Positions 1-64,000 of a DNA stretch of 64,000 nucleotides are shown here, piece by piece (the first letter of the stretch is position 1; each line of letters opens with the position of its first letter). The notes beneath the pieces were generated by a model that saw only the letters and a program-made list of their open reading frames with translations, made no database searches and was not told where the DNA came from. The DNA comes from Trichlorobacter thiogenes (GTDB taxonomy: Bacteria > Desulfobacterota > Desulfuromonadia > Geobacterales > Pseudopelobacteraceae). The stretch covers positions 1 through 64,000 of the forward strand of contig NZ_FUWR01000002.1 of NCBI RefSeq assembly GCF_900167465.1, written 5' to 3'. The translations under genes and the position numbers were made by a program.

Positions 1-309
1 TTCTGGCGCTATGCCACTGCGGGCTGGGCTGCCAGATTTCTGGATGCTTGGTGCAAAAGAACCATGAGGTCACGCATCATCCCGATGAAGAAGATTGCCA
101 AGATGCTGCGCTCGCATCGGGAGCTGTTACTCAACTGGTTTCGGACCAAAGGGCAGGTTGCCTTGGGGGCCGTAGAAGGATTCAACAACAAGGCTAAAGT
201 GACGTCACGTAAAGCATACGGTTTCAGAAACTTTGAAGTGATGAAAATCGCCTTGTATCATACACTTGGCAACCTGCCAGAACCTGAGGCTACCCACAGA
301 TTCTGCTGA
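1..309 (+). CDS. ISL3-family transposase, C-terminal part (5' truncated by window edge)
   Basis: The frame is open from base 1 to the TGA at 307-309, giving about 102 residues. It carries the typical end of the ISL3 DDE domain: a VEGFNNKAKVTSRKAYGFR stretch, where the Glu of VEG is the third catalytic acid, then IALYHTLGNLPEPE and a final HRFC. In this family these residues close the RNase H-like catalytic core and are followed within a few bases by the terminal repeat, as seen here. Whether the full transposase is intact cannot be judged. Confidence 0.9.
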   Translation, partial: FWRYATAGWAARFLDAWCKRTMRSRIIPMKKIAKMLRSHRELLLNWFRTKGQVALGAVEGFNNKAKVTSRKAYGFRNFEVMKIALYHTLGNLPEPEATHRFC

Positions 310-315
310 AGAGCC
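1..315 (+). mobile_element. ISL3-family insertion sequence, right end only
   Basis: The left edge holds the 3' end of an ISL3-type element: the transposase C-terminus followed by the putative terminal inverted repeat, which read inward from position 315 begins GGCTCTTCAGCAGAATC. ISL3 elements usually start with GG(C/G)TCTT and make 8-bp target duplications, so 316-323 (TAACATTT) is the likely duplicated target. The other end lies outside the window, so neither the repeat pair nor the duplication can be confirmed here. The element interrupts the response regulator gene on its right. Confidence 0.85.
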
Positions 316-622
316 TAACATTTTTTGCTCCAAGCTTGATGGCCTCGGTAAACTTATCACCGACACCGCCCAAAGAGGTTACCATGACCACCTGCACCGC
401 CTTGTCCAGCATTACCAGACTGCGCAGGGCGGTCAGCCCATCCATACCAGGCATGTTCATATCCATGCAGATAATGTCAGGATCTTCGCTGTGGTTCATT
501 TTGATGGCTTCAGCCCCGTTTTTCGCATGACCAACACAAACGAAATCGCCGGAATCGTTGATGATCTTTTCCAGCTGGCGGGTTACGGAGAGGCTGTCAT
601 CAACGACGAGCACCTTCTTCAT
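316..622 (-). pseudogene. CheY-like response regulator, C-terminus removed by the IS insertion
   Basis: From ATG 622 (a good GGGAGG lies at 633-638; a GTG at 628 is closer to it) the frame encodes a single receiver domain. It starts KKVLVVDDS, has the phospho-acceptor region IICMDMNMPGMDG and the switch residue MVTS. After LGAKNV the reading passes into the insertion sequence and stops at 290, adding RLFSRICG. The final strand with the invariant Lys-Pro and the last helix are therefore missing, and the product is very probably non-functional as a phosphorylation switch. The domain resembles stand-alone CheY proteins of chemotaxis-like systems. No partner gene is visible. Confidence 0.85.
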
Positions 623-804
623 AGACACCTTACCTCCCAGTGTGGCGTGGTGACCCTGCTCAAAGGCAGGTTTTGTATGCGGGAACTGTAACCGAAAGTT
701 AATGAAAAGTCAAAAATGATTCTGTATAAATTTCCCCTTTTTCCTTGATTCACGGCGTGTTATAGATACTTAATCAAATCATCGCCAAAGGAGATTGTAC
801 TGTC

Positions 805-1818
805 ATGATGTTCAAGCGTCGTTTAACCATTGCGGTACTGGTGGCTGCTGTATCCATGATGGGTAGTGCCGGAGCCTTTGCTGCAGAGAAAAAGGCAGCA
901 CCAGCCCCAGCCGCTGCTGAAAAACCCAAGCCGTTACCTGATCCGGTTGCCCGGGTGAATGGCGTTGCCATCCCTGCTGCGGATCTTCAGAAGGCGTTGA
1001 CCGCCTTCAGTAAATCACCTTCGGCAGCGCAGGTGCCGCCAGGTCAGGAAAAGGCGGTGCAGCAGTTCCTGTTGAATCAGATGATCGGTGGCGAGCTGAT
1101 GTATCAGGTTGCCAAGAATACCCCGGTTAAGGATCAGGATAAGCAGATTAGCGATGCTGTCGCCCGATTGAAGACCCGCTTTAAGACAGAGGATGAGTTC
1201 AAAAAGGGGCTGCAGGAGCAGGGGATTACTGAAAAGGATCTGCGTGAACTGATCCGGCGCAATGTGATTATTGAAAATCATATTGAGCAGGTGATTGTGC
1301 CCAAGCAGACCGTATCTGATGCAGAGGTGAAAGAGTTTTACACCAAGAACCCTGAGACCTTTACCCAGCCGGAGCAGGTTCGTGCCAGTCACATCCTGAT
1401 TACGCTGGATGCCAAGGCAACTGATGCTGATAAAGCAAAGGCCAAAGAGAAGATTGAAGGGCTTTTAAAGCAGATCAAGGCTGGTGCAGATTTTGCCAAG
1501 CTGGCTCAGGAAAATTCAGGATGCCCCAGCAGCAAGCAGGGCGGCGATCTGGGCTACTTTGGCAAAGGCCAGATGGTAAAGCCGTTTGAAGAGACCGCTT
1601 TTGCCATGAAGCCGGGTGACGTAAGCGGTGTGGTGGAGACCCAGTTCGGGTATCATATCATCAAACTGACGGAGAAAAAGGCCTCAGCCAAGATTCCGTT
1701 TGATGACGTGAAGGCCAAGATTGCGGATTCACTTAAGCGTAAAAAGGTGAGCGAGGCGATCAACTCCATCATGGAAGATGCCAAGAAGAAGGCAAAAATT
1801 GAAGTGTACCTGAAGTAG
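805..1818 (+). CDS. Periplasmic peptidyl-prolyl cis-trans isomerase, PpiC/SurA type
   Basis: The 337-residue product has an N-terminal signal peptide ending near AGAFAAE, then a Pro/Ala-rich linker. A helical SurA-N-like chaperone region follows (about 50-170), then one parvulin domain (about 185-290) with the typical RASHILI and FGYHIIKL motifs, and a charged C-terminal helix. Such proteins catalyse prolyl isomerisation and assist outer-membrane protein folding in the periplasm. The start at ATG 805 is preceded by AAAGGAG at 787-793; the adjacent ATG at 808 is an alternative. It is a stand-alone plus-strand gene that ends at a strong bidirectional terminator. Confidence 0.93.
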   Translation: MMFKRRLTIAVLVAAVSMMGSAGAFAAEKKAAPAPAAAEKPKPLPDPVARVNGVAIPAADLQKALTAFSKSPSAAQVPPGQEKAVQQFLLNQMIGGELMYQVAKNTPVKDQDKQISDAVARLKTRFKTEDEFKKGLQEQGITEKDLRELIRRNVIIENHIEQVIVPKQTVSDAEVKEFYTKNPETFTQPEQVRASHILITLDAKATDADKAKAKEKIEGLLKQIKAGADFAKLAQENSGCPSSKQGGDLGYFGKGQMVKPFEETAFAMKPGDVSGVVETQFGYHIIKLTEKKASAKIPFDDVKAKIADSLKRKKVSEAINSIMEDAKKKAKIEVYLK

Positions 1819-1841
1819 TACGGGGTAACTCAAAAGTGGTA

Positions 1842-1884
1842 AAACGTAAGGCCGGTTCCTGTTGCAGGAACCGGCCTTACGTTT
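1842..1884. terminator. Bidirectional intrinsic terminator between convergent genes
   Basis: Two 20-base arms (1842-1861 and 1865-1884) pair perfectly around a TTG loop. A-rich bases lie on the left and T-rich bases on the right, so it can stop both the isomerase gene and the convergent DUF4139-like gene. Its right arm includes the first bases of that gene's TAA stop. Confidence 0.9.
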
Positions 1885-2869
1885 ATTTAGGGCCGGTCAC
1901 CGTTGTCGTGGCACCAGCTGCCAGGCCAGGAAAGTCGGTGGTACCAAGGTACTCACCGGCATAATAGATTACTGCTTTACCTGCGGCGAGCGGTGCCGGG
2001 CTGGTATTCTTCAATGTTAGGGAGAAGCTGGGTGTTGGGCTGGTTGTAACCTGCTCTTTTTCTGTGAGCAGCTGCCAGTCCGCCAGATGTGCTGAACCAG
2101 CAGTTGAGAAGGGATAGGTCTGGATTGGTTGACCTGCACTGACTGCGGCAGGGGTGACACTGACCGCGTAACCATCTAGTAGCGAGACGCTGCTGTGTGC
2201 TGCCAGTGACAGCAACGCAGTACCGTTGCCCTGAATACGAATATCGTAACGTGGTGTCCAGCCTCCGTCTTTCAGCAGGGCAGCAACTTTAATGCGGCCT
2301 GTTGCCGGTGTTACTGAGACTCGCACCGTAGGCCCACCGACTGCAGTTTTCTGCAGGCCCGCCAGTTTTCCTTCAAGCCGTTTTAGATCCTGCTCGGCAC
2401 GGCGACGTGCCGTAAAGACCGCTTCCAGCTGGGCAATGGCAAAATCGGTGCCTTGTCTTACGGATGTCATCGGGTCTGGATTGGTCTTGGTCTTGCGGGG
2501 CGCCTTGGAGCTTTGAGATTTTGCAGCTGCGGCAAAGATCCCTTCCCGGGTGTCCAGGGCCTTCAGCCGATCTTCAAGGCGGTGTTTCTGCTCTGTCAGG
2601 CTATCCAGCTCCTTTTGCAGCTTGTCAGATGTCTTGAACGGGAGCAGGTCAACACGACCAATGCTGTAGCTGTTGTCCAGTGGCCTGACCCGCAGAGTTG
2701 TTTCCTTGATTGGCGCAGGAAATGAAAACTCTGCAACTCCCTTTTTAGCCGCTATCTCAACCTCAATCAGGCTGGCATCGGAAAACAGGGTCAGCTGCCG
2801 TGGGGCAGCATGGGCCAGAGATGTCACGCTAAGCAGTGTCAGGCAGAGCAACAGACAGCGTATGGTCAT
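1883..2869 (-). CDS. Exported DUF4139-like protein
   Basis: This 328-residue protein has a signal peptide cleaved near AHA-APRQ. An N-terminal beta region (about 25-75) resembles the DUF4140 part of this family, and a coiled coil follows (about 80-110 and 145-180). A C-terminal beta domain contains the WTPRYDIRIQG motif, characteristic of DUF4139 proteins (usually WxPxYDLR). Family members often exceed 500 residues, so this is a short version. The function of the family is unknown. The ATG overlaps the stop of the upstream EVE gene (ATGA), with GGGAGG six bases upstream, indicating translational coupling. Confidence 0.75.
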   Translation of the reverse strand: MTIRCLLLCLTLLSVTSLAHAAPRQLTLFSDASLIEVEIAAKKGVAEFSFPAPIKETTLRVRPLDNSYSIGRVDLLPFKTSDKLQKELDSLTEQKHRLEDRLKALDTREGIFAAAAKSQSSKAPRKTKTNPDPMTSVRQGTDFAIAQLEAVFTARRRAEQDLKRLEGKLAGLQKTAVGGPTVRVSVTPATGRIKVAALLKDGGWTPRYDIRIQGNGTALLSLAAHSSVSLLDGYAVSVTPAAVSAGQPIQTYPFSTAGSAHLADWQLLTEKEQVTTSPTPSFSLTLKNTSPAPLAAGKAVIYYAGEYLGTTDFPGLAAGATTTVTGPK

Positions 2870-3330
2870 GGGAGACCTCCCAGCTGCAAAATAGTGGTGT
2901 ACTGTTCTTCTGTGATGGGCTGGATGGAAAGACGGCTGCGGTTAACCAGCGGCATGCCGGTCAGGAGTGGATGCTCGCGGATTACAGCGAGCGGAACTTC
3001 AGCAGGTAATGCCTGGTCAGCACGAACATCAACCATGTACCAGATTGGCTTGTCAGGAGTTGCTTTGGGATCAAAATGATCGGCATTGGGATCAAGGGCG
3101 GTATGGTCAGGGTAGCCTTCACGTACCACGGTGCAAAGCCCTACCACCGCCGGTTCAGGGATGGAGCTGTGGTAAAACAGTACCCGGTCACCGGGCTTGA
3201 TCTCATCCCTTAGGAAATTGCGAGCCTGAAAGTTGCGTACCCCGTCCCAATGCTCGGTTGCGTTGGGACGGGATTGCAGATCCTGGAAGGAGAAACAGCC
3301 AGGTTCTGATTTGAATAGCCAGTAGCCCAT
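2866..3330 (-). CDS. EVE domain protein (modified-base binding, YTH/PUA-like fold)
   Basis: The 154-residue protein is essentially one EVE domain. It starts GYWLFKSEP, with WDGVRNFQARNFLRD and GDRVLFYHSS following, and ends in a short basic/hydrophobic tail. EVE proteins have a PUA-like fold that binds modified bases in nucleic acids; bacterial members are often linked to epigenetic defence or RNA quality control. I chose ATG 3330, seven bases from GGAGG at 3338-3342, over the GTG at 3336. It is the first gene of a two-gene unit with the DUF4139-like gene. Confidence 0.92.
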   Translation of the reverse strand: MGYWLFKSEPGCFSFQDLQSRPNATEHWDGVRNFQARNFLRDEIKPGDRVLFYHSSIPEPAVVGLCTVVREGYPDHTALDPNADHFDPKATPDKPIWYMVDVRADQALPAEVPLAVIREHPLLTGMPLVNRSRLSIQPITEEQYTTILQLGGLP

Positions 3331-3348
3331 AGACACCCCTCCAGAAAC

Positions 3349-3459
3349 GAGGATTTTTTCGTGAGATCAAGGCTGTCGAAGGAGCGCGCGGAGGCGTACC
3401 CTGTAAGTACGCCGCACAAGCGCGACTGAAGACTTACGCAGATATCACGGAAAAAGACC
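3349..3459. repeat. 111-bp structured intergenic repeat, copy A
   Basis: This is one of two copies of equal length (the other is 24233-24343). Shared blocks are GAGGATTTTTTCG at the left end, GCGGA before and GCACAA after a central hairpin, and CGGAAAAAGACC at the right end. The central arms are GGCGTAC (3393-3399) and GTACGCC (3407-3413), with a 7-base loop. A lower GCGC/GCGC stem (3384-3387 with 3420-3423) surrounds an internal loop. The element fills the gap between two minus-strand genes. Confidence 0.85.
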
Positions 3460-3464
3460 GTTTT

Positions 3465-4706
3465 CTACGACAATAGATGCACAAACAGGCCACTGCGCAG
3501 CTTGGGCTCAAACCAGGTAGACTTTGGTGGCATGATCTGGTCATCATCAGCCAAATCCATCAGCTCTTTGATGCCGGTGGGATGCATGGAAAAGGCCACG
3601 GCATACTCGCCGCTGTCCACCAGCCGTACCAGCTCATCCAGGCCGCGGATTCCGCCTACAAAGCTGATCCGCTTGTCTGTGCGGGGGTTTTCAATCCCCA
3701 ATACCGGATGCAGCAGATGGTTCTGCAGGATCGAAACATCCAGACGCCCAACAGTGCTACCTTCATCAGTCAGTTCCGGTTTGGCCTGTAGCTGATACCA
3801 CTGACCGCCAAGGTACATGCCGAACTGATGCCGTGCCTCCGGTGCCAGTGGCGCAGACACTGGGGTAACCTCAAAGCATGTTGCAACGCTGGCCAGAAAC
3901 TGTGCAGCATCAAGTCCGTTCAGGTCCTTAACCACCCGATTGTACGGCATGATGTTCAGTTGGCTTTCCGGGAAGATTACCGTCAGGAAAAAGTTGTATT
4001 CTTCATTGCCGGTATGGTTGGGATTTGCTGCCTTACGCAGGTCGCGCACCTTTGCTGCGGCAGCGCTGCGGTGGTGACCGTCGGCAACATACAGGGTTGG
4101 TATGTTGCTGAACAGTTTGGTCAGGTGGTCAATCAGATACGGATCTGCAACCACCCAGAGTTTGTGGGAAACACCATCGTTAGTGGTAAAATTATAGTCT
4201 GGCGGTTCGTAAGAGGCCTCAGACAGAATTGTTTCCACTTCAGGGTTATCGCGGAAGATGTAGAAGACCGGCTCGTCATTGGCATCCAGCGTGTCAATAT
4301 GCTTGATCCGGTCCTCTTCCTTGTCTGCCCTGGTATGCTCATGTTTCTTGATGGCGCCGGTCACATAATCATCCACCGCAGAGCAGGCCACCAGCCCGGT
4401 CTGGATGATGGAACCCATCCGCTGACGATAGATGTAATAACAGGGGGCTGCTTCCTGAATCAGCACCTTGCGTTCAATAAATCGCTGCAGATTCAGCTTG
4501 CCCTGGCGGTGTACTTCATCGGCATGGGGGTCCACCGAGGCTGGCAGATCAATCTCCGGCCTGGAGATATGCAGGAATGAGTCACTGTTTTCGCCAGCCA
4601 TCTGGCGGGCCTCCTCCACATCCATCACGTCATAGGGGAGGGCAGCCACACGGGGGGCCAGGTGTACGGGAGGCCGCAGGGCCTCAAACGGTCTGATGAT
4701 TGCCAT
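3465..4706 (-). CDS. DUF1015 family protein
   Basis: The 413-residue cytoplasmic protein matches the DUF1015 family over its whole length. It starts AIIRPFEALRP, with VAALPYDVMDVEEAR and IKKHEHTRADKEEDRIKH, and contains the highly conserved YVADGHHRSAAAA motif near the middle. The His-rich signature suggests a metal or phosphate site and a ParB/sulfiredoxin-like fold has been proposed, but the biochemical role is not established. The ATG at 4706 has AGGAG upstream. It lies directly downstream of the NlpC/P60 gene, with an 18-bp gap. Confidence 0.9.
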   Translation of the reverse strand: MAIIRPFEALRPPVHLAPRVAALPYDVMDVEEARQMAGENSDSFLHISRPEIDLPASVDPHADEVHRQGKLNLQRFIERKVLIQEAAPCYYIYRQRMGSIIQTGLVACSAVDDYVTGAIKKHEHTRADKEEDRIKHIDTLDANDEPVFYIFRDNPEVETILSEASYEPPDYNFTTNDGVSHKLWVVADPYLIDHLTKLFSNIPTLYVADGHHRSAAAAKVRDLRKAANPNHTGNEEYNFFLTVIFPESQLNIMPYNRVVKDLNGLDAAQFLASVATCFEVTPVSAPLAPEARHQFGMYLGGQWYQLQAKPELTDEGSTVGRLDVSILQNHLLHPVLGIENPRTDKRISFVGGIRGLDELVRLVDSGEYAVAFSMHPTGIKELMDLADDDQIMPPKSTWFEPKLRSGLFVHLLS

Positions 4707-4724
4707 AATCTTTGTGCTCCTGCG

Positions 4725-5630
4725 TTATTGAATATAGCGTCGGGCGCCTACAAAACGGCGCTCGAAGTAGGATTCTTCAACGGATGCGGTCTTGATATCT
4801 TCACCCCGTTTGGGGGCATGGACAAACTTGCCATTGCCGACATAGATGCCAACATGGGTAATGGATGATTCTGAAGCACCAAAAAAGACCAGGTCTCCAT
4901 CCCGTAGTTCCGCTTTGTTGATCGGGTTACCGGCCTTGTACTGTTCCCGCGAGGTGCGGGGGATGTTGATGCCGCAGAGATTATAGACCGCCTTGGTAAA
5001 ACCGCTGCAGTCCATGCCATCCACCACGGTGGTGCCGCCCCACTGGTAAGGGATACCCACAAACCGTTCTGCGGTGCGGGCAGCGATAAAGCCCAGGTCC
5101 CGCTCTCCCGGTTTGGTTGCAGGTGGCTTGGCAGTGGGCTCCTCAACCGGCAGGCCCAGCTCATTGCTTGGTGGTGGATAGGGCTTGAGTGGCTTGTGGA
5201 GCTCAGGACGATTCTGTTTGATGGTTGGCTCTTTGGAATTAGCAAACACCACCTCATTAGGTGGGGCGATGTAGAAGCTGTCAATCAGCTTGTCCGCCAC
5301 CAGCCGATTGGCAGCGGTACGAGCCTTTTCCTTGGTGGGAAAATCACCAAATCGTACCGCATAGATGCCGTTGTCCTTGCGATAGTAGAACGCCTCAAGC
5401 CCCTTATCCTGTAGCCGATTGGCAAAACGCTCAGCATTTTTTACATCAGAAAAGGCGCCCATCTGGATCGCAAACCCCAGGCGGCTGACCCCTTTTGCGT
5501 ATTTTACACTGCTGCCGGTTTTAAGCGGCTCTGTCCGTTTTTTGGTTGTATGTGGCGATGCACAACCCTGGGTTGCCGTAAATAGCAATGTTAAGACAAT
5601 AAGATAGCAGATATGCAAGAGATGTTTCAT
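4725..5630 (-). CDS. SPOR-NlpC/P60 lipoprotein, probable peptidoglycan endopeptidase
   Basis: The 301-residue protein starts with a lipoprotein signal peptide (lipobox TQGC, Cys23). A SPOR domain (about 50-120) that binds denuded glycan strands follows, then a Pro-rich linker (about 140-170) and an NlpC/P60 domain (about 180-300). The catalytic triad is visible as Cys in DCSGF, His in HVGIY and a second His in FVHAP. Such enzymes cut gamma-D-Glu to diaminopimelate bonds in cell-wall stem peptides. It lies three bases downstream of prfB on the same strand and is probably cotranscribed. Confidence 0.93.
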   Translation of the reverse strand: MKHLLHICYLIVLTLLFTATQGCASPHTTKKRTEPLKTGSSVKYAKGVSRLGFAIQMGAFSDVKNAERFANRLQDKGLEAFYYRKDNGIYAVRFGDFPTKEKARTAANRLVADKLIDSFYIAPPNEVVFANSKEPTIKQNRPELHKPLKPYPPPSNELGLPVEEPTAKPPATKPGERDLGFIAARTAERFVGIPYQWGGTTVVDGMDCSGFTKAVYNLCGINIPRTSREQYKAGNPINKAELRDGDLVFFGASESSITHVGIYVGNGKFVHAPKRGEDIKTASVEESYFERRFVGARRYIQ

Positions 5631-5633
5631 GGC

Positions 5634-6753
5634 CTAGTCCTCATCCTTGACATCACGTCGGACACCCATCAGAAACGGGATCACAAAGTCATCCAGCGCA
5701 CCGTCCAGCACTGAATCCGGGTTGCCTGATTCGACGCCGGTTCGCAGGTCTTTCACCATCTTGTAGGGATGCAGCACATAGGAGCGGATCTGGCTGCCCC
5801 AGCCGATCTCCCGCTTTTCACCGGCAATTTCCGATGCCTTGGCGTTTCGCTCTTCCATCTCCTTTTCGTACAGCTTGGCCCGCAGCACCTTCATGGCAGT
5901 GGCACGGTTCAGGATCTGGCTCCTCTCAGACTGGCAGGCCACCACAATGTTCGTGGGGAGGTGGGTGATCCGAACTGCAGAATCGGTGGTGTTCACATGC
6001 TGACCACCGGAACCGCTAGAACGGTAGGTGTCCACCCGCAGGTCAGAGTCTGAAATGCGGATGTCGATATCTTCCTCTTCAATCTCGGGGAAGACAAAGA
6101 CCGAGGCAAAGGAGGTGTGGCGGCGGTTGTTGCTGTCAAAGGGAGAGAGCCGCACCAGGCGGTGGACTCCGGCCTCGGCCTTAAGGTGGCCATAGGCAAA
6201 TTCACCGGAAACGCTGAAAGTAGCAGACTTGAGACCGGCCTCTTCACCATCCTGATAGTCGGTAATGGCTGTCTTCCAGCCCTTCTTTTCGCAGTAGCGC
6301 AGCAGCATCCGCAGCAGCATGTTGGCCCAGTCCTGGGATTCAGTGCCCCCAGCGCCGGAGTTGACCGACACAAAGCAGCCGTTGCGGTCATGGGTGCCGG
6401 ACAACATCCGCTGGAACTCGGCCTCTTCAACGCCGGACTTCAGGCGCTCATTCATACCGTGAACTTCGGCCAAGGTGGCTTCGTCCTCAGCCTCTTCACC
6501 CAGCTCAATCATTACCCGCACATCATCGGCCTGACGGTTAAGTGAGTCCCACGACTGGAGCAGTTTTTCAATAACGGTGCGTTTTTTCAGGATATCCTGA
6601 GAACCGGAGGGGTCGTCCCAGAAACCGGGGGCAGCGATACGGGCGTCAAGCTCCTGCAGCTCTTCTCGCTTGTCATCCAGGTCAAAGAGACCTCCGAAGG
6701 GAGGAGATTCGAGTGGTCAGATCATCAAGCTGTGCAACTTCTTCGCGGTACAT
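5634..6753 (-). CDS. prfB: Peptide chain release factor 2, with programmed +1 frameshift
   Basis: RF2 recognises UGA and UAA stop codons. The true start is ATG 6753 (MYREEVAQLDDL). After 23 codons the zero frame meets TGA at 6682-6684, and a +1 shift there joins the long downstream frame, giving about 372 residues, normal for RF2. The GGQ motif that triggers peptide release is seen in SGSGGQHVN. The 23 upstream codons and the frameshift site fit exactly, so a start at the internal ATG 6521 would lose the N-terminal domain. The gene is upstream of the NlpC/P60 lipoprotein gene. Confidence 0.97.
6681..6695 (-). promoter_or_regulatory. prfB programmed frameshift site
   Basis: Read on the minus strand: GGAGG TCT CTT TGA C. 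This is the classical arrangement: an internal Shine-Dalgarno, three bases, a slippery CTT and a UGA followed by C. Low RF2 slows termination at UGA, and the ribosome slips forward one base, so RF2 controls its own synthesis. The internal GGAGG can also pair with a CCTCC nine bases upstream (6700-6704) across a CTTC loop. Confidence 0.95.
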
Positions 6754-6775
6754 GGTGCTCTCGTTTCAGTCTGAT

Positions 6776-6976
6776 TTACGGCTCGTGCCGAGGCTCATTT
6801 GTACCTTTTTTCCGCCACCTCTGCAACAGCAGAATCCAGACATGGGTGCCGATACAGGTTAAAACGATCCCTGTCGTCAGTGCAGATAAACTGCTGATAA
6901 AGCTGTGGCCCCTCCTGGCATCAAAGGGGCCACACAAAAACGATGAAATGGGGTTTTGGGCAGGCGCTACTGAAAC
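6776..6976 (-). pseudogene. Short open frame, possible remnant of a membrane protein
   Basis: Between the chemoreceptor gene and prfB one minus-strand frame stays open for 66 codons and ends at TAA 6776-6778. It reads as a short polar stretch, then a hydrophobic helix (SALTTGIVLTCIG and THVWILLLQ) and a basic tail (RWRKKG), as at the C-terminus of a membrane protein. No ATG, GTG or ribosome-binding site opens it, and its 5' end runs into the stop codon of the chemoreceptor gene. It may be the leftover of a gene disrupted when the chemoreceptor arrived, or chance. Confidence 0.3.
6905..6933 (-). terminator. Hairpin downstream of chemoreceptor gene
   Basis: GTGGCCCC and GGGGCCAC form an 8-bp perfect stem around a 13-base loop, 34 bases after the chemoreceptor stop codon. 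No strong U tract follows on the minus strand, so termination is likely but not certain. Confidence 0.55.
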
Positions 6977-8616
6977 TTAAACTGTCGCACCAGCCGTTGT
7001 AACTCTTCGGCATTGCTATTCAGCTGGTGGGCTGCTGTGGCAGATTCCTGGGCACCATGGGCAGTCTCTTGCACCACTTCGGTAATTTGTTGAATATTGC
7101 TTGATATCTCACTGGTGGTAGCGGTCTGTTCTTCCGCTGCAGTGGCAATCTGGCTGATCTGGTCGGTTACCATAGAGACCCGGTCAAGGATGTTTTGCAG
7201 TGCTGATTCAAGTTCTGCGGCCTCTGCAGCCCCTTGCTCAGTACCTTTTACCCCGGCCTCCATTGAGGTGATAGCAACCTTGGTCTCCTGCTGGATCGCC
7301 TTGATCATCTCACTGATTTCCTTGGTGGCCTTGGTGGTACGCTCAGCCAGGGCGCGTACTTCATCAGCCACCACCGCAAATCCACGTCCCATCTCACCGG
7401 CACGGGCTGCTTCAATGGCAGCGTTTAAGGCCAGCAGGTTGGTCTGGTCGGCAATATCCTCAATGGTGGCCACAATGGCGCCAATCTGGTCAGAACGCTC
7501 ACCTAGGCGGGCAACAATGCCTGCATTCTCCTTGGTCCGCTCACCCCGGGTAACAATTCCTTCAACCGTATGCTGCACAATGGCAAAGCCATCTCTGGTG
7601 GTGCTTGTGGCCTGCTGTGCGCTTTCTGCTGCGCCCATACAGTTCTGGGCAATGTCACCTGACGTGGCTGCCATCTCTTCTCCGGCTGTGGCAACAGTAA
7701 TGGTCTGGGCAGCCACCTCTTCAGCGCCGGTGGCGATACGGGTTGAGTTGGCCTGAAGCTGATTGGCAGCAGCAGCCACCTGCAATGAGGTATCGGAAAC
7801 CAGGCGGATAATGTCGGTAAAGGAAACCGCCATGGCATCAAATGCCTTGGCAATCGTGCCCAGTTCGTCTCCTGTTGTCAGGTTTGCCCGCTGGGTTAGG
7901 TCGCCCTGGGCCATGGCATTACTGGCGCTGATCAGGGTTGTCGTGGCTGATGAAATGGCACGTATAATCATAAATCCGAGCAGGCCGGAGATCAGTACCG
8001 AGATCACAACGGCCGCAATGGTAATGGTCAGGATCGTCTTGTATTGAGACTGGGCCTGCTCAAAGGCAGCCTTGGCCTGTTGGGTCTGGCGATTATAGAG
8101 CAGGGTGGCAGCTTCATCGGCCACTTTAAACAGCGGGTTGATCTTCTTCAGGGTCAGTTCGGTTGCTTCACTATAGCGGCCTGCGGTAATTGCTTCCTGG
8201 GTCGGTTTCAGGCCTTCAACAACAAACTGCTTCCGCTTGGCAGCGAAATCCTCTGCCTGTTGTTTGCCTTCAGGCGTCATGGGACGCTTCATGAAGCTAT
8301 CCCAGATGGTGGTGATTTCCTGAATGTTTTTGGTGACCTGCTCAATGTGCATCTCAAGGGCATGGTCATGCAGCTTGAGAATTACGGCGTTGCTTGGATC
8401 ATGCTGCAGGGCAAGCAACAGTTGAATTCGGTTGTCACGCATCAAGGACATAACCCGGCTGATATCGGTCAGGCGGCCCATCCGTTCCTTGTAAAGGGTT
8501 TCAATCGATTTATCGCTACTGTGTAGACCAAAGAGTGCAACGACTCCAACAACAAGGATGGATAGCCACCCAACCAGCATAATGATCATGATACGCATTT
8601 TGATGCTTAGATTCAC
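6967..8616 (-). CDS. Methyl-accepting chemotaxis protein with four-helix-bundle sensor
   Basis: The 549-residue chemoreceptor has TM1 at about 9-30, a helical periplasmic sensor (about 35-185, Tar/4HB-like), TM2 at about 192-214, a HAMP domain (about 215-268) and a long cytoplasmic signalling coiled coil. The invariant hairpin tip is present ([20 protein letters not shown]). Methylation-type Gln/Glu pairs flank it and the protein ends QFKFQ. It senses an unknown ligand and controls a CheA kinase. GTG 8616 has AGGAG six bases upstream. It is adjacent to a second chemoreceptor but is probably transcribed separately. Confidence 0.95.
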
Positions 8617-9020
8617 GGAAGGCTCCTAAGTGAGAATTGTATAAAGCTACCCCTAACATTAAAGCGCAAAAATTAGAAGCGTTACAGTTGTGTGACGTGA
8701 ATAAAAAACAGGCTGAGTTTTTGTTGTAGACGCTTGTCAGAGCTGTGATTTATCTGTCAGGCTAAATTAGATTAAAATATAGGCTTATTCTTTTTGTGTG
8801 GCATGTTGCGATTATCGGAAGTGAAGTGATAGCGGGAAATCTCTAGGGTGCAAATGGGGAAAACCCTATGTTTGATAAAGTGGGAAAATGCTGCTGTAGG
8901 TTGCTGAAGTGCCCGTAAGCAACTGCTGTTCACAGCCAAGGAGCGTAATGGTCCCCCTTCGCTCCCGCAGAGAGGGAAGGGGGGCATGAGACATGCGTTA
9001 GAGCTTACTGGTAACGTTGC
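8617..9020. other. Intergenic region between the two chemoreceptor genes
   Basis: About 400 bp without a supportable gene. It holds the ribosome-binding site of the downstream chemoreceptor (8623-8627), an A/T-rich stretch around 8640-8800 that probably carries its promoter, and a GC-rich hairpin near its right end. I found no convincing sigma-28 or sigma-54 promoter. A 71-codon open frame at 8772-8987 has no protein-like character. Confidence 0.6.
8953..8983 (-). terminator. GC-rich hairpin downstream of second chemoreceptor gene
   Basis: CCCCCTTC (8953-8960) pairs with GAAGGGGG (8976-8983), and part of the inside can pair too. It lies about 40 bases after the stop of the upstream chemoreceptor on the minus strand. 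There is no U tract, so it may be a transcript-end stabiliser rather than a true intrinsic terminator. Confidence 0.45.
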
Positions 9021-10646
9021 TTACTGCAGCCTGAACTTGCTGATCAATGCCTGCAAATCGTGGGCCTGCCCCGCAAGCTGGGCCGCAGCAACAGCGGTGT
9101 GCTCTGCACCAACCGCGGTCTGTTGCACTACCTCAGTGACAAGCTGGATGTTGGTGGTTACCTCGCCGGTGGTGGCGGTCTGTTGTTCCGCTGCGGTGGC
9201 TATCTGGCTGACCTGCGTGGTAACGTCATTTACCTGCTCCAATATCTGCTGCAGCGATGTCTCAAGTTGGGACGCCTCAGCAGCTCCCTGCTCAGTGCCC
9301 CGCACCCCTTCTTCCATTGAATGAATGGCAACGTTCGTCTCCTGCTGGATTGCCTTGATCATGTCACTGATCTCTTTGGTGGCCCTGGTGGTACGTTCAG
9401 CCAGCGCACGCACCTCATCGGCCACCACCGCAAATCCCCTGCCCTGTTCACCGGCACGGGCCGCTTCGATGGCAGCGTTTAGAGCCAGCAGGTTGGTCTG
9501 GTCGGCAATATCTTCAATGGTGCCCACAATAGCACCGATCTGCTCTGATCGTTTTCCCAGATTTGCCAGGATTTTTGCGTTTTCACGGGTTTTTTCACCA
9601 CGAAAATGAATGCCATCCACCGTGTGCTTAACAATTTCGAAGCCATTTTGAGTCGTTTTGGTTGCCATATCCGCGCTGTCGGCGGCAGCATGGCAGTTGC
9701 GGGCGATGTCGTTACTGGTGGCGGCCATCTCTTCACTGGCCGTGGCGACCGTGCTGATCTGTGCAGCCACCTCTTCATCACCGGTGGCAATCTGTTCAGA
9801 GGTACTCTTTAGTTGATCGGAGGCTGCGGTGATGCTCGCCGAGATAGTGACCGTCTGGCTCACCAGATGACGCAGGTTTTCAACCATGGTTTTCATGGCA
9901 GTCATCAATTGTCCAAATTCGTCTTTTGAATTCACTTCCACCTTGATCGTTAAATCTCCTGCGGCAATGGTGTCAGCTATGGCTATCACCTTGAGTAGCG
10001 GTCCGGTTATGTTGCGGAAAATTAGCGTAAATATTGCAATGACGATTACAACAAACGCAGCGCTGATTGTCATCGTCACCATTCTTGACGTCTGCAGTAT
10101 GCTGGTAGCACGTTTCTCCAAAGCGGTGTTTTCACTGTTTGTGATGGTTGCAATTTCGTCGATGACCTTACGATGGGCTTCATAGGAAGAGGACAAGACA
10201 TCGCCCATCGTCTTTTCTGCCTGAGCACGATTGCCTGCCACAAGAGCCGGGAAAAAATCTTTTGATGCGGTGTCGAAAAACAGTACGGCCGGTTTATACG
10301 ATTGCTCCAATAAGAGCGTTTTGACCTTTCCTTCAGGCAGCTCTTTGGCCCAATAGGCATGGCGTTCATCATATTCTTTACGCAATTTACCAAATCGTTC
10401 CTGATACGATGGAATTTTTGAAACATCCTTCTCTGACAGAGCCTGATACGAGACCAGATATGCTTCAAGAATATATTCTGGTGGTGGCAGGATATCCGCC
10501 ACCAGATCTTTACCTCTCACAATATCCTGATAGAGCGGGCCATTAACTTGAAGTCTTTCTGTAGATATACCAATCGCTACAATAAGAACGATTATCCCGA
10601 CAGATATAAGAACGGCCATAGCGCCCAGTTTTAGCTTGATGCTCAT
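9021..10646 (-). CDS. Methyl-accepting chemotaxis protein
   Basis: The 541-residue chemoreceptor has TM1 at about 6-28 and a helical periplasmic domain (about 30-185) with the stretch [16 protein letters not shown], a feature I recall from sensor domains in Geobacter chemoreceptors. TM2 (about 190-212), HAMP, and a signalling coiled coil with the same hairpin tip as its neighbour follow. ATG 10646 (MSIKLKLG) has GGAGG nine bases upstream and puts the membrane helix at the N-terminus, so I reject the longer reading from 10691. Identity with the neighbouring receptor is high only in the cytoplasmic half. Confidence 0.94.
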
Positions 10647-10811
10647 AACGAACGTCCTCCTAATGTGCTGATTTAACACAGTCTGGCGCAATCAGTTGTC
10701 ATGTAAAGCAGGGTTGAAGTACGGTTGCTACAGGGAAGAAAAATCGTATACTACACTTTATATCGCGGAAATTTTTCGTTGCATTATGGCATTGTCGGAA
10801 GGCGTAATATG

Positions 10812-10843
10812 GGGTTTACCTTATGTGTGCATAGGGTAAACCC
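10812..10843. promoter_or_regulatory. Long perfect dyad between NarL-type regulator and chemoreceptor
   Basis: GGGTTTACCTTATG and CATAGGGTAAACCC form a 14-bp stem (one T-G pair) around a TGTG loop. It lies 32 bases after the regulator's stop codon and 165 bases before the chemoreceptor start on the same strand. It may end the regulator transcript, although no U tract follows, or serve as a protein-binding site for the chemoreceptor promoter. Confidence 0.45.
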
Positions 10844-10874
10844 GATGTTGTGAGGGTGAGCAATCAGGTGTTCG

Positions 10875-11513
10875 TCATACTGTTATCAGCCTGTTTTTCA
10901 AGGCATAGGTGGTGAGCTGGGCAATGCTGTGGAGTCCCAGTTTTTTGCGTAGGTTCATACGATGTACTTCAATCATCTTGATGCTGACTCCTAATTGAAA
11001 GGCAATCTCCTTGGTGTTTAACCCCTGCGCCGTTAGTTTCAACACCTCGGTCTCCCGTTTGGTGAGGGCAGGATTGCTGCTGTCGGCAGCACCAGGCAGG
11101 CATTTTCGCATCATGATTTCCTGGGCGCCCGTGCAGAAATAGGGCTTGCCTTGATGAATAGCACGTAGTGCCAGCACCAGCTCTTCGGCTGCACAGTCCT
11201 TGACCAGATAGCCTCTGGCCCCGGCATCAAGGCTTTCAAAGACACAGTTGTCGTCAAGGAACATGGTTAACACCAATACCCTGGTTGCGGGATAGTCAGC
11301 CAGAATGCGGCGTGTTACCTGTACTCCGCCCATATCCGGCAGGGTCAGATCCATCACCACTACGTCAGGTGCAGATTGTTTGACCTTGTCCAATGCCTCC
11401 TGACCACTGCCTGCTTCAGCAACGATACAAATGTCGCTTTCAGTTTGCAGGATTGCCGAAAGCCCGTCCCTGATGATCTTATGGTCGTCAACCAGCAGTA
11501 CCTTGATGCTCAT
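10875..11513 (-). CDS. NarL/FixJ-family DNA-binding response regulator
   Basis: The 212-residue regulator has a receiver domain (1-120; acidic pair Asp9-Asp10, phospho-acceptor Asp55 in VVVMDLTLPD, Thr83 in VLTMF, Lys105 in YLVKD). A LuxR-type helix-turn-helix follows (about 146-205; LTKRETEVLKL then NTKEIAFQLGVS). It is the cognate output of the histidine kinase gene just upstream; the two overlap by four bases (ATGA). Its targets are unknown. The neighbouring chemoreceptor gene or the dyads nearby are candidates. Confidence 0.95.
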   Translation of the reverse strand: MSIKVLLVDDHKIIRDGLSAILQTESDICIVAEAGSGQEALDKVKQSAPDVVVMDLTLPDMGGVQVTRRILADYPATRVLVLTMFLDDNCVFESLDAGARGYLVKDCAAEELVLALRAIHQGKPYFCTGAQEIMMRKCLPGAADSSNPALTKRETEVLKLTAQGLNTKEIAFQLGVSIKMIEVHRMNLRKKLGLHSIAQLTTYALKNRLITV

Positions 11514-14164
11514 GGCTGTTCTCCCGTTGTCGTATCTGGTGGTGCTTGTTTTGCCAGCGGTACGTTGATGGCTACTTCTGTGCCGCTACCCTGTTTAGAG
11601 GTAATCTGAAAGACACCGCCTATATATATGATTCTGCGCCTGATGGTGAACAGGCCGAACCCCTCAGTACTTGGACTGTACAAGACGGTTGCGACGTCAA
11701 ACCCGACACCGTCATCTTCAACCCTGATTGCCAGGGTATCTGCCTCGCGGTAGACAGACAGGCAGGCGGTGCTGGTTCCGGCATGTTTGGCAATGTTGAT
11801 CAACAGTTCCCGTACGCTGTTGTACAGCTCTATCTGGAGCTCCTTGCCAACCTGTTTTTCCTGCAAGTCATCATGGAATGCGATTTGGAGGTGGTAATCG
11901 GTTTCTATCTGCCGTGCCAGCCATTTCAGAGCTGCCTCAAGCCCAGCACCATCCAGAACCGCAGGGCAGAGCAATCTGGTCAGGCTGCGCACACGGTTGA
12001 TGGAACTGTCCGTCAGTAGTTTTATATCGCTGACAAGTGTACCTTGATCTGATGAAAGCGGTGTCTTGTGTAGCGTCCCCAGCTTCATTCGGGTCAAGGT
12101 CAGGTCCTGTCCCAGGGTATCATGGAGATCAACGGCAATACGGCGGCGTTCGCGCTCTTCAGAAAGAGTCAATTCCAGCAGCAGATCATTCAAATGCTGC
12201 TGTTTTTCTCGCAGTTCCTGCTCGGCACTTTTTCGGTCGGTAATGTCTACAAGGGATACAACACATTTACCCAGAGTGTCTTCGTAGCCGGGGCAGACAG
12301 ATACATACACGGTTACCTGTCGAAGTTCACCCGACAGGGTCTTGACGGTTGAGTCAAGCTGCATCCGGGTTCTACCCTGCCAAAGGGCGAGCAGTTCCTG
12401 GCGGAAGGTCATGAGTGATTCAGGAGTAAAGGTTTTGATCAGGCCTTCAAGTAGTCCTTGCCGGTCTGTGGCACCGTGTAATGCCAAAGTAGCCTGATTG
12501 ACATTAATCACTTTTACCAATGCAGCGCAGATGCTGATCTGTTCGGGGTGTAGGTCAAGGTACTCTTCAAGATTATCGATCCCTTCGGCTCGTAGCTGGT
12601 TAAAGAACAGCTTGATGCCGGAAAAATCTTCCTCCCAGATTGATACCGGTGAGTTTTCAAAAACCATACGATACCGGCGTTCGCTTTCCTGTAGGTTACG
12701 CTGGATTAGCAGGCTGGTCATACCGTCTGTCAGCCGTCTGCCAATCTCCTGAAACAGGTGTTTCTCTGCGGGTGACCAGGTGCGGATATGGGTACATTGA
12801 TGGATACCAAACTCCCATGGCTGGTTAACTTTCGGATAGATCGCCGTTGCCAGGATGTTTTTAATGCCAAGTTGGTCTACAAGATCTCCAGACAGGGGGA
12901 AAGGGGTGCCGATCCCAAGTCGTAGCGCTCCATTGGAGTAGAGCAGCAGGCGAAGTTTTTTGGCAATCCAATCATTGGAGGCGGCAGCCAGTTCAACATC
13001 CTTTGAGCCCGGATAGCCCACAGTAGTACGCTCCATGGGGATTTGCCATGATTTTGCATCCGGGTCGCAGGGGTAGAGCAGGTAGGCTCGATCACAGTCA
13101 AAGATTGATAGTACCACATCAAGTACATCACTCATCATCTGTTCGAGATCAGTGGATAGCTGTATGGCGCGGTTGATCCGTTCCATACAGGAAAGAAAAT
13201 GAAGGTTTGCCAGCCGTTCCTGCTCAGCCTGTTTGCGTTCAGTAATATCGCGTCCAATGGCCAGCACACCGGATATAGCACCGTCCGTACCGCGCTCGGC
13301 AACAAAACGGATATTATGATGGCGTTTACCTTCTCCGCTATCAGGCAAAATAATATCGATTTCTGCATTTTCACCCGTTACAAGTACCTGTTCGATCTTC
13401 TCCTGGTACTCGTAACGCTCACCGTCAGTTGTTTTTCCCAAAGGTGTTTTGCCGAGCAGGTCAGTAACCGGAATCCCAAGTGTCTGGGCAAGACGGGGAT
13501 TAACGTAGATCATTCGACAGCCTGTATCGTAACGGGCGATGTTATCGGGCGAGTTTTCCGCCAGAGTACGGAACTTTTTTTCGCTTTCCCTGAATAACAG
13601 TTCCTGTTGTCTACGCTCTTCTAACTCCCGTTGTCTCTGGAGATTTGTGTAGCCTGTCTCTGCCAGCAGTTGCACTAACTGATGCAAAAAACGCATGGTG
13701 TTGTCAACATAAGTACGGCTGAACAGAGGCACTTGCCGAACTGCCGCTAGGTATGATTCTGGATCAAAATCAAGCTCTTTAGCCTGTTGCTGGAACCAGG
13801 CTAGATCAGGCTGTTGATCATCGTAAAAAAACTGGCCTGAGAAAAAGACTCCCAGGTGTTCTCTGTCGACGATGATCGGCATGGCGATGTTGATCATACC
13901 GTTTTGGCAGCGGCATTCAAACAGATCGCCGGTAAAATTTTCCAGTGCCTGTTTGATTTCAGGATCGTTACGCCAGCAACGGGCAAAAGAGCCGGGATGC
14001 TCCCACAGATACTGGGTACAGACTTGCTGCAGACCAACGCCGACAATTATGTTTGCATCGTTATCCATCAGGCCGCAGGGGATGCCTGAAATCTGGACGT
14101 GAGTCTCCAGAAGCTGTTTTATCTGCTGGATATTGATGAGTTGATCAATGGTGTAGTTGTTCAT
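11510..14164 (-). CDS. Hybrid-input sensor histidine kinase: PocR-PAS-GAF-PAS-HisKA_3-HATPase
   Basis: This 884-residue protein has no clear membrane segment. A PocR domain comes first (about 8-175) with Cys residues in GSFARCWRND and FECRCQNG, a small-ligand sensor known from the Salmonella propanediol regulator. Then come PAS (about 190-312), a GAF-like domain (about 330-490), PAS (about 495-640), a HisKA_3 dimerisation domain with phospho-acceptor His681 (RRIAVDLHDTLGQDL) and an HATPase domain (N-box ELLINIAKHA, then DDGVGFD, then EGFGLFTIRRR). It should phosphorylate the NarL-type partner encoded downstream. The start at 14164 lacks a Shine-Dalgarno sequence. Confidence 0.93.
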   Translation of the reverse strand: MNNYTIDQLINIQQIKQLLETHVQISGIPCGLMDNDANIIVGVGLQQVCTQYLWEHPGSFARCWRNDPEIKQALENFTGDLFECRCQNGMINIAMPIIVDREHLGVFFSGQFFYDDQQPDLAWFQQQAKELDFDPESYLAAVRQVPLFSRTYVDNTMRFLHQLVQLLAETGYTNLQRQRELEERRQQELLFRESEKKFRTLAENSPDNIARYDTGCRMIYVNPRLAQTLGIPVTDLLGKTPLGKTTDGERYEYQEKIEQVLVTGENAEIDIILPDSGEGKRHHNIRFVAERGTDGAISGVLAIGRDITERKQAEQERLANLHFLSCMERINRAIQLSTDLEQMMSDVLDVVLSIFDCDRAYLLYPCDPDAKSWQIPMERTTVGYPGSKDVELAAASNDWIAKKLRLLLYSNGALRLGIGTPFPLSGDLVDQLGIKNILATAIYPKVNQPWEFGIHQCTHIRTWSPAEKHLFQEIGRRLTDGMTSLLIQRNLQESERRYRMVFENSPVSIWEEDFSGIKLFFNQLRAEGIDNLEEYLDLHPEQISICAALVKVINVNQATLALHGATDRQGLLEGLIKTFTPESLMTFRQELLALWQGRTRMQLDSTVKTLSGELRQVTVYVSVCPGYEDTLGKCVVSLVDITDRKSAEQELREKQQHLNDLLLELTLSEERERRRIAVDLHDTLGQDLTLTRMKLGTLHKTPLSSDQGTLVSDIKLLTDSSINRVRSLTRLLCPAVLDGAGLEAALKWLARQIETDYHLQIAFHDDLQEKQVGKELQIELYNSVRELLINIAKHAGTSTACLSVYREADTLAIRVEDDGVGFDVATVLYSPSTEGFGLFTIRRRIIYIGGVFQITSKQGSGTEVAINVPLAKQAPPDTTTGEQP

Positions 14165-14167
14165 GGT

Positions 14168-14202
14168 CTTATAATGAGACAGTTTTACTGTTCAAACAGT
14201 AA
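14168..14202 (-). promoter_or_regulatory. Candidate promoter overlapping a perfect 18-bp palindrome upstream of the histidine kinase
   Basis: TTACTGTTCAAACAGTAA (14185-14202) is a perfect inverted repeat with a 2-base centre. On the minus strand TTGAAC (14190-14195), 16 bases and TATAAG (14168-14173) resemble a sigma-70 promoter whose -35 lies inside the palindrome. The -10 ends four bases before the ATG, so transcripts would begin at or near the start codon. Confidence 0.5.
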
Positions 14203-14261
14203 CGTTTTGATGACTAAAAAACAATGGGGTAATCGCCCTGTCTGAAGTGTACTCATGCTAC

Positions 14262-14293
14262 CTAAAACAGAAACAGCTGCCAGTTCAGGCAGC
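14262..14293 (-). terminator. Intrinsic terminator of the outer-membrane protein gene
   Basis: On the minus strand GCTGCC and GGCAGC (14276-14293) pair around TGAACT, followed by a T-rich run (TGTTTCTGTTTT). It lies 33 bases after the stop codon of the gene at 14326-15117. Confidence 0.8.
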
Positions 14294-14325
14294 CGTCTTC
14301 GTTACATCAGGATGACACGATCGTG

Positions 14326-15117
14326 TTACGGAAACCGGAAGGTGACGCCGGTCAGCATGGTCAGGTCTGTGGCAGGCTTGTTAAAGCCGCCACGCACACC
14401 CAGATCAAGATCCAGTTTATCGTTGAGCGAGTAGATCAGGCCTCCGGTGACAAAGGAGGGCCAGACATTGGAGGTCTGCAGGGTGCTGGTGGTGGTGCCT
14501 ACTTCAGCAACAATTTGCAGACTTTTCGTTACGGCAACTCCGGCAGCCACCGACATTTTCCAGAAGTCACTGCGATTGTCGGCACGGTCTGTGTCAATAC
14601 GATCTTGATGCACGTAGCCAAGGTTGGCATGGACGGTTACTGGCTTGAGATCAACGGTTGAGATCAGGGTGGTGGCATAGCCGGTGCGGCCCGCTCCCAG
14701 CCCTTTGTCCCGGTCACCGTTGGGAATATTCATGCTTGGTTTAATGGCCAGGCTGACTGGTCCCAGTTCCAGAAAACGCCACTTCAGGGCAAGGGTGATA
14801 TCGGCCAGACCGTTTTCATCCTGTATGGTAGTATCGTTTAGTTTAACCTGCTGCAGCAGGTACGGGAATGAAATTGAGGCATCGAGGCTGTCAAATACAC
14901 CAGCTGTCAGGGTTAATCCAAGGAGCTGTTGGTTGACTTTCATGGTAACGCCGTTGTCGGTATCCTTGTCCCATGAGAACTCTCCGGTTGCTTCCACCTG
15001 AAACTTCAGCATTCCCTGGGTTCCGGCATCATCGGTGCTTAAGGGGTGGGCTGCAAAGGAGGTGGCAGCGCAACAGAGCAAAAACAGTGTAATGAGTGTG
15101 ATCAAGCGTGACTTCAT
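14326..15117 (-). CDS. Outer-membrane beta-barrel protein, phenol-degradation MetA-like
   Basis: The 263-residue protein has a signal peptide cleaved near SFA-AHPL. The mature start HPLSTDDAGTQG is the hallmark of the 'MetA-pathway of phenol degradation' family, an outer-membrane protein group named after one operon. Alternating amphipathic strands run to a terminal Phe-Arg-Phe-Pro, consistent with a small beta-barrel. The substrate cannot be inferred. The RBS AGGAGA is eight bases before the ATG. It lies downstream of lnt with an 18-bp gap and may be cotranscribed with it. Confidence 0.8.
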   Translation of the reverse strand: MKSRLITLITLFLLCCAATSFAAHPLSTDDAGTQGMLKFQVEATGEFSWDKDTDNGVTMKVNQQLLGLTLTAGVFDSLDASISFPYLLQQVKLNDTTIQDENGLADITLALKWRFLELGPVSLAIKPSMNIPNGDRDKGLGAGRTGYATTLISTVDLKPVTVHANLGYVHQDRIDTDRADNRSDFWKMSVAAGVAVTKSLQIVAEVGTTTSTLQTSNVWPSFVTGGLIYSLNDKLDLDLGVRGGFNKPATDLTMLTGVTFRFP

Positions 15118-15135
15118 GGCGATGTCTCCTGTTCT

Positions 15136-16698
15136 TTAAGGTGACTTTGATTTCAAACGGCTACGCCGTAGCAGTAAAAGTACGATGGTTAGTGCCAGAC
15201 AACCCTGGGCAAACAGGTCGCCAATCTTTAGATACAGGGCGTTGGCGCTGCCCGGTTGTACCTCTCCCACCATGACCGCTTCTTTGAAGAGCGAGGTCAT
15301 GCCGCGGATATGTCCGTTCTGGTCGATGATGGAGGTGATGCCGGTGTTTGCCGCACGAATCAGCGGAGTCCGTGTTTCAACCGCCCTGAAGGCGGCCATG
15401 GAGAGGTGCTGGTAGGGGGCGGAGGAGCGACCGAACCAGGCATCGTTGGTGATGTTAACCAGCACCCGGCTGCCGGCATTAACCTGCGCCCGGGCCAGTT
15501 CCGGGAAGATGACTTCGTAGCAGACCAGTACCCCCAGGGGCGTAGAACCTGCCTTGAGCGGCTTGATTTCCTGGCCGGGCACAAAATCACCGATGCCGTG
15601 GACCAGCTTGTTGACAAAAGGTAGCAGCCGGGACAGGGGGACGTACTCGCCAAACGGCACCAGGTGGATCTTGTCGGCGCGACCACGTTCGCTGCCATCA
15701 GGCGCCAGCAGGAAGGCGCTGTTCAGGTTACTGTACTTGCCGTTACGCTGTTCAATGGCCGGGCTGCCAAACAGCAGGTAGGTCTTCAGTTCGCGGCTCA
15801 GGTTACGAATCCGGTCTGACGAGGGGCTGTTTTCCTGAAAGAAGAATGGTGCCGCGCTTTCCGGCCAGACAATCAGATCCGCTGCCTGCTGGGCAACAGC
15901 CTGGCGGGAGAGGTTGGTATAGATGTCCAGGGTTGCTTCACGAAAGGCGGGTGACCATTTAACAGCCTGATCAATGTTGCCCTGAATCAGGGCGACCTTG
16001 AGCGGTGCTGCCGGGGGGAGTGGCGAATTTAGACGAAAAAAGCCGTAGCCCAGGGCAGAGGTCAGGGCCAGGACAAAGATGATGGCACTTTTAGCCGGGT
16101 AGGGGATCTCTGCACCGGATAGGGCTCGGATAATCCGATAGAATACCACGTTGGCCAGCACCAGTAGGGCTGTTATGCCAAAGACGCCGGTCAGGTCAGC
16201 CACCTGAATCAGCGGCAGCAGGCGGTATTGGGAGTGGCCCAGCATGGTCCAGGGGAAACCGGTTATCAGAAAGCTGCGTAGGTAATCAGCACTGACCCAG
16301 GCCAACGGCATCAGCAGGGCTGATTTAATCCCGCACCGTTCACCCATGACGGTTGCCCAGGTGGCCAGTCCATAAAACAGGGCCAGCCAGGCTGAGAGAA
16401 ACAGCCAGAGTGGAATAGTGGCAAACAGCGGCAGGTGTCCGTAGTCTCCCATGACGATCATAACCCAGTAGAGCAGAGCGGCATAGGCGATCAGGCCGCT
16501 AAAGAAGCCCAGTTTAAAGGCTGCCTTGGGTGTCTGACCTTCAAGGGTGGTCAGCAGTGGTACCAGGGCGATCCAGGCCAGGAACGAGAGGTCTGCCTTG
16601 GGGAATGAGAGCGCGATCAGCAGGCCGGAAAGGCCAGCCAGCAGGGCAGGGCGGATAGTGCCGGAGATCAGTGGCAGGCGGAAATCGTGCAGGTTCAC
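15136..16698 (-). CDS. lnt: Apolipoprotein N-acyltransferase
   Basis: Lnt adds the third acyl chain to the N-terminal Cys of lipoproteins in the inner membrane. The 520-residue protein has about six N-terminal membrane helices (1-215), a periplasmic nitrilase-fold domain (about 230-480) and a last membrane helix (about 490-510). The catalytic triad is Glu280 (WPES), Lys343 (DKIHLVPFGEY) and Cys393 (LVCYEVIFPE). The GTG start overlaps the TGA of the CorC-like gene (GTGA), so the two are coupled. The context is a Geobacter-type pgpH-ybeY-corC-lnt operon. Confidence 0.96.
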   Translation of the reverse strand: MNLHDFRLPLISGTIRPALLAGLSGLLIALSFPKADLSFLAWIALVPLLTTLEGQTPKAAFKLGFFSGLIAYAALLYWVMIVMGDYGHLPLFATIPLWLFLSAWLALFYGLATWATVMGERCGIKSALLMPLAWVSADYLRSFLITGFPWTMLGHSQYRLLPLIQVADLTGVFGITALLVLANVVFYRIIRALSGAEIPYPAKSAIIFVLALTSALGYGFFRLNSPLPPAAPLKVALIQGNIDQAVKWSPAFREATLDIYTNLSRQAVAQQAADLIVWPESAAPFFFQENSPSSDRIRNLSRELKTYLLFGSPAIEQRNGKYSNLNSAFLLAPDGSERGRADKIHLVPFGEYVPLSRLLPFVNKLVHGIGDFVPGQEIKPLKAGSTPLGVLVCYEVIFPELARAQVNAGSRVLVNITNDAWFGRSSAPYQHLSMAAFRAVETRTPLIRAANTGITSIIDQNGHIRGMTSLFKEAVMVGEVQPGSANALYLKIGDLFAQGCLALTIVLLLLRRSRLKSKSP

Positions 16699-17573
16699 GG
16701 GGCAGCAGGCTCCGGTGTGTCGGTCAGGCGAACGATTCTGACCCGTTTAACCTTGCGGGGATCAGCATCCAGGATCTCGATTGCAAGCCCTTCACCGGTG
16801 ATGACGGTGCCGGCAACCGGGATGCCGTCAGCCAGGTGGACCACCAGGCCGCCAACCGTATCAAACTTGTCCCGCTCAATTTCAAGTTGAAACTGTTCTT
16901 CCAGTTCTTCTATCGGCAAGCGGGCGTCGGTGGTGAGAGAACCATCAGGATTGCAGGTATACAGCTCTTCTTCCATGTCATACTCGTCCTGAATATCGCC
17001 AACAATCTGTTCCAGCAGGTCTTCAATGGTGACCAGACCGGAAGTGCCGCCGTATTCATCAACCACAATGGCCAGATGGACCTTTTTCTTCTTGAACTCC
17101 TGCAGCAGCAGTTCAAGGGTCTTGGTTTCAGGGGTAAAAAACGGTTGCCGGACCAGATCCCGCAGGTGGATGCCAGAATCTTCCATCCCCCAGCTTTTCA
17201 GCAGGTCCTTGGCATACAGCAGGCCGATGATGTTGTCCAGGGTACCGTCATAGACCGGAATACGGGAGTGGCCACAGGCGATGATGGCATCGATGGTTTC
17301 CCTTACCGATGCCTCGACACTGATGGCTGCCATGGAGGTGCGGGGCACCATGATTTCGCGCACCACGGTGTTGTCCAGCTCCAGAATGGCGCTGATCATC
17401 TCACGTTCCTGCTCGTCTACAATCCCTTCCTCTTCGCCGGCTTCAATCAGATCGTGAATCTCCTCTTCAGTAACCTTTCTGCGCCCGGTTACCAGTCGGG
17501 TGACTCTATCGAGCAAACCTGCCGGCCTGCGACTACTTCCTTCGTCCACGTTCGTTTTTCCTCCGTCTGTCAA
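16695..17573 (-). CDS. CorC/HlyC-family CBS-domain protein
   Basis: The 292-residue soluble protein has two CBS domains (about 65-195; opening with REIMVPRTSM and including VVDEYGGTSGLVTIEDLLE). A C-terminal CorC_HlyC domain follows (about 205-285; the FDTVGGLVVHLADGIP motif), which forms a FAD-like fold. The family is linked to magnesium/cobalt efflux and, in many proteobacteria, is encoded between ybeY and lnt, as here. It lacks the N-terminal membrane domain found in longer relatives. It lies five bases downstream of ybeY. Confidence 0.92.
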   Translation of the reverse strand: MTDGGKTNVDEGSSRRPAGLLDRVTRLVTGRRKVTEEEIHDLIEAGEEEGIVDEQEREMISAILELDNTVVREIMVPRTSMAAISVEASVRETIDAIIACGHSRIPVYDGTLDNIIGLLYAKDLLKSWGMEDSGIHLRDLVRQPFFTPETKTLELLLQEFKKKKVHLAIVVDEYGGTSGLVTIEDLLEQIVGDIQDEYDMEEELYTCNPDGSLTTDARLPIEELEEQFQLEIERDKFDTVGGLVVHLADGIPVAGTVITGEGLAIEILDADPRKVKRVRIVRLTDTPEPAAP

Positions 17574-17577
17574 ATGA

Positions 17578-18042
17578 TCAGGGAAGGGCTGTCAGCCCTT
17601 CCTTTTGTAATAGTTTCCAGATTTCCTGCTCTTTGCGTTCCATCCTGACCGCCTCGGTCTCGCCACTCCGCTCATGGTCGTAGCCGGTCAGGTGCAGGAT
17701 GCCGTGCAAAAGCAGAAAGATCAGACGTTCATAGCCGGTCCAGTTGCCGATCTGGGCCTCTTTAGCGGCGGTATCGGCTGAGATGACCACATCGCCCAGG
17801 GCATGGGGCGTCAGATCGCCGAATTCCCCTTCCTGCAGGGAGAAGGAGATGACGTTGGTGGGGCGGTCCTTGCCCAGATACTCATGATTCAGCCGGTGTA
17901 TGGTGCGATCACCAACAATAGTGATCGATAGCTCGGTCTCGTCAGGACATCCCAAGGCGTTTAAGATCCTCGTTGCTGCTGCCCTGATGGGACGCAACGG
18001 GGCCGGGTGCTTTCGCTGGTTGTTCTGTACCAGAATGTGCAT
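17578..18042 (-). CDS. ybeY: Endoribonuclease YbeY, rRNA maturation factor
   Basis: The 154-residue YbeY is a zinc-dependent RNase involved in 16S rRNA 3'-end processing and ribosome quality control. The conserved metal site HGILHLTGYDHE is present, as is the LNHEYLGKDRPTNVISF segment. ATG 18042 (MHILVQNNQ) has GGAGG 11 bases upstream; the longer frame from 18147 adds residues unlike the family. With this start it overlaps the 3' end of pgpH by 101 bases in another frame. Confidence 0.95.
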   Translation of the reverse strand: MHILVQNNQRKHPAPLRPIRAAATRILNALGCPDETELSITIVGDRTIHRLNHEYLGKDRPTNVISFSLQEGEFGDLTPHALGDVVISADTAAKEAQIGNWTGYERLIFLLLHGILHLTGYDHERSGETEAVRMERKEQEIWKLLQKEGLTALP

Positions 18043-20338
18043 TGCTCTTCTTACCTCCGCTGTTCCCCTTGTGAACCGGTTCAGGGTAGTCAATCCGGTG
18101 ATGGAAGATGGCCCCCAGAATCCGGTTAAAACTCTTGGCAATCTCATGCAGGTTTTTAAGGGTCAGTTCGCATTCATCCAGCTGGCCATCGGAAAAGATC
18201 CGGTTGATTAATTTCTGTACCATCCCCTGAATCCGGTCCGGGGTAGGGTTGACCAGGGTGCGGGAGGCTGCCTCAACCGCATCGGCCAGCATCACCAAGC
18301 CTGCTTCACGGGTCTGCGGTTTGGGGCCGGGGTAGCGGAATTCCTGGGGATCAACCTGCTGGCCAGTGGCATCGGCCTGCTGTTTGGCCTTTTCATAAAA
18401 AAACTTGATTAGGGCGGTGCCGTGGTGCTGTCGGATTACGTCAATGATCGGTTGTCCCAGATGTTTTTCCTTTGCCAGCGCCTCACCTTCCTTGATGTGG
18501 GAGATCAGGATCAGGGCAGACATGTGAGGGGATAATTTGTCGTGACGATTTTCGCCGCCGTGCATGTTTTCTATGAAATACAGTGGTTTTGCTGACTTGC
18601 CGATGTCGTGGTAGTAGGCGGCAACCCTGGCCAGTAACGGATTAGCGCCAATCGCCTCGGCGGCAGCCTCCACCAGATTGCCCACCACCACGCTGTGATG
18701 GTAGGTGCCGGGAGCCTTGATCATCAGATCCCGTAACAGCGGTGAGTTGAGGTTGGCCAGCTCCAGCAGTTTGATGTTGGTGGTGAAGTGAAACAGTGAC
18801 TCAAACAGCGGGGTAAAGGCTGAAACCAGCATGGCTGAGAGCAGTGCCCCCACCAGGGTGAAGCAGATCACGTAAAGGGTTTGCAGGGTAAATAGGGCGC
18901 TGTTCATGGTCTGAAAACAGATCCCCATGGCCAGGTTGACTACTGCCAGTTTGAGACCGGCGGTATAGATCACGCTGCGGTCCTGACACTGCCGCACGCC
19001 GTGGGCACCCACCACACTGCCCAAAAGCGCATAAATGACCACGAACATATTGCTGTTAAACAGGATACCCAACAACGGGGCCATCATGACGCAGTAGATT
19101 AAAGCAACTTCCGAGTTGAGCAGGATCCGTACGATCATGGCGCCTGCTGCAAACGGAAAGAGATAGGCATAGGAAGCGGGCGATACTGACGGAAAGGCTG
19201 CTCCGATATTGGCCGACACCAGCAGCGCCAGCTTGAAGACAAAAAAACTGCCCACGATCAGGATGGCTATGGCCAGCAGATCCCGGTTGCTGGGATTGAA
19301 CTTGCGGATGTTCTTGCAGGCAAAACGATAGGGGAAGTAGAACAGTACCAGTACCAGACCAAAGATGCCCAGTGCGGTATAGATAGTGCCCTCTCCACGG
19401 CTGGCCTCATAGATCATCTGCAGTTTGTGGGATTGTTCACTGCTGACCCGTTCTCCCACCCGGACGATCATTTCACCCTTTTGAATCTTGTACAGTACCG
19501 GTTTGACATCATTCAAGAGGGTCTTTTTACGGGCTTCGGTGGCCTCCCGGTCAAAAAACAAGTTGGGCTTCAGGATTTTTGCGGACAGTGCCAGCAGGTG
19601 GCGCGATACATCAGGCGTCACGTCATCAAGCCGTTTTGTCTGCAACAGCCTGCGGGCCTCGCCGATCTCGATAAACGGCGTGTTCGCGGTTGCCGTGCCG
19701 ATGCTCTTGCCGGTGGTGTTGCAGATCTCTATGCCGCGCTGGATATCGGAGCGGAATACCTTTTCATCAAGAATGATCTTCTGTTTGTAAAGCTCGTCTA
19801 GAATCTGTTTCAGACTGGTTAACACAGATGGCTGGCTGGTTGCCTTTAACAAGGAGCGCAATTCGCCTTCGGCAAGCTGTGCATCAAGCACCGGCTCAAG
19901 CAGCGGTCGCAACTCGGCTGTGGTGATGGTCGGTTTTTCTGAACGCGCGGTACGGGCAGTGTTCAGTGCCTTGGTTATGCTGTTAAGCAGTGTTGTGGCA
20001 ACGGTCTCACCGGCAGTGTAAACCACCGGCGCCTTGGCCTCTGCTTCGCTGCGTAACTGTTTGGTCAGCTCGTGATCTTCCAGCAGGTAGTCCTGGCTGG
20101 CGCGGATGTCCGAGGTGGCGATTTCGCCCGGTTTGTAACGGGCAGTCACCAGGTGCTGGCTTGGCAGCAGGATCAGGGTCAAGAGTCCGGCAGTCAGCAG
20201 GAGCAGCAGCACTCTGTTGCGCCGGGCTGTTGCCGGGTTTGAGAACCGCCGTACGACTGAGTCGAGCAGATTGCTTGCCAGCTTTGGCAGGTAGGCAAGA
20301 TGAGACTGTTCTGGTGTATGTCCGGGGGATTCGGGCAT
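17942..20338 (-). CDS. Membrane HD-domain phosphohydrolase, PgpH-like (7TMR-HDED)
   Basis: The 798-residue protein has one N-terminal membrane helix (about 42-60), a long extracytoplasmic 7TMR-HDED domain (about 65-315) and seven membrane helices (about 325-515). A cytoplasmic HD domain comes last (about 535-740; TYHHSVVVGNLVEAAA, then YYHDIGKS, then HHGTALIKFF). PgpH proteins hydrolyse cyclic di-AMP in Firmicutes; in Geobacterales they sit before ybeY, but the substrate here is unproven. The last 35 residues are low-complexity, polar and encoded in the overlap with ybeY. A near-consensus promoter lies upstream. Confidence 0.92.
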   Translation of the reverse strand: MPESPGHTPEQSHLAYLPKLASNLLDSVVRRFSNPATARRNRVLLLLLTAGLLTLILLPSQHLVTARYKPGEIATSDIRASQDYLLEDHELTKQLRSEAEAKAPVVYTAGETVATTLLNSITKALNTARTARSEKPTITTAELRPLLEPVLDAQLAEGELRSLLKATSQPSVLTSLKQILDELYKQKIILDEKVFRSDIQRGIEICNTTGKSIGTATANTPFIEIGEARRLLQTKRLDDVTPDVSRHLLALSAKILKPNLFFDREATEARKKTLLNDVKPVLYKIQKGEMIVRVGERVSSEQSHKLQMIYEASRGEGTIYTALGIFGLVLVLFYFPYRFACKNIRKFNPSNRDLLAIAILIVGSFFVFKLALLVSANIGAAFPSVSPASYAYLFPFAAGAMIVRILLNSEVALIYCVMMAPLLGILFNSNMFVVIYALLGSVVGAHGVRQCQDRSVIYTAGLKLAVVNLAMGICFQTMNSALFTLQTLYVICFTLVGALLSAMLVSAFTPLFESLFHFTTNIKLLELANLNSPLLRDLMIKAPGTYHHSVVVGNLVEAAAEAIGANPLLARVAAYYHDIGKSAKPLYFIENMHGGENRHDKLSPHMSALILISHIKEGEALAKEKHLGQPIIDVIRQHHGTALIKFFYEKAKQQADATGQQVDPQEFRYPGPKPQTREAGLVMLADAVEAASRTLVNPTPDRIQGMVQKLINRIFSDGQLDECELTLKNLHEIAKSFNRILGAIFHHRIDYPEPVHKGNSGGKKSNAHSGTEQPAKAPGPVASHQGSSNEDLKRLGMS

Positions 20339-20404
20339 GGCGTACCGTCAGGCGGTGCGGGAGACAAGATATGTGGAGAGGGTCGTGTACATAGTGAAGG
20401 ATGG

Positions 20405-20434
20405 ATTATACGCGGCAGGCATGAATACTGTCAA
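20405..20434 (-). promoter_or_regulatory. Near-perfect sigma-70 promoter for pgpH-ybeY-corC-lnt
   Basis: On the minus strand TTGACA (20429-20434), an 18-bp spacer and TATAAT (20405-20410) are both exact consensus hexamers. Transcription would start near 20398, giving a leader of about 60 bases before the pgpH ATG at 20338. Confidence 0.85.
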
Positions 20435-20435
20435 T

Positions 20436-20717
20436 TTATAGTTCTGTTACATTACTGGCGGTAATCTCAACATCGGGCCAGCCGTCATAGATCCAGTCTT
20501 CCAGGCGATCCAGGGTGTTGCGGGCAATGGTTTTATCAGGACTGACAGTAACGAAACCCAGCACCGCCACCTGACAGTTGTCCTGGCGATCCACCTCGGC
20601 GCAGGAGACGTTGAAGCGGTTGCGGGCCCGGCCCAGGATGCTCTTGATGATGCCCCGTTTTTCTTTCAGCGAAAACGCTGGTAACGAGAGATGGATTTCA
20701 GAGCAGAAGATGAACAC
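20436..20717 (-). CDS. DUF503 family protein
   Basis: The 93-residue protein matches the DUF503 (YlxP-like) family: an N-terminal strand EIHLSLPAFSLKEKRGIIKS, then RARNRFNVSCAEVDRQD and VAVLGFVTVS. In other bacteria ylxP sits in the nusA-infB-rbfA operon and is thought to act in ribosome assembly. Here it follows asnS by three bases and would be cotranscribed with it. The stop lies just two bases from the -35 of the pgpH promoter. Confidence 0.9.
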   Translation of the reverse strand: MFIFCSEIHLSLPAFSLKEKRGIIKSILGRARNRFNVSCAEVDRQDNCQVAVLGFVTVSPDKTIARNTLDRLEDWIYDGWPDVEITASNVTEL

Positions 20718-20720
20718 GGA

Positions 20721-22112
20721 CTAAAACTCTGCATGTCGCGGCGTCCGTGGAAATGGAATCACGTCACGGATATTTTCCATGCCGGAGAGGTACATGATCA
20801 GCCGCTCAAAGCCCAGGCCGAACCCGGCATGGGGGGTGCTGCCCCAGCGGCGGGAATCCAGGTACCACCAGAGTGGTTCTTTGGGTATTTCCATCTCTTC
20901 AATCCGGTTTATCAGCCGGTCCAACCGTTCTTCCCGCTGGCTGCCGCCGATGATCTCACCCACCTTGGGCACCAGCAGGTCCATGGCTGCCACGGTGCGG
21001 CCATCGTCATTCTGGCGCATGTAAAACGCCTTGATATGCTTTGGGTAGTTCAGCACAAAGACCGGACCACCCACCACCTGTTCGGTCAGGTAGCGTTCAT
21101 GCTCGGTCTGCAGATCCAATCCCCATTCCACAGGAAAGTTGAAGCTGACCGGAGCCTTCTGCAGGTGGGTGATGGCATCGCCGTAGTCCATCCGCGCAAA
21201 CTGTGCCTCAGCAACGGCCTGTACCCGCTGGATCAGCCCTTTTTCAATATGCAGGTCAAAGAAGGCCATGTCCTCGGCGCATTCTCTCAGGGCAAAACTG
21301 CAGAGGTAGCGGACAAACTCTTCGGCAAGGTCGGCATCATCAGCCAGATCGGAAAAGGCCATTTCAGGCTCGATCATCCAGAATTCTGAAGCATGTCGGG
21401 CGGTATTGGAGTTTTCAGCCCGGAAGGTGGGGCCAAAGGTGTAGATGTTGCCAAAGGCCTGGGCAAACAGCTCCCCCTCAAGCTGGCCGCTGACGGTCAG
21501 GCCGGTCCTCTGACCAAAGAAGTCCTGGCCAAAGTCGATGCTGCCCCCTTCGTTGCGGGGGGCACCGTTGGGGGGCAGGGTGGTGACCCGGAACAGCTCA
21601 CCAGCCCCTTCGCAGTCGCTGGCGGTGATGATCGGGGTATGGACATACAGGAATCTGCGTTCAGCAAAAAACTGGTGAATTGCCTGGGCCAGCTTTGAGC
21701 GCAGCCGGAAGACAGCGCCAAAGGTGTTGGATCTGGGCCGTAGATGGGCGATGCTGCGCAGGTACTCAAAGCTGTGACGTTTTTTCTGGAGCGGGTAGTC
21801 AGGGCTAGCCTCACCAACCACTATCAACTCTGTTATCCGTAGTTCGTACTGTTGACCGGCAGCCGGAGAGGGGACCAGTTCGCCGGTTGCCTGCAGGGCG
21901 GTTCCGGTGCCGAGTTTGCTGTAGTTATCAAAGTTGGTTACAGTTGCCCGCTCAAGCACCAATTGGATGCCGGACAGGTTGGAACCGTCATTCAGGACGA
22001 TGAAGGCAACATCACCGGAGGCCCGTGTTGAGCGGATCCATCCGGCAACAGTGTAGCTGCCGCCTGCTTCAGGCTGTTTGAGAAGGTCTGCGATTAATGT
22101 GCGTTTTGCCAT
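20721..22112 (-). CDS. asnS: Asparaginyl-tRNA synthetase
   Basis: The 463-residue class IIb synthetase charges tRNA-Asn with asparagine. The N-terminal OB-fold anticodon-binding domain (about 15-100; VAGWIRSTRASGDVAFIVLND) is followed by the catalytic core with motif 2 (FRAENSNTARHASEFWMIEPE) and motif 3 (GFGLGFERLIMYLSG). The NTARH sequence and WMIEPE fit AsnRS rather than AspRS. The gene lies between the rluB-like gene (12 bp) and DUF503 (3 bp), suggesting one operon. Confidence 0.96.
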   Translation of the reverse strand: MAKRTLIADLLKQPEAGGSYTVAGWIRSTRASGDVAFIVLNDGSNLSGIQLVLERATVTNFDNYSKLGTGTALQATGELVPSPAAGQQYELRITELIVVGEASPDYPLQKKRHSFEYLRSIAHLRPRSNTFGAVFRLRSKLAQAIHQFFAERRFLYVHTPIITASDCEGAGELFRVTTLPPNGAPRNEGGSIDFGQDFFGQRTGLTVSGQLEGELFAQAFGNIYTFGPTFRAENSNTARHASEFWMIEPEMAFSDLADDADLAEEFVRYLCSFALRECAEDMAFFDLHIEKGLIQRVQAVAEAQFARMDYGDAITHLQKAPVSFNFPVEWGLDLQTEHERYLTEQVVGGPVFVLNYPKHIKAFYMRQNDDGRTVAAMDLLVPKVGEIIGGSQREERLDRLINRIEEMEIPKEPLWWYLDSRRWGSTPHAGFGLGFERLIMYLSGMENIRDVIPFPRTPRHAEF

Positions 22113-22124
22113 GGGAAGCTCCGC

Positions 22125-22949
22125 TTACTGCCCGATGATCTTTCTGCGTGGTGGCCGTTTGGTTGGCGTTGGTGGCTGAGGTGTCTTAGGTGCTTTTGCA
22201 GGGGCTGTCATGCGCTGTTCCCGCTGCTTGACTGGTGGCGGGGCATCCAGTGCCTGGGCCTCTTCCTTGCTCAGGAGACGGTATTCACCCGGTTGCAGGC
22301 CACCCAGGGTCAGGTTGCCGTAGCGTATCCGGCGCAGCCGTACCACAAACAGCCCCACGGCCGCGCACATCCGCCGCACCTGGCGGTTACGGCCTTCACG
22401 GATGGTGACAGACAGCCAGTCATTGCTCTGGTCGTTTTTCAGCAGGCGCACCGTGGTGGCTCCGGTGGGGCCATCCTCCAGTTCCACCCCATCAGCCAGT
22501 TTCTTGATCTGCTGTGGATCAATCTTGCCCCTGACCCGCACATGGTATTCCTTATCAACCTGATGGCGGGGATGCATCAGCCGGTTGGCCCAGGCACCGT
22601 CATTGGTCAGCAGTAGCAACCCTTCAGAGTTGTAGTCCAGCCGTCCCACCGGAAACAGGCGTTCGCCGATATCCTTGACCAGCTCGGTTACCAGCTGCCT
22701 TCCCTGGGGGTCCTTGAGTGAGGTGACATAGCCGGCAGGCTTGTGCAGCAGCACATAGTAGAACGTTTCAGCCGGTTTAACCGGCTGGCCATCCAGGGCT
22801 ATTAGATCTTTGGTCGGATCTGCCTTGCTGCCCAGTTCAGTCACCACCTGGCCGTTGACGGTGACCCGCCCGGCCAGGATCATCTCTTCCGAGGCGCGGC
22901 GGGAGGTGATCCCGGCAGCGGAAATAATTTTTTGCAGACGTTCCATCAT
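22125..22949 (-). CDS. Ribosomal large-subunit pseudouridine synthase, RluB/RsuA family
   Basis: The 274-residue protein has an S4 RNA-binding domain (about 3-60; RLQKIISAAGITSRR) and an RsuA/RluB catalytic domain (about 65-235) with the active-site segment VGRLDYNSEGLLLLTNDG, in which Asp is the catalytic residue. A basic Pro-rich tail ends the protein. It probably converts a uridine in 23S rRNA helix 89 (RluB role), but RluE/RluF-like targets cannot be excluded. The ATGATG start overlaps the stop of the small selenoprotein candidate upstream, so the two are coupled. Confidence 0.92.
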   Translation of the reverse strand: MMERLQKIISAAGITSRRASEEMILAGRVTVNGQVVTELGSKADPTKDLIALDGQPVKPAETFYYVLLHKPAGYVTSLKDPQGRQLVTELVKDIGERLFPVGRLDYNSEGLLLLTNDGAWANRLMHPRHQVDKEYHVRVRGKIDPQQIKKLADGVELEDGPTGATTVRLLKNDQSNDWLSVTIREGRNRQVRRMCAAVGLFVVRLRRIRYGNLTLGGLQPGEYRLLSKEEAQALDAPPPVKQREQRMTAPAKAPKTPQPPTPTKRPPRRKIIGQ

Positions 22950-23158
22950 GGCGTGTCCTCAGGGTGTTTCGTGTCGGTTTCGCCCGGTACCAGGGCTAGA
23001 AAGAATCCTGCTGCTGCTCCATACAAGGCCCCTGACCAGGGGTTGCTCATCATGGCTCAGCTTCCGCCTCCGGCGCAACGGGACATCCAGCCGAAGATTC
23101 CTCCGGCAAGGGCACCGCCACCGATCAGGATCAGAAATTTAAGTAGTTTTTTGTTCAT
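22946..23158 (-). CDS. Candidate selenoprotein: small DUF6132-like membrane protein with in-frame UGA
   Basis: From ATG 23158 one frame runs 70 codons to TGA 22946-22948 if the TGA at 23057-23059 (codon 34) is read as selenocysteine. The first part has a Gly-rich membrane helix (LKFLILIGGGALAGGIFG) and Cys28 in RCAGGGS; then Sec, then AMMSNPWSGALYGAAAGFF with a second helix. Small two-helix proteins I recall as DUF6132 carry C-xx-G-x-C-x-I-x-S-N-P. Here the UGA stands where the second Cys is expected, six residues before the Pro of SNP. A SECIS-like hairpin begins 11 bases after the UGA. A Cys-to-stop mutation (pseudogene) or two separate short ORFs are the alternatives. Confidence 0.72.
23024..23059 (-). 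promoter_or_regulatory. UGA codon and bacterial SECIS-like hairpin
   Basis: After the UGA (23057-23059) come 11 bases, then a hairpin. Its lower arm CAA (23043-23045) pairs with TTG (23024-23026), its upper arm CCCCT (23038-23042) pairs with AGGGG (23029-23033), the loop is GGTC (23034-23037), and a 2-base CC bulge lies on the 3' side. The 11-base spacing, G at the first loop positions and the GGUC loop itself match the Escherichia coli fdhF element bound by SelB. Confidence 0.7.
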
Positions 23159-23173
23159 GGATTCCCTAACAGA

Positions 23174-23199
23174 AACAGGGGCGCCGAGGCACCCCTGTT
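23174..23199 (-). terminator. Terminator downstream of accA
   Basis: On the minus strand AACAGGGG and CCCCTGTT pair, with further pairing of GCC/GGC inside, followed by TTTCTGTT. It lies 38 bases after the accA stop. The small gene just downstream would need its own promoter or read-through. Confidence 0.75.
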
Positions 23200-23236
23200 T
23201 GAATTGTTTTGCAGCGCCTTGAGTAGGAACACAAAC

Positions 23237-24187
23237 CTATTCAGCCATGCGGGTCATGGCGCGGAACTTCTGGTAGCGATCTTCAACCAGTTGTTCCGGT
23301 GTCATCTCTTTCAGTTCAGCCAGGTGGCGGCGGATGGCTGATCCCATGGCCTGGGTAGTGGCTTCGTGGTCACGGTGGGCGCCGCCAACCGGCTCGTGGA
23401 CGATTTCATCAATCACGCCCAGCTCAATGATATCCTGGGCTGCAGGCTTAAGTGCTTCAGCAGCCTGCTGGCCTTTGGTGCCGTCGGACCAGAGGATGGC
23501 AGCGCAACCTTCCGGCGAGATAACCGCATAGACGGAATGCTCCAGCATCAGGACCCGGTTGCCAACGGCAATGGCCAGAGCGCCACCGGAGCCACCTTCG
23601 CCGGTAATGCAGACAATGATCGGCACGGTCAGGCTGGCCATCTCGCGCAGGTTGCGGGCAATCGCCTCGGCCTGGCCACGCTCTTCTGCCCCAATGCCGG
23701 GATAGGCGCCAGGGGTGTCCACAAAGGTGATGATTGGCAGGTTGAACTGTTCAGCCATCTGGAACAGGCGTAGCGCCTTGCGGTAGCCTTCAGGGTTGGG
23801 CATGCCGAAGTTGCGGAACACTTTCTCTTTGGTGTCGCGCCCCTTTTGGTGCCCTACCACCATCACCGGTTGGCCGTCAAAACGGGCCAGACCACCCACG
23901 ATGGCGTGGTCATCGCCGAAGTTGCGATCACCGTGCAGCTCATTGAAATCAGTAAACAGATGCTGGATGTAATCAAGGGTAAAGGGGCGGTTGATATGAC
24001 GTGCCACCTGGGCCTTCTGCCAACGGGAGAGGTTGTTGAAGATCTCCTGACGCTTGGTCTCGACGCAGCTTTGCAGCGCATCGATCTCGGTAGACATCTC
24101 ACTGGCACCCAGTGAGCGCAGTTCTTCGATCTTCTTTTCCAGCTCGGCAATCGGTTTTTCAAACTCCATGTAGACAGTAGCTGCCAT
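23237..24187 (-). CDS. accA: Acetyl-CoA carboxylase carboxyltransferase subunit alpha
   Basis: The 316-residue alpha subunit of the carboxyltransferase moves CO2 from biotin to acetyl-CoA in the first step of fatty-acid synthesis, with AccD. The family's helical N-terminus ([16 protein letters not shown]) is present, as are the oxyanion-hole segments [18 protein letters not shown] and [16 protein letters not shown] of the crotonase-like fold. The length is typical. It follows dnaE by 158 bp, the gap holding copy B of the structured repeat, and ends at a terminator. Confidence 0.97.
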
Positions 24188-24232
24188 CAGAGTACCTCAC
24201 AAAAAGTTAAATTTGAGTATCAGGTGAGGAAT

Positions 24233-24343
24233 GAGGATTTTTTCGTTTTGGGTGGGGCAAGCAAGGACTTACGCGGAGACGTACTGTCTGGTACGTCGCA
24301 CAAGTAAGGCCGCCGCTTGACACGGCCAGGACGGAAAAAGACC
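24233..24343. repeat. 111-bp structured intergenic repeat, copy B
   Basis: It is equal in length to copy A at 3349-3459 and shares its end blocks and internal loop. The central arms are GACGTAC (24278-24284) and GTACGTC (24291-24297); against copy A the second pair changed from G-C to A-T on both sides. The lower stem CTTAC/GTAAG replaces GCGC/GCGC of copy A, again with both arms changed. It sits between dnaE and accA and almost touches the dnaE stop at 24346. Confidence 0.85.
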
Positions 24344-24345
24344 AT

Positions 24346-27300
24346 TCATTCAAAGATCGCGGCATTATACCCGACACAGCGTTCTACCGCTACCCTAAAT
24401 TCATCGCTGGCCGCCACTTTCAGGTGGTCCGGCAGTTTAATGATGGTCCGGCTGCGGTTGGGGATCTCAAGTTGCAGTAACACCGGCAGATTACCGGGGT
24501 GTTTTTCCAGCAGATCCCTGATCGGCGTTAACTGTTCCGTTGTCAGTTCCAGCAGGCGCAACGCCAGGCTGACACGAGTGGTCTGCTGCTCCTGGGCCTC
24601 GGACAACAACTTGATATCGCCATTGACGTTGACCTGATTGGGGAATTTGCGGCCATTACCTTCCTGGGGCTTCATCACCAACAGCTTGCAGCCTTTTTCA
24701 CCCTTTTCCAGTTTGCCGGTAAACAGCAGCGGGTCATCTGATTTTAAGAGGCCTGCTGCCGGGACGTACATGTCGGAGAAGACGGTGATCTCAATCTGGC
24801 CGGTCAGGTCTTCAATGGTGACAAAGCCCATCCGGTCGCCCTTTTTGGTCATAATTTCTTTCAGGGAGGTCACAATCCCGCAGACACGTACCTCCATACC
24901 ATCCGGGAAATCCACCAGTCGGGCGATCTCGGCACTGGCCAGGCGTTTAATGTCAGAGGCATAGCGGTCCAGCGGGTGACCGGTGATCAGAAAGCCCAGC
25001 GCTTCCTTTTCATAGCCCAGCTTTTCCTTGTCGTGCCATTCTTCGATATCCGGCAGTTTGCGGCCGGAACGGGTTGCGGTGGCAGTGGGCATGTCGCCAA
25101 ACAGAGAGACCTGGGCACTGTCCCGCTCCTCCTGAAAACGTTGACCTGCGGTGGTGGCATCATCAAGGGCCGCCATCAGCGGGGCACGATGTTTATGCAG
25201 CGAATCAAAGCCACCGCACTTGACCAGCGCCTCCATGACCCGCTTGTTGACCCGGCGCAGGTCCACCCGCTCACAAAAATCGTAGATATCGGTAAAAGGA
25301 CCGTCTGCGCGGGCTTCGATAATCGATTCCACCGCGCCGCCGCCAACCCCTTTGACCGCGCCCAGGCCGAAACGCATTGACTTGCCCGACACGGTAAAGG
25401 ACTGACCCGAGGTGTTGATATCCGGCGGCAGTACCTCAATCCCCTGTTCACGGCAGTCACTGATGCTCTTCAACACCTTGTCGGTGCTGTCCATGTCGCA
25501 GGAGAGCAGGGCAGCCATGAACTCAACCGGGTAGTGGGCCTTGAGATAGGCAGTCTGGTAGGCGATCAGGGCATAGGCAGCCGAGTGGGATTTGTTGAAG
25601 CCGTACTCGGCAAACTTGGCCATCTGGTCAAAGATCGCCTCGGCCTTCTTGATGTCCAGCCCCTGGGCCTTGGCCCCTTCCAGGAACGGTTCCTTTTCCT
25701 TGGCCATAACCGCCGGGTCTTTCTTACCCATGGCGCGGCGCAGCAGGTCGGCCCGTCCCAGGGAGTATCCGGCCAGGGAACGGGAAATCTGCATAACCTG
25801 CTCCTGGTAGACAATGACCCCGTAGGTGTCCTTCAGGATCGGCTCCAGCTGGGGCAGATCGTAGACTACCTTCTGGCGGCCATGCTTACGCTCGATGAAT
25901 TCATCCACCATGCCGCAGCCCAGCGGGCCGGGGCGGTACAGGGCGCAGGCCGCGATCACGTCCTCAAAGCAGGAAGGTTTCAGCTTGACCAGCATCTCCT
26001 TCATGCCGCTGGATTCAAGCTGGAAGATACCGGTGGTGTTGCCGGCGGTGATCAGGTCGTAGCTGGCCTGGTCATCATCCCGCAAGCGGGTGATATCAAA
26101 CTCCGGGTTCTGGCCTTCGCGGATCATCCGCACCGCGTTCTGGATTACGGTCAGGTTTTTCAGTCCCAGGAAGTCGAACTTGACCAGTCCCACCATCTCC
26201 ACATACTTCATGGAATACTGGGTGTTGATGCCGCCGGTCTTCTGATCCTTGTAGACCGGCAGATACTCTTCCAGCTGATCCGGGGCCACCACCACCCCGG
26301 CGGCATGGGTTCCGGCATGGCGGGCCAGACCTTCCAGACAGTTGGCAGTCTCCAGTAGTTGCGCCACCTTGGGATCGGCAGCAGCCATCTCTTTCAGCTG
26401 CGGTTCCTGCTTGATCGCCTTTTCAATGGTCATCTTCAGGTCATCGGGGATCAGCTTGGCGATCTTGTCCACATCGCCGTAGGCCATATCAATGGCCCGG
26501 CCCACATCCCGCACCACCGCCTTGGCCTTCATGGTTCCAAAGGTGATGATCTGGCAAACTCGCTCGCGGCCGTACTTCTGCACCACGTACTCGATCACCT
26601 TTTCCCGCTGATCCTGGCAGAAGTCCACGTCAATATCAGGCATGGAGATCCGTTCCGGGTTCAGGAACCGCTCAAACAGCAGGTTGTAGGGCAGGGGGTC
26701 CAGATCGGTGATCCGTATAGCATAGGCCACCAGCGAACCGGCAGCCGAGCCCCGGCCCGGTCCCACCGGAATACCCTGGCTCTTGGCCCAGTTGATAAAG
26801 TCAGCCACAATCAGGAAGTAGGCCGGGAACTTCATCTGGCGGATACAGTCAAGCTCGATCCGCAACCGGTCATGGTAACCCTGAACCTGCTCCTCGGTCA
26901 TGTCCGGGTATTTGGCCCGGATGGTGATCAGACGCTCCTGCAGACCGGCAATCGCCTGTTCCTCCAGCATGTCGTCGTGGGTCTTGCCTTCAGGCGGTTC
27001 AAAGTGGGGGAAGTAGTAGTCCTTCTCCAACGGCAGCTCAAGGTTGCAGCGTTCGGCAATCGCCACCGTATTGGCAACCGCCTGAGGCGCATAGTGGAAG
27101 GCCGCCGCCATCTCGTCCGGGGTCTTGACGTAGAACTCATCGGCCGAGAACTTCATATGGGTCGGGTCAGACATGGTCTTGCCGGTCTGGATGCAGAGCA
27201 GCACCTCATGGGCCTTGGCATCTTCCCGGTTCAGGTAGTGGCAGTCATTGGTGGCCACCAGCGGCAGGCCTAGTTCTTTGGCCACTTCCAGCAGCCGCAG

Positions 27301-27888
27301 GTTAACGGTGTCCTGTTCCGGCAGGGTGTTTTCCTGGATCTCGATATAGTAACGGTCGGGGAACAGCTGGCTGTACCAGCGGGCGGTCTCCAGGGCATCT
27401 TCCATTTTGCCCCGGCCGCACTGCATGGCCACTTCACCCTTCAGGCAGGCAGACAGGGCGATCAGGCCGCCGCTATGTTTTTCCAGCAGGGCGCGGTCAA
27501 TCCGGGGGCGGTAGTAAAAGCCTTCCTTGTAGCCAGCAGAGGTCAGGTAGGAGAGGTTCTTGTACCCCTCAAGGTTTTCGCAGAGCAGGATAATGTGATA
27601 GGCCGCATCGGAGATACCCTTGGAATCTTTTGAAAAACGGGAATCAGGGGCGATGTACAGCTCGCAGCCGATGATTGGCTTGATTCCGGCCTTTTTGCAT
27701 TTCAGATAAAACTCCACCGCACCAAACATGTTGCCATGGTCAGTAATGGCCAGGGCAGGCATCTGATACTGTTTGGCCTTGGCAACCAGGTCTTCAATCC
27801 TGATCGCTCCGTCCAGGAGTGAGTACTGGGAATGTAGGTGCAGGTGAACAAAGGGGGTGATGGTTTGTGTTGTTTCAGCTACTTCCAT
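24346..27888 (-). CDS. dnaE: DNA polymerase III subunit alpha
   Basis: The 1180-residue replicative polymerase has an N-terminal PHP domain (about 10-280; HLHLHSQYSLLDGAI, with CHYLNREDAKAHEVL), a C-family polymerase core with GPGRGSAAGSLVAYA and PDIDVDFCQDQR (catalytic Asp residues), helix-hairpin-helix elements, and an OB fold near 1000-1080 (VRVCGIVTSLKEI). The length and domain order are those of DnaE1. ATG 27888 has GGGAGG upstream. Long open frames on the opposite strand inside this gene are shadows. Confidence 0.98.
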   Translation of the reverse strand: MEVAETTQTITPFVHLHLHSQYSLLDGAIRIEDLVAKAKQYQMPALAITDHGNMFGAVEFYLKCKKAGIKPIIGCELYIAPDSRFSKDSKGISDAAYHIILLCENLEGYKNLSYLTSAGYKEGFYYRPRIDRALLEKHSGGLIALSACLKGEVAMQCGRGKMEDALETARWYSQLFPDRYYIEIQENTLPEQDTVNLRLLEVAKELGLPLVATNDCHYLNREDAKAHEVLLCIQTGKTMSDPTHMKFSADEFYVKTPDEMAAAFHYAPQAVANTVAIAERCNLELPLEKDYYFPHFEPPEGKTHDDMLEEQAIAGLQERLITIRAKYPDMTEEQVQGYHDRLRIELDCIRQMKFPAYFLIVADFINWAKSQGIPVGPGRGSAAGSLVAYAIRITDLDPLPYNLLFERFLNPERISMPDIDVDFCQDQREKVIEYVVQKYGRERVCQIITFGTMKAKAVVRDVGRAIDMAYGDVDKIAKLIPDDLKMTIEKAIKQEPQLKEMAAADPKVAQLLETANCLEGLARHAGTHAAGVVVAPDQLEEYLPVYKDQKTGGINTQYSMKYVEMVGLVKFDFLGLKNLTVIQNAVRMIREGQNPEFDITRLRDDDQASYDLITAGNTTGIFQLESSGMKEMLVKLKPSCFEDVIAACALYRPGPLGCGMVDEFIERKHGRQKVVYDLPQLEPILKDTYGVIVYQEQVMQISRSLAGYSLGRADLLRRAMGKKDPAVMAKEKEPFLEGAKAQGLDIKKAEAIFDQMAKFAEYGFNKSHSAAYALIAYQTAYLKAHYPVEFMAALLSCDMDSTDKVLKSISDCREQGIEVLPPDINTSGQSFTVSGKSMRFGLGAVKGVGGGAVESIIEARADGPFTDIYDFCERVDLRRVNKRVMEALVKCGGFDSLHKHRAPLMAALDDATTAGQRFQEERDSAQVSLFGDMPTATATRSGRKLPDIEEWHDKEKLGYEKEALGFLITGHPLDRYASDIKRLASAEIARLVDFPDGMEVRVCGIVTSLKEIMTKKGDRMGFVTIEDLTGQIEITVFSDMYVPAAGLLKSDDPLLFTGKLEKGEKGCKLLVMKPQEGNGRKFPNQVNVNGDIKLLSEAQEQQTTRVSLALRLLELTTEQLTPIRDLLEKHPGNLPVLLQLEIPNRSRTIIKLPDHLKVAASDEFRVAVERCVGYNAAIFE

Positions 27889-27922
27889 GGGGGCTGCCTC
27901 CCGACAAAACTGTGAGGCAATG

Positions 27923-27952
27923 AGTATGCCTCATGCCAAGATATGGTGTCAA
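27923..27952 (-). promoter_or_regulatory. Candidate dnaE promoter
   Basis: On the minus strand TTGACA (27947-27952), an 18-bp spacer and CATACT (27923-27928). A small dyad GAGGCA/TGCCTC (27914-27932) overlaps the -10 and could be an operator or the start of the mRNA leader. Confidence 0.55.
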
Positions 27953-28056
27953 TGTCGGGGTTTTGACGCAAGATGTTGTTGCAGGAACTGCGCCCAATTA
28001 TAAAAAATGCGACTGTGTGATTTGAGGGTTGCTTTTAAAAATAGCCGGTGGGTTGC

Positions 28057-28084
28057 TTGACAAAGCAGCAATACTGCATAGACT
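28057..28084 (+). promoter_or_regulatory. Candidate promoter of the three-gene secreted-protein operon
   Basis: TTGACA (28057-28062), a 16-bp spacer and TAGACT (28079-28084). The start would be near 28091, about 30 bases before the GTG at 28121, with GGAGG at 28112-28116. Confidence 0.6.
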
Positions 28085-28120
28085 ACTGTAGAATTTGTGG
28101 TCTGAAAAAGTGGAGGAAGT

Positions 28121-30709
28121 GTGAAACAGCTGTCTGCTTTTCTGTTTGTTAAGGTGCTACTTCTCATATTTATCAGCCCTGCACTCTCTTTTGAGTTCCC
28201 GGCAACTCCCCTTGGATCTGATATGATGGGCGTCGTAACCAGTTCTCAGTGGATCGATCGAGTTAATAATCTTACCGTTGGAACCCCAACCTATGACAGT
28301 ATCAACCAGGGCTTTCCGATTACCACCGATGTTAACGGGATGACGAATCATGAAGACTGGCCGCAATCGATTCGCACACCAAATGTAAGTCTTCAGGCAG
28401 GTCATGCCTATCAGTTTGTCCTACGCATGAAAACGGACGTTTTCCCACGCGGACAAAACATCATGGTTGTGGCAAGAGATGCTGCAGACTCGACGCAGGT
28501 CTACCAGTTTGCCTGGAACGCGTCAAAGGCCGGGGAGTGGGAGGATGTTTACGTTCCTGTATACCCTACAAAAAATGGCAGTTGGCGTCTGGATGTCTGG
28601 GTACATCCCACGATTAAGTATACTTCAACACCATCAACCATTTATATCTCTCCAGATGTTGATTGCTATGAGCTGTCCAGCGGTAACGAGATCGCTACCC
28701 TTCGCCCCATTGATGTTTCAACGGACAAGGATGCCTTTGTCAGCAGCACTGAGTGGATCGACGGCCTCGGCAATGTGTATGTCAAGGATGGCGAAAACTG
28801 GAAACACGTATTTCCCCGGATGATGTACCGGCGTTATCAATCCGAATTGGGTGGCGTGGCCTTTAAAACAATATTCCAACGTTACAAGGAGTATGGTTTT
28901 AACGGGGTTATGGATATCTGGGATGAATACAATGCCCAGGATGTCATGGATGCCGGTCTGGACTATATCTCCATCATGTCTAATTCCACTAACTCGGACG
29001 CCACTGTTACAAGTTTTGAAAGCATGAAAGGCTATATTGATCGTGTCTACAACTGGGCAACGACAAACAATCGCCATGGGAATCTTCTTTGGTACAACTA
29101 CGACAACGAAAATGCCCATGTAGCAGATTACGAGTACAAGCAATCCCTTCAGGCATACATTGACACCTATCATCTTGATCCACTGACCGGCAAACGCCGC
29201 CACCCTGTCTACGTACTGAATGGACAGAACGGTCTACCGCGCACCTATCACAATACCAGTCGCAACGTAATGGATCTTACCGGCTCCTATGTTGGTACTG
29301 CAGATGCTCTTGGTACCCCCAACGGCGTCCCGGCAGCTCCAAGGTTGCTGATTGAATCCATGACCCAGAACCAGCGGGCACCGGTTGCCGTCATCCAGTT
29401 GCAGACGTATTTCAAGGAAGAATTTATCCCTTCACTGTTCTACGGCATTATCATGGGTGGCCGTGCCTTAAGTGTATGGCGCGATGGTACGACTTTTAGC
29501 GGCTCGACAGCGGACTTCCGTGACAATGTCTGGGCCCTGGCATTCAAAAATGACGTCTCCCCCAAGATAGACCTAATGCTGCCAATCATCGAACAGCCGC
29601 ACTTTACCAACTGGAAGGCCTGGACCAACCAGTTTCCAAGTGTCCGTATCGGTACCCGTGAACTAAACGGTGTCGGCTACCTGCTTCTCTCCAGCTTTGC
29701 CGCCACCGACCTGTCGGTAACCGTAACCCTGCAGAACCGGCAGGCAACCAAGGCGGTTGATTACTTTACCGGTGAAGAGATAGGGACGGTCAGCAATGGC
29801 CAGTTTACCTTTACGATGGGGCACTACAATAATGGTTACCGGGTAATCCGACTGGTAGCCCCCACTGCAGCTGCCGCCTCACCGGCATCCAATGACTATG
29901 GCACGGTCAGCAATGGCCAGACATCAAGCAGCACCACCTTTACCCTCTCCAACCACTCCTCTGCCACCTCATCCCTGCAGATCAACTCAAGAACGATTAC
30001 CGGCACCAACGCGGATCAATTTATCTTGAGCAACGGCAGCTGTGGCGCACCTCCCTTTTTTCTCGATCCCGGTGGTTCATGTACGGTACAGGTCGCCTTC
30101 AAACCCACCACAACCGGGCTTAAGAATGCCACACTGGCAATAACCAGCACCGACGTTAACAGCCCTACGCTTTCCGTAGCCCTTTCCGGCACCGGTCGTG
30201 CTCAACTGAACCTCACCGTCAGCACCAGCAATGGCAGTGGTGGCACCGTAACCGGTGACACATCCGGTATCTCCTGCACCGGCGGGAATTGCACCTATGA
30301 CTTTACCCAGGCAGACACCGTCAACCTGACCGCCACCGCTAACATCGCCTCTGTATTTGGTGGCTGGTCAGGTGCCTGCACCAACGTTTCAGGTCTCTGT
30401 ACGGTGACAATGAGCAACACCAAAACCCTGGGCGCTGCATTTAACCTGGTACCCCGTGCCCGGATAGGCACCACCCCCTACGGTAGCCTTGCCAGCGCCT
30501 ATGCAGCCGTTGCATCAAATGGTCTGATTCAGGCCAAATCACTTATCTTCCCGGATAGCGGCCTAAGCTGTAATCGCAACATCAGCTTTAGCCTAAAAGG
30601 CGGGTATGCTGATACCTACTCCAGCCAGACCGGCTACAGTACGATTAGCGGTAAACTGACCCTTGCAGGAAGTGGGACCGTCACTGTTGACAGGATTGTG
30701 ATTCAGTGA
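28121..30709 (+). CDS. Large secreted modular protein 1: TIM-barrel hydrolase-like with HYDIN and InlB-type repeats
   Basis: The 862-residue protein has a signal peptide (cut near ALS-FEF) and an N-terminal beta-sandwich (about 25-195). A central region (about 230-500) reads like a TIM-barrel glycoside hydrolase: FPRMMYRR, YGFNGVMDIWDEY, then LLWYNYDNENAH with Glu330 as candidate acid/base, and FYGIIMGGRALSVWRDG. It is followed by a beta domain (505-580), a HYDIN/choice-of-anchor-D domain (585-693), an InlB-type repeat (695-777) and an 85-residue tail module ending DRIVIQ. It probably acts on an extracellular polysaccharide, but no glycoside hydrolase family can be named. GTG start; first of three paralogues. 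Confidence 0.85.
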   Translation: MKQLSAFLFVKVLLLIFISPALSFEFPATPLGSDMMGVVTSSQWIDRVNNLTVGTPTYDSINQGFPITTDVNGMTNHEDWPQSIRTPNVSLQAGHAYQFVLRMKTDVFPRGQNIMVVARDAADSTQVYQFAWNASKAGEWEDVYVPVYPTKNGSWRLDVWVHPTIKYTSTPSTIYISPDVDCYELSSGNEIATLRPIDVSTDKDAFVSSTEWIDGLGNVYVKDGENWKHVFPRMMYRRYQSELGGVAFKTIFQRYKEYGFNGVMDIWDEYNAQDVMDAGLDYISIMSNSTNSDATVTSFESMKGYIDRVYNWATTNNRHGNLLWYNYDNENAHVADYEYKQSLQAYIDTYHLDPLTGKRRHPVYVLNGQNGLPRTYHNTSRNVMDLTGSYVGTADALGTPNGVPAAPRLLIESMTQNQRAPVAVIQLQTYFKEEFIPSLFYGIIMGGRALSVWRDGTTFSGSTADFRDNVWALAFKNDVSPKIDLMLPIIEQPHFTNWKAWTNQFPSVRIGTRELNGVGYLLLSSFAATDLSVTVTLQNRQATKAVDYFTGEEIGTVSNGQFTFTMGHYNNGYRVIRLVAPTAAAASPASNDYGTVSNGQTSSSTTFTLSNHSSATSSLQINSRTITGTNADQFILSNGSCGAPPFFLDPGGSCTVQVAFKPTTTGLKNATLAITSTDVNSPTLSVALSGTGRAQLNLTVSTSNGSGGTVTGDTSGISCTGGNCTYDFTQADTVNLTATANIASVFGGWSGACTNVSGLCTVTMSNTKTLGAAFNLVPRARIGTTPYGSLASAYAAVASNGLIQAKSLIFPDSGLSCNRNISFSLKGGYADTYSSQTGYSTISGKLTLAGSGTVTVDRIVIQ
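29587..30709 (+). repeat. 1.1-kb repeated 3' segment, copy 1
   Basis: From the ATCGAACAGCCGCAC block to the stop codon this segment is nearly identical at DNA level to 32167-33288 and 34764-35885. It covers the end of the barrel, the accessory beta domain, the HYDIN and InlB-type repeats and the tail module. Upstream parts of the three genes differ much more. Confidence 0.9.
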
Positions 30710-30726
30710 AAACAGCAGGAGTGAAT

Positions 30727-33288
30727 GTGAACAGAATAGTGGGTTATCTCCTTTTTAGTGCTTTGCTACTGCTGTCGATCAGTTCTGCTATGGCGGCTGA
30801 ACTACCGGCTGCAACCCTTGGGCCGGATCTGATGGGGGTGGACCCGGTGGCAGATACCCGGTGGGCTGCTTTCAACAGTTCACTAAGCTATGATAGCTCT
30901 CAAAAGGGTTTCCCTTTTACCACGAATGTTAATACCGGTGAGACCAACCATGACACAATGACAAAACTGATCCAGTCTCCCTATGTCACCCTCACAGCCG
31001 GAAAACAGTACCAGTTTGTGCTGCGCATGAAGGCCGATACTTTTCCTCAAGGCCAAACCATCAACTTCGTAGCCGAAGCGGTTGGTGTCAACGGTGTTCC
31101 CTCTGAGGCGGAGCGGCATTCGACCTGGAATGTGTCGCGTGCAGAACAGTGGGAAGATGTGTATTTATATGTACGTCCACAATACAGTAGGAGATGGTAT
31201 GTCCAGGTCTGGGTGGAGCCAGGCACCCGCTTTGCTGCGACGCCCTCAACAATCTATCTTGCACCTGATTTTGATGTTTACGAGCTTCCTGGCGGCAATG
31301 AGGCGGTGACGATGCATGGCGTCAATACCGTTACCGACAAAGACAGTTTTGTCAGCAGCACACAGCTTGTTGATGGCCTGGGAAACATCTATACGAAAGA
31401 AGAAAATAGCACCACATGGAAACATGTCTTCCCGCGCATGATGTACCGGCGATGGACTACCGACCATATTACAGAATTTCAGCGTTACAAAGACTATGGA
31501 TTTAACGGTGTCATGAATATTGCTGATGACGATTCCGCTCAGGCTGCGCTGGATGTCGGCCTTAAGTACATATCCATCAATGTTCCCTGGATAGATGGTA
31601 CCTTCGATTACATTTGGCTTCGCATGGATGACGTCTATCAATGGGCGGAACGAACGGGACACCATGCCAATGTCCTCTGGTACAATGTTGATAACGAAAA
31701 TGCCTTTGTCGGCAACTACAGTTATCAGGAGCAGATACGAAACGGCATTGATACCTTTCATCTCGATCCGCAAACCGGCAAGCGGAGGCATCCCGTCTAC
31801 GTCAATAACGGCAATGTCGGCATTCCACGCACCTATCACAATGCCAGCCGCACTTTCATGGATTTCACTGGCAGCTATGTCGGTTCTGATGGTGCGTCGA
31901 AAGGACCTGATCTGAGGCCGGGGCCAACCCTGCTCACCCAGTTTGTGAGCCAGAACCAGCGTGCGCCAGTGTCGGTTATCCAACTTCAGATGGGAATCGG
32001 CAATACATTCATTCCTTCGTTGTTTTACGGCATAATCATGGGTGGACGGGCTATGAGCGTCTGGAGGGATGGGGGCTCTGAGCTCACAATCGATAATCCA
32101 CTTAATCCTTGGCCTGCCGCTTTCCGGGATGATGTCTCCCCCAAGATTGACCAGATGCTGCCGTTGATCGAACAGCCGCACTTCACTAACTGGAAGGCCT
32201 GGACCAACCAGTTTCCCTCTGTCCGTATCGGCACCCGAGAACTGAACGGTGTCGGCTACCTGCTTCTCTCCAGCTTTGCCGCTACCGACCTGCCGGTAAC
32301 CGTAACCCTGCAAAACAGACAGGCAACCAAGGCGGTTGATTACTTTACCGGCGCAGAGATAGCCACAGTAACAAACGGACAATTCACTTTTACGATGGGG
32401 CATTACAATGACGGCTACCGGGTAATCCGTCTGGTTGCCCCCACCGCAGCTGCCGCCTCACCGGCATCCAATGACTATGGCACGGTCACCAATGGCCAGA
32501 CATCCAGCAACGCCACCTTCACCCTCTCCAACCACTCCTCTGCAACCTCACCCCTGCAGATCAACTCAAGAACGATTAGCGGCACCAACGCGAACCAATT
32601 CATCTTGAGCAATGGCAGCTGTGGCACTACTCCGTTTACTCTTGCTCCCGGTGGTTCCTGCACCCTGCAGGTAAGCTTCAAACCCACCACAACCGGGCTT
32701 AAGAATGCCACACTGGCAATAACCAGCACCGACGTTAACAACCCTACGCTTTCCGTAGCCCTTTCCGGCACCGGTCGTGCTCAACTGAACCTCACCGTCA
32801 GCAACAGCAATGGCGGTGGTGGAACGGTAACCGGTGATTCCTCCGGTATCTCCTGCACCGGCGGGAATTGCACCTATGACTTTACCCAGGCTGCCACCGT
32901 CAACCTGACCGCCACTGCCAACATCGCCTCTGTTTTCAGCAACTGGTCCGGCGACTGCAGCGATAGCTCCACCACCTGCAGTCTTTCCATGAGCGACACC
33001 AAAACCCTGGGCGCTGTATTTAGCCTGGTACCCCGTGCCCGGATCGGCACCACCCCCTACGGTAGCCTTGCCAGCGCCTATGCCGCTGTTGCATCAAATG
33101 GTGTGATTCAGGCCAAGTCACTTCTCTTTCCAGATACCGGCCTTAGCTGTAATCGTAACATCAGTTTTAGCTTAAAAGGCGGGTATAGCGACACTTACTC
33201 CAGTCAGACCGGGTACAGTATTATTCCAGGAAACATGACGCTTACAGGAAGTGGAGCTGTAACTGTTGACAGGATTGTGATTCAGTGA
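30727..33288 (+). CDS. Large secreted modular protein 2, paralogue of the preceding gene
   Basis: The 853-residue paralogue has the same module order. I start it at GTG 30727, five bases after AGGAG (30717-30721), giving the signal peptide MNRIVGYLLFSALLLLSISS; a GTG at 30706 overlapping the previous stop is also possible. The conserved barrel motifs are MMYRR, YGFNGVMNIADD, VLWYNVDNENAF (DNEN again) and FYGIIMGGRAMSVWRDGG. The N-terminal half is closer to protein 3 than to protein 1. A family of co-expressed secreted enzymes with different fine specificity is the simplest reading. Confidence 0.84.
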   Translation: MNRIVGYLLFSALLLLSISSAMAAELPAATLGPDLMGVDPVADTRWAAFNSSLSYDSSQKGFPFTTNVNTGETNHDTMTKLIQSPYVTLTAGKQYQFVLRMKADTFPQGQTINFVAEAVGVNGVPSEAERHSTWNVSRAEQWEDVYLYVRPQYSRRWYVQVWVEPGTRFAATPSTIYLAPDFDVYELPGGNEAVTMHGVNTVTDKDSFVSSTQLVDGLGNIYTKEENSTTWKHVFPRMMYRRWTTDHITEFQRYKDYGFNGVMNIADDDSAQAALDVGLKYISINVPWIDGTFDYIWLRMDDVYQWAERTGHHANVLWYNVDNENAFVGNYSYQEQIRNGIDTFHLDPQTGKRRHPVYVNNGNVGIPRTYHNASRTFMDFTGSYVGSDGASKGPDLRPGPTLLTQFVSQNQRAPVSVIQLQMGIGNTFIPSLFYGIIMGGRAMSVWRDGGSELTIDNPLNPWPAAFRDDVSPKIDQMLPLIEQPHFTNWKAWTNQFPSVRIGTRELNGVGYLLLSSFAATDLPVTVTLQNRQATKAVDYFTGAEIATVTNGQFTFTMGHYNDGYRVIRLVAPTAAAASPASNDYGTVTNGQTSSNATFTLSNHSSATSPLQINSRTISGTNANQFILSNGSCGTTPFTLAPGGSCTLQVSFKPTTTGLKNATLAITSTDVNNPTLSVALSGTGRAQLNLTVSNSNGGGGTVTGDSSGISCTGGNCTYDFTQAATVNLTATANIASVFSNWSGDCSDSSTTCSLSMSDTKTLGAVFSLVPRARIGTTPYGSLASAYAAVASNGVIQAKSLLFPDTGLSCNRNISFSLKGGYSDTYSSQTGYSIIPGNMTLTGSGAVTVDRIVIQ
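32167..33288 (+). repeat. 1.1-kb repeated 3' segment, copy 2
   Basis: This is the second copy of the nearly identical gene ends. Small differences cluster in the InlB-type repeat, where this copy reads SNWSGDCSDSSTTCSLSMS instead of GGWSGACTNVSG, as expected for patchy gene conversion. Confidence 0.88.
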
Positions 33289-33305
33289 AAACAACAGGAG
33301 GAGAT

Positions 33306-35885
33306 GTGAACAAGTTATTGGTATTTATGCTTTTGTTTGTCTTGTCGCTGATGTCAGTCAGTTCTGTTGTGGCGGCTGAGCTACCTGCTGCAACCCTGGG
33401 ACCTGATCTGATGGTGGTGGAGGATGAGACCCTATGGGAGGCCAAAGGTGGAAGCACGTTGAGTTACGATTCCACCCAGCAAGGCTTCCCTTTTATCACC
33501 AATGTGGCGGATGGAACCACCAACCATGACACCATGATAAAACTGATTCAGTCTCCCTATCTCAACCTCACAGCTGGAAAACAGTACCAGTTTGTGCTGC
33601 GTATGAAGGCCGATACCTTCCCCCAGGGGCAAACCATCAACTTCAAAGCGGAAGCTGGTAACATAGACGGGATTCCCTATGAAGGCAGCCGGACTTCCAC
33701 CTGGAATGTCTCCCGTGCCGGAGAATGGGAGGAAGTGAATATTTCGGTGCGTCCCCAGTATAACAAAAGGTGGTATGTTCAGGTCTGGGTGAACCCGACA
33801 ACTGCTTTTGCACGTACGCCCTCAACAATCTACCTTGCGCCGGATTTTGATGTCTACGAGCTTCCTGGCGGTAATGAGGCGGTGACACTGCATGGCGTCA
33901 ATACCGTTACCGACAAAGACAGCTTTGTCAGCAGGACACAGCTTGTTGATGGCCTGGGAAACATCTATACTAAAAAAGAGACTGATACCGTGTGGAAGCA
34001 TGTCTTCCCGCGGATGATTTATCGAGACAGTCCGACTGATAATTTAACCTACCAGACCATGTTCCAACGCTACAAAAGCTACGGTTTCACCGGCATCATG
34101 AACCTCACCGATGCGTTGAGCGCGCAGGTGGCCATTGATGTGGGGCTGGAACACCTGTCAATGATAGGCAACTCGGTAGTTAACGACGTTCCTGTCCCGT
34201 TCGAAACTATGTGGGCAAAGATAGATGCCATCTACCAGTGGGGCGAAACAACGGGACATCACAGGAATCTGCTTTGGTATTATATTGATAATGAGAATGG
34301 CATGGTTGGCAACTATACCTACCAGGAATCTCTGAGAATCAATGTCGATACCGATCATCTTGATCCGCAAACAGGCAAACGTCGCCATCCTATCTATTAT
34401 CTGAATGGCAATGTCGGTGTTCCGCGCACCTATCACAACGCAAGTCGTACTGCGATGGACTTGACGGGCTCGTATGTTGGGGCTAATGCCGCTTGCGATA
34501 GTTTTGAACTTAATCCAGAACCCTCACTGCTTACCCAGTTCATGGCTCAGAACCTGCGTGCGCCAGTGTCAGTCATCCAGCTTCAGATGAATATCGGTAA
34601 TACATTTATTCCCTCGCTGTTCTACGGCATTATTATGGGGGGACGGGCGATGAGTGTCTGGAGGGATGGGGGCGATCAGCTCACGATCAATGATCCGAAT
34701 AACCCTTGGCCTGCCGCTTTCCGTGACGACGTCTCCCCCAAGATCGACCTAATGCTGCCAATCATCGAACAGCCGCACTTTACCAGCTGGAAGGCCTGGA
34801 CCAACCAGTTTCCAAGTGTGCGGATAGGCACCCGTGAACTAAACGGTGTCGGCTACCTGCTTCTCTCCAGCTTTGCCGCCACCGACCTGCCGGTAACCGT
34901 AACCCTGCAGAACAGACAGGCAACCAAAGCGGTTGATTACTTTACCGGAGCGCAGATCGCCACAATAACAAACGGACAATTTACTTTTACGATGGGGCAC
35001 TACAACAACGGCTACCGGGTAATCCGGCTGGTTGCCCCCACCGCAGCTGCCGCCTCACCGGCATCCAATGACTATGGCACGGTCACCAATGGCCAGACAT
35101 CCAGCAGCGCCACCTTTACCCTCTCCAACCACTCCTCAGCCACCTCATCCCTGCAGATCAACTCAAGAACGATTACCGGCACCAACGCGAACCAATTCAT
35201 CTTGAGCAACGGCAGCTGTGGCACTACTCCGTTTACTCTCGCCCCCGGTGGTTCCTGCACCCTGCAGGTAAGCTTCAAACCCACCGCAACCGGGCTTAAG
35301 AATGCCACACTGGCAATAACCAGCACCGACGTTAACAACCCTACGCTTTCCGTAGCGCTTTCCGGCACCGGTCGTGCTCAACTGAACCTCACCGTCAGCA
35401 CCAGCAATGGCAGTGGTGGCACCGTAACCGGCGACTCGTCCGGTATCTCCTGCACCGGCGGGAATTGCACCTATGACTTTACCCAGGCAGACACCGTCAA
35501 ATTAATCGCCGCCGCCAATATTGCCTCTGTATTTGGTGGCTGGTCAGGTGCCTGCACCAACGTTTCAGGTTCCTGTACGGTGACAATGAGCAGTACCAAA
35601 ACCCTGGGCGCTGCATTTAACCTGGTACCCCGTGCCCGGATCGGCACCACCCCCTACGGTAGCCTTATCAGCGCCTATGCAGCCGTACCATCAGGCGGTC
35701 TGATTCAGGCCAAATCACTTATCTTCCCGGATAGCGGCCTTAGCTGTAATCGCAACATCAGCTTTAGCTTAAAAGGTGGATATGCTGATACCTACTCCAG
35801 CCAGACCGGCTACAGTACGATTAGCGGTAAACTTACCCTTGCAGGAAATGGAACCGTTACCGTTGACAGGATTGTGATTCAATAA
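33306..35885 (+). CDS. Large secreted modular protein 3, paralogue of the preceding genes
   Basis: This is an 859-residue paralogue with start GTG 33306, preceded by AGGAGG; GTG 33285 overlapping the previous stop is the alternative. The signal peptide ends near VVAAELPAATLG. The barrel has the same landmarks (MIYRDSP, YGFTGIMNLTDA, LLWYYIDNENGM, FYGIIMGGRAMSVWRDGG), then the shared beta, HYDIN, InlB-type and tail modules. It is the last gene of the operon, ending at a strong bidirectional terminator. A Cys appears in its variable loop (NAACDSFELNPE), absent from the other two. Confidence 0.84.
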   Translation: MNKLLVFMLLFVLSLMSVSSVVAAELPAATLGPDLMVVEDETLWEAKGGSTLSYDSTQQGFPFITNVADGTTNHDTMIKLIQSPYLNLTAGKQYQFVLRMKADTFPQGQTINFKAEAGNIDGIPYEGSRTSTWNVSRAGEWEEVNISVRPQYNKRWYVQVWVNPTTAFARTPSTIYLAPDFDVYELPGGNEAVTLHGVNTVTDKDSFVSRTQLVDGLGNIYTKKETDTVWKHVFPRMIYRDSPTDNLTYQTMFQRYKSYGFTGIMNLTDALSAQVAIDVGLEHLSMIGNSVVNDVPVPFETMWAKIDAIYQWGETTGHHRNLLWYYIDNENGMVGNYTYQESLRINVDTDHLDPQTGKRRHPIYYLNGNVGVPRTYHNASRTAMDLTGSYVGANAACDSFELNPEPSLLTQFMAQNLRAPVSVIQLQMNIGNTFIPSLFYGIIMGGRAMSVWRDGGDQLTINDPNNPWPAAFRDDVSPKIDLMLPIIEQPHFTSWKAWTNQFPSVRIGTRELNGVGYLLLSSFAATDLPVTVTLQNRQATKAVDYFTGAQIATITNGQFTFTMGHYNNGYRVIRLVAPTAAAASPASNDYGTVTNGQTSSSATFTLSNHSSATSSLQINSRTITGTNANQFILSNGSCGTTPFTLAPGGSCTLQVSFKPTATGLKNATLAITSTDVNNPTLSVALSGTGRAQLNLTVSTSNGSGGTVTGDSSGISCTGGNCTYDFTQADTVKLIAAANIASVFGGWSGACTNVSGSCTVTMSSTKTLGAAFNLVPRARIGTTPYGSLISAYAAVPSGGLIQAKSLIFPDSGLSCNRNISFSLKGGYADTYSSQTGYSTISGKLTLAGNGTVTVDRIVIQ
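34764..35885 (+). repeat. 1.1-kb repeated 3' segment, copy 3
   Basis: This is the third copy of the nearly identical gene ends. In the InlB-type repeat it resembles copy 1 (GGWSGACTNVSG), while in the accessory beta domain it shares IATITNGQF with copy 2 (IATVTNGQF). That is a mosaic pattern. Confidence 0.88.
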
Positions 35886-35952
35886 TCGCGGAAGAATTGG
35901 TGGAGTGCCTGTATTGATTGTGTGAGTTGTAATGTGCTGTTCTGATCATAAA

Positions 35953-35984
35953 AAAGGTTCATATCAGGATTGATATGGACCTTT
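35953..35984. terminator. Bidirectional intrinsic terminator between convergent genes
   Basis: AAAGGTTCATATCA and TGATATGGACCTTT form a 14-bp stem (one T-G pair) around GGAT, with A and T runs outside. It ends the secreted-protein operon from the left and the small exported-protein gene from the right. Confidence 0.9.
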
Positions 35985-36007
35985 AAAATTACCGTGTAAC
36001 AATAGCT

Positions 36008-36301
36008 TTAGCAGCCGCCTTCCTTTTTAAATACACGTGCAATACCAGTGGCGCTGTCATATTTGACGCGGACATCTACCCCATTGCTGATCCGCTTGTC
36101 ACTCAGTTTGTCCAGACTCTGTTGGTCCTTGACCACTACAACTGCAGTTTTGTCGGTTTTTGAGTCTTTGACTGTTACATCTGCGCTGCCAGTCTTGAGT
36201 TCGATTTTGGTGACAGGGCCAACAATGGTAATTTCTTCTGCGGATGCGACGTTCGTTAAACCCAGTGTCAGTGCTGCAACTGCCAGAATCATACGCTTCA
36301 T
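36008..36301 (-). CDS. Small exported protein of unknown function
   Basis: The 97-residue protein has a clear signal peptide (cut at ASA-EE) and a compact mature part of about 75 residues, rich in Val, Lys and Asp, that looks like a small beta-barrel (ITIVGPVTKIELKTGSADVTV). It ends in KKEGGC. I do not recognise the family; OB-like periplasmic proteins are a loose comparison. ATG 36301 has AAGGAG nine bases upstream, so the longer frame to 36370 is rejected. It is monocistronic, between two terminators. Confidence 0.85.
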   Translation of the reverse strand: MKRMILAVAALTLGLTNVASAEEITIVGPVTKIELKTGSADVTVKDSKTDKTAVVVVKDQQSLDKLSDKRISNGVDVRVKYDSATGIARVFKKEGGC

Positions 36302-36462
36302 GTTTGCTTCTCCTTGGGAAAAATGTGTAGCTGTGTCGCTGTGAGGGATTTGCGACATTAGTAGATTCAAATACCACGCTTTTCCGCAATTTCAAGTGTA
36401 GAACCTTGAAAAAGTTTTGGTTATCGTTATTGTCAACACCGATTTTGCTATGTACAGACGTA

Positions 36463-36496
36463 AACGTCCCGCTCGGATTATCCGAAGCGGGACGTT
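36463..36496 (-). terminator. Terminator downstream of sucD
   Basis: AACGTCCCGCT (36463-36473) pairs with AGCGGGACGTT (36486-36496), and the inner CGGA pairs with TCCG. It lies 23 bases past the sucD stop on the minus strand. Confidence 0.8.
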
Positions 36497-36518
36497 GTAC
36501 TTGAAATATGCAGATGTA

Positions 36519-37391
36519 TTATTTTTTAAGTGCCTGGGCCATGGCTTCGCCCATCTTGGTGGGTGAGATGGAGACGGTAACTCCGCATTCTTGCAGGGTG
36601 CGGATCTTATCTTCAGCCTTGCCTTTGCCGCCGGTGATGATGGCACCGGCATGGCCCATCCGTTTACCGGTCGGTGCGGTGCTGCCGGCAATAAAGGCCG
36701 CCACCGGTTTCTTCATGTTTTCCTTGATCCAGTAGGCGGCTTCTTCTTCTGCGCCGCCACCGATTTCGCCGATCATGAAGACCGCTTCAGTGCCTGGGTC
36801 TTCGTTAAACATCTTTAGCACATCAATATACTTCATGCCGATGATCGGGTCGCCGCCAATACCGACGCAGGTGGATTGTCCAAGTCCCATGTCGGTCAAC
36901 TGCTTGACCGCTTCGTAGGTCAGGGTGCCGGAGCGGGAGACCACCCCGACCTTGCCGGGGGTGTGGATGTAACCGGGCATGATCCCCAGTTTGCACTGGC
37001 CGGGGGTGATGATGCCGGGGCAGTTGGGGCCAACCAGTTTGGTCTTGCTCTGGGCCTGTACAGCGCGGGCAATCACCATATCCCGTACCGGAATCCCTTC
37101 AGTGATGCAGACTGCCAGATCAAGACCTGCTTCGCATGATTCCAGAATTGCATCAGCAGCGCCTGGTGGCGGCACAAAGATCATGGAGACCGTTGCGCCG
37201 GTGTACTGCACCGCCTCGGCCACGGTATTAAAGACCGGAATCCCTTCAATATGGATGCCGCCCTTGCCGGGGGTAACCCCTGCCACAATCTGGCTGCCAT
37301 AGGCCCGGCATTGCTGGGTGTGGAAGAGGCCGCTCTTGCCGGTAATCCCTTGAACCAGTATTTTTGAGTCTTTATTGATCAGAATAGACAT
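36519..37391 (-). CDS. sucD: Succinyl-CoA synthetase subunit alpha
   Basis: The 290-residue alpha subunit of the TCA-cycle enzyme converts succinyl-CoA to succinate with nucleotide triphosphate formation. A CoA-binding Rossmann domain ([10 protein letters not shown]) and a ligase domain are present. The phospho-His is in the conserved GHAGAII segment, and the CoA-binding region includes [12 protein letters not shown]. It lies 14 bases downstream of sucC, in the usual order. Confidence 0.97.
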
Positions 37392-37405
37392 GGTTGCGCT
37401 CCCCC

Positions 37406-38569
37406 TTACGCCTTGGCCAGCATGGCAACGATCTTCTGTGCGCCATCACCAAGGTTGTCACCGATCTGAACGTTAAGTCCGGATTCAAGCAGCAGCTTCT
37501 TGCCGTCTTCCACGTTGCTGCCATCCATACGGACCACAATCGGCAGCGGGCAGTGGACCTCATTGGCAGCCTCAATAATCCCCTGAGCAATCACATCACA
37601 GCGCATGATACCGCCAAAGATGTTGACAAAGACCGCCTTGACGTCGCAGTCCTGCAGGATGATCTTGAACGCCTCAGCCACTTTTTCGCGGGTTGCACCG
37701 CCCCCAACATCCAGAAAGTTGGCTGGTTCTCCGCCAAATTCCTTCAACACATCCAGGGTCGCCATGGCTAGGCCAGCGCCGTTGACCATGCAGCCGATGT
37801 TACCGCTTAGCTTGATGTAGGCCAGGTCATACTTGCCAGCAGTGATCTCCAGCGGGTCAAGCTGGGAGTAGTCCATCATGTCCGGGTATTCGCGGTGACG
37901 ATAGACCGCATTGTCATCAAAGGAGATCTTTGCATCCATGGCCAGCAGCCAGCCAGCCCTGGTCACCACCAACGGGTTGATCTCAATCAGGGAACAGTCT
38001 TTTTCAAGACAGCATTTGTAGGTGTTCAGGATTAGTTCGACACAGTCTTCGCAGACCGTGCCGGAAAGCCCCAGGGCCAGGGCGATCTTGCGGGCCTGAT
38101 AGGTACGCAGGCCAGTGAAGGGATCAATGGTCAGGACATGGATCTTGTCAGGTGCCTTCTGGGCCACCTCTTCAATATCCATCCCCCCTTCAGCTGATGC
38201 GATCAGGCAGTAACGGGATGATTCACGATCCAGGGTGATTGAGAGGTAGAATTCCCGGGCGATCTCCACCGATTCTTCAACCAGAATCCGGCGTACCTTT
38301 AGCCCTTCCGGCCCGGTCTGCTTGGTAACCAGACGCTTGCCGAACAGTTCCTTGGCAACGTCACTAGCCTGTTCCGGGTGATGCACCAGCTTGACGCCGC
38401 CAGCCTTGCCTCTGCCACCGGCATAGATCTGGGCCTTGACCACACAGTGGCCCCCCATCATCTTGGCAGCCCGTTCAACCTGGTCAGCGGTCAACGCCAC
38501 CCGGTTGCGGGGTACCGGAATGCCGTATGTGCTTAAGATCTCCTTGGCCTGGTACTCATGAATATTCAT
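37406..38569 (-). CDS. sucC: ADP-forming succinyl-CoA synthetase subunit beta
   Basis: The 387-residue beta subunit has an ATP-grasp domain (about 1-240; [20 protein letters not shown] and [18 protein letters not shown]) and a CoA-ligase domain. It carries the family signatures NFLDVGGGA and [12 protein letters not shown]. It is first in the sucCD pair. Unusually, it is headed by its own extended -10 promoter next to the unrelated tsaB gene. Confidence 0.97.
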
Positions 38570-38601
38570 AGGTCCCTCCCTGGGATGTATGTATACGCTT
38601 C

Positions 38602-38629
38602 ACTATACCAGTCTTCAGACGGACTACAA
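38602..38629 (-). promoter_or_regulatory. sucCD promoter
   Basis: On the minus strand TTGTAG (38624-38629), a 16-bp spacer and TATAGT (38602-38607), with a TGG just before the -10 (extended -10 type). GGGAGG precedes the sucC ATG. Confidence 0.7.
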
Positions 38630-38664
38630 GTGCTTTTTATTGTTGGTAAATATATATAGTTTGG

Positions 38665-39354
38665 CTAAATTTTTTGTTGGCGGGATAATTCTGCTTCAGA
38701 GAGTCGCAGGTAGTTGGGAAGCAGCTGTTCCGGTGGAACAGACAAGCCGTTCTGAAAGGCTGCTTCTGCAAGCTGGCAGCCGGATGAAGGGCGCAGGAGG
38801 TGGTGGGTAGGGGGGGCAAAAAGGGCGTTATCCCCCAGTGTCTGTTGGATCAGTTCTTGATAACGCAGGGCTCCGTCACCCACAAAGATGGTGGGTCCGC
38901 TGAGCATCTGCAAGAAATCAGCAGGGGGTATGACACAGTCTTGTTTTAGTTGGGTTGTTCGATCGGTAGTCCGGTAGAGGGCGGTGTAGACCTCATTTTT
39001 ACGGGCATCCAGCATGGGGCAGACCGGCCAGGCGGCATGGGGCAGGTTCATGGCCAGCATGGCCAGGGTGGAGACGCCGCTGCAGGGTTTTCCTGCTGCC
39101 AGTGCCAGCCCCTGGGTGGCGGCTATGCCGGTGCGGACCCCGGTAAAGGAACCGGGGCCGGTTGCACAGGCAAAGAGATCAATCTGGTTAATGGTAAGGT
39201 TGTTCTGATCCAGCAGCCGCTGCAGTTCAGGCATCAACAGCCTGTTTTGCTGGCCGCCAGGGGCATCCAGCAGAGACTCTGCCAGCAGCCTGCCGTTATT
39301 ACTCAGGGCGATACCAACCCTGGCCGTAGCGGTCTCAATACAGAGACAGATCAC
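38665..39354 (-). CDS. tsaB: tRNA N6-threonylcarbamoyladenosine biosynthesis protein TsaB
   Basis: The 229-residue ASKHA-fold protein is the partner that activates TsaD in making t6A37 of ANN-decoding tRNAs. Recognisable parts are CIETATARVGIAL, then ATGPGSFTGVRTGIAATQGLAL, then LDARKNEVYTALY. The GTG start at 39354 overlaps the rseP stop (GTGA), so it is the last gene of the translation/isoprenoid operon. About 95 bases separate it from sucC. Confidence 0.93.
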   Translation of the reverse strand: MICLCIETATARVGIALSNNGRLLAESLLDAPGGQQNRLLMPELQRLLDQNNLTINQIDLFACATGPGSFTGVRTGIAATQGLALAAGKPCSGVSTLAMLAMNLPHAAWPVCPMLDARKNEVYTALYRTTDRTTQLKQDCVIPPADFLQMLSGPTIFVGDGALRYQELIQQTLGDNALFAPPTHHLLRPSSGCQLAEAAFQNGLSVPPEQLLPNYLRLSEAELSRQQKI

Positions 39355-40481
39355 AGCTTGCTAGTGAAGAAGTAACGGATAATGTCGTTGTAAAAAGCCA
39401 GCACCATCATCCCCACCAACAGCACCATACCAGCCTGTTGGGCATATTCGCGTACCTTTTGCGGGACCGGGCGGCGGATAATCGCCTCAATGGTGTAGAA
39501 CATCAGGTGTCCGCCATCCAGTACCGGCACCGGCAGCAGGTTCAGGATGCCAAGGTTGATGGATACCACCGCCAGCAGCATGAAAAAAGTGGCGCCGCCG
39601 GTCTGGGCAGCCTTGTTTGCCATGTCGGCAATCATCATCGGACCGCCCAGGCTGTTCAACGGCACTACGCCTTGAAACAGCTTGACCAGTGAAAGTACCG
39701 TTAGTTTCGTAACTTCAACCGTCTTGGCATTGCCCAGTTTAAAGGCATCCACCAGGCCGAATCGTTCGGTTACAAAATCATAGGCCGGAGAAACACCGAT
39801 GATCGGCTTTTTGATAATCTCGCCGAACAGGTTCTTGGTCTCGCCGATCTGCGGCTTCAGTTCAACCGTCACTGGTTTGCCGGCCCGGGTGATACTCAGC
39901 GTCACACTAGCGGGTGCCTTTGCCATATGGGCAGAGAAATCTTCCCATTGAATGATACGTTGGCCATTAACCGCTGTGATCAGGTCTCCTTTTTGGATGC
40001 CTGCCAGCGCTGCCGGGCGGTTGGGGAAAATCTCACCCACGGTTGCCTTCAGGATCGGCATGCCGGTCATGTAGAGCGTGATCAGCAGCAGCCAGGCAAA
40101 GACCATATTAAAGAACGGACCTGCAAAGACGATAGCCATCCGCTGTGGGATGGTCTTATGGGCAAAGGAACGTGCCTCGTCAGCCGGTGTCAGTTTGTAG
40201 GCCTCAACCGGTTTTGAACCGGGGGCCTCCCGCTCATACTCCTGCTCGATCATCTCAATCTCGCTGAAGCCACCTTCGCCAAACATCTTGACGTAGCCAC
40301 CCAGCGGAAAGGCGGAGATCAGGTATTCGGTCTCACCGATCTGGCGTCCGAACAGCTTAGGGCCGAAACCAAGGGAGAATTTTTCAACCTTGACCCCCAT
40401 CCACTTGGCCACAATAAAATGGCCAAATTCATGGACAAAGATCAGGATGCCGAGGACGATAATAAAGTTTACAACGATCAT
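39351..40481 (-). CDS. rseP: Site-2 (S2P) intramembrane zinc metalloprotease RseP
   Basis: The 376-residue inner-membrane protease has zinc-site HEFGH (His17, Glu18, His21) in the first helix, a periplasmic PDZ domain (about 115-220; [13 protein letters not shown] before it), and the third zinc ligand in [11 protein letters not shown]. It cleaves anti-sigma factors such as RseA in the envelope stress pathway. ATG 40481 overlaps the dxr stop (ATGA); the longer frame from 40538 is rejected. Confidence 0.95.
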
Positions 40482-41650
40482 AAGCACCTGCCTGTCTGGA
40501 GAGTGGTGCAGATATCCTGTGCCGTGGTTCGACCCCACTGGTCGGCCTCCAGCACCTCTTCAATGGAGCCGAGGCGGTGAGCCTGATGGGCATCCATGGT
40601 CTTCTCAATCAAACGTGCAATCTGCAGGTAGGAGATCCGGCCATTCAGGAACGCCTCCACTGCCACTTCGTTCGCTGCATTCATAACTGCAGGCATGCTC
40701 TCGCCTTCGCCAAGGGCGCGATAGGCCAGCCCCAGACAGGGAAACCGTTCCAGGTCCGGCTTGGAGAAGGTCAGACCGGAAAGTTCAGTTAAATCCAACG
40801 GTTTAACCCCGGTGCTGACCCGCTCTGGATAGGAGAGGGCATAGGCGATCGGGGCCTTCATGTCCGGGGTTCCCAGCTGGGCGATCACACAGCCGTCAAT
40901 ATACTCTACCATGGAGTGGATGATACTCTGGGGGTGGATGTTGACGCTGATCTTATCCGGTGGCGCATCAAACAGCCAGCGCGCCTCAATCACTTCCAGC
41001 CCCTTATTCATCATGGTGGCAGAATCAATGGTGATCTTGCGGCCCATGCTCCAGTTGGGATGATTGAGGGCATCCTGGATGGTGACTGTCTGCAGCTTCT
41101 CAAGCGAAGACTCGCGGAACGGGCCACCAGAGGCGGTCAGGATAATTTTGGTAATGTCCTGGCTGCGGTGCCCTTCAATGGATTGAAAGATGGCGCTGTG
41201 CTCACTGTCCACCGGATAGAGCTTGACCTTGTGTTGTTCCACCAGGTTCATGAACAGATGACCGGCTGTGACCAGAGTTTCCTTGTTTGCCAGGGCAACA
41301 TCAATGCCTGCCCGGATAGCTGCGGCAGTGGGTACCAGACCGGCAGCACCGACAATGGCAGCCACCACCATCTGTACACCCGATGCCGTGGCCACTGCGC
41401 AGAGTCCTTCAACGCCACCGGTCAGTTCCACCTCAACACCGGCTAGCAGCTCTTTCAGGCGTGGGATATCAGCAGGGTCCGCAACAGCGGCCAGTTTGGG
41501 TCTGAACTGACGGATCTGACGGGCCAGCAGCTCAAGGTTTTTAGCTCCGGAGAGAGAGATGACCCGGAATTTATCAGGGTGGGCAGCAACGATTTCCAGG
41601 GTGCTGACACCGATGGAACCGGTTGAGCCGAGAATAGCAATTTGTTTCAT
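40478..41650 (-). CDS. dxr: 1-deoxy-D-xylulose 5-phosphate reductoisomerase
   Basis: The 390-residue NADPH-dependent enzyme forms MEP in the non-mevalonate isoprenoid pathway. It starts [19 protein letters not shown] (NADPH site), with the metal-binding [11 protein letters not shown] segment and [20 protein letters not shown]. It feeds isoprenoid precursors to the UppS product encoded two genes upstream. It starts two bases after the cdsA stop. Confidence 0.97.
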
Positions 41651-41652
41651 GT

Positions 41653-42450
41653 TTAAAACCTCCCGAAGAGGTAGACCGCATAGTAGTAGGTGACCGGTGC
41701 GGCAAAGATGATGCTGTCCATCCGGTCCAGCACACCGCCGTGACCGGGGAAAATACTGCCTGAATCCTTGACCCCGAAGCTGCGCTTCAACAGGGATTCA
41801 AACAGGTCACCGAGCTGGCCGATAATGCCGATTACCACTGCGGTGATAATGGCATCAGCAAAACTTAACTGGGGGAAAAAGGTGAACTTTGCCAGCAGGG
41901 TGCCACCCAGGCTGCCCAGCAGGCCGCCCAGTGCCCCTTCAATACTCTTCTTGGGGCTTACCGCCTCATACAGCCGGTGTTTGCCAAAGGCGCTGCCAAC
42001 GTAATAGGCGGTGGAGTCATTGGTCATCACAATCAGCATGATCAACAGCAACCAGTTTACCCCTTGGGGCAGCAGACGGATCATCAGCAGGTGAGCCATC
42101 AGGAAAGGAACGTACAGGAAGGCGGTCATGACCAGGGACAGTTCCTGGGCAACCGTACCCATGTCCCGCAGTCTGAACAAAAAGTGGAAGCCCCCCAGCA
42201 GAAAGGCAACCGCAAGGGACATGATAAAGAACCGGCCATCACCCAGCAGCGGGGTTGCCAAGCTAATCGCCCCCAGCAGCGCAAAGGGGTACAGTTCTGT
42301 TTTCCGGTCGGGCAGGGCCATACCAAAGAATTCCAGCATGCCGATCAGACAGAACAGGGAGAGCAACAAGGCAAACAGCCACGGCGCACCCTTGATGATG
42401 ATCGCCAGTACCAGCGGCAGCAGAATCAATGCAGTCAGCAGACGTTGTAT
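41653..42450 (-). CDS. cdsA: Phosphatidate cytidylyltransferase, apparent ATA start
   Basis: CdsA makes CDP-diacylglycerol for phospholipid synthesis. The integral membrane protein has about eight helices and the family signature near its C-terminus (SVKDSG-like: [22 protein letters not shown]). The first ATG, GTG or TTG in frame is TTG 42429, which has no ribosome-binding site and cuts off the usual [12 protein letters not shown] start. An ATA at 42448-42450 lies six bases after AAAGGAG and gives the expected N-terminus, 265 residues. ATA is a rare initiator, so a base error (ATG) is possible. Confidence 0.9.
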
Positions 42451-42452
42451 GG

Positions 42453-43193
42453 TCAGCTCCTTTGGTTTAGCTGTGCGCTGGTCTTGCCAAAGCGACGTTC
42501 ACGGGCCTGAAAATCGGCCAGCGCAGCGTGCAGTGTGTTAATGGTCAGGTCCGGCCAGTTGATATCGGTGAAATACAGCTCTGCATAGGCCAGTTGCCAC
42601 AGCAGAAAGTTGCTGATTCGCATTTCTCCACTGGTGCGGATCAGCAGGTCCGGGTCAGGCAGTCCGGCAGTATCCAGGTGTTGGCTGAAAAGCGATTCAG
42701 TGATCTGCTCAGGCTGTAGTGTACCATCCTGAACCTGCTGTGCAATCTTGGCTGCTGCCCTGACAATCTCCTGGCGACCGCCATAGGAAAGGGCCAGAGT
42801 CAGCACCATGCCGGTGTTGCCAGAAGTCTGTTGCAGGGCATCATCCAGTATGACGTTAATCTCCGGGGGAAGATCAGCCCGGTTGCCGATTACATTAAAG
42901 CGGATATTGTTTTTCAGCATCCGGCGCAGTTCATTACGGATATACTTTTTAAGCAGCGCCATCAGGGCCTGCACCTCAAGCTTGGGGCGGGACCAGTTTT
43001 CTGAAGAGAAGGCAAACAGGGTCAGGTAGCCGATACCCAGATTTGAGGCCTGATCCACCACCATCTGCACGGTTTCCGCCCCCCGCTGGTGGCCAACAAT
43101 CCGTTTCAGCATCCGTTGCTGGGCCCAGCGTCCATTGCCATCCATGATGATGGCAAGGTGGCGGGGCATTTTTGTGGGATCCAGCTCGGTCAT
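42453..43193 (-). CDS. uppS: Isoprenyl transferase (undecaprenyl diphosphate synthase)
   Basis: The 246-residue cis-prenyltransferase makes the C55 lipid carrier for peptidoglycan. Signatures are [16 protein letters not shown] (catalytic Asp), [11 protein letters not shown] and [23 protein letters not shown] 43193 lies one base after the frr stop; the longer frame from 43250 overlaps frr and is rejected. The 3' end contains the ribosome-binding site of cdsA. Confidence 0.96.
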
Positions 43194-43194
43194 G

Positions 43195-43752
43195 TCAGAC
43201 TTCCATAACCTCTTTTTCTTTGTGGGCCAGGATCTCGTCCAGCTTGGCAATAATGCTGTCGGTAACGGTCTGTACCTCTTTTTCAGCTTTTTTCAGTTCA
43301 TCTTCAGTGATGGTCTTGTCTTTTTCCTGCTTCTTCAGGTCGTCAATCGCCTTGCGACGGATGTTGCGGACAGCAACCTTATGGTCTTCATCCATCTTTT
43401 TCATCCCTTTGACGATCTCTTTACGGCGCTCTTCAGTCAAAGGAGGCAGATTCAGGCGGATCAGTTTGCCATCGTTACCAGGGGTCAGCCCTAGATTGGC
43501 ATTCAGGATCGCCTTTTCAATCGGGCCGATCATCTTGGGTTCCCAAGGGGTAATGGTAATGGTGCGTGGCTCCGGCACAGCCAGAGTTGCCACCTGGGAC
43601 AGGGAAGAGGGGTTGCCGTAATAGTCTACTTTTACCTCGTCAAGGAGTGACGTACTGGCGCGGCCGGTACGGATACGCTGATATTCCTTGCGCAGATCCT
43701 CGACGCTCTTTTCCATATGGTTTTTCATTTCTGCTATAACGGATTTGTACAT
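43195..43752 (-). CDS. frr: Ribosome recycling factor
   Basis: The 185-residue protein splits post-termination ribosomes with EF-G. It is a single RRF domain, with RTGRASTSLLDEVKVDYYG near residue 30 and VRNIRRKAIDDLKK in the long helix of domain I. The length is standard and the gene sits in the conserved pyrH-frr-uppS order. Confidence 0.97.
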   Translation of the reverse strand: MYKSVIAEMKNHMEKSVEDLRKEYQRIRTGRASTSLLDEVKVDYYGNPSSLSQVATLAVPEPRTITITPWEPKMIGPIEKAILNANLGLTPGNDGKLIRLNLPPLTEERRKEIVKGMKKMDEDHKVAVRNIRRKAIDDLKKQEKDKTITEDELKKAEKEVQTVTDSIIAKLDEILAHKEKEVMEV

Positions 43753-43754
43753 GG

Positions 43755-44498
<744 letters not shown>

Positions 44499-44562
44499 TC
44501 AGGCAATCACTGTGTCAGCTGATTGTTTCCCTGGTCAAGAGTTGGTTGGAGTTGATACGAAA

Positions 44563-44584
44563 ACGCCGGCTGTGAAGGCCGGCG
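44563..44584 (-). terminator. Terminator downstream of tsf
   Basis: On the minus strand CGCCGGC and GCCGGCG pair around a 7-base loop, followed by TTTTCG. It lies about 10 bases past the tsf stop, before pyrH. Confidence 0.75.
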
Positions 44585-44593
44585 CTTTCAGTC

Positions 44594-45529
44594 TTATTTC
44601 AGTCCGGCCGCTGCCGCCACCTCGGCGGCAAAATCCGATTCCTTCTTTTCAAGCCCTTCGCCCAACACAAACTTGGCAAAGCGCTTCAGGGTGATTGAAC
44701 AGCCCAGTTGCTTGGCGCTGGCATCAACATACTGCTGTACGGTCTTGTCAGTATCTTTAACATAGACCTGCTCCAGCAGGCAGATGTCGCCGTAAAACTT
44801 GTTGACCTGACCACCGATGATCTTCTCGATGATGTTGTCAGGCTTGCCGGTTTCCCGTGCCTTGGCGCGATAGATCTCTTTTTCCCGCTCCAGAACATCG
44901 GCAGCAACATCTTCACGGCAGAGGAACAGGGGGGAAGCGGCTGCGGTGTGCATGGCCACATCCTTCAGTACGGTGGCAAAGGCCTCACTGCTGCAGACAT
45001 CTGCCTTATCACAGCTCGCTTCAACCAGTACGCCGATCTTGCCACCTGCGTGGATGTAGGTGCCAACTGCGCCACCATCAGCTTTAAAGCTGACAAGGCG
45101 ACGGATCTGCATATTCTCGCCGATGACTGAAATCGCCTCATTCAGCAGGATCTGCACAGTCTTGGATGCATCGCCAGCAAACGGCTGTGCCATCAGCTCT
45201 TCAATGTTGGCAGGGTTTTTCTGCAGGACATGATCAGCAACCTGCTTGACAAAATCCTGGAACTTGTCGTTCTTGGCAACAAAGTCGGTCTCGCTGTTGA
45301 TCTCAACCAGCACACCGGCGTTGCCGTTAGCGGTAACTGCGGCTGCAACCATACCTTCAGTTGCGGCACGGCCAGCCTTCTTGGAAGCGGCTGCCAGTCC
45401 CTTTTTGCGCAGGTAATCGATAGCCTGCTCCATCTCGCCGCCAACCTCTTCCAGGGCTTTTTTGCAATCCAGCATCCCGGCGCCGGTGGCTTTTCTCAGT
45501 TCATTGATCTGTGCTGCGGTAATAGCCAT
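44594..45529 (-). CDS. tsf: Translation elongation factor Ts
   Basis: The 311-residue nucleotide exchange factor for EF-Tu has the N-terminal UBA-like domain ([24 protein letters not shown]) and the conserved [10 protein letters not shown] motif. It is somewhat longer than the Escherichia coli protein. ATG 45529 has GGAGGATAG upstream; the longer frame from 45550 runs into the ribosome-binding site. It is cotranscribed with rpsB. Confidence 0.97.
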
Positions 45530-45544
45530 TGTTTCTATCCTCCG

Positions 45545-45562
45545 GACCACATCTGCGTGGTC
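45545..45562 (-). promoter_or_regulatory. Hairpin between rpsB and tsf
   Basis: GACCAC and GTGGTC pair perfectly around six bases, and the tsf ribosome-binding site follows at once. Partial terminators or translation-tuning hairpins between rpsB and tsf are known in other bacteria. No U tract follows, so control of tsf translation or mRNA processing is more likely than termination. Confidence 0.5.
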
Positions 45563-45598
45563 GTTTGTTGTTTTCTTTAGGTAATGCTGATCTTTGAA

Positions 45599-46372
45599 CT
45601 AGTCAGCGGAAGCTTCGCAGGCAACTTCTTCAGTCATTGCAGCTTCAAGGTCATCAGCCCCTTCTGCATCACTCTGCAGGGCGGTGTTACGGGCTTCATT
45701 GCCTTCCAGGATAGCGTCGGCAATTTTGGAGGAAAGCAGACGAATGGCGCGGATAGCGTCGTCGTTGCCAGGAATGACATAGTCAATCAGGTCTGGATCG
45801 CAGTTGGTATCAACAATGGCAACAACCGGGATTCCCAGTTTCTGAGCTTCCTGAACCGCGATTTCTTCGTTCTTGGGGTCAATAACAAACATCATGCCGG
45901 GCAGTTTGTGCATATGCTTGATGCCGCCCAGAACTTTTTCCAGTTTTTCACGCTCTTTGTCCATCTTGAGCGCTTCCTTCTTGGTGTAGGCCTCAATGGT
46001 GCCGTCTTCAAACATGGCATCCAGCTTCTTCAGCCGCTCAATGCTCTGCTTGACGGTGGAGAAGTTGGTCAGCATACCGCCCAGCCAACGCTGGTTGACG
46101 TAGTACTGGCCACAACGGGTTGCTTCTTCAGCAACCGAATCCTGGGCCTGCTTCTTGGTACCAACGAACAGAACGGTGTTGCCCTGCTCGGCAGATTCCT
46201 TGACAAAATTGTAAGCGGATTTGAAGTAGCGGACGGTTTTCTGCAGGTCGATGATGTAGATGCCGTTACGTGCCCCGAAAATATAGGGCTTCATCTTGGG
46301 GTTCCAACGCTTGGTCTGGTGGCCGAAATGGACGCCGGCTTCCAGCAGTTCCTTCATGCTGATACTTGACAT
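45599..46372 (-). CDS. rpsB: Small-subunit ribosomal protein S2
   Basis: The 257-residue S2 has the signatures [22 protein letters not shown] and [15 protein letters not shown]. The coiled-coil part (about 100-160) is normal. The last 25 residues are acidic. It is the first gene of the translation cluster, with its own promoter and a leader of about 100 bases. Confidence 0.98.
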
Positions 46373-46478
46373 GGTGTTTCTCCTTTGGTTTTTCCTCCGC
46401 CCCGTTTGAATCCCCGCAAGCCGCTAAAAGGGACACCGCCGGTTTACTTAAGGGCGTGTGAATTGAAAAGCGTTACTT

Positions 46479-46506
46479 TTTATCACAACATCAGTAGGAA
46501 AATCAA
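46479..46506 (-). promoter_or_regulatory. rpsB-tsf promoter and leader
   Basis: On the minus strand TTGATT (46501-46506), a 16-bp spacer and GATAAA (46479-46484). The -35 overlaps the last codon of the upstream ferredoxin gene. The leader (about 46373-46472) contains GC-rich segments that could fold for S2 autoregulation, but I could not prove a known S2 leader motif. Confidence 0.55.
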
Positions 46507-46715
46507 GGGGAAAAAGGTTCGCTGGAGATGGCCTCAATCGGGCAGGCAGCGATGCAGGCACCGCAGTCAGTGCATCGCTGGGGTTCGGTTATGACGGCAT
46601 GTTTATGATGGTTTTCTGTCTCCAGGGTGATGATCCGTTCCGGGCAGGCCGCAACGCAACGGCCACAGCCGGAGCATCGCTTGATGTTAATGGCAGGGGC
46701 TGCCGATTCAGGCAT
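46503..46715 (-). CDS. Two-[4Fe-4S] ferredoxin-like protein
   Basis: The 70-residue protein has two complete CxxCxxCxxxCP motifs (CSGCGRCVAACP and CTDCGACIAACP), each binding one [4Fe-4S] cluster, in the usual 2[4Fe-4S] ferredoxin arrangement. It carries electrons in the cytoplasm; the partner is unknown. ATG 46715 is used; the upstream TTG at 46721 is less likely. Its start overlaps the stop of the small Cys-rich gene upstream by eight bases, so the two are translated together. Confidence 0.92.
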   Translation of the reverse strand: MPESAAPAINIKRCSGCGRCVAACPERIITLETENHHKHAVITEPQRCTDCGACIAACPIEAISSEPFSP

Positions 46716-46905
46716 CGCCAAACAGCTCCGGTTGCTTCCATTCCTTGATCACCTGCTGTTTTTTATGAATGGGATAATAGCGGGGACAGGAGGCAACCAC
46801 AGCGTTAACAGGCTGCTTGCAGCTGCGTCTGCAGCGTTTGCACAGTTTGTTGGGAGTTATTACTTCCTGTTTTTGTCTTTTGTTTTTCACTACCCCGGGG
46901 GCCAC
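46708..46905 (-). CDS. Small Cys-rich protein, unknown function
   Basis: The 65-residue basic protein has five Cys/CP-like positions: LCKRCRRSC and ASCPRYYP. The C-terminal part, QPELFGDA, is encoded where it overlaps the ferredoxin start. The Cys spacing (CxxCxxxC plus a later CP) could bind zinc or one Fe-S cluster. GTG 46905 has GGGAGAG seven bases upstream but overlaps the HIT gene by 16 bases; GTG 46890 is an alternative. The position between a HIT protein and a ferredoxin suggests a small redox operon. Confidence 0.7.
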   Translation of the reverse strand: MAPGVVKNKRQKQEVITPNKLCKRCRRSCKQPVNAVVASCPRYYPIHKKQQVIKEWKQPELFGDA

Positions 46906-47234
46906 TGTAACTCTCTCCCTGCCAGCAGGTGGATATGCAGGTGGAATACGGTCTGCCCGGCATCGGCTCCGTTATTCTGTACAAGGCGAAAACCGCCTTC
47001 CGAAAGACCACGTTCAGTTGCCAACTGCCCGGCAACCCTGAACAGGTGCCCAACGGTTGTCTCATCCTGCTCTGCCATGTCCAGGCAGTTACTGAAGTGC
47101 CGCTTGGGGATCAGCAGCAGATGCAGCGGTGCCTTGGGGGCGATATCCTCAATCGCCACCATCAGGTCATCTTCATACACCTTCTTGGCCGGAATCTCTC
47201 CGGCGATGATCTTGCAGAACAAACAGTTTTCCAT
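46890..47234 (-). CDS. HIT-family nucleotide-binding hydrolase (HinT-like)
   Basis: The 114-residue protein has the catalytic histidine triad HLHIHLLAGR near the C-terminus and the start CLFCKIIAGEIPAKKVYEDD typical of HinT. Such proteins cleave purine nucleoside phosphoramidates or adenylates. The two Cys of the N-terminal CxxC are kept and, in some family members, bind zinc. It is first of a three-gene cluster with the Cys-rich and ferredoxin genes. Confidence 0.94.
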   Translation of the reverse strand: MENCLFCKIIAGEIPAKKVYEDDLMVAIEDIAPKAPLHLLLIPKRHFSNCLDMAEQDETTVGHLFRVAGQLATERGLSEGGFRLVQNNGADAGQTVFHLHIHLLAGRELQWPPG

Positions 47235-47263
47235 ACAGTTAACCTTTCAAGAAACCAAGTCAA

Positions 47264-47365
47264 AGGCAATGGCACGCGGATTAAATTCAATTTTAGCGGA
47301 TTTTCACGGGTCTTAAAATTGTTTTGAAATCTGCGTTAATCCGCTCGATCCGCGTCATCCGTGTG
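47264..47365. repeat. Degenerate repeat-like intergenic sequence between tlyA and HIT gene
   Basis: The gap contains GCGGATTAA near 47277 and its inverse TTAATCCGC near 47334, plus variants of the short unit ATCCGCGT in a row (47329-47360). Sequences of this style (CGCGGATTAA / TTAATCCGCG) are common dispersed intergenic repeats in many bacteria. No gene is seen. Confidence 0.45.
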
Positions 47366-48103
47366 CTATTTCAGTCGCAATCCCATCAAAAATTCACGGT
47401 TGCCATCAGCGCCGGTAATCGGCGAATCACAGATCCCGAGCAGTTCTGCTCCCAGTTCAGCAGCAAGGCGTTCCATACTTGCCAGCACCTCTTCATGCAG
47501 CTTCGGGTCCCGTACAATGCCACCTTTACCCACTGCACCTTTACCCACCTCAAACTGGGGTTTCACCAACGCCACCACCTCAGCAGGTCTTGTCAGCAGC
47601 GCCAGGGTAGGGGGCAATACCAGGTTCAGCGAGATGAATGAGGCATCGATCACCGCCAGATCAGGTAGAGGCTCAAGCTGCTCCAGTTGCAGATGGCGGA
47701 TGTTGGTCTTTTCCATCACCACCACCCGCGGGTCTTCACGAAGCTTCCAGGCCAGCTGTCCATAGCCCACATCCACCGCATAAACCCGGCTGGCTCCCCG
47801 TTGCAGCAGGCAGTCGGTAAAACCGCCGGTGGAAGCCCCCACATCAATGGCAATACGCCCTGCTGGATCAATCTTAAAGGCATCCAGACCTTGTGCCAGC
47901 TTCAGGCCACCACGACTGACATAGGGCATCACCTCACCCTTAATTCTGATCTCAACCTCTGGCGTTACCTGTTGCCCGGCCTTCTGGGCGGCATGATCAC
48001 CCACCACCACCTGTCCAGCCATGATCAAGGCCTGGGCCTTCTCGCGGGAAGGGGCCAGGCCTTTTTCAACCATCAGTTTATCAAGACGTTGCTTTATGCT
48101 CAT
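47366..48103 (-). CDS. TlyA-family rRNA (cytidine-2'-O)-methyltransferase/hemolysin-like
   Basis: The 245-residue protein has an N-terminal S4 RNA-binding domain (RLDKLMVEKGLAPSREKAQALI) and an FtsJ-like methyltransferase domain. The SAM-binding motif IDVGASTGGFTDCLLQRGA is intact, as is LVKPQFEVGK. TlyA methylates 16S and/or 23S rRNA in mycobacteria; the older 'hemolysin' name is historical. ATG 48103 overlaps the pyrE stop; the longer frame is rejected. Confidence 0.92.
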   Translation of the reverse strand: MSIKQRLDKLMVEKGLAPSREKAQALIMAGQVVVGDHAAQKAGQQVTPEVEIRIKGEVMPYVSRGGLKLAQGLDAFKIDPAGRIAIDVGASTGGFTDCLLQRGASRVYAVDVGYGQLAWKLREDPRVVVMEKTNIRHLQLEQLEPLPDLAVIDASFISLNLVLPPTLALLTRPAEVVALVKPQFEVGKGAVGKGGIVRDPKLHEEVLASMERLAAELGAELLGICDSPITGADGNREFLMGLRLK

Positions 48104-48651
48104 GCACCGACTAATTGAGATTTGGTAAAAATCGCCTTCAGCCAATATCCCTCAGCTTCGATATTCTCCCGACCGCCCTCTTCGCGATCCACCAGTGAAA
48201 CGATGCCCAGCACGTCCAGCCCTTCTTCCTTGGCGCGGTTAACCGCCTTCATGGAAGATCCGCCGGTGGTCACCACGTCCTCAACAATCACCACCTTGGT
48301 GCCGGCAGGCAGGTTTTTACGACCTTCCAGCCACTGGCCGGTACCGTGTCCCTTGGGCTCTTTGCGGATGATAAAGGCATGCAGCGGATTGCCATCCAGG
48401 CAGGCTGCAATGGAGGTGGCAGTGGCGATCGGGTCAGCACCCAGGGTGATGCCGCCCACGGCCTGTACACCCGGTACATCCTTGATCGCTTCGTAGAACA
48501 GTTTGCCGGTCAGCAGGCCACCTTCGCTATGCAGGGTGGTCTGTTTGCCATCAAAGTAGAAGTCGCTCTGGCGGCCGGAAGCCAGGGTTACCAGACGTTT
48601 TTCGTAAGACAGCTCAAGAATAATTGCCTTCAGTTTTTCGCGGTCAGTCAT
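48100..48651 (-). CDS. pyrE: Orotate phosphoribosyltransferase
   Basis: The 183-residue enzyme joins orotate and PRPP to form OMP in pyrimidine synthesis. The PRPP-binding loop [14 protein letters not shown] is present. It starts with [20 protein letters not shown]. It overlaps purF and tlyA by ATGA at both ends, so it belongs to a tight purine/pyrimidine operon. Confidence 0.96.
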
Positions 48652-50075
48652 TGTTCGGTGTACTCCTCGTCTTTGGAAAATAGACCCATTTGGGGAACCT
48701 GTGATGGCATGGGGAAGTTAATCGGATAGTCACCGGTAAAACAGGCGGTACAGAAGCTGTGTTTAAGGCCGGTGGCCTTGATCAACCCTTCTTCAGAAAG
48801 GTAGCCCAGCGAGTCTGCGGTAATATAACGTCTGATTTCATCCAAGGTATGGGAGGAGGAGATCAGCTCCTTGCGGTTGGGGGTGTCGATACCGTAGAAG
48901 CAGGGATAACTGGTGGGGGGGGAGGAGATCCGCATATGCACCTCTTTTGCCCCGGCATTGCGCACCATCTTGACGATCTTGCGTGAGGTGGTGCCCCGTA
49001 CGATGGAGTCGTCGATGACCACGACCCGCTTTCCTTCCAGCAGTTCCCGAACCGGGTTCAGCTTGATCTTGACCCCGAAGTGGCGGATTGCCTGGGCTGG
49101 CTCGATAAAGGTCCGTCCCACATAATGGTTGCGGATCAGCCCCAGTTCAAAGGGGATACCTGCCTGCTCGGCATAGCCCATGGCTGCCGGTACACCGGAA
49201 TCCGGCACCGCAATCACCACATCGGCATCCACCTGATATTCGCGGGCCAGTTGGCGTCCCAGCTCTTTACGCACCTGATAGACGTTTCTGCCAAAGATGT
49301 TTGAGTCCGGTCGGGCAAAATAGACAAATTCAAAGACACAGGGAGTTGGCTCGATCTTCTTGAATGGGAACAGTGACTGCATCTGGCCATCTTTGGTAAA
49401 GACCAGCATCTCACCCGGTTCAACTTCCCGTACAAAGGTTGCCTCGATCAGATCCAGGGCGCAACTCTCGGAAGCGACTACCCAGCCGTCTCCCAGTTTG
49501 CCGAGACATAAGGGGCGGAATCCGTGGGGGTCGCGCACGGCAATCATACGGGATTCGGTCAGGAACAGCAGGCAGTAAGCACCTTTGACCCGGTTCAGGG
49601 CATCACCGATCCGCTCAACCAGTGAGTGGGTGCGGGAAATGGCCAGCAGGTGAATGATGATCTCGGTATCCATGGTGGTCTGGAAGATGGAGCCGTAGGC
49701 CTCAAGCTCTGCCTTTAACAGATTGGCGTTAACCAGGTTACCGTTGTGGGCCACGGCAATGGAACCGCGGGAGTAATCCACCATAATCGGTTGCACGTTC
49801 TTTTCCACCGAGGCACCGGCAGTGGAGTAGCGCACATGGCCGATGGCTGACTTGCCCGGCAGCTTCTCAAACACCTTCTGATTACCGAACACATCGGCCA
49901 CCAGCCCCATCCGTTTGTGGGCATGCAGCCCTGTGCCGTCGGATGAGACAATGCCACAGCTTTCCTGGCCGCGATGCTGCAGGGCGTACAGACCGAGATA
50001 GGTCAGGTTGGCTGCTTCAGGGTGGCCATAGATGCCGAATACGCCGCATTCTTCTTCAGGGCGGAAAAGTTTCAT
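48648..50075 (-). CDS. purF: Amidophosphoribosyltransferase
   Basis: The 475-residue enzyme catalyses the first committed step of purine synthesis. Cys10 after a nine-residue propeptide ([10 protein letters not shown]) is the N-terminal nucleophile of the glutaminase domain. The PRT domain has [14 protein letters not shown]-terminal Cys residues in [12 protein letters not shown] fit the Fe-S-containing PurF type. ATG 50075 overlaps the purQ stop. Confidence 0.97.
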
Positions 50076-50911
50076 AGCAGGTTTTTCCTCACAAAGTCGG
50101 CTGCATTTTTATACAGGATCAGGCCGTCACCGTTTTCCGGCAACTGCTCGCGGGTCCAGCGGGGATGCTGGGTATAATGGACAAAGGCCTCCGGGTGAGG
50201 CATTAGCCCCATCAGGCGGCCGGTTGGGTCGCACAGACCGGCAATGGCATTGGTTGATCCGTTAGGATTAGCCGGGAATTCCATAGTCGGTTCTGCGTAA
50301 TCAGCTTCAGAATATTTAAGTACCGCCAGATGGCCAGACTCAATCCGCTCCAGGGTTGCAGGGCTGTCGGTCAGGAATTTTCCTTCGCCGTGACGTACCG
50401 GCAGGTAGATCCCTTTCTCAATCCCTTTGGTGAAGACGCACGGGGAGGCAGGATCGGCCTTCAGGTAGCACCAGCGGTCCTGAAAACGTCCGCAGTCGTT
50501 GTGGCAGAGGGTGACGGTCTGGGTCAATGTATTGCCATCCAGAGCAGGCAGCATCCCCATCTTGACCATCAACTGAAAGCCGTTGCAGACCCCCAGCACC
50601 AGCTTGCCGGCATTGATGAAGCGGGTAAACTGCTCCACCAGCTTTTCTGGTGCTCCGTTTGGTGTGTCATAGACTGTTGCATACTTTAGGCGGTGTGCCT
50701 GTGCCTTGGCGCTGCCCAGGTCGTCACCATCCAGAAAACCGCCGGTCAGGTTCAAAAAGTGGTAATCGTCAAGGCGGACCTCGCCGGAGAGTATCTCGGC
50801 AATATGGGCAATCTTTGCCTCATCAAAACCACCCAGTCTGCAGGCGTGGGCCGCTTCCGTCTCACAGTTGGTGCCGTTACCGGTTATAACAATTGCTCGT
50901 GTCTGTTTCAT
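50072..50911 (-). CDS. purQ: Phosphoribosylformylglycinamidine synthase glutaminase subunit
   Basis: The 279-residue class I glutamine amidotransferase supplies ammonia to PurL. The nucleophile Cys is in LGVCNGFQL, and His/Glu are in MPHPEAF. It is longer than the Bacillus PurQ (about 225 residues), as in other bacteria with a mid-size PurL. recQ lies between it and purL. Confidence 0.95.
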
Positions 50912-50943
50912 GCACTGGTCCCTGTTTCTGTCTCGATAGGTGA

Positions 50944-52767
50944 TTATGCCACCATGTAGGTTTCGTTATCTCCTGCCTGATACTGCCTGATCTCTGCCAG
51001 AAATGCATCTCCGTATTGTTGCAGCTTGCGATCTCCGACACCACTTACCTGACGCATCTGCTGCAGGTTTTGGGGGTAGCTGCGCGACATTTCAGCCAGT
51101 GTCGCATCAGAAAATACCACAAACGGAGGCAGTTTGGCGGCGTCGGCAATCTGTTTGCGCAAAGCCCGTAGTTTATCAAACAGGGCTTGATCGTAATCTT
51201 TTTTTGCACCGGCCCGTTTTCTGGTTCGCTCCACCGTCTCCACGGTGTTACGGGGCATCCCCAGCGTAACCGTCGTCTCACCCTTTAACACTGGACGGGC
51301 CGCAGAAGAAAGGGAAAGAGCGCCAAAGCGGGTAAAATCCTGGGTCAGATAGCCTAAGTGAATCAACTGGCGGATGATGTTTTCCCACTGCGTTGCAGGT
51401 GTGTCCGCACCGATCCCCCAGGTGGAAAGTTTATCATGCTTCAGATCCAGTACCCGCTGGTTTTTACTGCCCCGCAGCACCTCAATCAGGTGCATCATGC
51501 CAAACCGTTCGCCGGTCCGGTAGACGCAGGAAAGCGCCTTTTGGGCCTGAACCGTGGCGTCAAAGCGCTGGGGCGGATCAGTGCAGATGTCGCAGTTACC
51601 GCAGTCATGATCCCGTTGATCGCCAAAATAAGAGAGCAGGGCACGGCGGCGGCAGGTAAGTGCCTCGCCATAGGCCACCATGGCGTTCAGTTTCTGGATT
51701 TCGATTCTGACCCGCTCGGCGTTATCACTGTTTTCAATCAGCTTGCGGGCGGTCATGACATCCCCCATGCCGAACAGCATCAGTGCTTCAGATGGCAGGC
51801 CATCCCGTCCGGCCCGACCGGTCTCCTGATAGTAGCTTTCCACACTCTTGGGCATATCGTAATGCACCACGAAGCGGACGTTGGGCTTGTCTATCCCCAT
51901 CCCAAAGGCCACGGTGGCAACCACAATGCGGATATCATCCCGCTGGAATGCTTCCTGAACACGTCTGCGCTGGTCGTCCGGCAGACCGGCGTGGTAGGCG
52001 GCGGCACTAAATCCGGCGGCCTGTAGCTGCTTGGCTACCTGATCAACCCGCTTGCGGCTTAAGGCATAGACAATCCCTGCTTCATCCCGCCGGTTGCGGA
52101 GAAATGCTCCAAGCTGGGCCAGCGGCTTTTGCTTGGGGATTACCGTATAGGTGATGTTGGGTCGATCAAACCCTGCCACAAAAACCGTAGCATTGGGAAG
52201 CCCCAACTGCCCCAGAATATCCTTGCGGGTTTCCGGGTCAGCCGTCGCGGTCATGGCCACAATCGGCACACCGGGAAACAGTGGCCGCAGGCGACCCAGC
52301 TGGGTGTATTCCGGCCTGAAATCATGTCCCCATTGCGAGATACAGTGGGCCTCGTCAATGGCAAACAGGGCCAGTTTCAGCGTGCCAAGCCGCTCCAGAA
52401 ATTCCGGCATCAACAGCCGTTCCGGCGCAACATACAGCAGATCCAGTGTGCCCTTGTCCAACTGCTGAAAAACCCTGCCTGCTTCAGCCGCAGAAAGCGA
52501 GGAGTTCAGGCAGGCGGCCCGCACCCCGTTTGCGATCAGGGCATCCATCTGATCCTTCATCAGGGCGATCAGTGGTGATACGACAATTGCCACACCATCC
52601 CGATGCAGGGCAGGTATCTGGTAGCAGAGTGACTTGCCGCCGCCGGTTGGCATCACCAGAAAAACATCTTCACCAGCCAGAACCCGCTCAATCACCTCCT
52701 GCTGGGGAGGGCGGAAGTCATGAAAACCGAAGACGGTTTTAAGGGTATGCTGGATGGAGGCGGCCAT
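50944..52767 (-). CDS. recQ: ATP-dependent DNA helicase RecQ
   Basis: The 607-residue 3'-5' helicase has Walker A MPTGGGKSLCYQIP, DEAH box IDEAHCISQWGHDFRPEY, motif VI QETGRAGRDGLPS, a zinc-binding RQC domain (CRRRALLSYFGD then CGNCDIC) and a C-terminal HRDC domain (about 525-600). It acts in recombination and fork repair. Its location between purL and purQ is unusual but on the same strand. Confidence 0.97.
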   Translation of the reverse strand: MAASIQHTLKTVFGFHDFRPPQQEVIERVLAGEDVFLVMPTGGGKSLCYQIPALHRDGVAIVVSPLIALMKDQMDALIANGVRAACLNSSLSAAEAGRVFQQLDKGTLDLLYVAPERLLMPEFLERLGTLKLALFAIDEAHCISQWGHDFRPEYTQLGRLRPLFPGVPIVAMTATADPETRKDILGQLGLPNATVFVAGFDRPNITYTVIPKQKPLAQLGAFLRNRRDEAGIVYALSRKRVDQVAKQLQAAGFSAAAYHAGLPDDQRRRVQEAFQRDDIRIVVATVAFGMGIDKPNVRFVVHYDMPKSVESYYQETGRAGRDGLPSEALMLFGMGDVMTARKLIENSDNAERVRIEIQKLNAMVAYGEALTCRRRALLSYFGDQRDHDCGNCDICTDPPQRFDATVQAQKALSCVYRTGERFGMMHLIEVLRGSKNQRVLDLKHDKLSTWGIGADTPATQWENIIRQLIHLGYLTQDFTRFGALSLSSAARPVLKGETTVTLGMPRNTVETVERTRKRAGAKKDYDQALFDKLRALRKQIADAAKLPPFVVFSDATLAEMSRSYPQNLQQMRQVSGVGDRKLQQYGDAFLAEIRQYQAGDNETYMVA

Positions 52768-52782
52768 GGAAGCGATAGCCGC

Positions 52783-55773
52783 CTACAGCTCCTTCAATGG
52801 CCGTTGCCAGGCGCTTTTCAGCTGGGCAAGATCTGTTGAAAGCACGGTCTTGCCTTCCAACCCGGCAATGGTAACAATGTCGTTATCAGCGACCTGTCCG
52901 ATCTGACTGAAGCCGGTACCGGCCATCGCCTCTTCAAAGGCTGCCCACTGGGCCGGATGCACCGTTACCAGCAGACGGGAGGCTGATTCCGAGAACAGCA
53001 GCAGCTCATCCGTCTTATACCGCTGATCTCCTTCAAAACGAACATTGGCTAACTCAACACGGCAGCCAAAGCCGCCGGAGAAGGCTGATTCAGCCAGGGC
53101 CACTGCCAGACCACCGTCTGACAGGTCATGGCATGATGCCACCAGTCCGCTCATAATGGCCTGGTGCAGTGCCTTGTAGCGGGCCAGGGCAGTGGTAATA
53201 TTCACCTTGGGCACTTTGTTGCCGGTATAGCCCTGCATGGCCAGGTACTCGGAACCGCCCAGCTCGTCTTTGGTTTCACCTAGCAGGCAGATGATGTCGC
53301 CGGCTCGCTTGAAGTCCATGGTCACGGCGTTGCGTATATCAGGAATCGTGCCGATCACTGAGAACAGCAGGGTAGGGGGGATCGAGATCTTGGTGGTACC
53401 GTCGTAGAAATCATTCTTCATCGAATCCTTGCCCGAAACAAGCGGCAGGTTGATCGGTACGCAGAGATCCAGCAGGGCCTGGTTGGCCCGCACCAGTTGG
53501 GCCATCTTGTAGGGGCCGTCCGGGGTCTTTTCAGACAGGACCGGATCACACCAGCAGAAGTTGTCAAGGCCTGCCCAGTGATCAGGGTTGCCCCCGACTG
53601 CCACATAGTTGCGCAGCGCCTCATCAAGGGCATTGGCAGCCATATGGTAGGCATCAATGTCGGAATAACGGGGGCAGATACCGTGGGAGACCACCACCCC
53701 TTTGTAGGAATCGAGGATCGGCCGGACCACTGCCGCATCAGACGGACCATCATTGGTAACACCGGTGAACGGCTTGACCACGGAACCACCCTGCACCTCA
53801 TGGTCATAACGCCGCACCACTGATTCCTTGGAGCAGATGTTGAGCTGGCCCAGCAGCCCCAGCAGGTCTGCGGTCCAGTCTTCCTTGTGCTGTGCCGGTG
53901 CTTCCGGATTAACCGGTGGCTGCCACTTGGCCGGAATCTGCATTGGTGGCAGGCCTTCGTGCATGAACTCCATCGGCAGCCAGGCCACGGTTGCATCGCC
54001 ATACTGGATATGGAAGGTGCCGCTGTCAGTGAACTCACCCAGCACGGTTGATTCCACGCCAAAGCGCTTGGACATGGCCATGAACTCGTCCAGCTTCTCA
54101 GGCGGTACGGCCATGGACATCCGCTCCTGGGCCTCGGAGATCAGGATCTCCCAAGGGTTAAGGCCGGGATACTTAAGTGGTGCCTTGGCCAGGTCCATCC
54201 TGCAGCCGTTGCACTCACCAGCCATCTCACCAATGGAGGAGGAGAGGCCCCCTGCGCCGTTGTCAGTGATGAAACGATACAGCCCCTTGTCACGGGCGCG
54301 GATCAGGAAGTCGAACATCCGCTTTTGGGTGATCGGATCACCGATCTGTACGGCGGTAACTGGTGAGTTCTCGTTCAGTTCTTCAGACGAGAAGGTGGCG
54401 CCGTGGATGCCATCCTTGCCGATCCGGCCGCCAGCCATTACGATCAGGTCGCCCGGCTTGATGCTCTTCTCATGGCCTGGAATACCGTTCACCCTGGCAG
54501 GCATCATACCGGCGGTGCCGCAGAACACCAGCGGCTTACCGGCAAAGCGCTCATCAAAGACAATGGAGCCGTTAACCGTAGGGATGCCGGACTTGTTGCC
54601 GCCATGTTCCACCCCTTCCACCACCCCTTCAAAGATCCGGCGGGGGTGTAGCAGGCGTGACGGCAGCGGCTTGTCGTAGAACGGGTCAGCAAAGCAGAAC
54701 ACATCGGTGTTAAAGATCAGCTTGGAGCCCTGACCAGTACCGAACGGATCGCGGTTAACCCCCACAATACCGGTCAGCGCCCCGCCGTAGGGATCAAGGG
54801 CAGAAGGGGAGTTGTGGGTCTCCACCTTGAAGACCAGCGAGTTGTTCTCATCAAAGGTGATCACCCCGGCGTTGTCCTTGAAGACTGAAAGACAGAAATC
54901 CTTGTCCCCCAGATTCTCGCGGACATCCTTGGTGACCCGCTGGATGTATGACTTGAAAAGAGATTTAATCTCCTGTTTGTTGCCATTTTCATCTTCGTAC
55001 TGCACCGTAGCGCTAAAGATCTTGTGCTTGCAGTGTTCTGACCAGGTTTGGGCCAGGCACTCCAGCTCCACATCGGTCGGCTTGCTGCCCAGCCCCTGCT
55101 TTTTCCGCTCCGCCAGCACCTGCGGATCGCGGTAGTGGGACTGGATGATCTTCATCTCTTCCAGGGTCAGGGCCAGCACGCCATCCTTGCTGATCCGCAG
55201 CAGTTCTTCGTCAGAAACCTCTAAATCCATCTCCCGTACCTGGCCTTTGGTCTCGCCAGTCACTTTGGGTACGGTGGTGGGGAAGCCCCGTTTGGCCATG
55301 AAATCAGCCGCAGACATGATGCTGTAGCGCTGGATCAGGGTGTTGCACAGCAGGCCGGTGGCGATCTTCTCTACCTGTTCACTGCTGAGATCAGCTGAGA
55401 GCAGGTACTGGATTGAAGAGTAGACCGCCTCGTTGTCCGCAAGAGGACGTTGGATCAGGTAGGAAACCGCTTCACCGGCTGTCCGTCCCACGTTGTCGGT
55501 TACGCCGGGGCGGAAGCCAACCTCCACGGCCCAGTCAAAGCCGACCGCCTGGGGCAGGTCAATACTGTAGCTCTGGATGACCGGATCGCAGAACGGGCCG
55601 GAAGCCGCTGCCTCCAGCTCGGTCCGGGACAGCTCTGCATCCACGGTAAAGACATCAAGGGTACGCACCTGCTTTACTTTCAGATGCAGAAAATGTTCAA
55701 TCTCGCGCTTGATCCGCTCACCGCGGGAATCGCGGACACTGTCCTTCAGGGCTATTTCTATTCTGCTGGGCAT
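52783..55773 (-). CDS. purL: Phosphoribosylformylglycinamidine synthase, PurL with PurS-like N-terminus
   Basis: The 996-residue ATP-dependent synthetase converts FGAR to FGAM. The first 170 residues hold two PurS-like segments (RIEIALKDSVRDSRGERIKR; VEVGFRPGVTDNVGRTAGEA), followed by the PurL core with the ATP-site segment KVETHNSPSALDPYGGA and TWSEHCKHKIFS. The glutaminase domain of large PurL is absent and is encoded separately as purQ. So PurS and PurL are fused here while PurQ stays free. Confidence 0.95.
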   Translation of the reverse strand: MPSRIEIALKDSVRDSRGERIKREIEHFLHLKVKQVRTLDVFTVDAELSRTELEAAASGPFCDPVIQSYSIDLPQAVGFDWAVEVGFRPGVTDNVGRTAGEAVSYLIQRPLADNEAVYSSIQYLLSADLSSEQVEKIATGLLCNTLIQRYSIMSAADFMAKRGFPTTVPKVTGETKGQVREMDLEVSDEELLRISKDGVLALTLEEMKIIQSHYRDPQVLAERKKQGLGSKPTDVELECLAQTWSEHCKHKIFSATVQYEDENGNKQEIKSLFKSYIQRVTKDVRENLGDKDFCLSVFKDNAGVITFDENNSLVFKVETHNSPSALDPYGGALTGIVGVNRDPFGTGQGSKLIFNTDVFCFADPFYDKPLPSRLLHPRRIFEGVVEGVEHGGNKSGIPTVNGSIVFDERFAGKPLVFCGTAGMMPARVNGIPGHEKSIKPGDLIVMAGGRIGKDGIHGATFSSEELNENSPVTAVQIGDPITQKRMFDFLIRARDKGLYRFITDNGAGGLSSSIGEMAGECNGCRMDLAKAPLKYPGLNPWEILISEAQERMSMAVPPEKLDEFMAMSKRFGVESTVLGEFTDSGTFHIQYGDATVAWLPMEFMHEGLPPMQIPAKWQPPVNPEAPAQHKEDWTADLLGLLGQLNICSKESVVRRYDHEVQGGSVVKPFTGVTNDGPSDAAVVRPILDSYKGVVVSHGICPRYSDIDAYHMAANALDEALRNYVAVGGNPDHWAGLDNFCWCDPVLSEKTPDGPYKMAQLVRANQALLDLCVPINLPLVSGKDSMKNDFYDGTTKISIPPTLLFSVIGTIPDIRNAVTMDFKRAGDIICLLGETKDELGGSEYLAMQGYTGNKVPKVNITTALARYKALHQAIMSGLVASCHDLSDGGLAVALAESAFSGGFGCRVELANVRFEGDQRYKTDELLLFSESASRLLVTVHPAQWAAFEEAMAGTGFSQIGQVADNDIVTIAGLEGKTVLSTDLAQLKSAWQRPLKEL

Positions 55774-55782
55774 GTCAGTCCT

Positions 55783-56895
55783 TTATTTCTTCACAAAGAT
55801 AATTTCAACGCGGCGATTACCTTCCACGTTATTTTTGGGGAAGGCCGGTTCTGCGGACCCGACCCCCAGAGCCTCAACGGTTGCCTGTTCAAGTTTGCCT
55901 TTGTTCAGCAATCCTTCGCGGATAAAACGGGCCATCTGGTCAGTGGCTGCTGCATCTTCGTGGCGACTGGGCTGGCCAAAGCCGTGTACCCGCAGCTTGA
56001 TCCGGTACTCTGAATATGTTTTGAGCAGTTCTGCCAGCTTGGCAACCGTACCGGTGCCAGCAGGAGTCAGGGTGGTACTCTTGCCTGTTGTCTTCAGCAT
56101 CTGTGAGCGGGGAAAGGTAACGCTCAAGCCTGCGGCCGTTGTCTTGACAATGCCGCCCAGCTTGCCTGCCTCTGCTTCAAAGGCCTTGATCCGCTTTTCA
56201 GCAGCCAGCTGCTCACCGGTTGCCTGTAATTGCGCTGTTTGTTGCTTCAGGCCTTCAAGTTCCTGGGTTAGGACGGCAACCCGTTGTTCTGAAGTTGCAG
56301 TTGCCTTTTTCTGTTCATCCAGGGCCTTCAACAGGTTAGTAGTTTTTTCATCTGAACTGGTGATAGCGGAGCCTTTGGCAGACAGTTCAGCATTCAGCGA
56401 AGCAACCTTGGCATTCAGGCTTGATATCTGGCTGGCCTGATCAGCGCTCTGTTTCTTCAACGTCTTAACCTGGGCAACCAGGTCATCAAAGATTTTGATC
56501 TTTGATTTGGTTGTCGCAATCAGGCCATTAAGCCGTGCTGTTTCTTTGTCCTGATCCTGTTTACCAAGCCGGGCCAGCAGTACTGACGCCTGTAGTCTGG
56601 CAATATCAGCAAGATAGCGAACCGTGGGTTCAGCTTTTTGATCAAGTTTGCCGCTCCAGCCAAGGTTCTTTTTATACTCGGCTTCAGCATTGCGAAGTGA
56701 GTTTTGGGCAATCAGGATATCATCTTTCAGTTCTACCTGTTCTGATCCTTTAGAAAGAACCTGGGCAACCGCGTTTTGGGCCTGTTGCAGGAAAGCCGGT
56801 GCCGGTTCATCTGCAGCAAAGACAGTCAGGGGGATAGCTGTGGTCAGGCCGGCAACCAGGCAGAAGGTGAGTGCTACACGAATCAAACGGTTCAT
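55783..56895 (-). CDS. OmpA-family protein with coiled coil
   Basis: The 370-residue exported protein (signal peptide cut near VFA-ADEP) is mostly a long coiled coil (about 45-235). A C-terminal OmpA-like peptidoglycan-binding domain follows (about 250-368; LLKTYSEYRIKLRVHGFGQ and LGVGSAEPAFPKNNVEGNRRVEIIF). It probably links the outer membrane or a partner to the cell wall. Its start overlaps the stop of the DUF4398-like gene, so the two act together. Confidence 0.9.
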   Translation of the reverse strand: MNRLIRVALTFCLVAGLTTAIPLTVFAADEPAPAFLQQAQNAVAQVLSKGSEQVELKDDILIAQNSLRNAEAEYKKNLGWSGKLDQKAEPTVRYLADIARLQASVLLARLGKQDQDKETARLNGLIATTKSKIKIFDDLVAQVKTLKKQSADQASQISSLNAKVASLNAELSAKGSAITSSDEKTTNLLKALDEQKKATATSEQRVAVLTQELEGLKQQTAQLQATGEQLAAEKRIKAFEAEAGKLGGIVKTTAAGLSVTFPRSQMLKTTGKSTTLTPAGTGTVAKLAELLKTYSEYRIKLRVHGFGQPSRHEDAAATDQMARFIREGLLNKGKLEQATVEALGVGSAEPAFPKNNVEGNRRVEIIFVKK

Positions 56896-57296
56896 GGTTT
56901 CTCTCCTTTACCAGCCAGGATGGCTTCCAGGCGCTGTTCCAACTGTGCCAGTTCTTTTTGTGCTGCGGCTGTTTTTTCAGCGGCAATCCGCTCGTCAGTC
57001 AGGGCCAGGGCCAGTTTGACCTGGGTCGTTGCCAGTTCAGATGCCTGACGGGTGGCACGGTCATTTCCCTGCTGCAGACCGTTTTGTGCTGCTTCTATGT
57101 TTGCTGCTGCCTGCTCAACAACTTCAGGGGCATACTTGGTTACCGGGGTGTTGTTTAGTTTGGTGACTTGGTCCCTGGCTTTTTGATACAGGGCAGTGGT
57201 TTCCGGTTTTACTCCGCCTGCTTCATCGGCAGCGAAGCTGAAAACCGGCATCAGCGCCAACAGGGTGACTGCTGCACAGAGCCGAACTGGTTTCAT
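56892..57296 (-). CDS. Exported DUF4398-like protein
   Basis: The 134-residue protein has a signal peptide (FAAD) and a mature part that is nearly all helical coiled coil (KARDQVTKLNNTPVTKYAPE, then long Ala/Glu/Gln heptads). It resembles DUF4398 proteins, which are often encoded just before an OmpA-domain protein, as here. The function is unknown; a structural role in the periplasm is likely. Confidence 0.8.
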   Translation of the reverse strand: MKPVRLCAAVTLLALMPVFSFAADEAGGVKPETTALYQKARDQVTKLNNTPVTKYAPEVVEQAAANIEAAQNGLQQGNDRATRQASELATTQVKLALALTDERIAAEKTAAAQKELAQLEQRLEAILAGKGEKP

Positions 57297-57311
57297 GGCC
57301 TATTCCTCCCT

Positions 57312-58424
57312 TTACTGTGGGGTTTGCGTGCCTTGTTCGTGTTTCAGCGTGACGGTTCTGATCGGGAACGGAATCTCAATCCCCTGTTCACGGAATCGTC
57401 CAAGAATCTTTGAGTTGATCTTGTCGGTGGTGGCAAACAGTATGGCATACTCCTCAACCCAGAAAAAGAGTGCCATATTCAGAGCGCTTTCGCCAAAGGA
57501 AACAAAAAAAGCCTCCGGCGCCGGCTCTTGCAATACATCTTCAACTTCAAGGGCAAGCTGTACCAGCAACGCCTTGACCTGCTCTGCATTACTGCCATAG
57601 CTGACCCCCACGTTGATCCTGCCTTTGATCCGGTTGTCGGGAAAGGCCTGATTGGTCAGTATGGTGTTACAGAGATCCGAGTTGGGAATGATCAGCAACT
57701 GGTTGTCCAGGGTCTTGATCTTGGTGGAGCGTAGTCCGATGTCCTGTACATCACCTATCTGGCCACTTGCCAGCTGAATCCGGTCGCCAATCCTGAAAGG
57801 GCGGTCAATCATCAGGGTAAAACCGGAGATGACATGGGCCAGGGTGTCCTTGGCTGCCATACCGATGGCCAGAGAACCGATCCCCAGGGCGGTGACCAGC
57901 GAAAGAATATCATAGTTGAAATGCTTCAGCACCGCCATCAGTGCCCCGCCGATGATGAACAGCATGGTGATCTTTTCAACCATTGGCGCCATCTGACGTG
58001 AGAAGGTGCCGTTTTCACCATCTTGCTGGCGTTCTGCATACCAGAGCAGAGTTTCATGCAGAACCCGGTAGATCAGGATGCAGACAATTACCACAATGGA
58101 AACGTACAGGCCACCTGACAGCAGCCGAAAGATTTTCTCATGCAGTGGCAGGGTCCTGAAGGCGTAATAAATCCCTAAAAATGTCAGTAACAGCGAGATC
58201 GAAGGGGTAACACGCTGCACTATCCGGTCATCAAGATCTGTTTTGGTAAATGCGGTGACCTTGCTGCCCCAACGGTTAATTACGGAACAGACCGCTTGGG
58301 CCAGGAGCCAGAAACCGCCGAAGACGATCAAGGCTACCAGTAATCTTTTGGCCCAGAACAGAGAACCGATGTCGCTGTTTGAAGGGATAAAAGAGGCTAT
58401 GATCGCTTCCAGTAGACTAGGCAC
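57312..58424 (-). CDS. Mechanosensitive ion channel of the MscS family
   Basis: About 370 residues with four N-terminal membrane helices and the pore helix/beta domain core of MscS (LGIGSLAIGMAAKDTLAHVISGFTLM then FRIGDRIQ). It opens under membrane tension to release solutes. Starting at GTG 58424 (VPSLLEAIIAS), six bases after AAGGG, avoids most of the purB overlap; ATG 58454 adds ten unlikely residues. Confidence 0.88.
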   Translation of the reverse strand: MPSLLEAIIASFIPSNSDIGSLFWAKRLLVALIVFGGFWLLAQAVCSVINRWGSKVTAFTKTDLDDRIVQRVTPSISLLLTFLGIYYAFRTLPLHEKIFRLLSGGLYVSIVVIVCILIYRVLHETLLWYAERQQDGENGTFSRQMAPMVEKITMLFIIGGALMAVLKHFNYDILSLVTALGIGSLAIGMAAKDTLAHVISGFTLMIDRPFRIGDRIQLASGQIGDVQDIGLRSTKIKTLDNQLLIIPNSDLCNTILTNQAFPDNRIKGRINVGVSYGSNAEQVKALLVQLALEVEDVLQEPAPEAFFVSFGESALNMALFFWVEEYAILFATTDKINSKILGRFREQGIEIPFPIRTVTLKHEQGTQTPQ

Positions 58425-59712
58425 CGAAGACCCTTTTGAAGATGGTATCAACATGCTTCAGGTGATAGGAAAGATCAAAGGACTCACGTATCTTGGTTTC
58501 ACCCAGCGCCCCGACAACTTCCGGGTCGGCCAGCAGTTCGGTCTGGAAATCCTTGCCTTCTTCCCAGACCTTCATGGCGTTTTTCTGTACCAGACGGTAG
58601 GAATCCTCGCGGGAGACACCGGATTGGGTCAGATCCAACAGAATCTTCTGGGAGAAGACCAGCCCCTTCATCTGATTCAGGTTACGCAGCATGTTTTCAG
58701 GATAGACCACCAGATTGCGGATCAGTCCGTTCAGGCGGCGCAGGGAAAAATCCAGCGCAACAGTGCCATCAGGCCCAATGTAACGCTCAACCGAGGAGTG
58801 TGAAATATCCCGCTCATGCCAGAGTGCCACGTTTTCCAGGGCAGGAATGCACATGGAGCGAACGTAGCGGGCCTGGCCGGTCAGGTTCTCAGACAGGATC
58901 GGGTTCCGCTTGTGGGGCATGGCTGACGAGCCTTTCTGGCCCTTGGTGAACTGCTCTTCCGCCTCCAGCACCTCGGTACGCTGCAGGTGGCGAATCTCAA
59001 TGGCGATCCGTTCAATGGAGGAGGCGATGATGGCCAGAACACAGAAGTATTCGGCATGGCGGTCGCGGGGGATAACCTGGCTGGAGACCGGTTCCGGTTT
59101 TAACCCCATTTTTTCGCAGACATACTCTTCCACAAAGGGATTGATGTTGGCAAAGGTACCCACTGCGCCGGAGATGGCGCCGGTGGCGATGTTCTCACGG
59201 GCAGCCTGCAGACGGGTGCGGTTACGCCCCATCTCGGCGTAGAATGAAGCCAGCTTCAGGCCAAAGGTAACCGGTTCAGCGTGGATACCATGGGACCGTC
59301 CCATGCAGACCGTGTCTTTATGTTCAAAGGCCCGCAGTTTGATTGATTCAAGCAGCATATCAAGATCAGCCAGCAGTTCATCGGCAGCCTGCACCAGCTG
59401 TACAGACAGACAGGTGTCAAGCACGTCGGATGAGGTCATGCCCTGGTGGATAAAGCGAGCCTCAGGACCGACATACTCAGCCACCGAGGTCAGGAAGGCG
59501 ATCACGTCATGCTTGACCTCTGCCTCAATGGCATCGATCCGCTCAATGTCAAAGTTACCCTTCTCGCGGATAACCGGCACGACCTCTTTAGGGATGACGC
59601 CAAGCTGGGCCTGGGCCTCGCAGGCCAGGGTCTCAATCTCAAGCCAGATGCGGAAACGGTTTTCCGGTTCCCAGATTTTTGCCATGTCAGGACGGGTGTA
59701 GCGTGGAATCAT
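58417..59712 (-). CDS. purB: Adenylosuccinate lyase
   Basis: The 431-residue lyase of the fumarase/aspartase superfamily catalyses two purine steps. The signature GSSAMPHKRNPI is present, with TSSDVLDTCLS and GRSHGIHAEP (active-site His). It is the short tetrameric type (Bacillus/Thermotoga-like). ATG 59712 has AGAGGAG upstream. The MBL-fold gene lies 30 bases upstream. Confidence 0.97.
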   Translation of the reverse strand: MIPRYTRPDMAKIWEPENRFRIWLEIETLACEAQAQLGVIPKEVVPVIREKGNFDIERIDAIEAEVKHDVIAFLTSVAEYVGPEARFIHQGMTSSDVLDTCLSVQLVQAADELLADLDMLLESIKLRAFEHKDTVCMGRSHGIHAEPVTFGLKLASFYAEMGRNRTRLQAARENIATGAISGAVGTFANINPFVEEYVCEKMGLKPEPVSSQVIPRDRHAEYFCVLAIIASSIERIAIEIRHLQRTEVLEAEEQFTKGQKGSSAMPHKRNPILSENLTGQARYVRSMCIPALENVALWHERDISHSSVERYIGPDGTVALDFSLRRLNGLIRNLVVYPENMLRNLNQMKGLVFSQKILLDLTQSGVSREDSYRLVQKNAMKVWEEGKDFQTELLADPEVVGALGETKIRESFDLSYHLKHVDTIFKRVFGA

Positions 59713-59742
59713 TACAAAAGCTCCTCTGTTATGTGGTGTGCG

Positions 59743-60513
59743 TTAAAGTTTTATTACCGGTCCGGCCTGATGCTGCTCCCCAATTACAATCCGTGGGGCA
59801 CAGCAATTTTGATCCCGCAAAAATGCTGATGTGGTTTCCACAACCTTGTCCGGGTGGTTGTTCACCTCGGAGAGGTGAGCCATCACCAAGGCCTCAAGGC
59901 CATCGTGGGCCAGATCGTACAACAGTTCCAGTGATTCCTGGTTGGACAGGTGGCCATGACGTGATTTTATCCGCTGCTTCAGGTTCCAGGGATACGGGCC
60001 GTTCAACAACATCTCCGGGTCATGGTTTGACTCCAGGTTCAGGGCCCGGCAGCCTTTCAGCTTCTCCCGCACCAGGCGGGTGACAATTCCCAGGTCTGTG
60101 GCAGAGCCAGCCCGACCTTCGCTGGATTCAAGCAGAAACCCGACCGGATCACAACAATCATGGGAAATGGGAAACGGGTCAATCATGATGTCGCGAAAAG
60201 TAAACGAGTAGCCGGTTTCAAACTCCACCAACGGTGTCTTTTGCAGATACCGTTCAGCTGCCTGGCGGGTTGCGTAGCTGATCAGAACCGGCACTTTGTA
60301 GCGTCGTGCAAATGAACCGGCACTACGGATATGATCAATATGTTCATGGGTAATCAGCACACCATGGATGGATTCTGGCTCGATTGCCGAACCTGACAAG
60401 CGGGCTGTGATCTCCTTCAGAGACAAACCAGCATCTATCAATAGACGGACGCCGCCTGTCTCAATGAAGAGGCAGTTGCCTTTGCTGCCGCTGGCCAGTG
60501 AACAGATTTTCAT
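59743..60513 (-). CDS. Metallo-beta-lactamase-fold hydrolase, YycJ/WalJ-like
   Basis: The 256-residue protein starts MKICSLASGSKGNCLFIETG, a hallmark of YycJ/WalJ, and has the zinc motif THEHIDHIRS, then ISHDCCDPVGF and LESNHD. Proteins of this type are proposed exonucleases in DNA repair/cell-wall-linked loci in Firmicutes. The substrate here is unknown. It lacks a ribosome-binding site; its promoter would start transcripts at the ATG. Confidence 0.92.
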   Translation of the reverse strand: MKICSLASGSKGNCLFIETGGVRLLIDAGLSLKEITARLSGSAIEPESIHGVLITHEHIDHIRSAGSFARRYKVPVLISYATRQAAERYLQKTPLVEFETGYSFTFRDIMIDPFPISHDCCDPVGFLLESSEGRAGSATDLGIVTRLVREKLKGCRALNLESNHDPEMLLNGPYPWNLKQRIKSRHGHLSNQESLELLYDLAHDGLEALVMAHLSEVNNHPDKVVETTSAFLRDQNCCAPRIVIGEQHQAGPVIKL

Positions 60514-60520
60514 CCAAAGA

Positions 60521-60550
60521 TATATACAGGAATAACCGGTACTGTGGCAA
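60521..60550 (-). promoter_or_regulatory. Candidate promoter of the MBL-fold gene
   Basis: On the minus strand TTGCCA (60545-60550), an 18-bp spacer and TATATA (60521-60526), seven bases before the ATG at 60513. The start site falls on or next to the A of the ATG, consistent with a leaderless mRNA. Confidence 0.55.
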
Positions 60551-60610
60551 GGCGAACGTGGTACCTATTAAAATGGTTGAGGGTTTTTGGATTAGTCGTT
60601 GTAACTGGAA

Positions 60611-60639
60611 TTGACAGTCTGTTTCCGGCTGGTTATGGT
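60611..60639 (+). promoter_or_regulatory. Candidate promoter of the YcgN-like gene
   Basis: TTGACA (60611-60616), a 17-bp spacer and TATGGT (60634-60639), six bases before ATG 60646. No Shine-Dalgarno sequence lies between, so the mRNA is probably leaderless. Confidence 0.6.
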
Positions 60640-60645
60640 AGCACA

Positions 60646-60969
60646 ATGATAGAACAGCTACTTGATAAAAAAAATTGGGATGCGCTTTGCCGCCGTTGTG
60701 GTCGTTGCTGTTTTGAAAAGATCGAGGATGAGCGGGGGCGGGTGACCTATACCACCACCGCCTGCCGTTACCTTGATCTGGACAGCCGCCAGTGCAAGAT
60801 CTTTGAAAATCGTTTCCGGATCAATCCGGAGTGTATTGCCCTGACTCCCGAACTGGTCTGCACGCTTGACTGGTTGCCCGACGACTGTGGGTATCGCGCC
60901 ATGCTTGCCGCGGTGCCGCCTCCGCCTGAGGAGCAGCTGCACAAGCGCAAGGTGCGGCGCAGGCGGTAG
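60646..60969 (+). CDS. YcgN/UPF0260-like Cys-cluster protein
   Basis: The 107-residue protein has an N-terminal CRRCGRCC motif, then a later Cys in TACRYLD, CKIF, PECIALTPELV and LDWLPDDCGYR. That set is the signature of the UPF0260 (YcgN) branch of YkgJ-like CxxCxxCC proteins, which bind zinc or an Fe-S cluster. ATG 60646 (MIEQLLDKKNW) matches the family start; the longer frame from 60544 crosses the promoter. It ends in a basic KRKVRRRR tail. The convergent xerD stop is three bases away. Confidence 0.88.
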   Translation: MIEQLLDKKNWDALCRRCGRCCFEKIEDERGRVTYTTTACRYLDLDSRQCKIFENRFRINPECIALTPELVCTLDWLPDDCGYRAMLAAVPPPPEEQLHKRKVRRRR

Positions 60970-60971
60970 GC

Positions 60972-61859
60972 CTACCCCCGTGGGTGTAGCTCCTTGTGCA
61001 GCTGTTTCAGACGTTCGCGGGTGACATGGGTATAGATCTGGGTGGTGGAGAGATCGGCATGGCCGAGCATGATCTGGACACTACGCAGGTCGGCTCCATT
61101 TGCCAGCAGGTGGGTGGCAAAGGAGTGACGCAGGGTGTGGGGAGAGATGCTGGTGCGGACGCCAGCCAGCAGGGCGCGCTTTTTGATGATGTTCCAGAAT
61201 GCCTGACGGGTCATGGACTCCCCCAGCCGAGAGAGAAACAGCTCTTTTTGCAGCAACTCCGGGTCCTGCTTGCTGCGTACCTGCTCCAGATAGTCGGCCA
61301 CACGGTGGCAGGCGGTGGCACCGATCGGTACCAGTCGTTCCTTGTTGCCTTTTCCAATGGTCATCAGGTAGCCGACTTCAAGGTTCACCTCGCGTAGCTT
61401 CAGGTTCACCAGTTCTGATACCCGCAGGCCGGTGGCATAGAGCAGCTCCAGCATGGCCCGGTCGCGGATATCTTCATCACGTTTGCCCAGCGTTGCCCTC
61501 AGTAGCTTTTCAACTTCTTCCATACTCAAAAAGGTTGGCAGTTTTTTCAGGGGGCGGGGGGCTTCAATGATGGCTGAGGGGTTGAGGGTGGCGTAACGCT
61601 CTATCAACAGGAAACGATGGAACATCCTGATGGAGGAAAGCAGTCTGGCCCGGCTGCGGGGGGCCAGACCCCGCTCCCGCTCTTTGCCAAGGAATTCAGC
61701 GATGTCGGTTGACTGGATGCTGTCCGGCGTGTCACGTTTGAGTCGCTCCAGATAGTCAAGGTAGCGCCCCAAATCAGCGGCATAGGCACTGCAGGTGTTG
61801 CCTGACAACCCTTTTTCCACGGTCAGCCAGGCCAGAAACAGGTCAAGAAAGCGGTTCAT
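60972..61859 (-). CDS. xerD: Tyrosine recombinase XerD
   Basis: The 295-residue site-specific recombinase has an N-terminal SAM-like core-binding domain (5-90) and a catalytic domain (110-290). All six catalytic positions are present: Arg146, Lys170, His241, Arg244, His267 and nucleophile Tyr276. It is of the XerC/XerD housekeeping type that resolves chromosome dimers at dif; assignment to XerD rather than XerC is from the start and length. It overlaps the glnD stop by ATGA. Confidence 0.93.
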   Translation of the reverse strand: MNRFLDLFLAWLTVEKGLSGNTCSAYAADLGRYLDYLERLKRDTPDSIQSTDIAEFLGKERERGLAPRSRARLLSSIRMFHRFLLIERYATLNPSAIIEAPRPLKKLPTFLSMEEVEKLLRATLGKRDEDIRDRAMLELLYATGLRVSELVNLKLREVNLEVGYLMTIGKGNKERLVPIGATACHRVADYLEQVRSKQDPELLQKELFLSRLGESMTRQAFWNIIKKRALLAGVRTSISPHTLRHSFATHLLANGADLRSVQIMLGHADLSTTQIYTHVTRERLKQLHKELHPRG

Positions 61860-64000
61860 TGCCAGTCATCAATGGCCCAGGACAGTGTGGTACGGACCTC
61901 TTCCAGCTTTTCTTCAGAGACAATCTTGTGGCCGAAGATATCCCGTACATAGAAGACGTCTGCAACCTGATCAACCTTGGTGGAGATCTTGGAAACCCCA
62001 ATATACAGCCCCAATTGATTGATGGTGCTGGTAATCAGGTAGAGCAGGCCCACCTTGTCATGGGCGTAGATGTCAATGACGGTGTACTCATCCGACACCT
62101 CGTTATCAATCTCGATCCGGGTCGGGAAGTGGCGGGCTGATTTAGCCGGCAGCAGGGTGGGGCGTTGACGTTTGTGCACCAGATCAGAGACCTGTACCGT
62201 ACCGTGCAGTACCTCGGCCATGTCTGTTTCCACCTTCTGCCAGCGGGTTTGGTCGGTAATTACAAATCCCTGGGCAGAGTTTACCTGCAGGATGTCCAGG
62301 ATCTTGCCGTTTTTGCCGGTGAAGATCTGGGCACCCAGGATGTTGATGCCGTTGGCTGCCATGACGCCGGTTATCTTGGAAAACAGCCCGTAGGTGTCAA
62401 AGGTGCAGATGGTAAAGCTGGAAAAACCACTATCCTGCTCATGCTGGACCTGCATGACCAGATCTTTTCCGTTTAACTGCACCAGCAGATGCAGATGGTC
62501 TGCAATGGTCTGCAGCGGTGCCGATAGCAGATAGCGGGTGGGCAGGGCGCGTAACTCTTCCTTGGCAGTGGCAGCCGGGATATCGTATTCTACCATCTCC
62601 CTGACCTTACGACGTACGCTGCGGACCCGTTCCGTGCCGGCCTCAAGCCTGAAATCACCCCGTTCAAGGATGTTGAACGCCTTTTCGTACAGCTCGTTAA
62701 ACAGCATCGCCTTCCAGGTGGTCCAGACATCGGAACCGACCGCCCTGACATCGGCTATGGTCAGCAGAAACAGCATCTTCAGGTTTTCGCTGGTGACCAT
62801 CTGACGGGCAAACTGCATGATCATCCGTTCGTCGGCCAGGTCACGGCGTTGGGAAATATGGGCAAAGATCAGGTGGCTGCGTACCAGAAACTCCAGCCGT
62901 TCGCTATCCTCTTTGGAGAGCCCCATCCGACGGGCAATGGTGGGGATCATGTCGGCACCCTTGTCGGCGTGGCCGCCTCCTTCTCCCTTGCCGATATCGT
63001 GGAACAGGATCGACAGGATCAGCAGTTCCCGTTTGCCGATCTGGCGGGCTATCTCGCAGGGGAGTGCAAGCTCTTTTTTCAGCTCACCATTCAGGATTTT
63101 TTCAATCTGCTCCACAGCAAACAGGGTGTGAATATCAACCGTGTAGATATGGTACAGGTCGTGCTGGACCTTGCAATAGATATGCTCAAACTCGGGGATG
63201 TACTCATTCAGAAATTCAAGGTGGTGCATCAGACGCAGGGTATCAGCCATCCCTTTTTCAGAACGAAGGATATTCATGAAGGCCTGATTAACTTCACGGT
63301 TGCGGCGAAACTTGTCATTTACCAGATGCAGTGAACGTCTGATTAACCATTTGACGCGGATATTAAGGCTGACGCCATGTTTCTGGGCCAGCTCAAAGAT
63401 CTGCATCAGTACCGCCGGGTTTTTATCAACGACTGATTCGTCTGGGATAATCAACTCACCCTTGAGGACAAAACAACCATGCCCCACCGGACGGCGCACA
63501 AAGTAGCCCAGTATCTTTGCCGCTCCTTCATCTCGCCAGATACAGCGGGAGCTAAGGGTAGAGGAGAAATGTTCAACCCGAGCTGCATGGCGGTAGTAAT
63601 CCCGCATAAAATCTTCCACAGCCAGTACCTTGCCGCGGTCAACATAGCCAAGAAAACCGGCCAGGTGGACCTGCAGGTCAAAGTTCATCTGGTCTGATTT
63701 TCTACGGGTGTGAAAGTGCAGTTCATTACGCATCCGCCAGAGGTGATCAAGGGCAGAGTGGTAGACCTCCATTTCAGCTTCAGAGAGAATGCCCTTGATT
63801 ACCAGCTCTTTGGGGTCTTCAAATTTGTACTTGACCTGGGCCACCCAGAGGGCGGTCTGCAGATCACGTAACCCGCCTTCTCCCTCTTTGATGTTGGGCT
63901 CCAGCAGGTAGATGGTGGCGCCATACTTGTCCCGCCGCCGCCGCATTTCAGCGATCTTTTCCTTAATAAATTTATCGCTGGCCTTGGGCAAAATCTGGGA
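61856..64000 (-). CDS. glnD: [Protein-PII] uridylyltransferase, 5' part outside the window
   Basis: The visible 714 residues lack the first part of the nucleotidyltransferase domain, so the gene continues past the window (frame open at base 64000). Present are the NTase-associated segment (LLEPNIKEGEGGLRDLQTALW), the HD domain (LFHDIGKGEGGGHADKGADM), and two C-terminal ACT domains (about 540-620, ending in the C-terminal 90 residues). GlnD adds and removes UMP on PII proteins as the nitrogen (glutamine) sensor. Its stop overlaps the xerD start. Confidence 0.95.
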   Translation of the reverse strand, partial: SQILPKASDKFIKEKIAEMRRRRDKYGATIYLLEPNIKEGEGGLRDLQTALWVAQVKYKFEDPKELVIKGILSEAEMEVYHSALDHLWRMRNELHFHTRRKSDQMNFDLQVHLAGFLGYVDRGKVLAVEDFMRDYYRHAARVEHFSSTLSSRCIWRDEGAAKILGYFVRRPVGHGCFVLKGELIIPDESVVDKNPAVLMQIFELAQKHGVSLNIRVKWLIRRSLHLVNDKFRRNREVNQAFMNILRSEKGMADTLRLMHHLEFLNEYIPEFEHIYCKVQHDLYHIYTVDIHTLFAVEQIEKILNGELKKELALPCEIARQIGKRELLILSILFHDIGKGEGGGHADKGADMIPTIARRMGLSKEDSERLEFLVRSHLIFAHISQRRDLADERMIMQFARQMVTSENLKMLFLLTIADVRAVGSDVWTTWKAMLFNELYEKAFNILERGDFRLEAGTERVRSVRRKVREMVEYDIPAATAKEELRALPTRYLLSAPLQTIADHLHLLVQLNGKDLVMQVQHEQDSGFSSFTICTFDTYGLFSKITGVMAANGINILGAQIFTGKNGKILDILQVNSAQGFVITDQTRWQKVETDMAEVLHGTVQVSDLVHKRQRPTLLPAKSARHFPTRIEIDNEVSDEYTVIDIYAHDKVGLLYLITSTINQLGLYIGVSKISTKVDQVADVFYVRDIFGHKIVSEEKLEEVRTTLSWAIDDWQ

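Follow-up and report, generated by a model that had tools for sequence, protein, structure and literature searches.

In known bacterial selenoprotein families, a UGA codon stands in place of that of a redox cysteine (Cys), a bacterial SECIS element (bSECIS) is found, and Cys homologues occur in bacteria without SelA; likewise at the locus described here. A review of May 2026 lists 119 prokaryotic selenoprotein families or subfamilies, as the review itself counts them, with their domain identifiers in its Table 1 (PMC13188914). The bacterial SECIS model that the review sets out has a loop of 3–9 nt with a G in the first two places and a stem of 4 or more bp, lies 16–37 nt after the UGA, and has an MFE of at most −7.5 (PMC13188914). 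Among protein families, the nearest relative of the product discussed here is DUF6132 (PF19628), for which Pfam gives no function and a title that names no selenocysteine (Sec) form. The likeness consists of two short Gly-rich helices and a Cys pair (C-x4-C; in the present product, C-x5-U) with SNP after it, all in 50–70 residues; the difference is that the second Cys is, by prediction, Sec here.

By window we mean the whole stretch of DNA that was analysed, 64,000 nt in length. The features of the locus are as follows.

22946–23158, minus strand: Sec-DUF6132 gene, 70 codons, with ATG at 23158–23156 and a UGA stop at 22948–22946 (from the translation, PF19628 and homologues).
23057–23059, minus strand: UGA codon 34, predicted to be read as selenocysteine (the homologue column holds UGA or Cys).
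23075–23077, minus strand: Cys28 codon, likely the resolving cysteine, C-x5-U (relatives have a Cys upstream of Sec).
23028–23043, minus strand: predicted SECIS hairpin core CCCCU-GGUC-AGGGG, 5 pairs, with loop GGUC at 23034–23037, 19 nt after the UGA.
23163–23167, minus strand: Shine-Dalgarno-like AGGGA, 4 nt before the ATG (by eye).
22125–22949, minus strand: downstream S4/pseudouridine synthase gene (PF00849, PF01479), whose start overlaps the stop of the Sec gene.
23237–24187, minus strand: upstream neighbour accA (PF03255), outside the system.

The original prediction described one 70-codon frame with a single TGA at codon 34, Cys28 before it and SNPWSGALYGAAAG after it, all of which is seen in the translation; it left the strand unstated, and the strand is minus. 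The product is MNKKLLKFLILIGGGALAGGIFGWMSRCAGGGS-U-AMMSNPWSGALYGAAAGFFLALVPGETDTKHPEDTP, followed by the UGA stop. Read on the plus strand, 22946–23158 contains a TAG and shows no likeness, and the two overlapping plus-strand ORFs that cover the Sec gene match nothing in Pfam. The Sec gene lies between accA and the S4/pseudouridine synthase gene, which we take to be RluB-like, with all three on the same strand. The proposed membership of DUF6132 was upheld by hmmscan: PF19628 spans the UGA, covering residues 2–57 with an E of 2.4e-8 and a score of 34 bits (cut-off 23.2), and, going by the alignment, we judge that the likeness on both sides of UGA34 is not chance.

Further observations concern the DNA itself. 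An inverted repeat, AAACAGGGG / CCCCTGTTT, occupies window positions 23173–23200 between accA and the Sec gene; the prediction rule finds no terminator there, and the repeat might serve the Sec gene as a leader element. Across the whole window, no known Rfam family reaches its gathering threshold, local matches being weak (E 0.58 and up). Elsewhere, the adjacent plus-strand ORFs at 28121–30709 and 30706–33288 encode very similar proteins of ~860 residues with long stretches in common and by their look are a tandem duplication.

Is UGA34 kept in relatives, and in what company? Among 57 related genomes, the window's own included, 13 have a match at E up to 0.01, and in 11 of these both sides of one UGA align with the UGA in the same column; the two weakest (L020, L021) were judged unrelated on reading. 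The Pfam model run against 395 genomes of the phylum gives 13 matches in 11 genomes, each with a single TGA that falls in the Sec column, and a profile of Sec and Cys forms run against the same 395 gives 33 matches in 31 genomes, all 33 with one TGA (32 were read, the G204 sequence not being among them). Against 277 genomes of the class, this profile finds matches in 46. All 44 strong ones (E at or below 1e-10) have one TGA at the Sec column together with the downstream half, so the relatives do not present the real stop followed by decay that the original prediction had named as contrary evidence. The two weak class matches are G877, in which the UGA is kept and the upstream part, which includes an ambiguous base, is broken, and G995 (L149), a frame-broken copy from which the UGA codon is missing; the latter is gene decay, not a change to Cys. 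These genome searches scored part of the first-look candidates in each genome (15 to 23), and members may be missed. The Pfam and profile scans of the 395 phylum and 277 class genomes brought up no Cys form, and the TGA is thus not the lone mutation of a Cys codon that had been raised as a second objection; rather, Sec looks fixed here and not interchangeable.

A contrary reading takes UGA34 for a true stop, or for a leaky one read through as Trp or another residue, with the downstream likeness as a relic or a second small ORF. The broken copy L149, in one related genome and without the UGA, speaks for this reading; against it, the codon in the 44 strong class matches is UGA and never UAA, UAG or UGG. 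Two further lines of evidence against a stop, the Cys carriers and the hairpin, are taken up below.

Outside the phylum scans, a collection of named contigs, gathered with a pattern that favours PWSG forms, has UGA in 18 of 19 loci and Cys in the nineteenth (L049). The records are labelled Geobacter, Trichlorobacter, Geobacteraceae, Desulfuromonadaceae, Desulfuromusa, Pelovirga terrestris, Deltaproteobacteria, Chloroflexi, Dehalococcoidia and one Cloacimonadota bin. In this last bin, which has no SelA match, the gene (L043) differs very little from its counterpart in a Geobacter bin (L044), and the L043 contig is likely contamination. For the Chloroflexi locus L052, a search of 301 genomes of its phylum turned up seven matches, spread over six genomes. 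Two of these matches, in one genome and both with UGA, are real members; the other five (L087–L091) were judged on reading to be unrelated or too short, two of them exceeding the Pfam cut-off. The spacing is C-x5-U in the window protein and C-x4-U in most other members. Across 55 distinct sites of the window's kind, which we call type I, 52 have a Cys 5 or 6 residues upstream of Sec, and the Chloroflexi members L054 and L092 have no Cys at −5/−6.

The Cys forms come from the phylum of L049, in which a search of 44 genomes gave 21 matches in 19 genomes, none with a stop. In all 21, the Sec column holds Cys, followed by P-[LIF]-[TA], which bears out the proposal that the UGA sits at the second Cys of DUF6132; the spacing is C-x4-C in 20 and C-x5-C in L084. 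The original prediction had proposed looking in the genome for selA, selB, selC and selD, and all four are present: tRNA-Sec scores 76.2 bits, SelB was found, SelA has an E of 6.6e-153, and SelD, itself with one TGA, an E of 5.2e-105. The intact selD of this genome (L113) served as a control, its UGA being followed 17 nt on by a hairpin with loop GGA that fits the SECIS model. A second selD copy in the genome (L114/L115, G000:C37:64619-65453) lies in two pieces with the Sec UGA in the first, and is probably frame-broken or decaying.

SelA was searched for in the carriers in two batches, with matches in 28 of 31 and 27 of 51 genomes. Counting once the five pairs of genomes that went under two handles (four pairs with identical SelA coordinates, the fifth, G446/G848, with a common Sec site), leaving out G995, which has no UGA, and keeping G877, SelA is present in 50 of 56 UGA genomes versus none of 19 Cys genomes, for which completeness is not given and all of which are from one phylum. 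By Fisher's test, with related genomes treated as if they were independent, p for this contrast is 6e-13. Of the UGA genomes, six have no SelA match: the contaminated bin and five fragmented assemblies of one genus, with completeness of 81, 84, 100 (G848), 78 and 63%.

The RNA that follows the UGA was examined at the 55 type I sites, where codons +6 to +9 are mostly CCC TGG TCA GGG. Pro is CCC in 49 of 55 (background 31%), Ser is TCA in 48 of 51 (background 14%; four further sites have Thr), and Gly is GGG in 49 of 50 (background 18%; five further sites have Trp). Because the pattern used to collect the sites demanded CCN, TGG and [AT]C, the Pro, the Trp and the exclusion of AGY codons for Ser are built in, and the last codon bases were free. 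A pattern-free repeat that demanded the upstream Cys added one more real site, L161, with Met replacing Ser, and showed no Ser AGY; another hit of that repeat, L073, was a chance match. The Cys form L068, which also bears PWSG, uses CCA TGG AGC GGC. The codons encode a hairpin, CCCU-GGUC-AGGG, that is conserved at synonymous sites across two phyla. In 30 distinct sequences, three of its six pairs have changed on both sides (CG to AU, GC to AU and CG to UA), and 91.7% of cells are paired versus 33–67% in slid versions of the stem. In 500 shuffles, none reaches the observed covariation score, cells paired or cells with a double change; the other two of the five measures are unexceptional, with pairs with a double change equalled in 64/500 and pair types in 216/500.

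In a recoding test, for which the codon use of the window was applied to all genomes, the fold at the Sec sites grows weaker once the protein is recoded. The test gives a mean z of −2.41 for the 55 Sec sites (46 below −1.5; L034 at 0.04) versus −0.10 for 22 readings of Cys forms, which represent 21 distinct genes because L049 and L068 are the same gene counted twice. With the hairpin enforced, 52 of the 55 sites agree with the SECIS model as set out in the review (PMC13188914) on every point: all 55 agree in energy and in the G of the first two loop positions, and 52 have at least 4 pairs, the failures being L025 and L029 (mismatch) and L128 (3 pairs). At the window site, the loop is GGUC, 19 nt from the UGA, with 5 pairs and −15.0 kcal/mol when the hairpin is enforced. 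Folded alone with its flanks, this site has a z of −1.65, and 15 of 200 shuffles are as good; the fold is unremarkable by itself, and the SECIS case thus rests on comparison.

On comparative grounds, UGA34 is almost certainly decoded as Sec, making the gene product a predicted selenoprotein, because the UGA is kept, the same column holds Cys in carriers that have no SelA, the hairpin is conserved at synonymous sites, and the sel genes are there. The synonymous-site conservation and the Cys in SelA-less carriers also weigh against the stop or read-through reading, which we hold to be very improbable and which the UGA scans, the recoding test and the SelA survey in practice refute. If Sec is indeed inserted, SelB and tRNA-Sec would decode UGA34 under the direction of the hairpin 19 nt downstream.

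The family appears to have met the need for a SECIS element in a second way. A sister subfamily, type II, comprises 18 loci (L189–L206) in two families of the phylum and shares the position of Sec. In place of the first Cys, it has Ser, Gly, Asn, Lys or His, and a Cys stands four residues after Sec instead (U-x3-C-N-P). Two type II members, together with the locus L188, fall below the Pfam cut-off at 12.7–15.7 bits. The GGUC hairpin is absent from type II, in which CAACCC base-pairs to GGGUUG some 30 nt downstream. When a small inner helix is counted in, 91.7% of cells in this structure are paired versus 31–58% when it is slid. Four pairs have changed on both sides, and the outermost pair goes from C-G to U-A in four sequences (UGC/UUG to UGU/UUA). 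No shuffle in 500 reaches the covariation score, for a structure that was derived from the same sequences, and two measures are unexceptional (pairs with a double change 245/500, pair types 319/500). The Leu at the hairpin site is encoded by TTR in 18 of 18 versus 22.8% in nearby ORFs. Given this separate hairpin and the moved Cys, DUF6132 appears to contain two kinds of SECIS and to place the partner Cys in either of two positions. The geometry of the resolving Cys is thus not fixed, since L054 and L092 have none at −5/−6 and type II moves it. The Cys forms L081 and L084 have both Cys, and we infer that they are possible intermediates.

What would such a small protein look like in the membrane? 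Predicted helices run from residue 3 to 29 and from 40 to 56 in a low-confidence model of the window protein (mean pLDDT 63.5), the first of them ending near Cys28 and ahead of Sec34. In the membrane part, the AlphaFold models are weak (mean pLDDT 63.5 and 76.1). A scan of PDB sequences brought up no solved relative at E up to 1. On average, the N-flank is positive, with 2.2 Lys/Arg versus 0.05 Asp/Glu (starts chosen by rule), the loop is near-neutral with 0.4 Lys/Arg, and the C-tail is not positive, with 1.5 Lys/Arg versus 1.8 Asp/Glu. The positive N-flank and the two helices suggest that both ends are cytoplasmic and the Sec loop periplasmic. By prediction, the 70-residue product forms a hairpin in the membrane, its two Gly-rich helices joined by a short loop with Cys28 and Sec34. 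A role resembling that of DsbB or VKOR, with the Sec/Cys pair of this same selenoprotein exchanging electrons with the quinone pool at the periplasmic edge, would suit the predicted N-in topology, which puts the loop at the outer face, and the position of the pair between two helices in the low-confidence model. We find this role improbable: there are two helices only, the thioredoxin fusions described below suggest a cytoplasmic partner, and neither the Pfam scan nor the PDB sequence scan named DsbB or VKOR.

Clues to function come mostly from the Cys forms. A thioredoxin domain with CPPC or CGPC is fused in frame in 5 of the 21 (L066, L067, L068, L069 and L080), and Pfam names both domains in L068, the one fusion run through it; these fusions were seen in Cys forms only. 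A separate thioredoxin gene lies directly upstream of two of the fused forms, in L106 and L112. Because of the fusions, we favour, with slightly better than even confidence, a role as a small membrane thiol/selenol-disulfide switch that is served by thioredoxin. In such a switch, the selenolate would attack a disulfide, a persulfide or a similar oxidised partner at the membrane face, Cys28 would resolve the adduct to give an intramolecular selenenylsulfide, and a thioredoxin-type protein would re-reduce the Cys28-Sec34 selenenylsulfide. One could go further and picture a minimal transmembrane electron relay, in which oligomerising Gly-zipper helices and the Cys/Sec switch would carry electrons from cytoplasmic thioredoxin to the far side, Sec having been fixed early in one phylum, where two forms of SECIS and two positions of the partner Cys would support it. 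We think this fuller picture distinctly unlikely, and outward electron passage by Sec-DUF6132 is a guess.

Gene neighbourhoods hint at redox associations, the examples having been chosen by eye from ORF lists. Near Sec forms of other groups, within about 0.4 kb, are SelR/MsrB (L053), AhpC/TSA (L054) and a rhodanese/metallo-beta-lactamase-fold protein (L152), and a glutaredoxin lies about 1 kb from the L103 site. Rhodanese and ArsR-type regulator genes are found 4 to 5 kb from the L104 site, and in L108 an ArsR-type gene adjoins the Cys form. At many other Sec loci, the adjoining genes show no redox theme, for example a Na/Ca exchanger or SfsA. In the genus group, the S4/pseudouridine synthase neighbour is clustered in nine loci, and a DUF454-cluster gene lies upstream in six (one Pfam-checked) and is absent at the window locus. 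With such housekeeping neighbours in the window and the genus, context there gives no function.

The rhodanese and ArsR-type genes at L152, L104 and L108 are what one would look to for a different role of the same selenoprotein, namely the handling of sulfur, selenium or metal(loid)s, with Sec/Cys as the carrier of a persulfide, a selenide or a soft metal onto the membrane or across it. The 2026 review is in line with this idea, in that it links several Sec transporters with metals and counts YeeE/YedE among the selenoproteins (PMC13188914). Comparison with the YeeE/YedE profile gave a probability of 1%, the thioredoxin fusions point to electron transfer instead, and no metal-resistance gene is present among the window neighbours searched. 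We consider a sulfur or metal role unlikely, though plausible, and retain the thioredoxin-served switch as the preferred reading.

These results add to the predicted selenoprotein families one that standard annotation would miss, since its ORF has about 55–70 codons and is split by a UGA. They also provide a chemical clue for DUF6132, whose conserved second Cys appears to be redox-active enough to merit Sec and whose partner is probably thioredoxin. Additionally, we are left with a family of small proteins in which the codons for Pro-Trp-Ser-Gly, just downstream of Sec, are shaped by the RNA element they have to form, and with a sister subfamily in which a different hairpin seems to serve that need.

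Set against known systems, the Sec forms depart from PF19628 at large in that Trp-Ser after the Pro is near-fixed, because it encodes the SECIS loop. Sec-type YeeE/YedE (PF04143), with the Sec motif GUxSG (PMC13188914), is likewise a membrane protein with Sec and is much larger than Sec-DUF6132; kinship was rejected, hhalign giving 1% against a YeeE/YedE alignment built here. Split YeeE/YedE half-genes with an in-frame TGA were seen in five genomes of the genus (G003, G004, G005, G006 and G007). With thioredoxin-fold reductases (Trx, DsbD/TsoB), the common ground is a thiol/selenol relay, and the domain fused to one Cys form of DUF6132 exceeds the NCBIfam cut-off for thioredoxin; the difference is that DUF6132 is the membrane part and is itself no thioredoxin domain. 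DUF6132 and PF19628 are absent from the whole of Table 1 of the review, with its 119 families (PMC13188914). NCBIfam release 20.0 has no match to the window protein at E up to 10, and five further members, two of type I and three of type II, gave none near a cut-off at E up to 1. The deep-Sep families DG, DW and DF carry NCBIfam numbers in the review's table (PMC13188914) and appear distinct from the present family in this NCBIfam model search, in a release that may not include those models. In open-licence full text, DUF6132 gave one match, which by its listing is on plant sugar transporters, and PF19628 and small membrane selenoproteins gave none. Given its absence from Table 1, NCBIfam and the open-licence full text, we file the gene product as a Sec variant of the known DUF6132 family and, by prediction, as a new family of selenoproteins.
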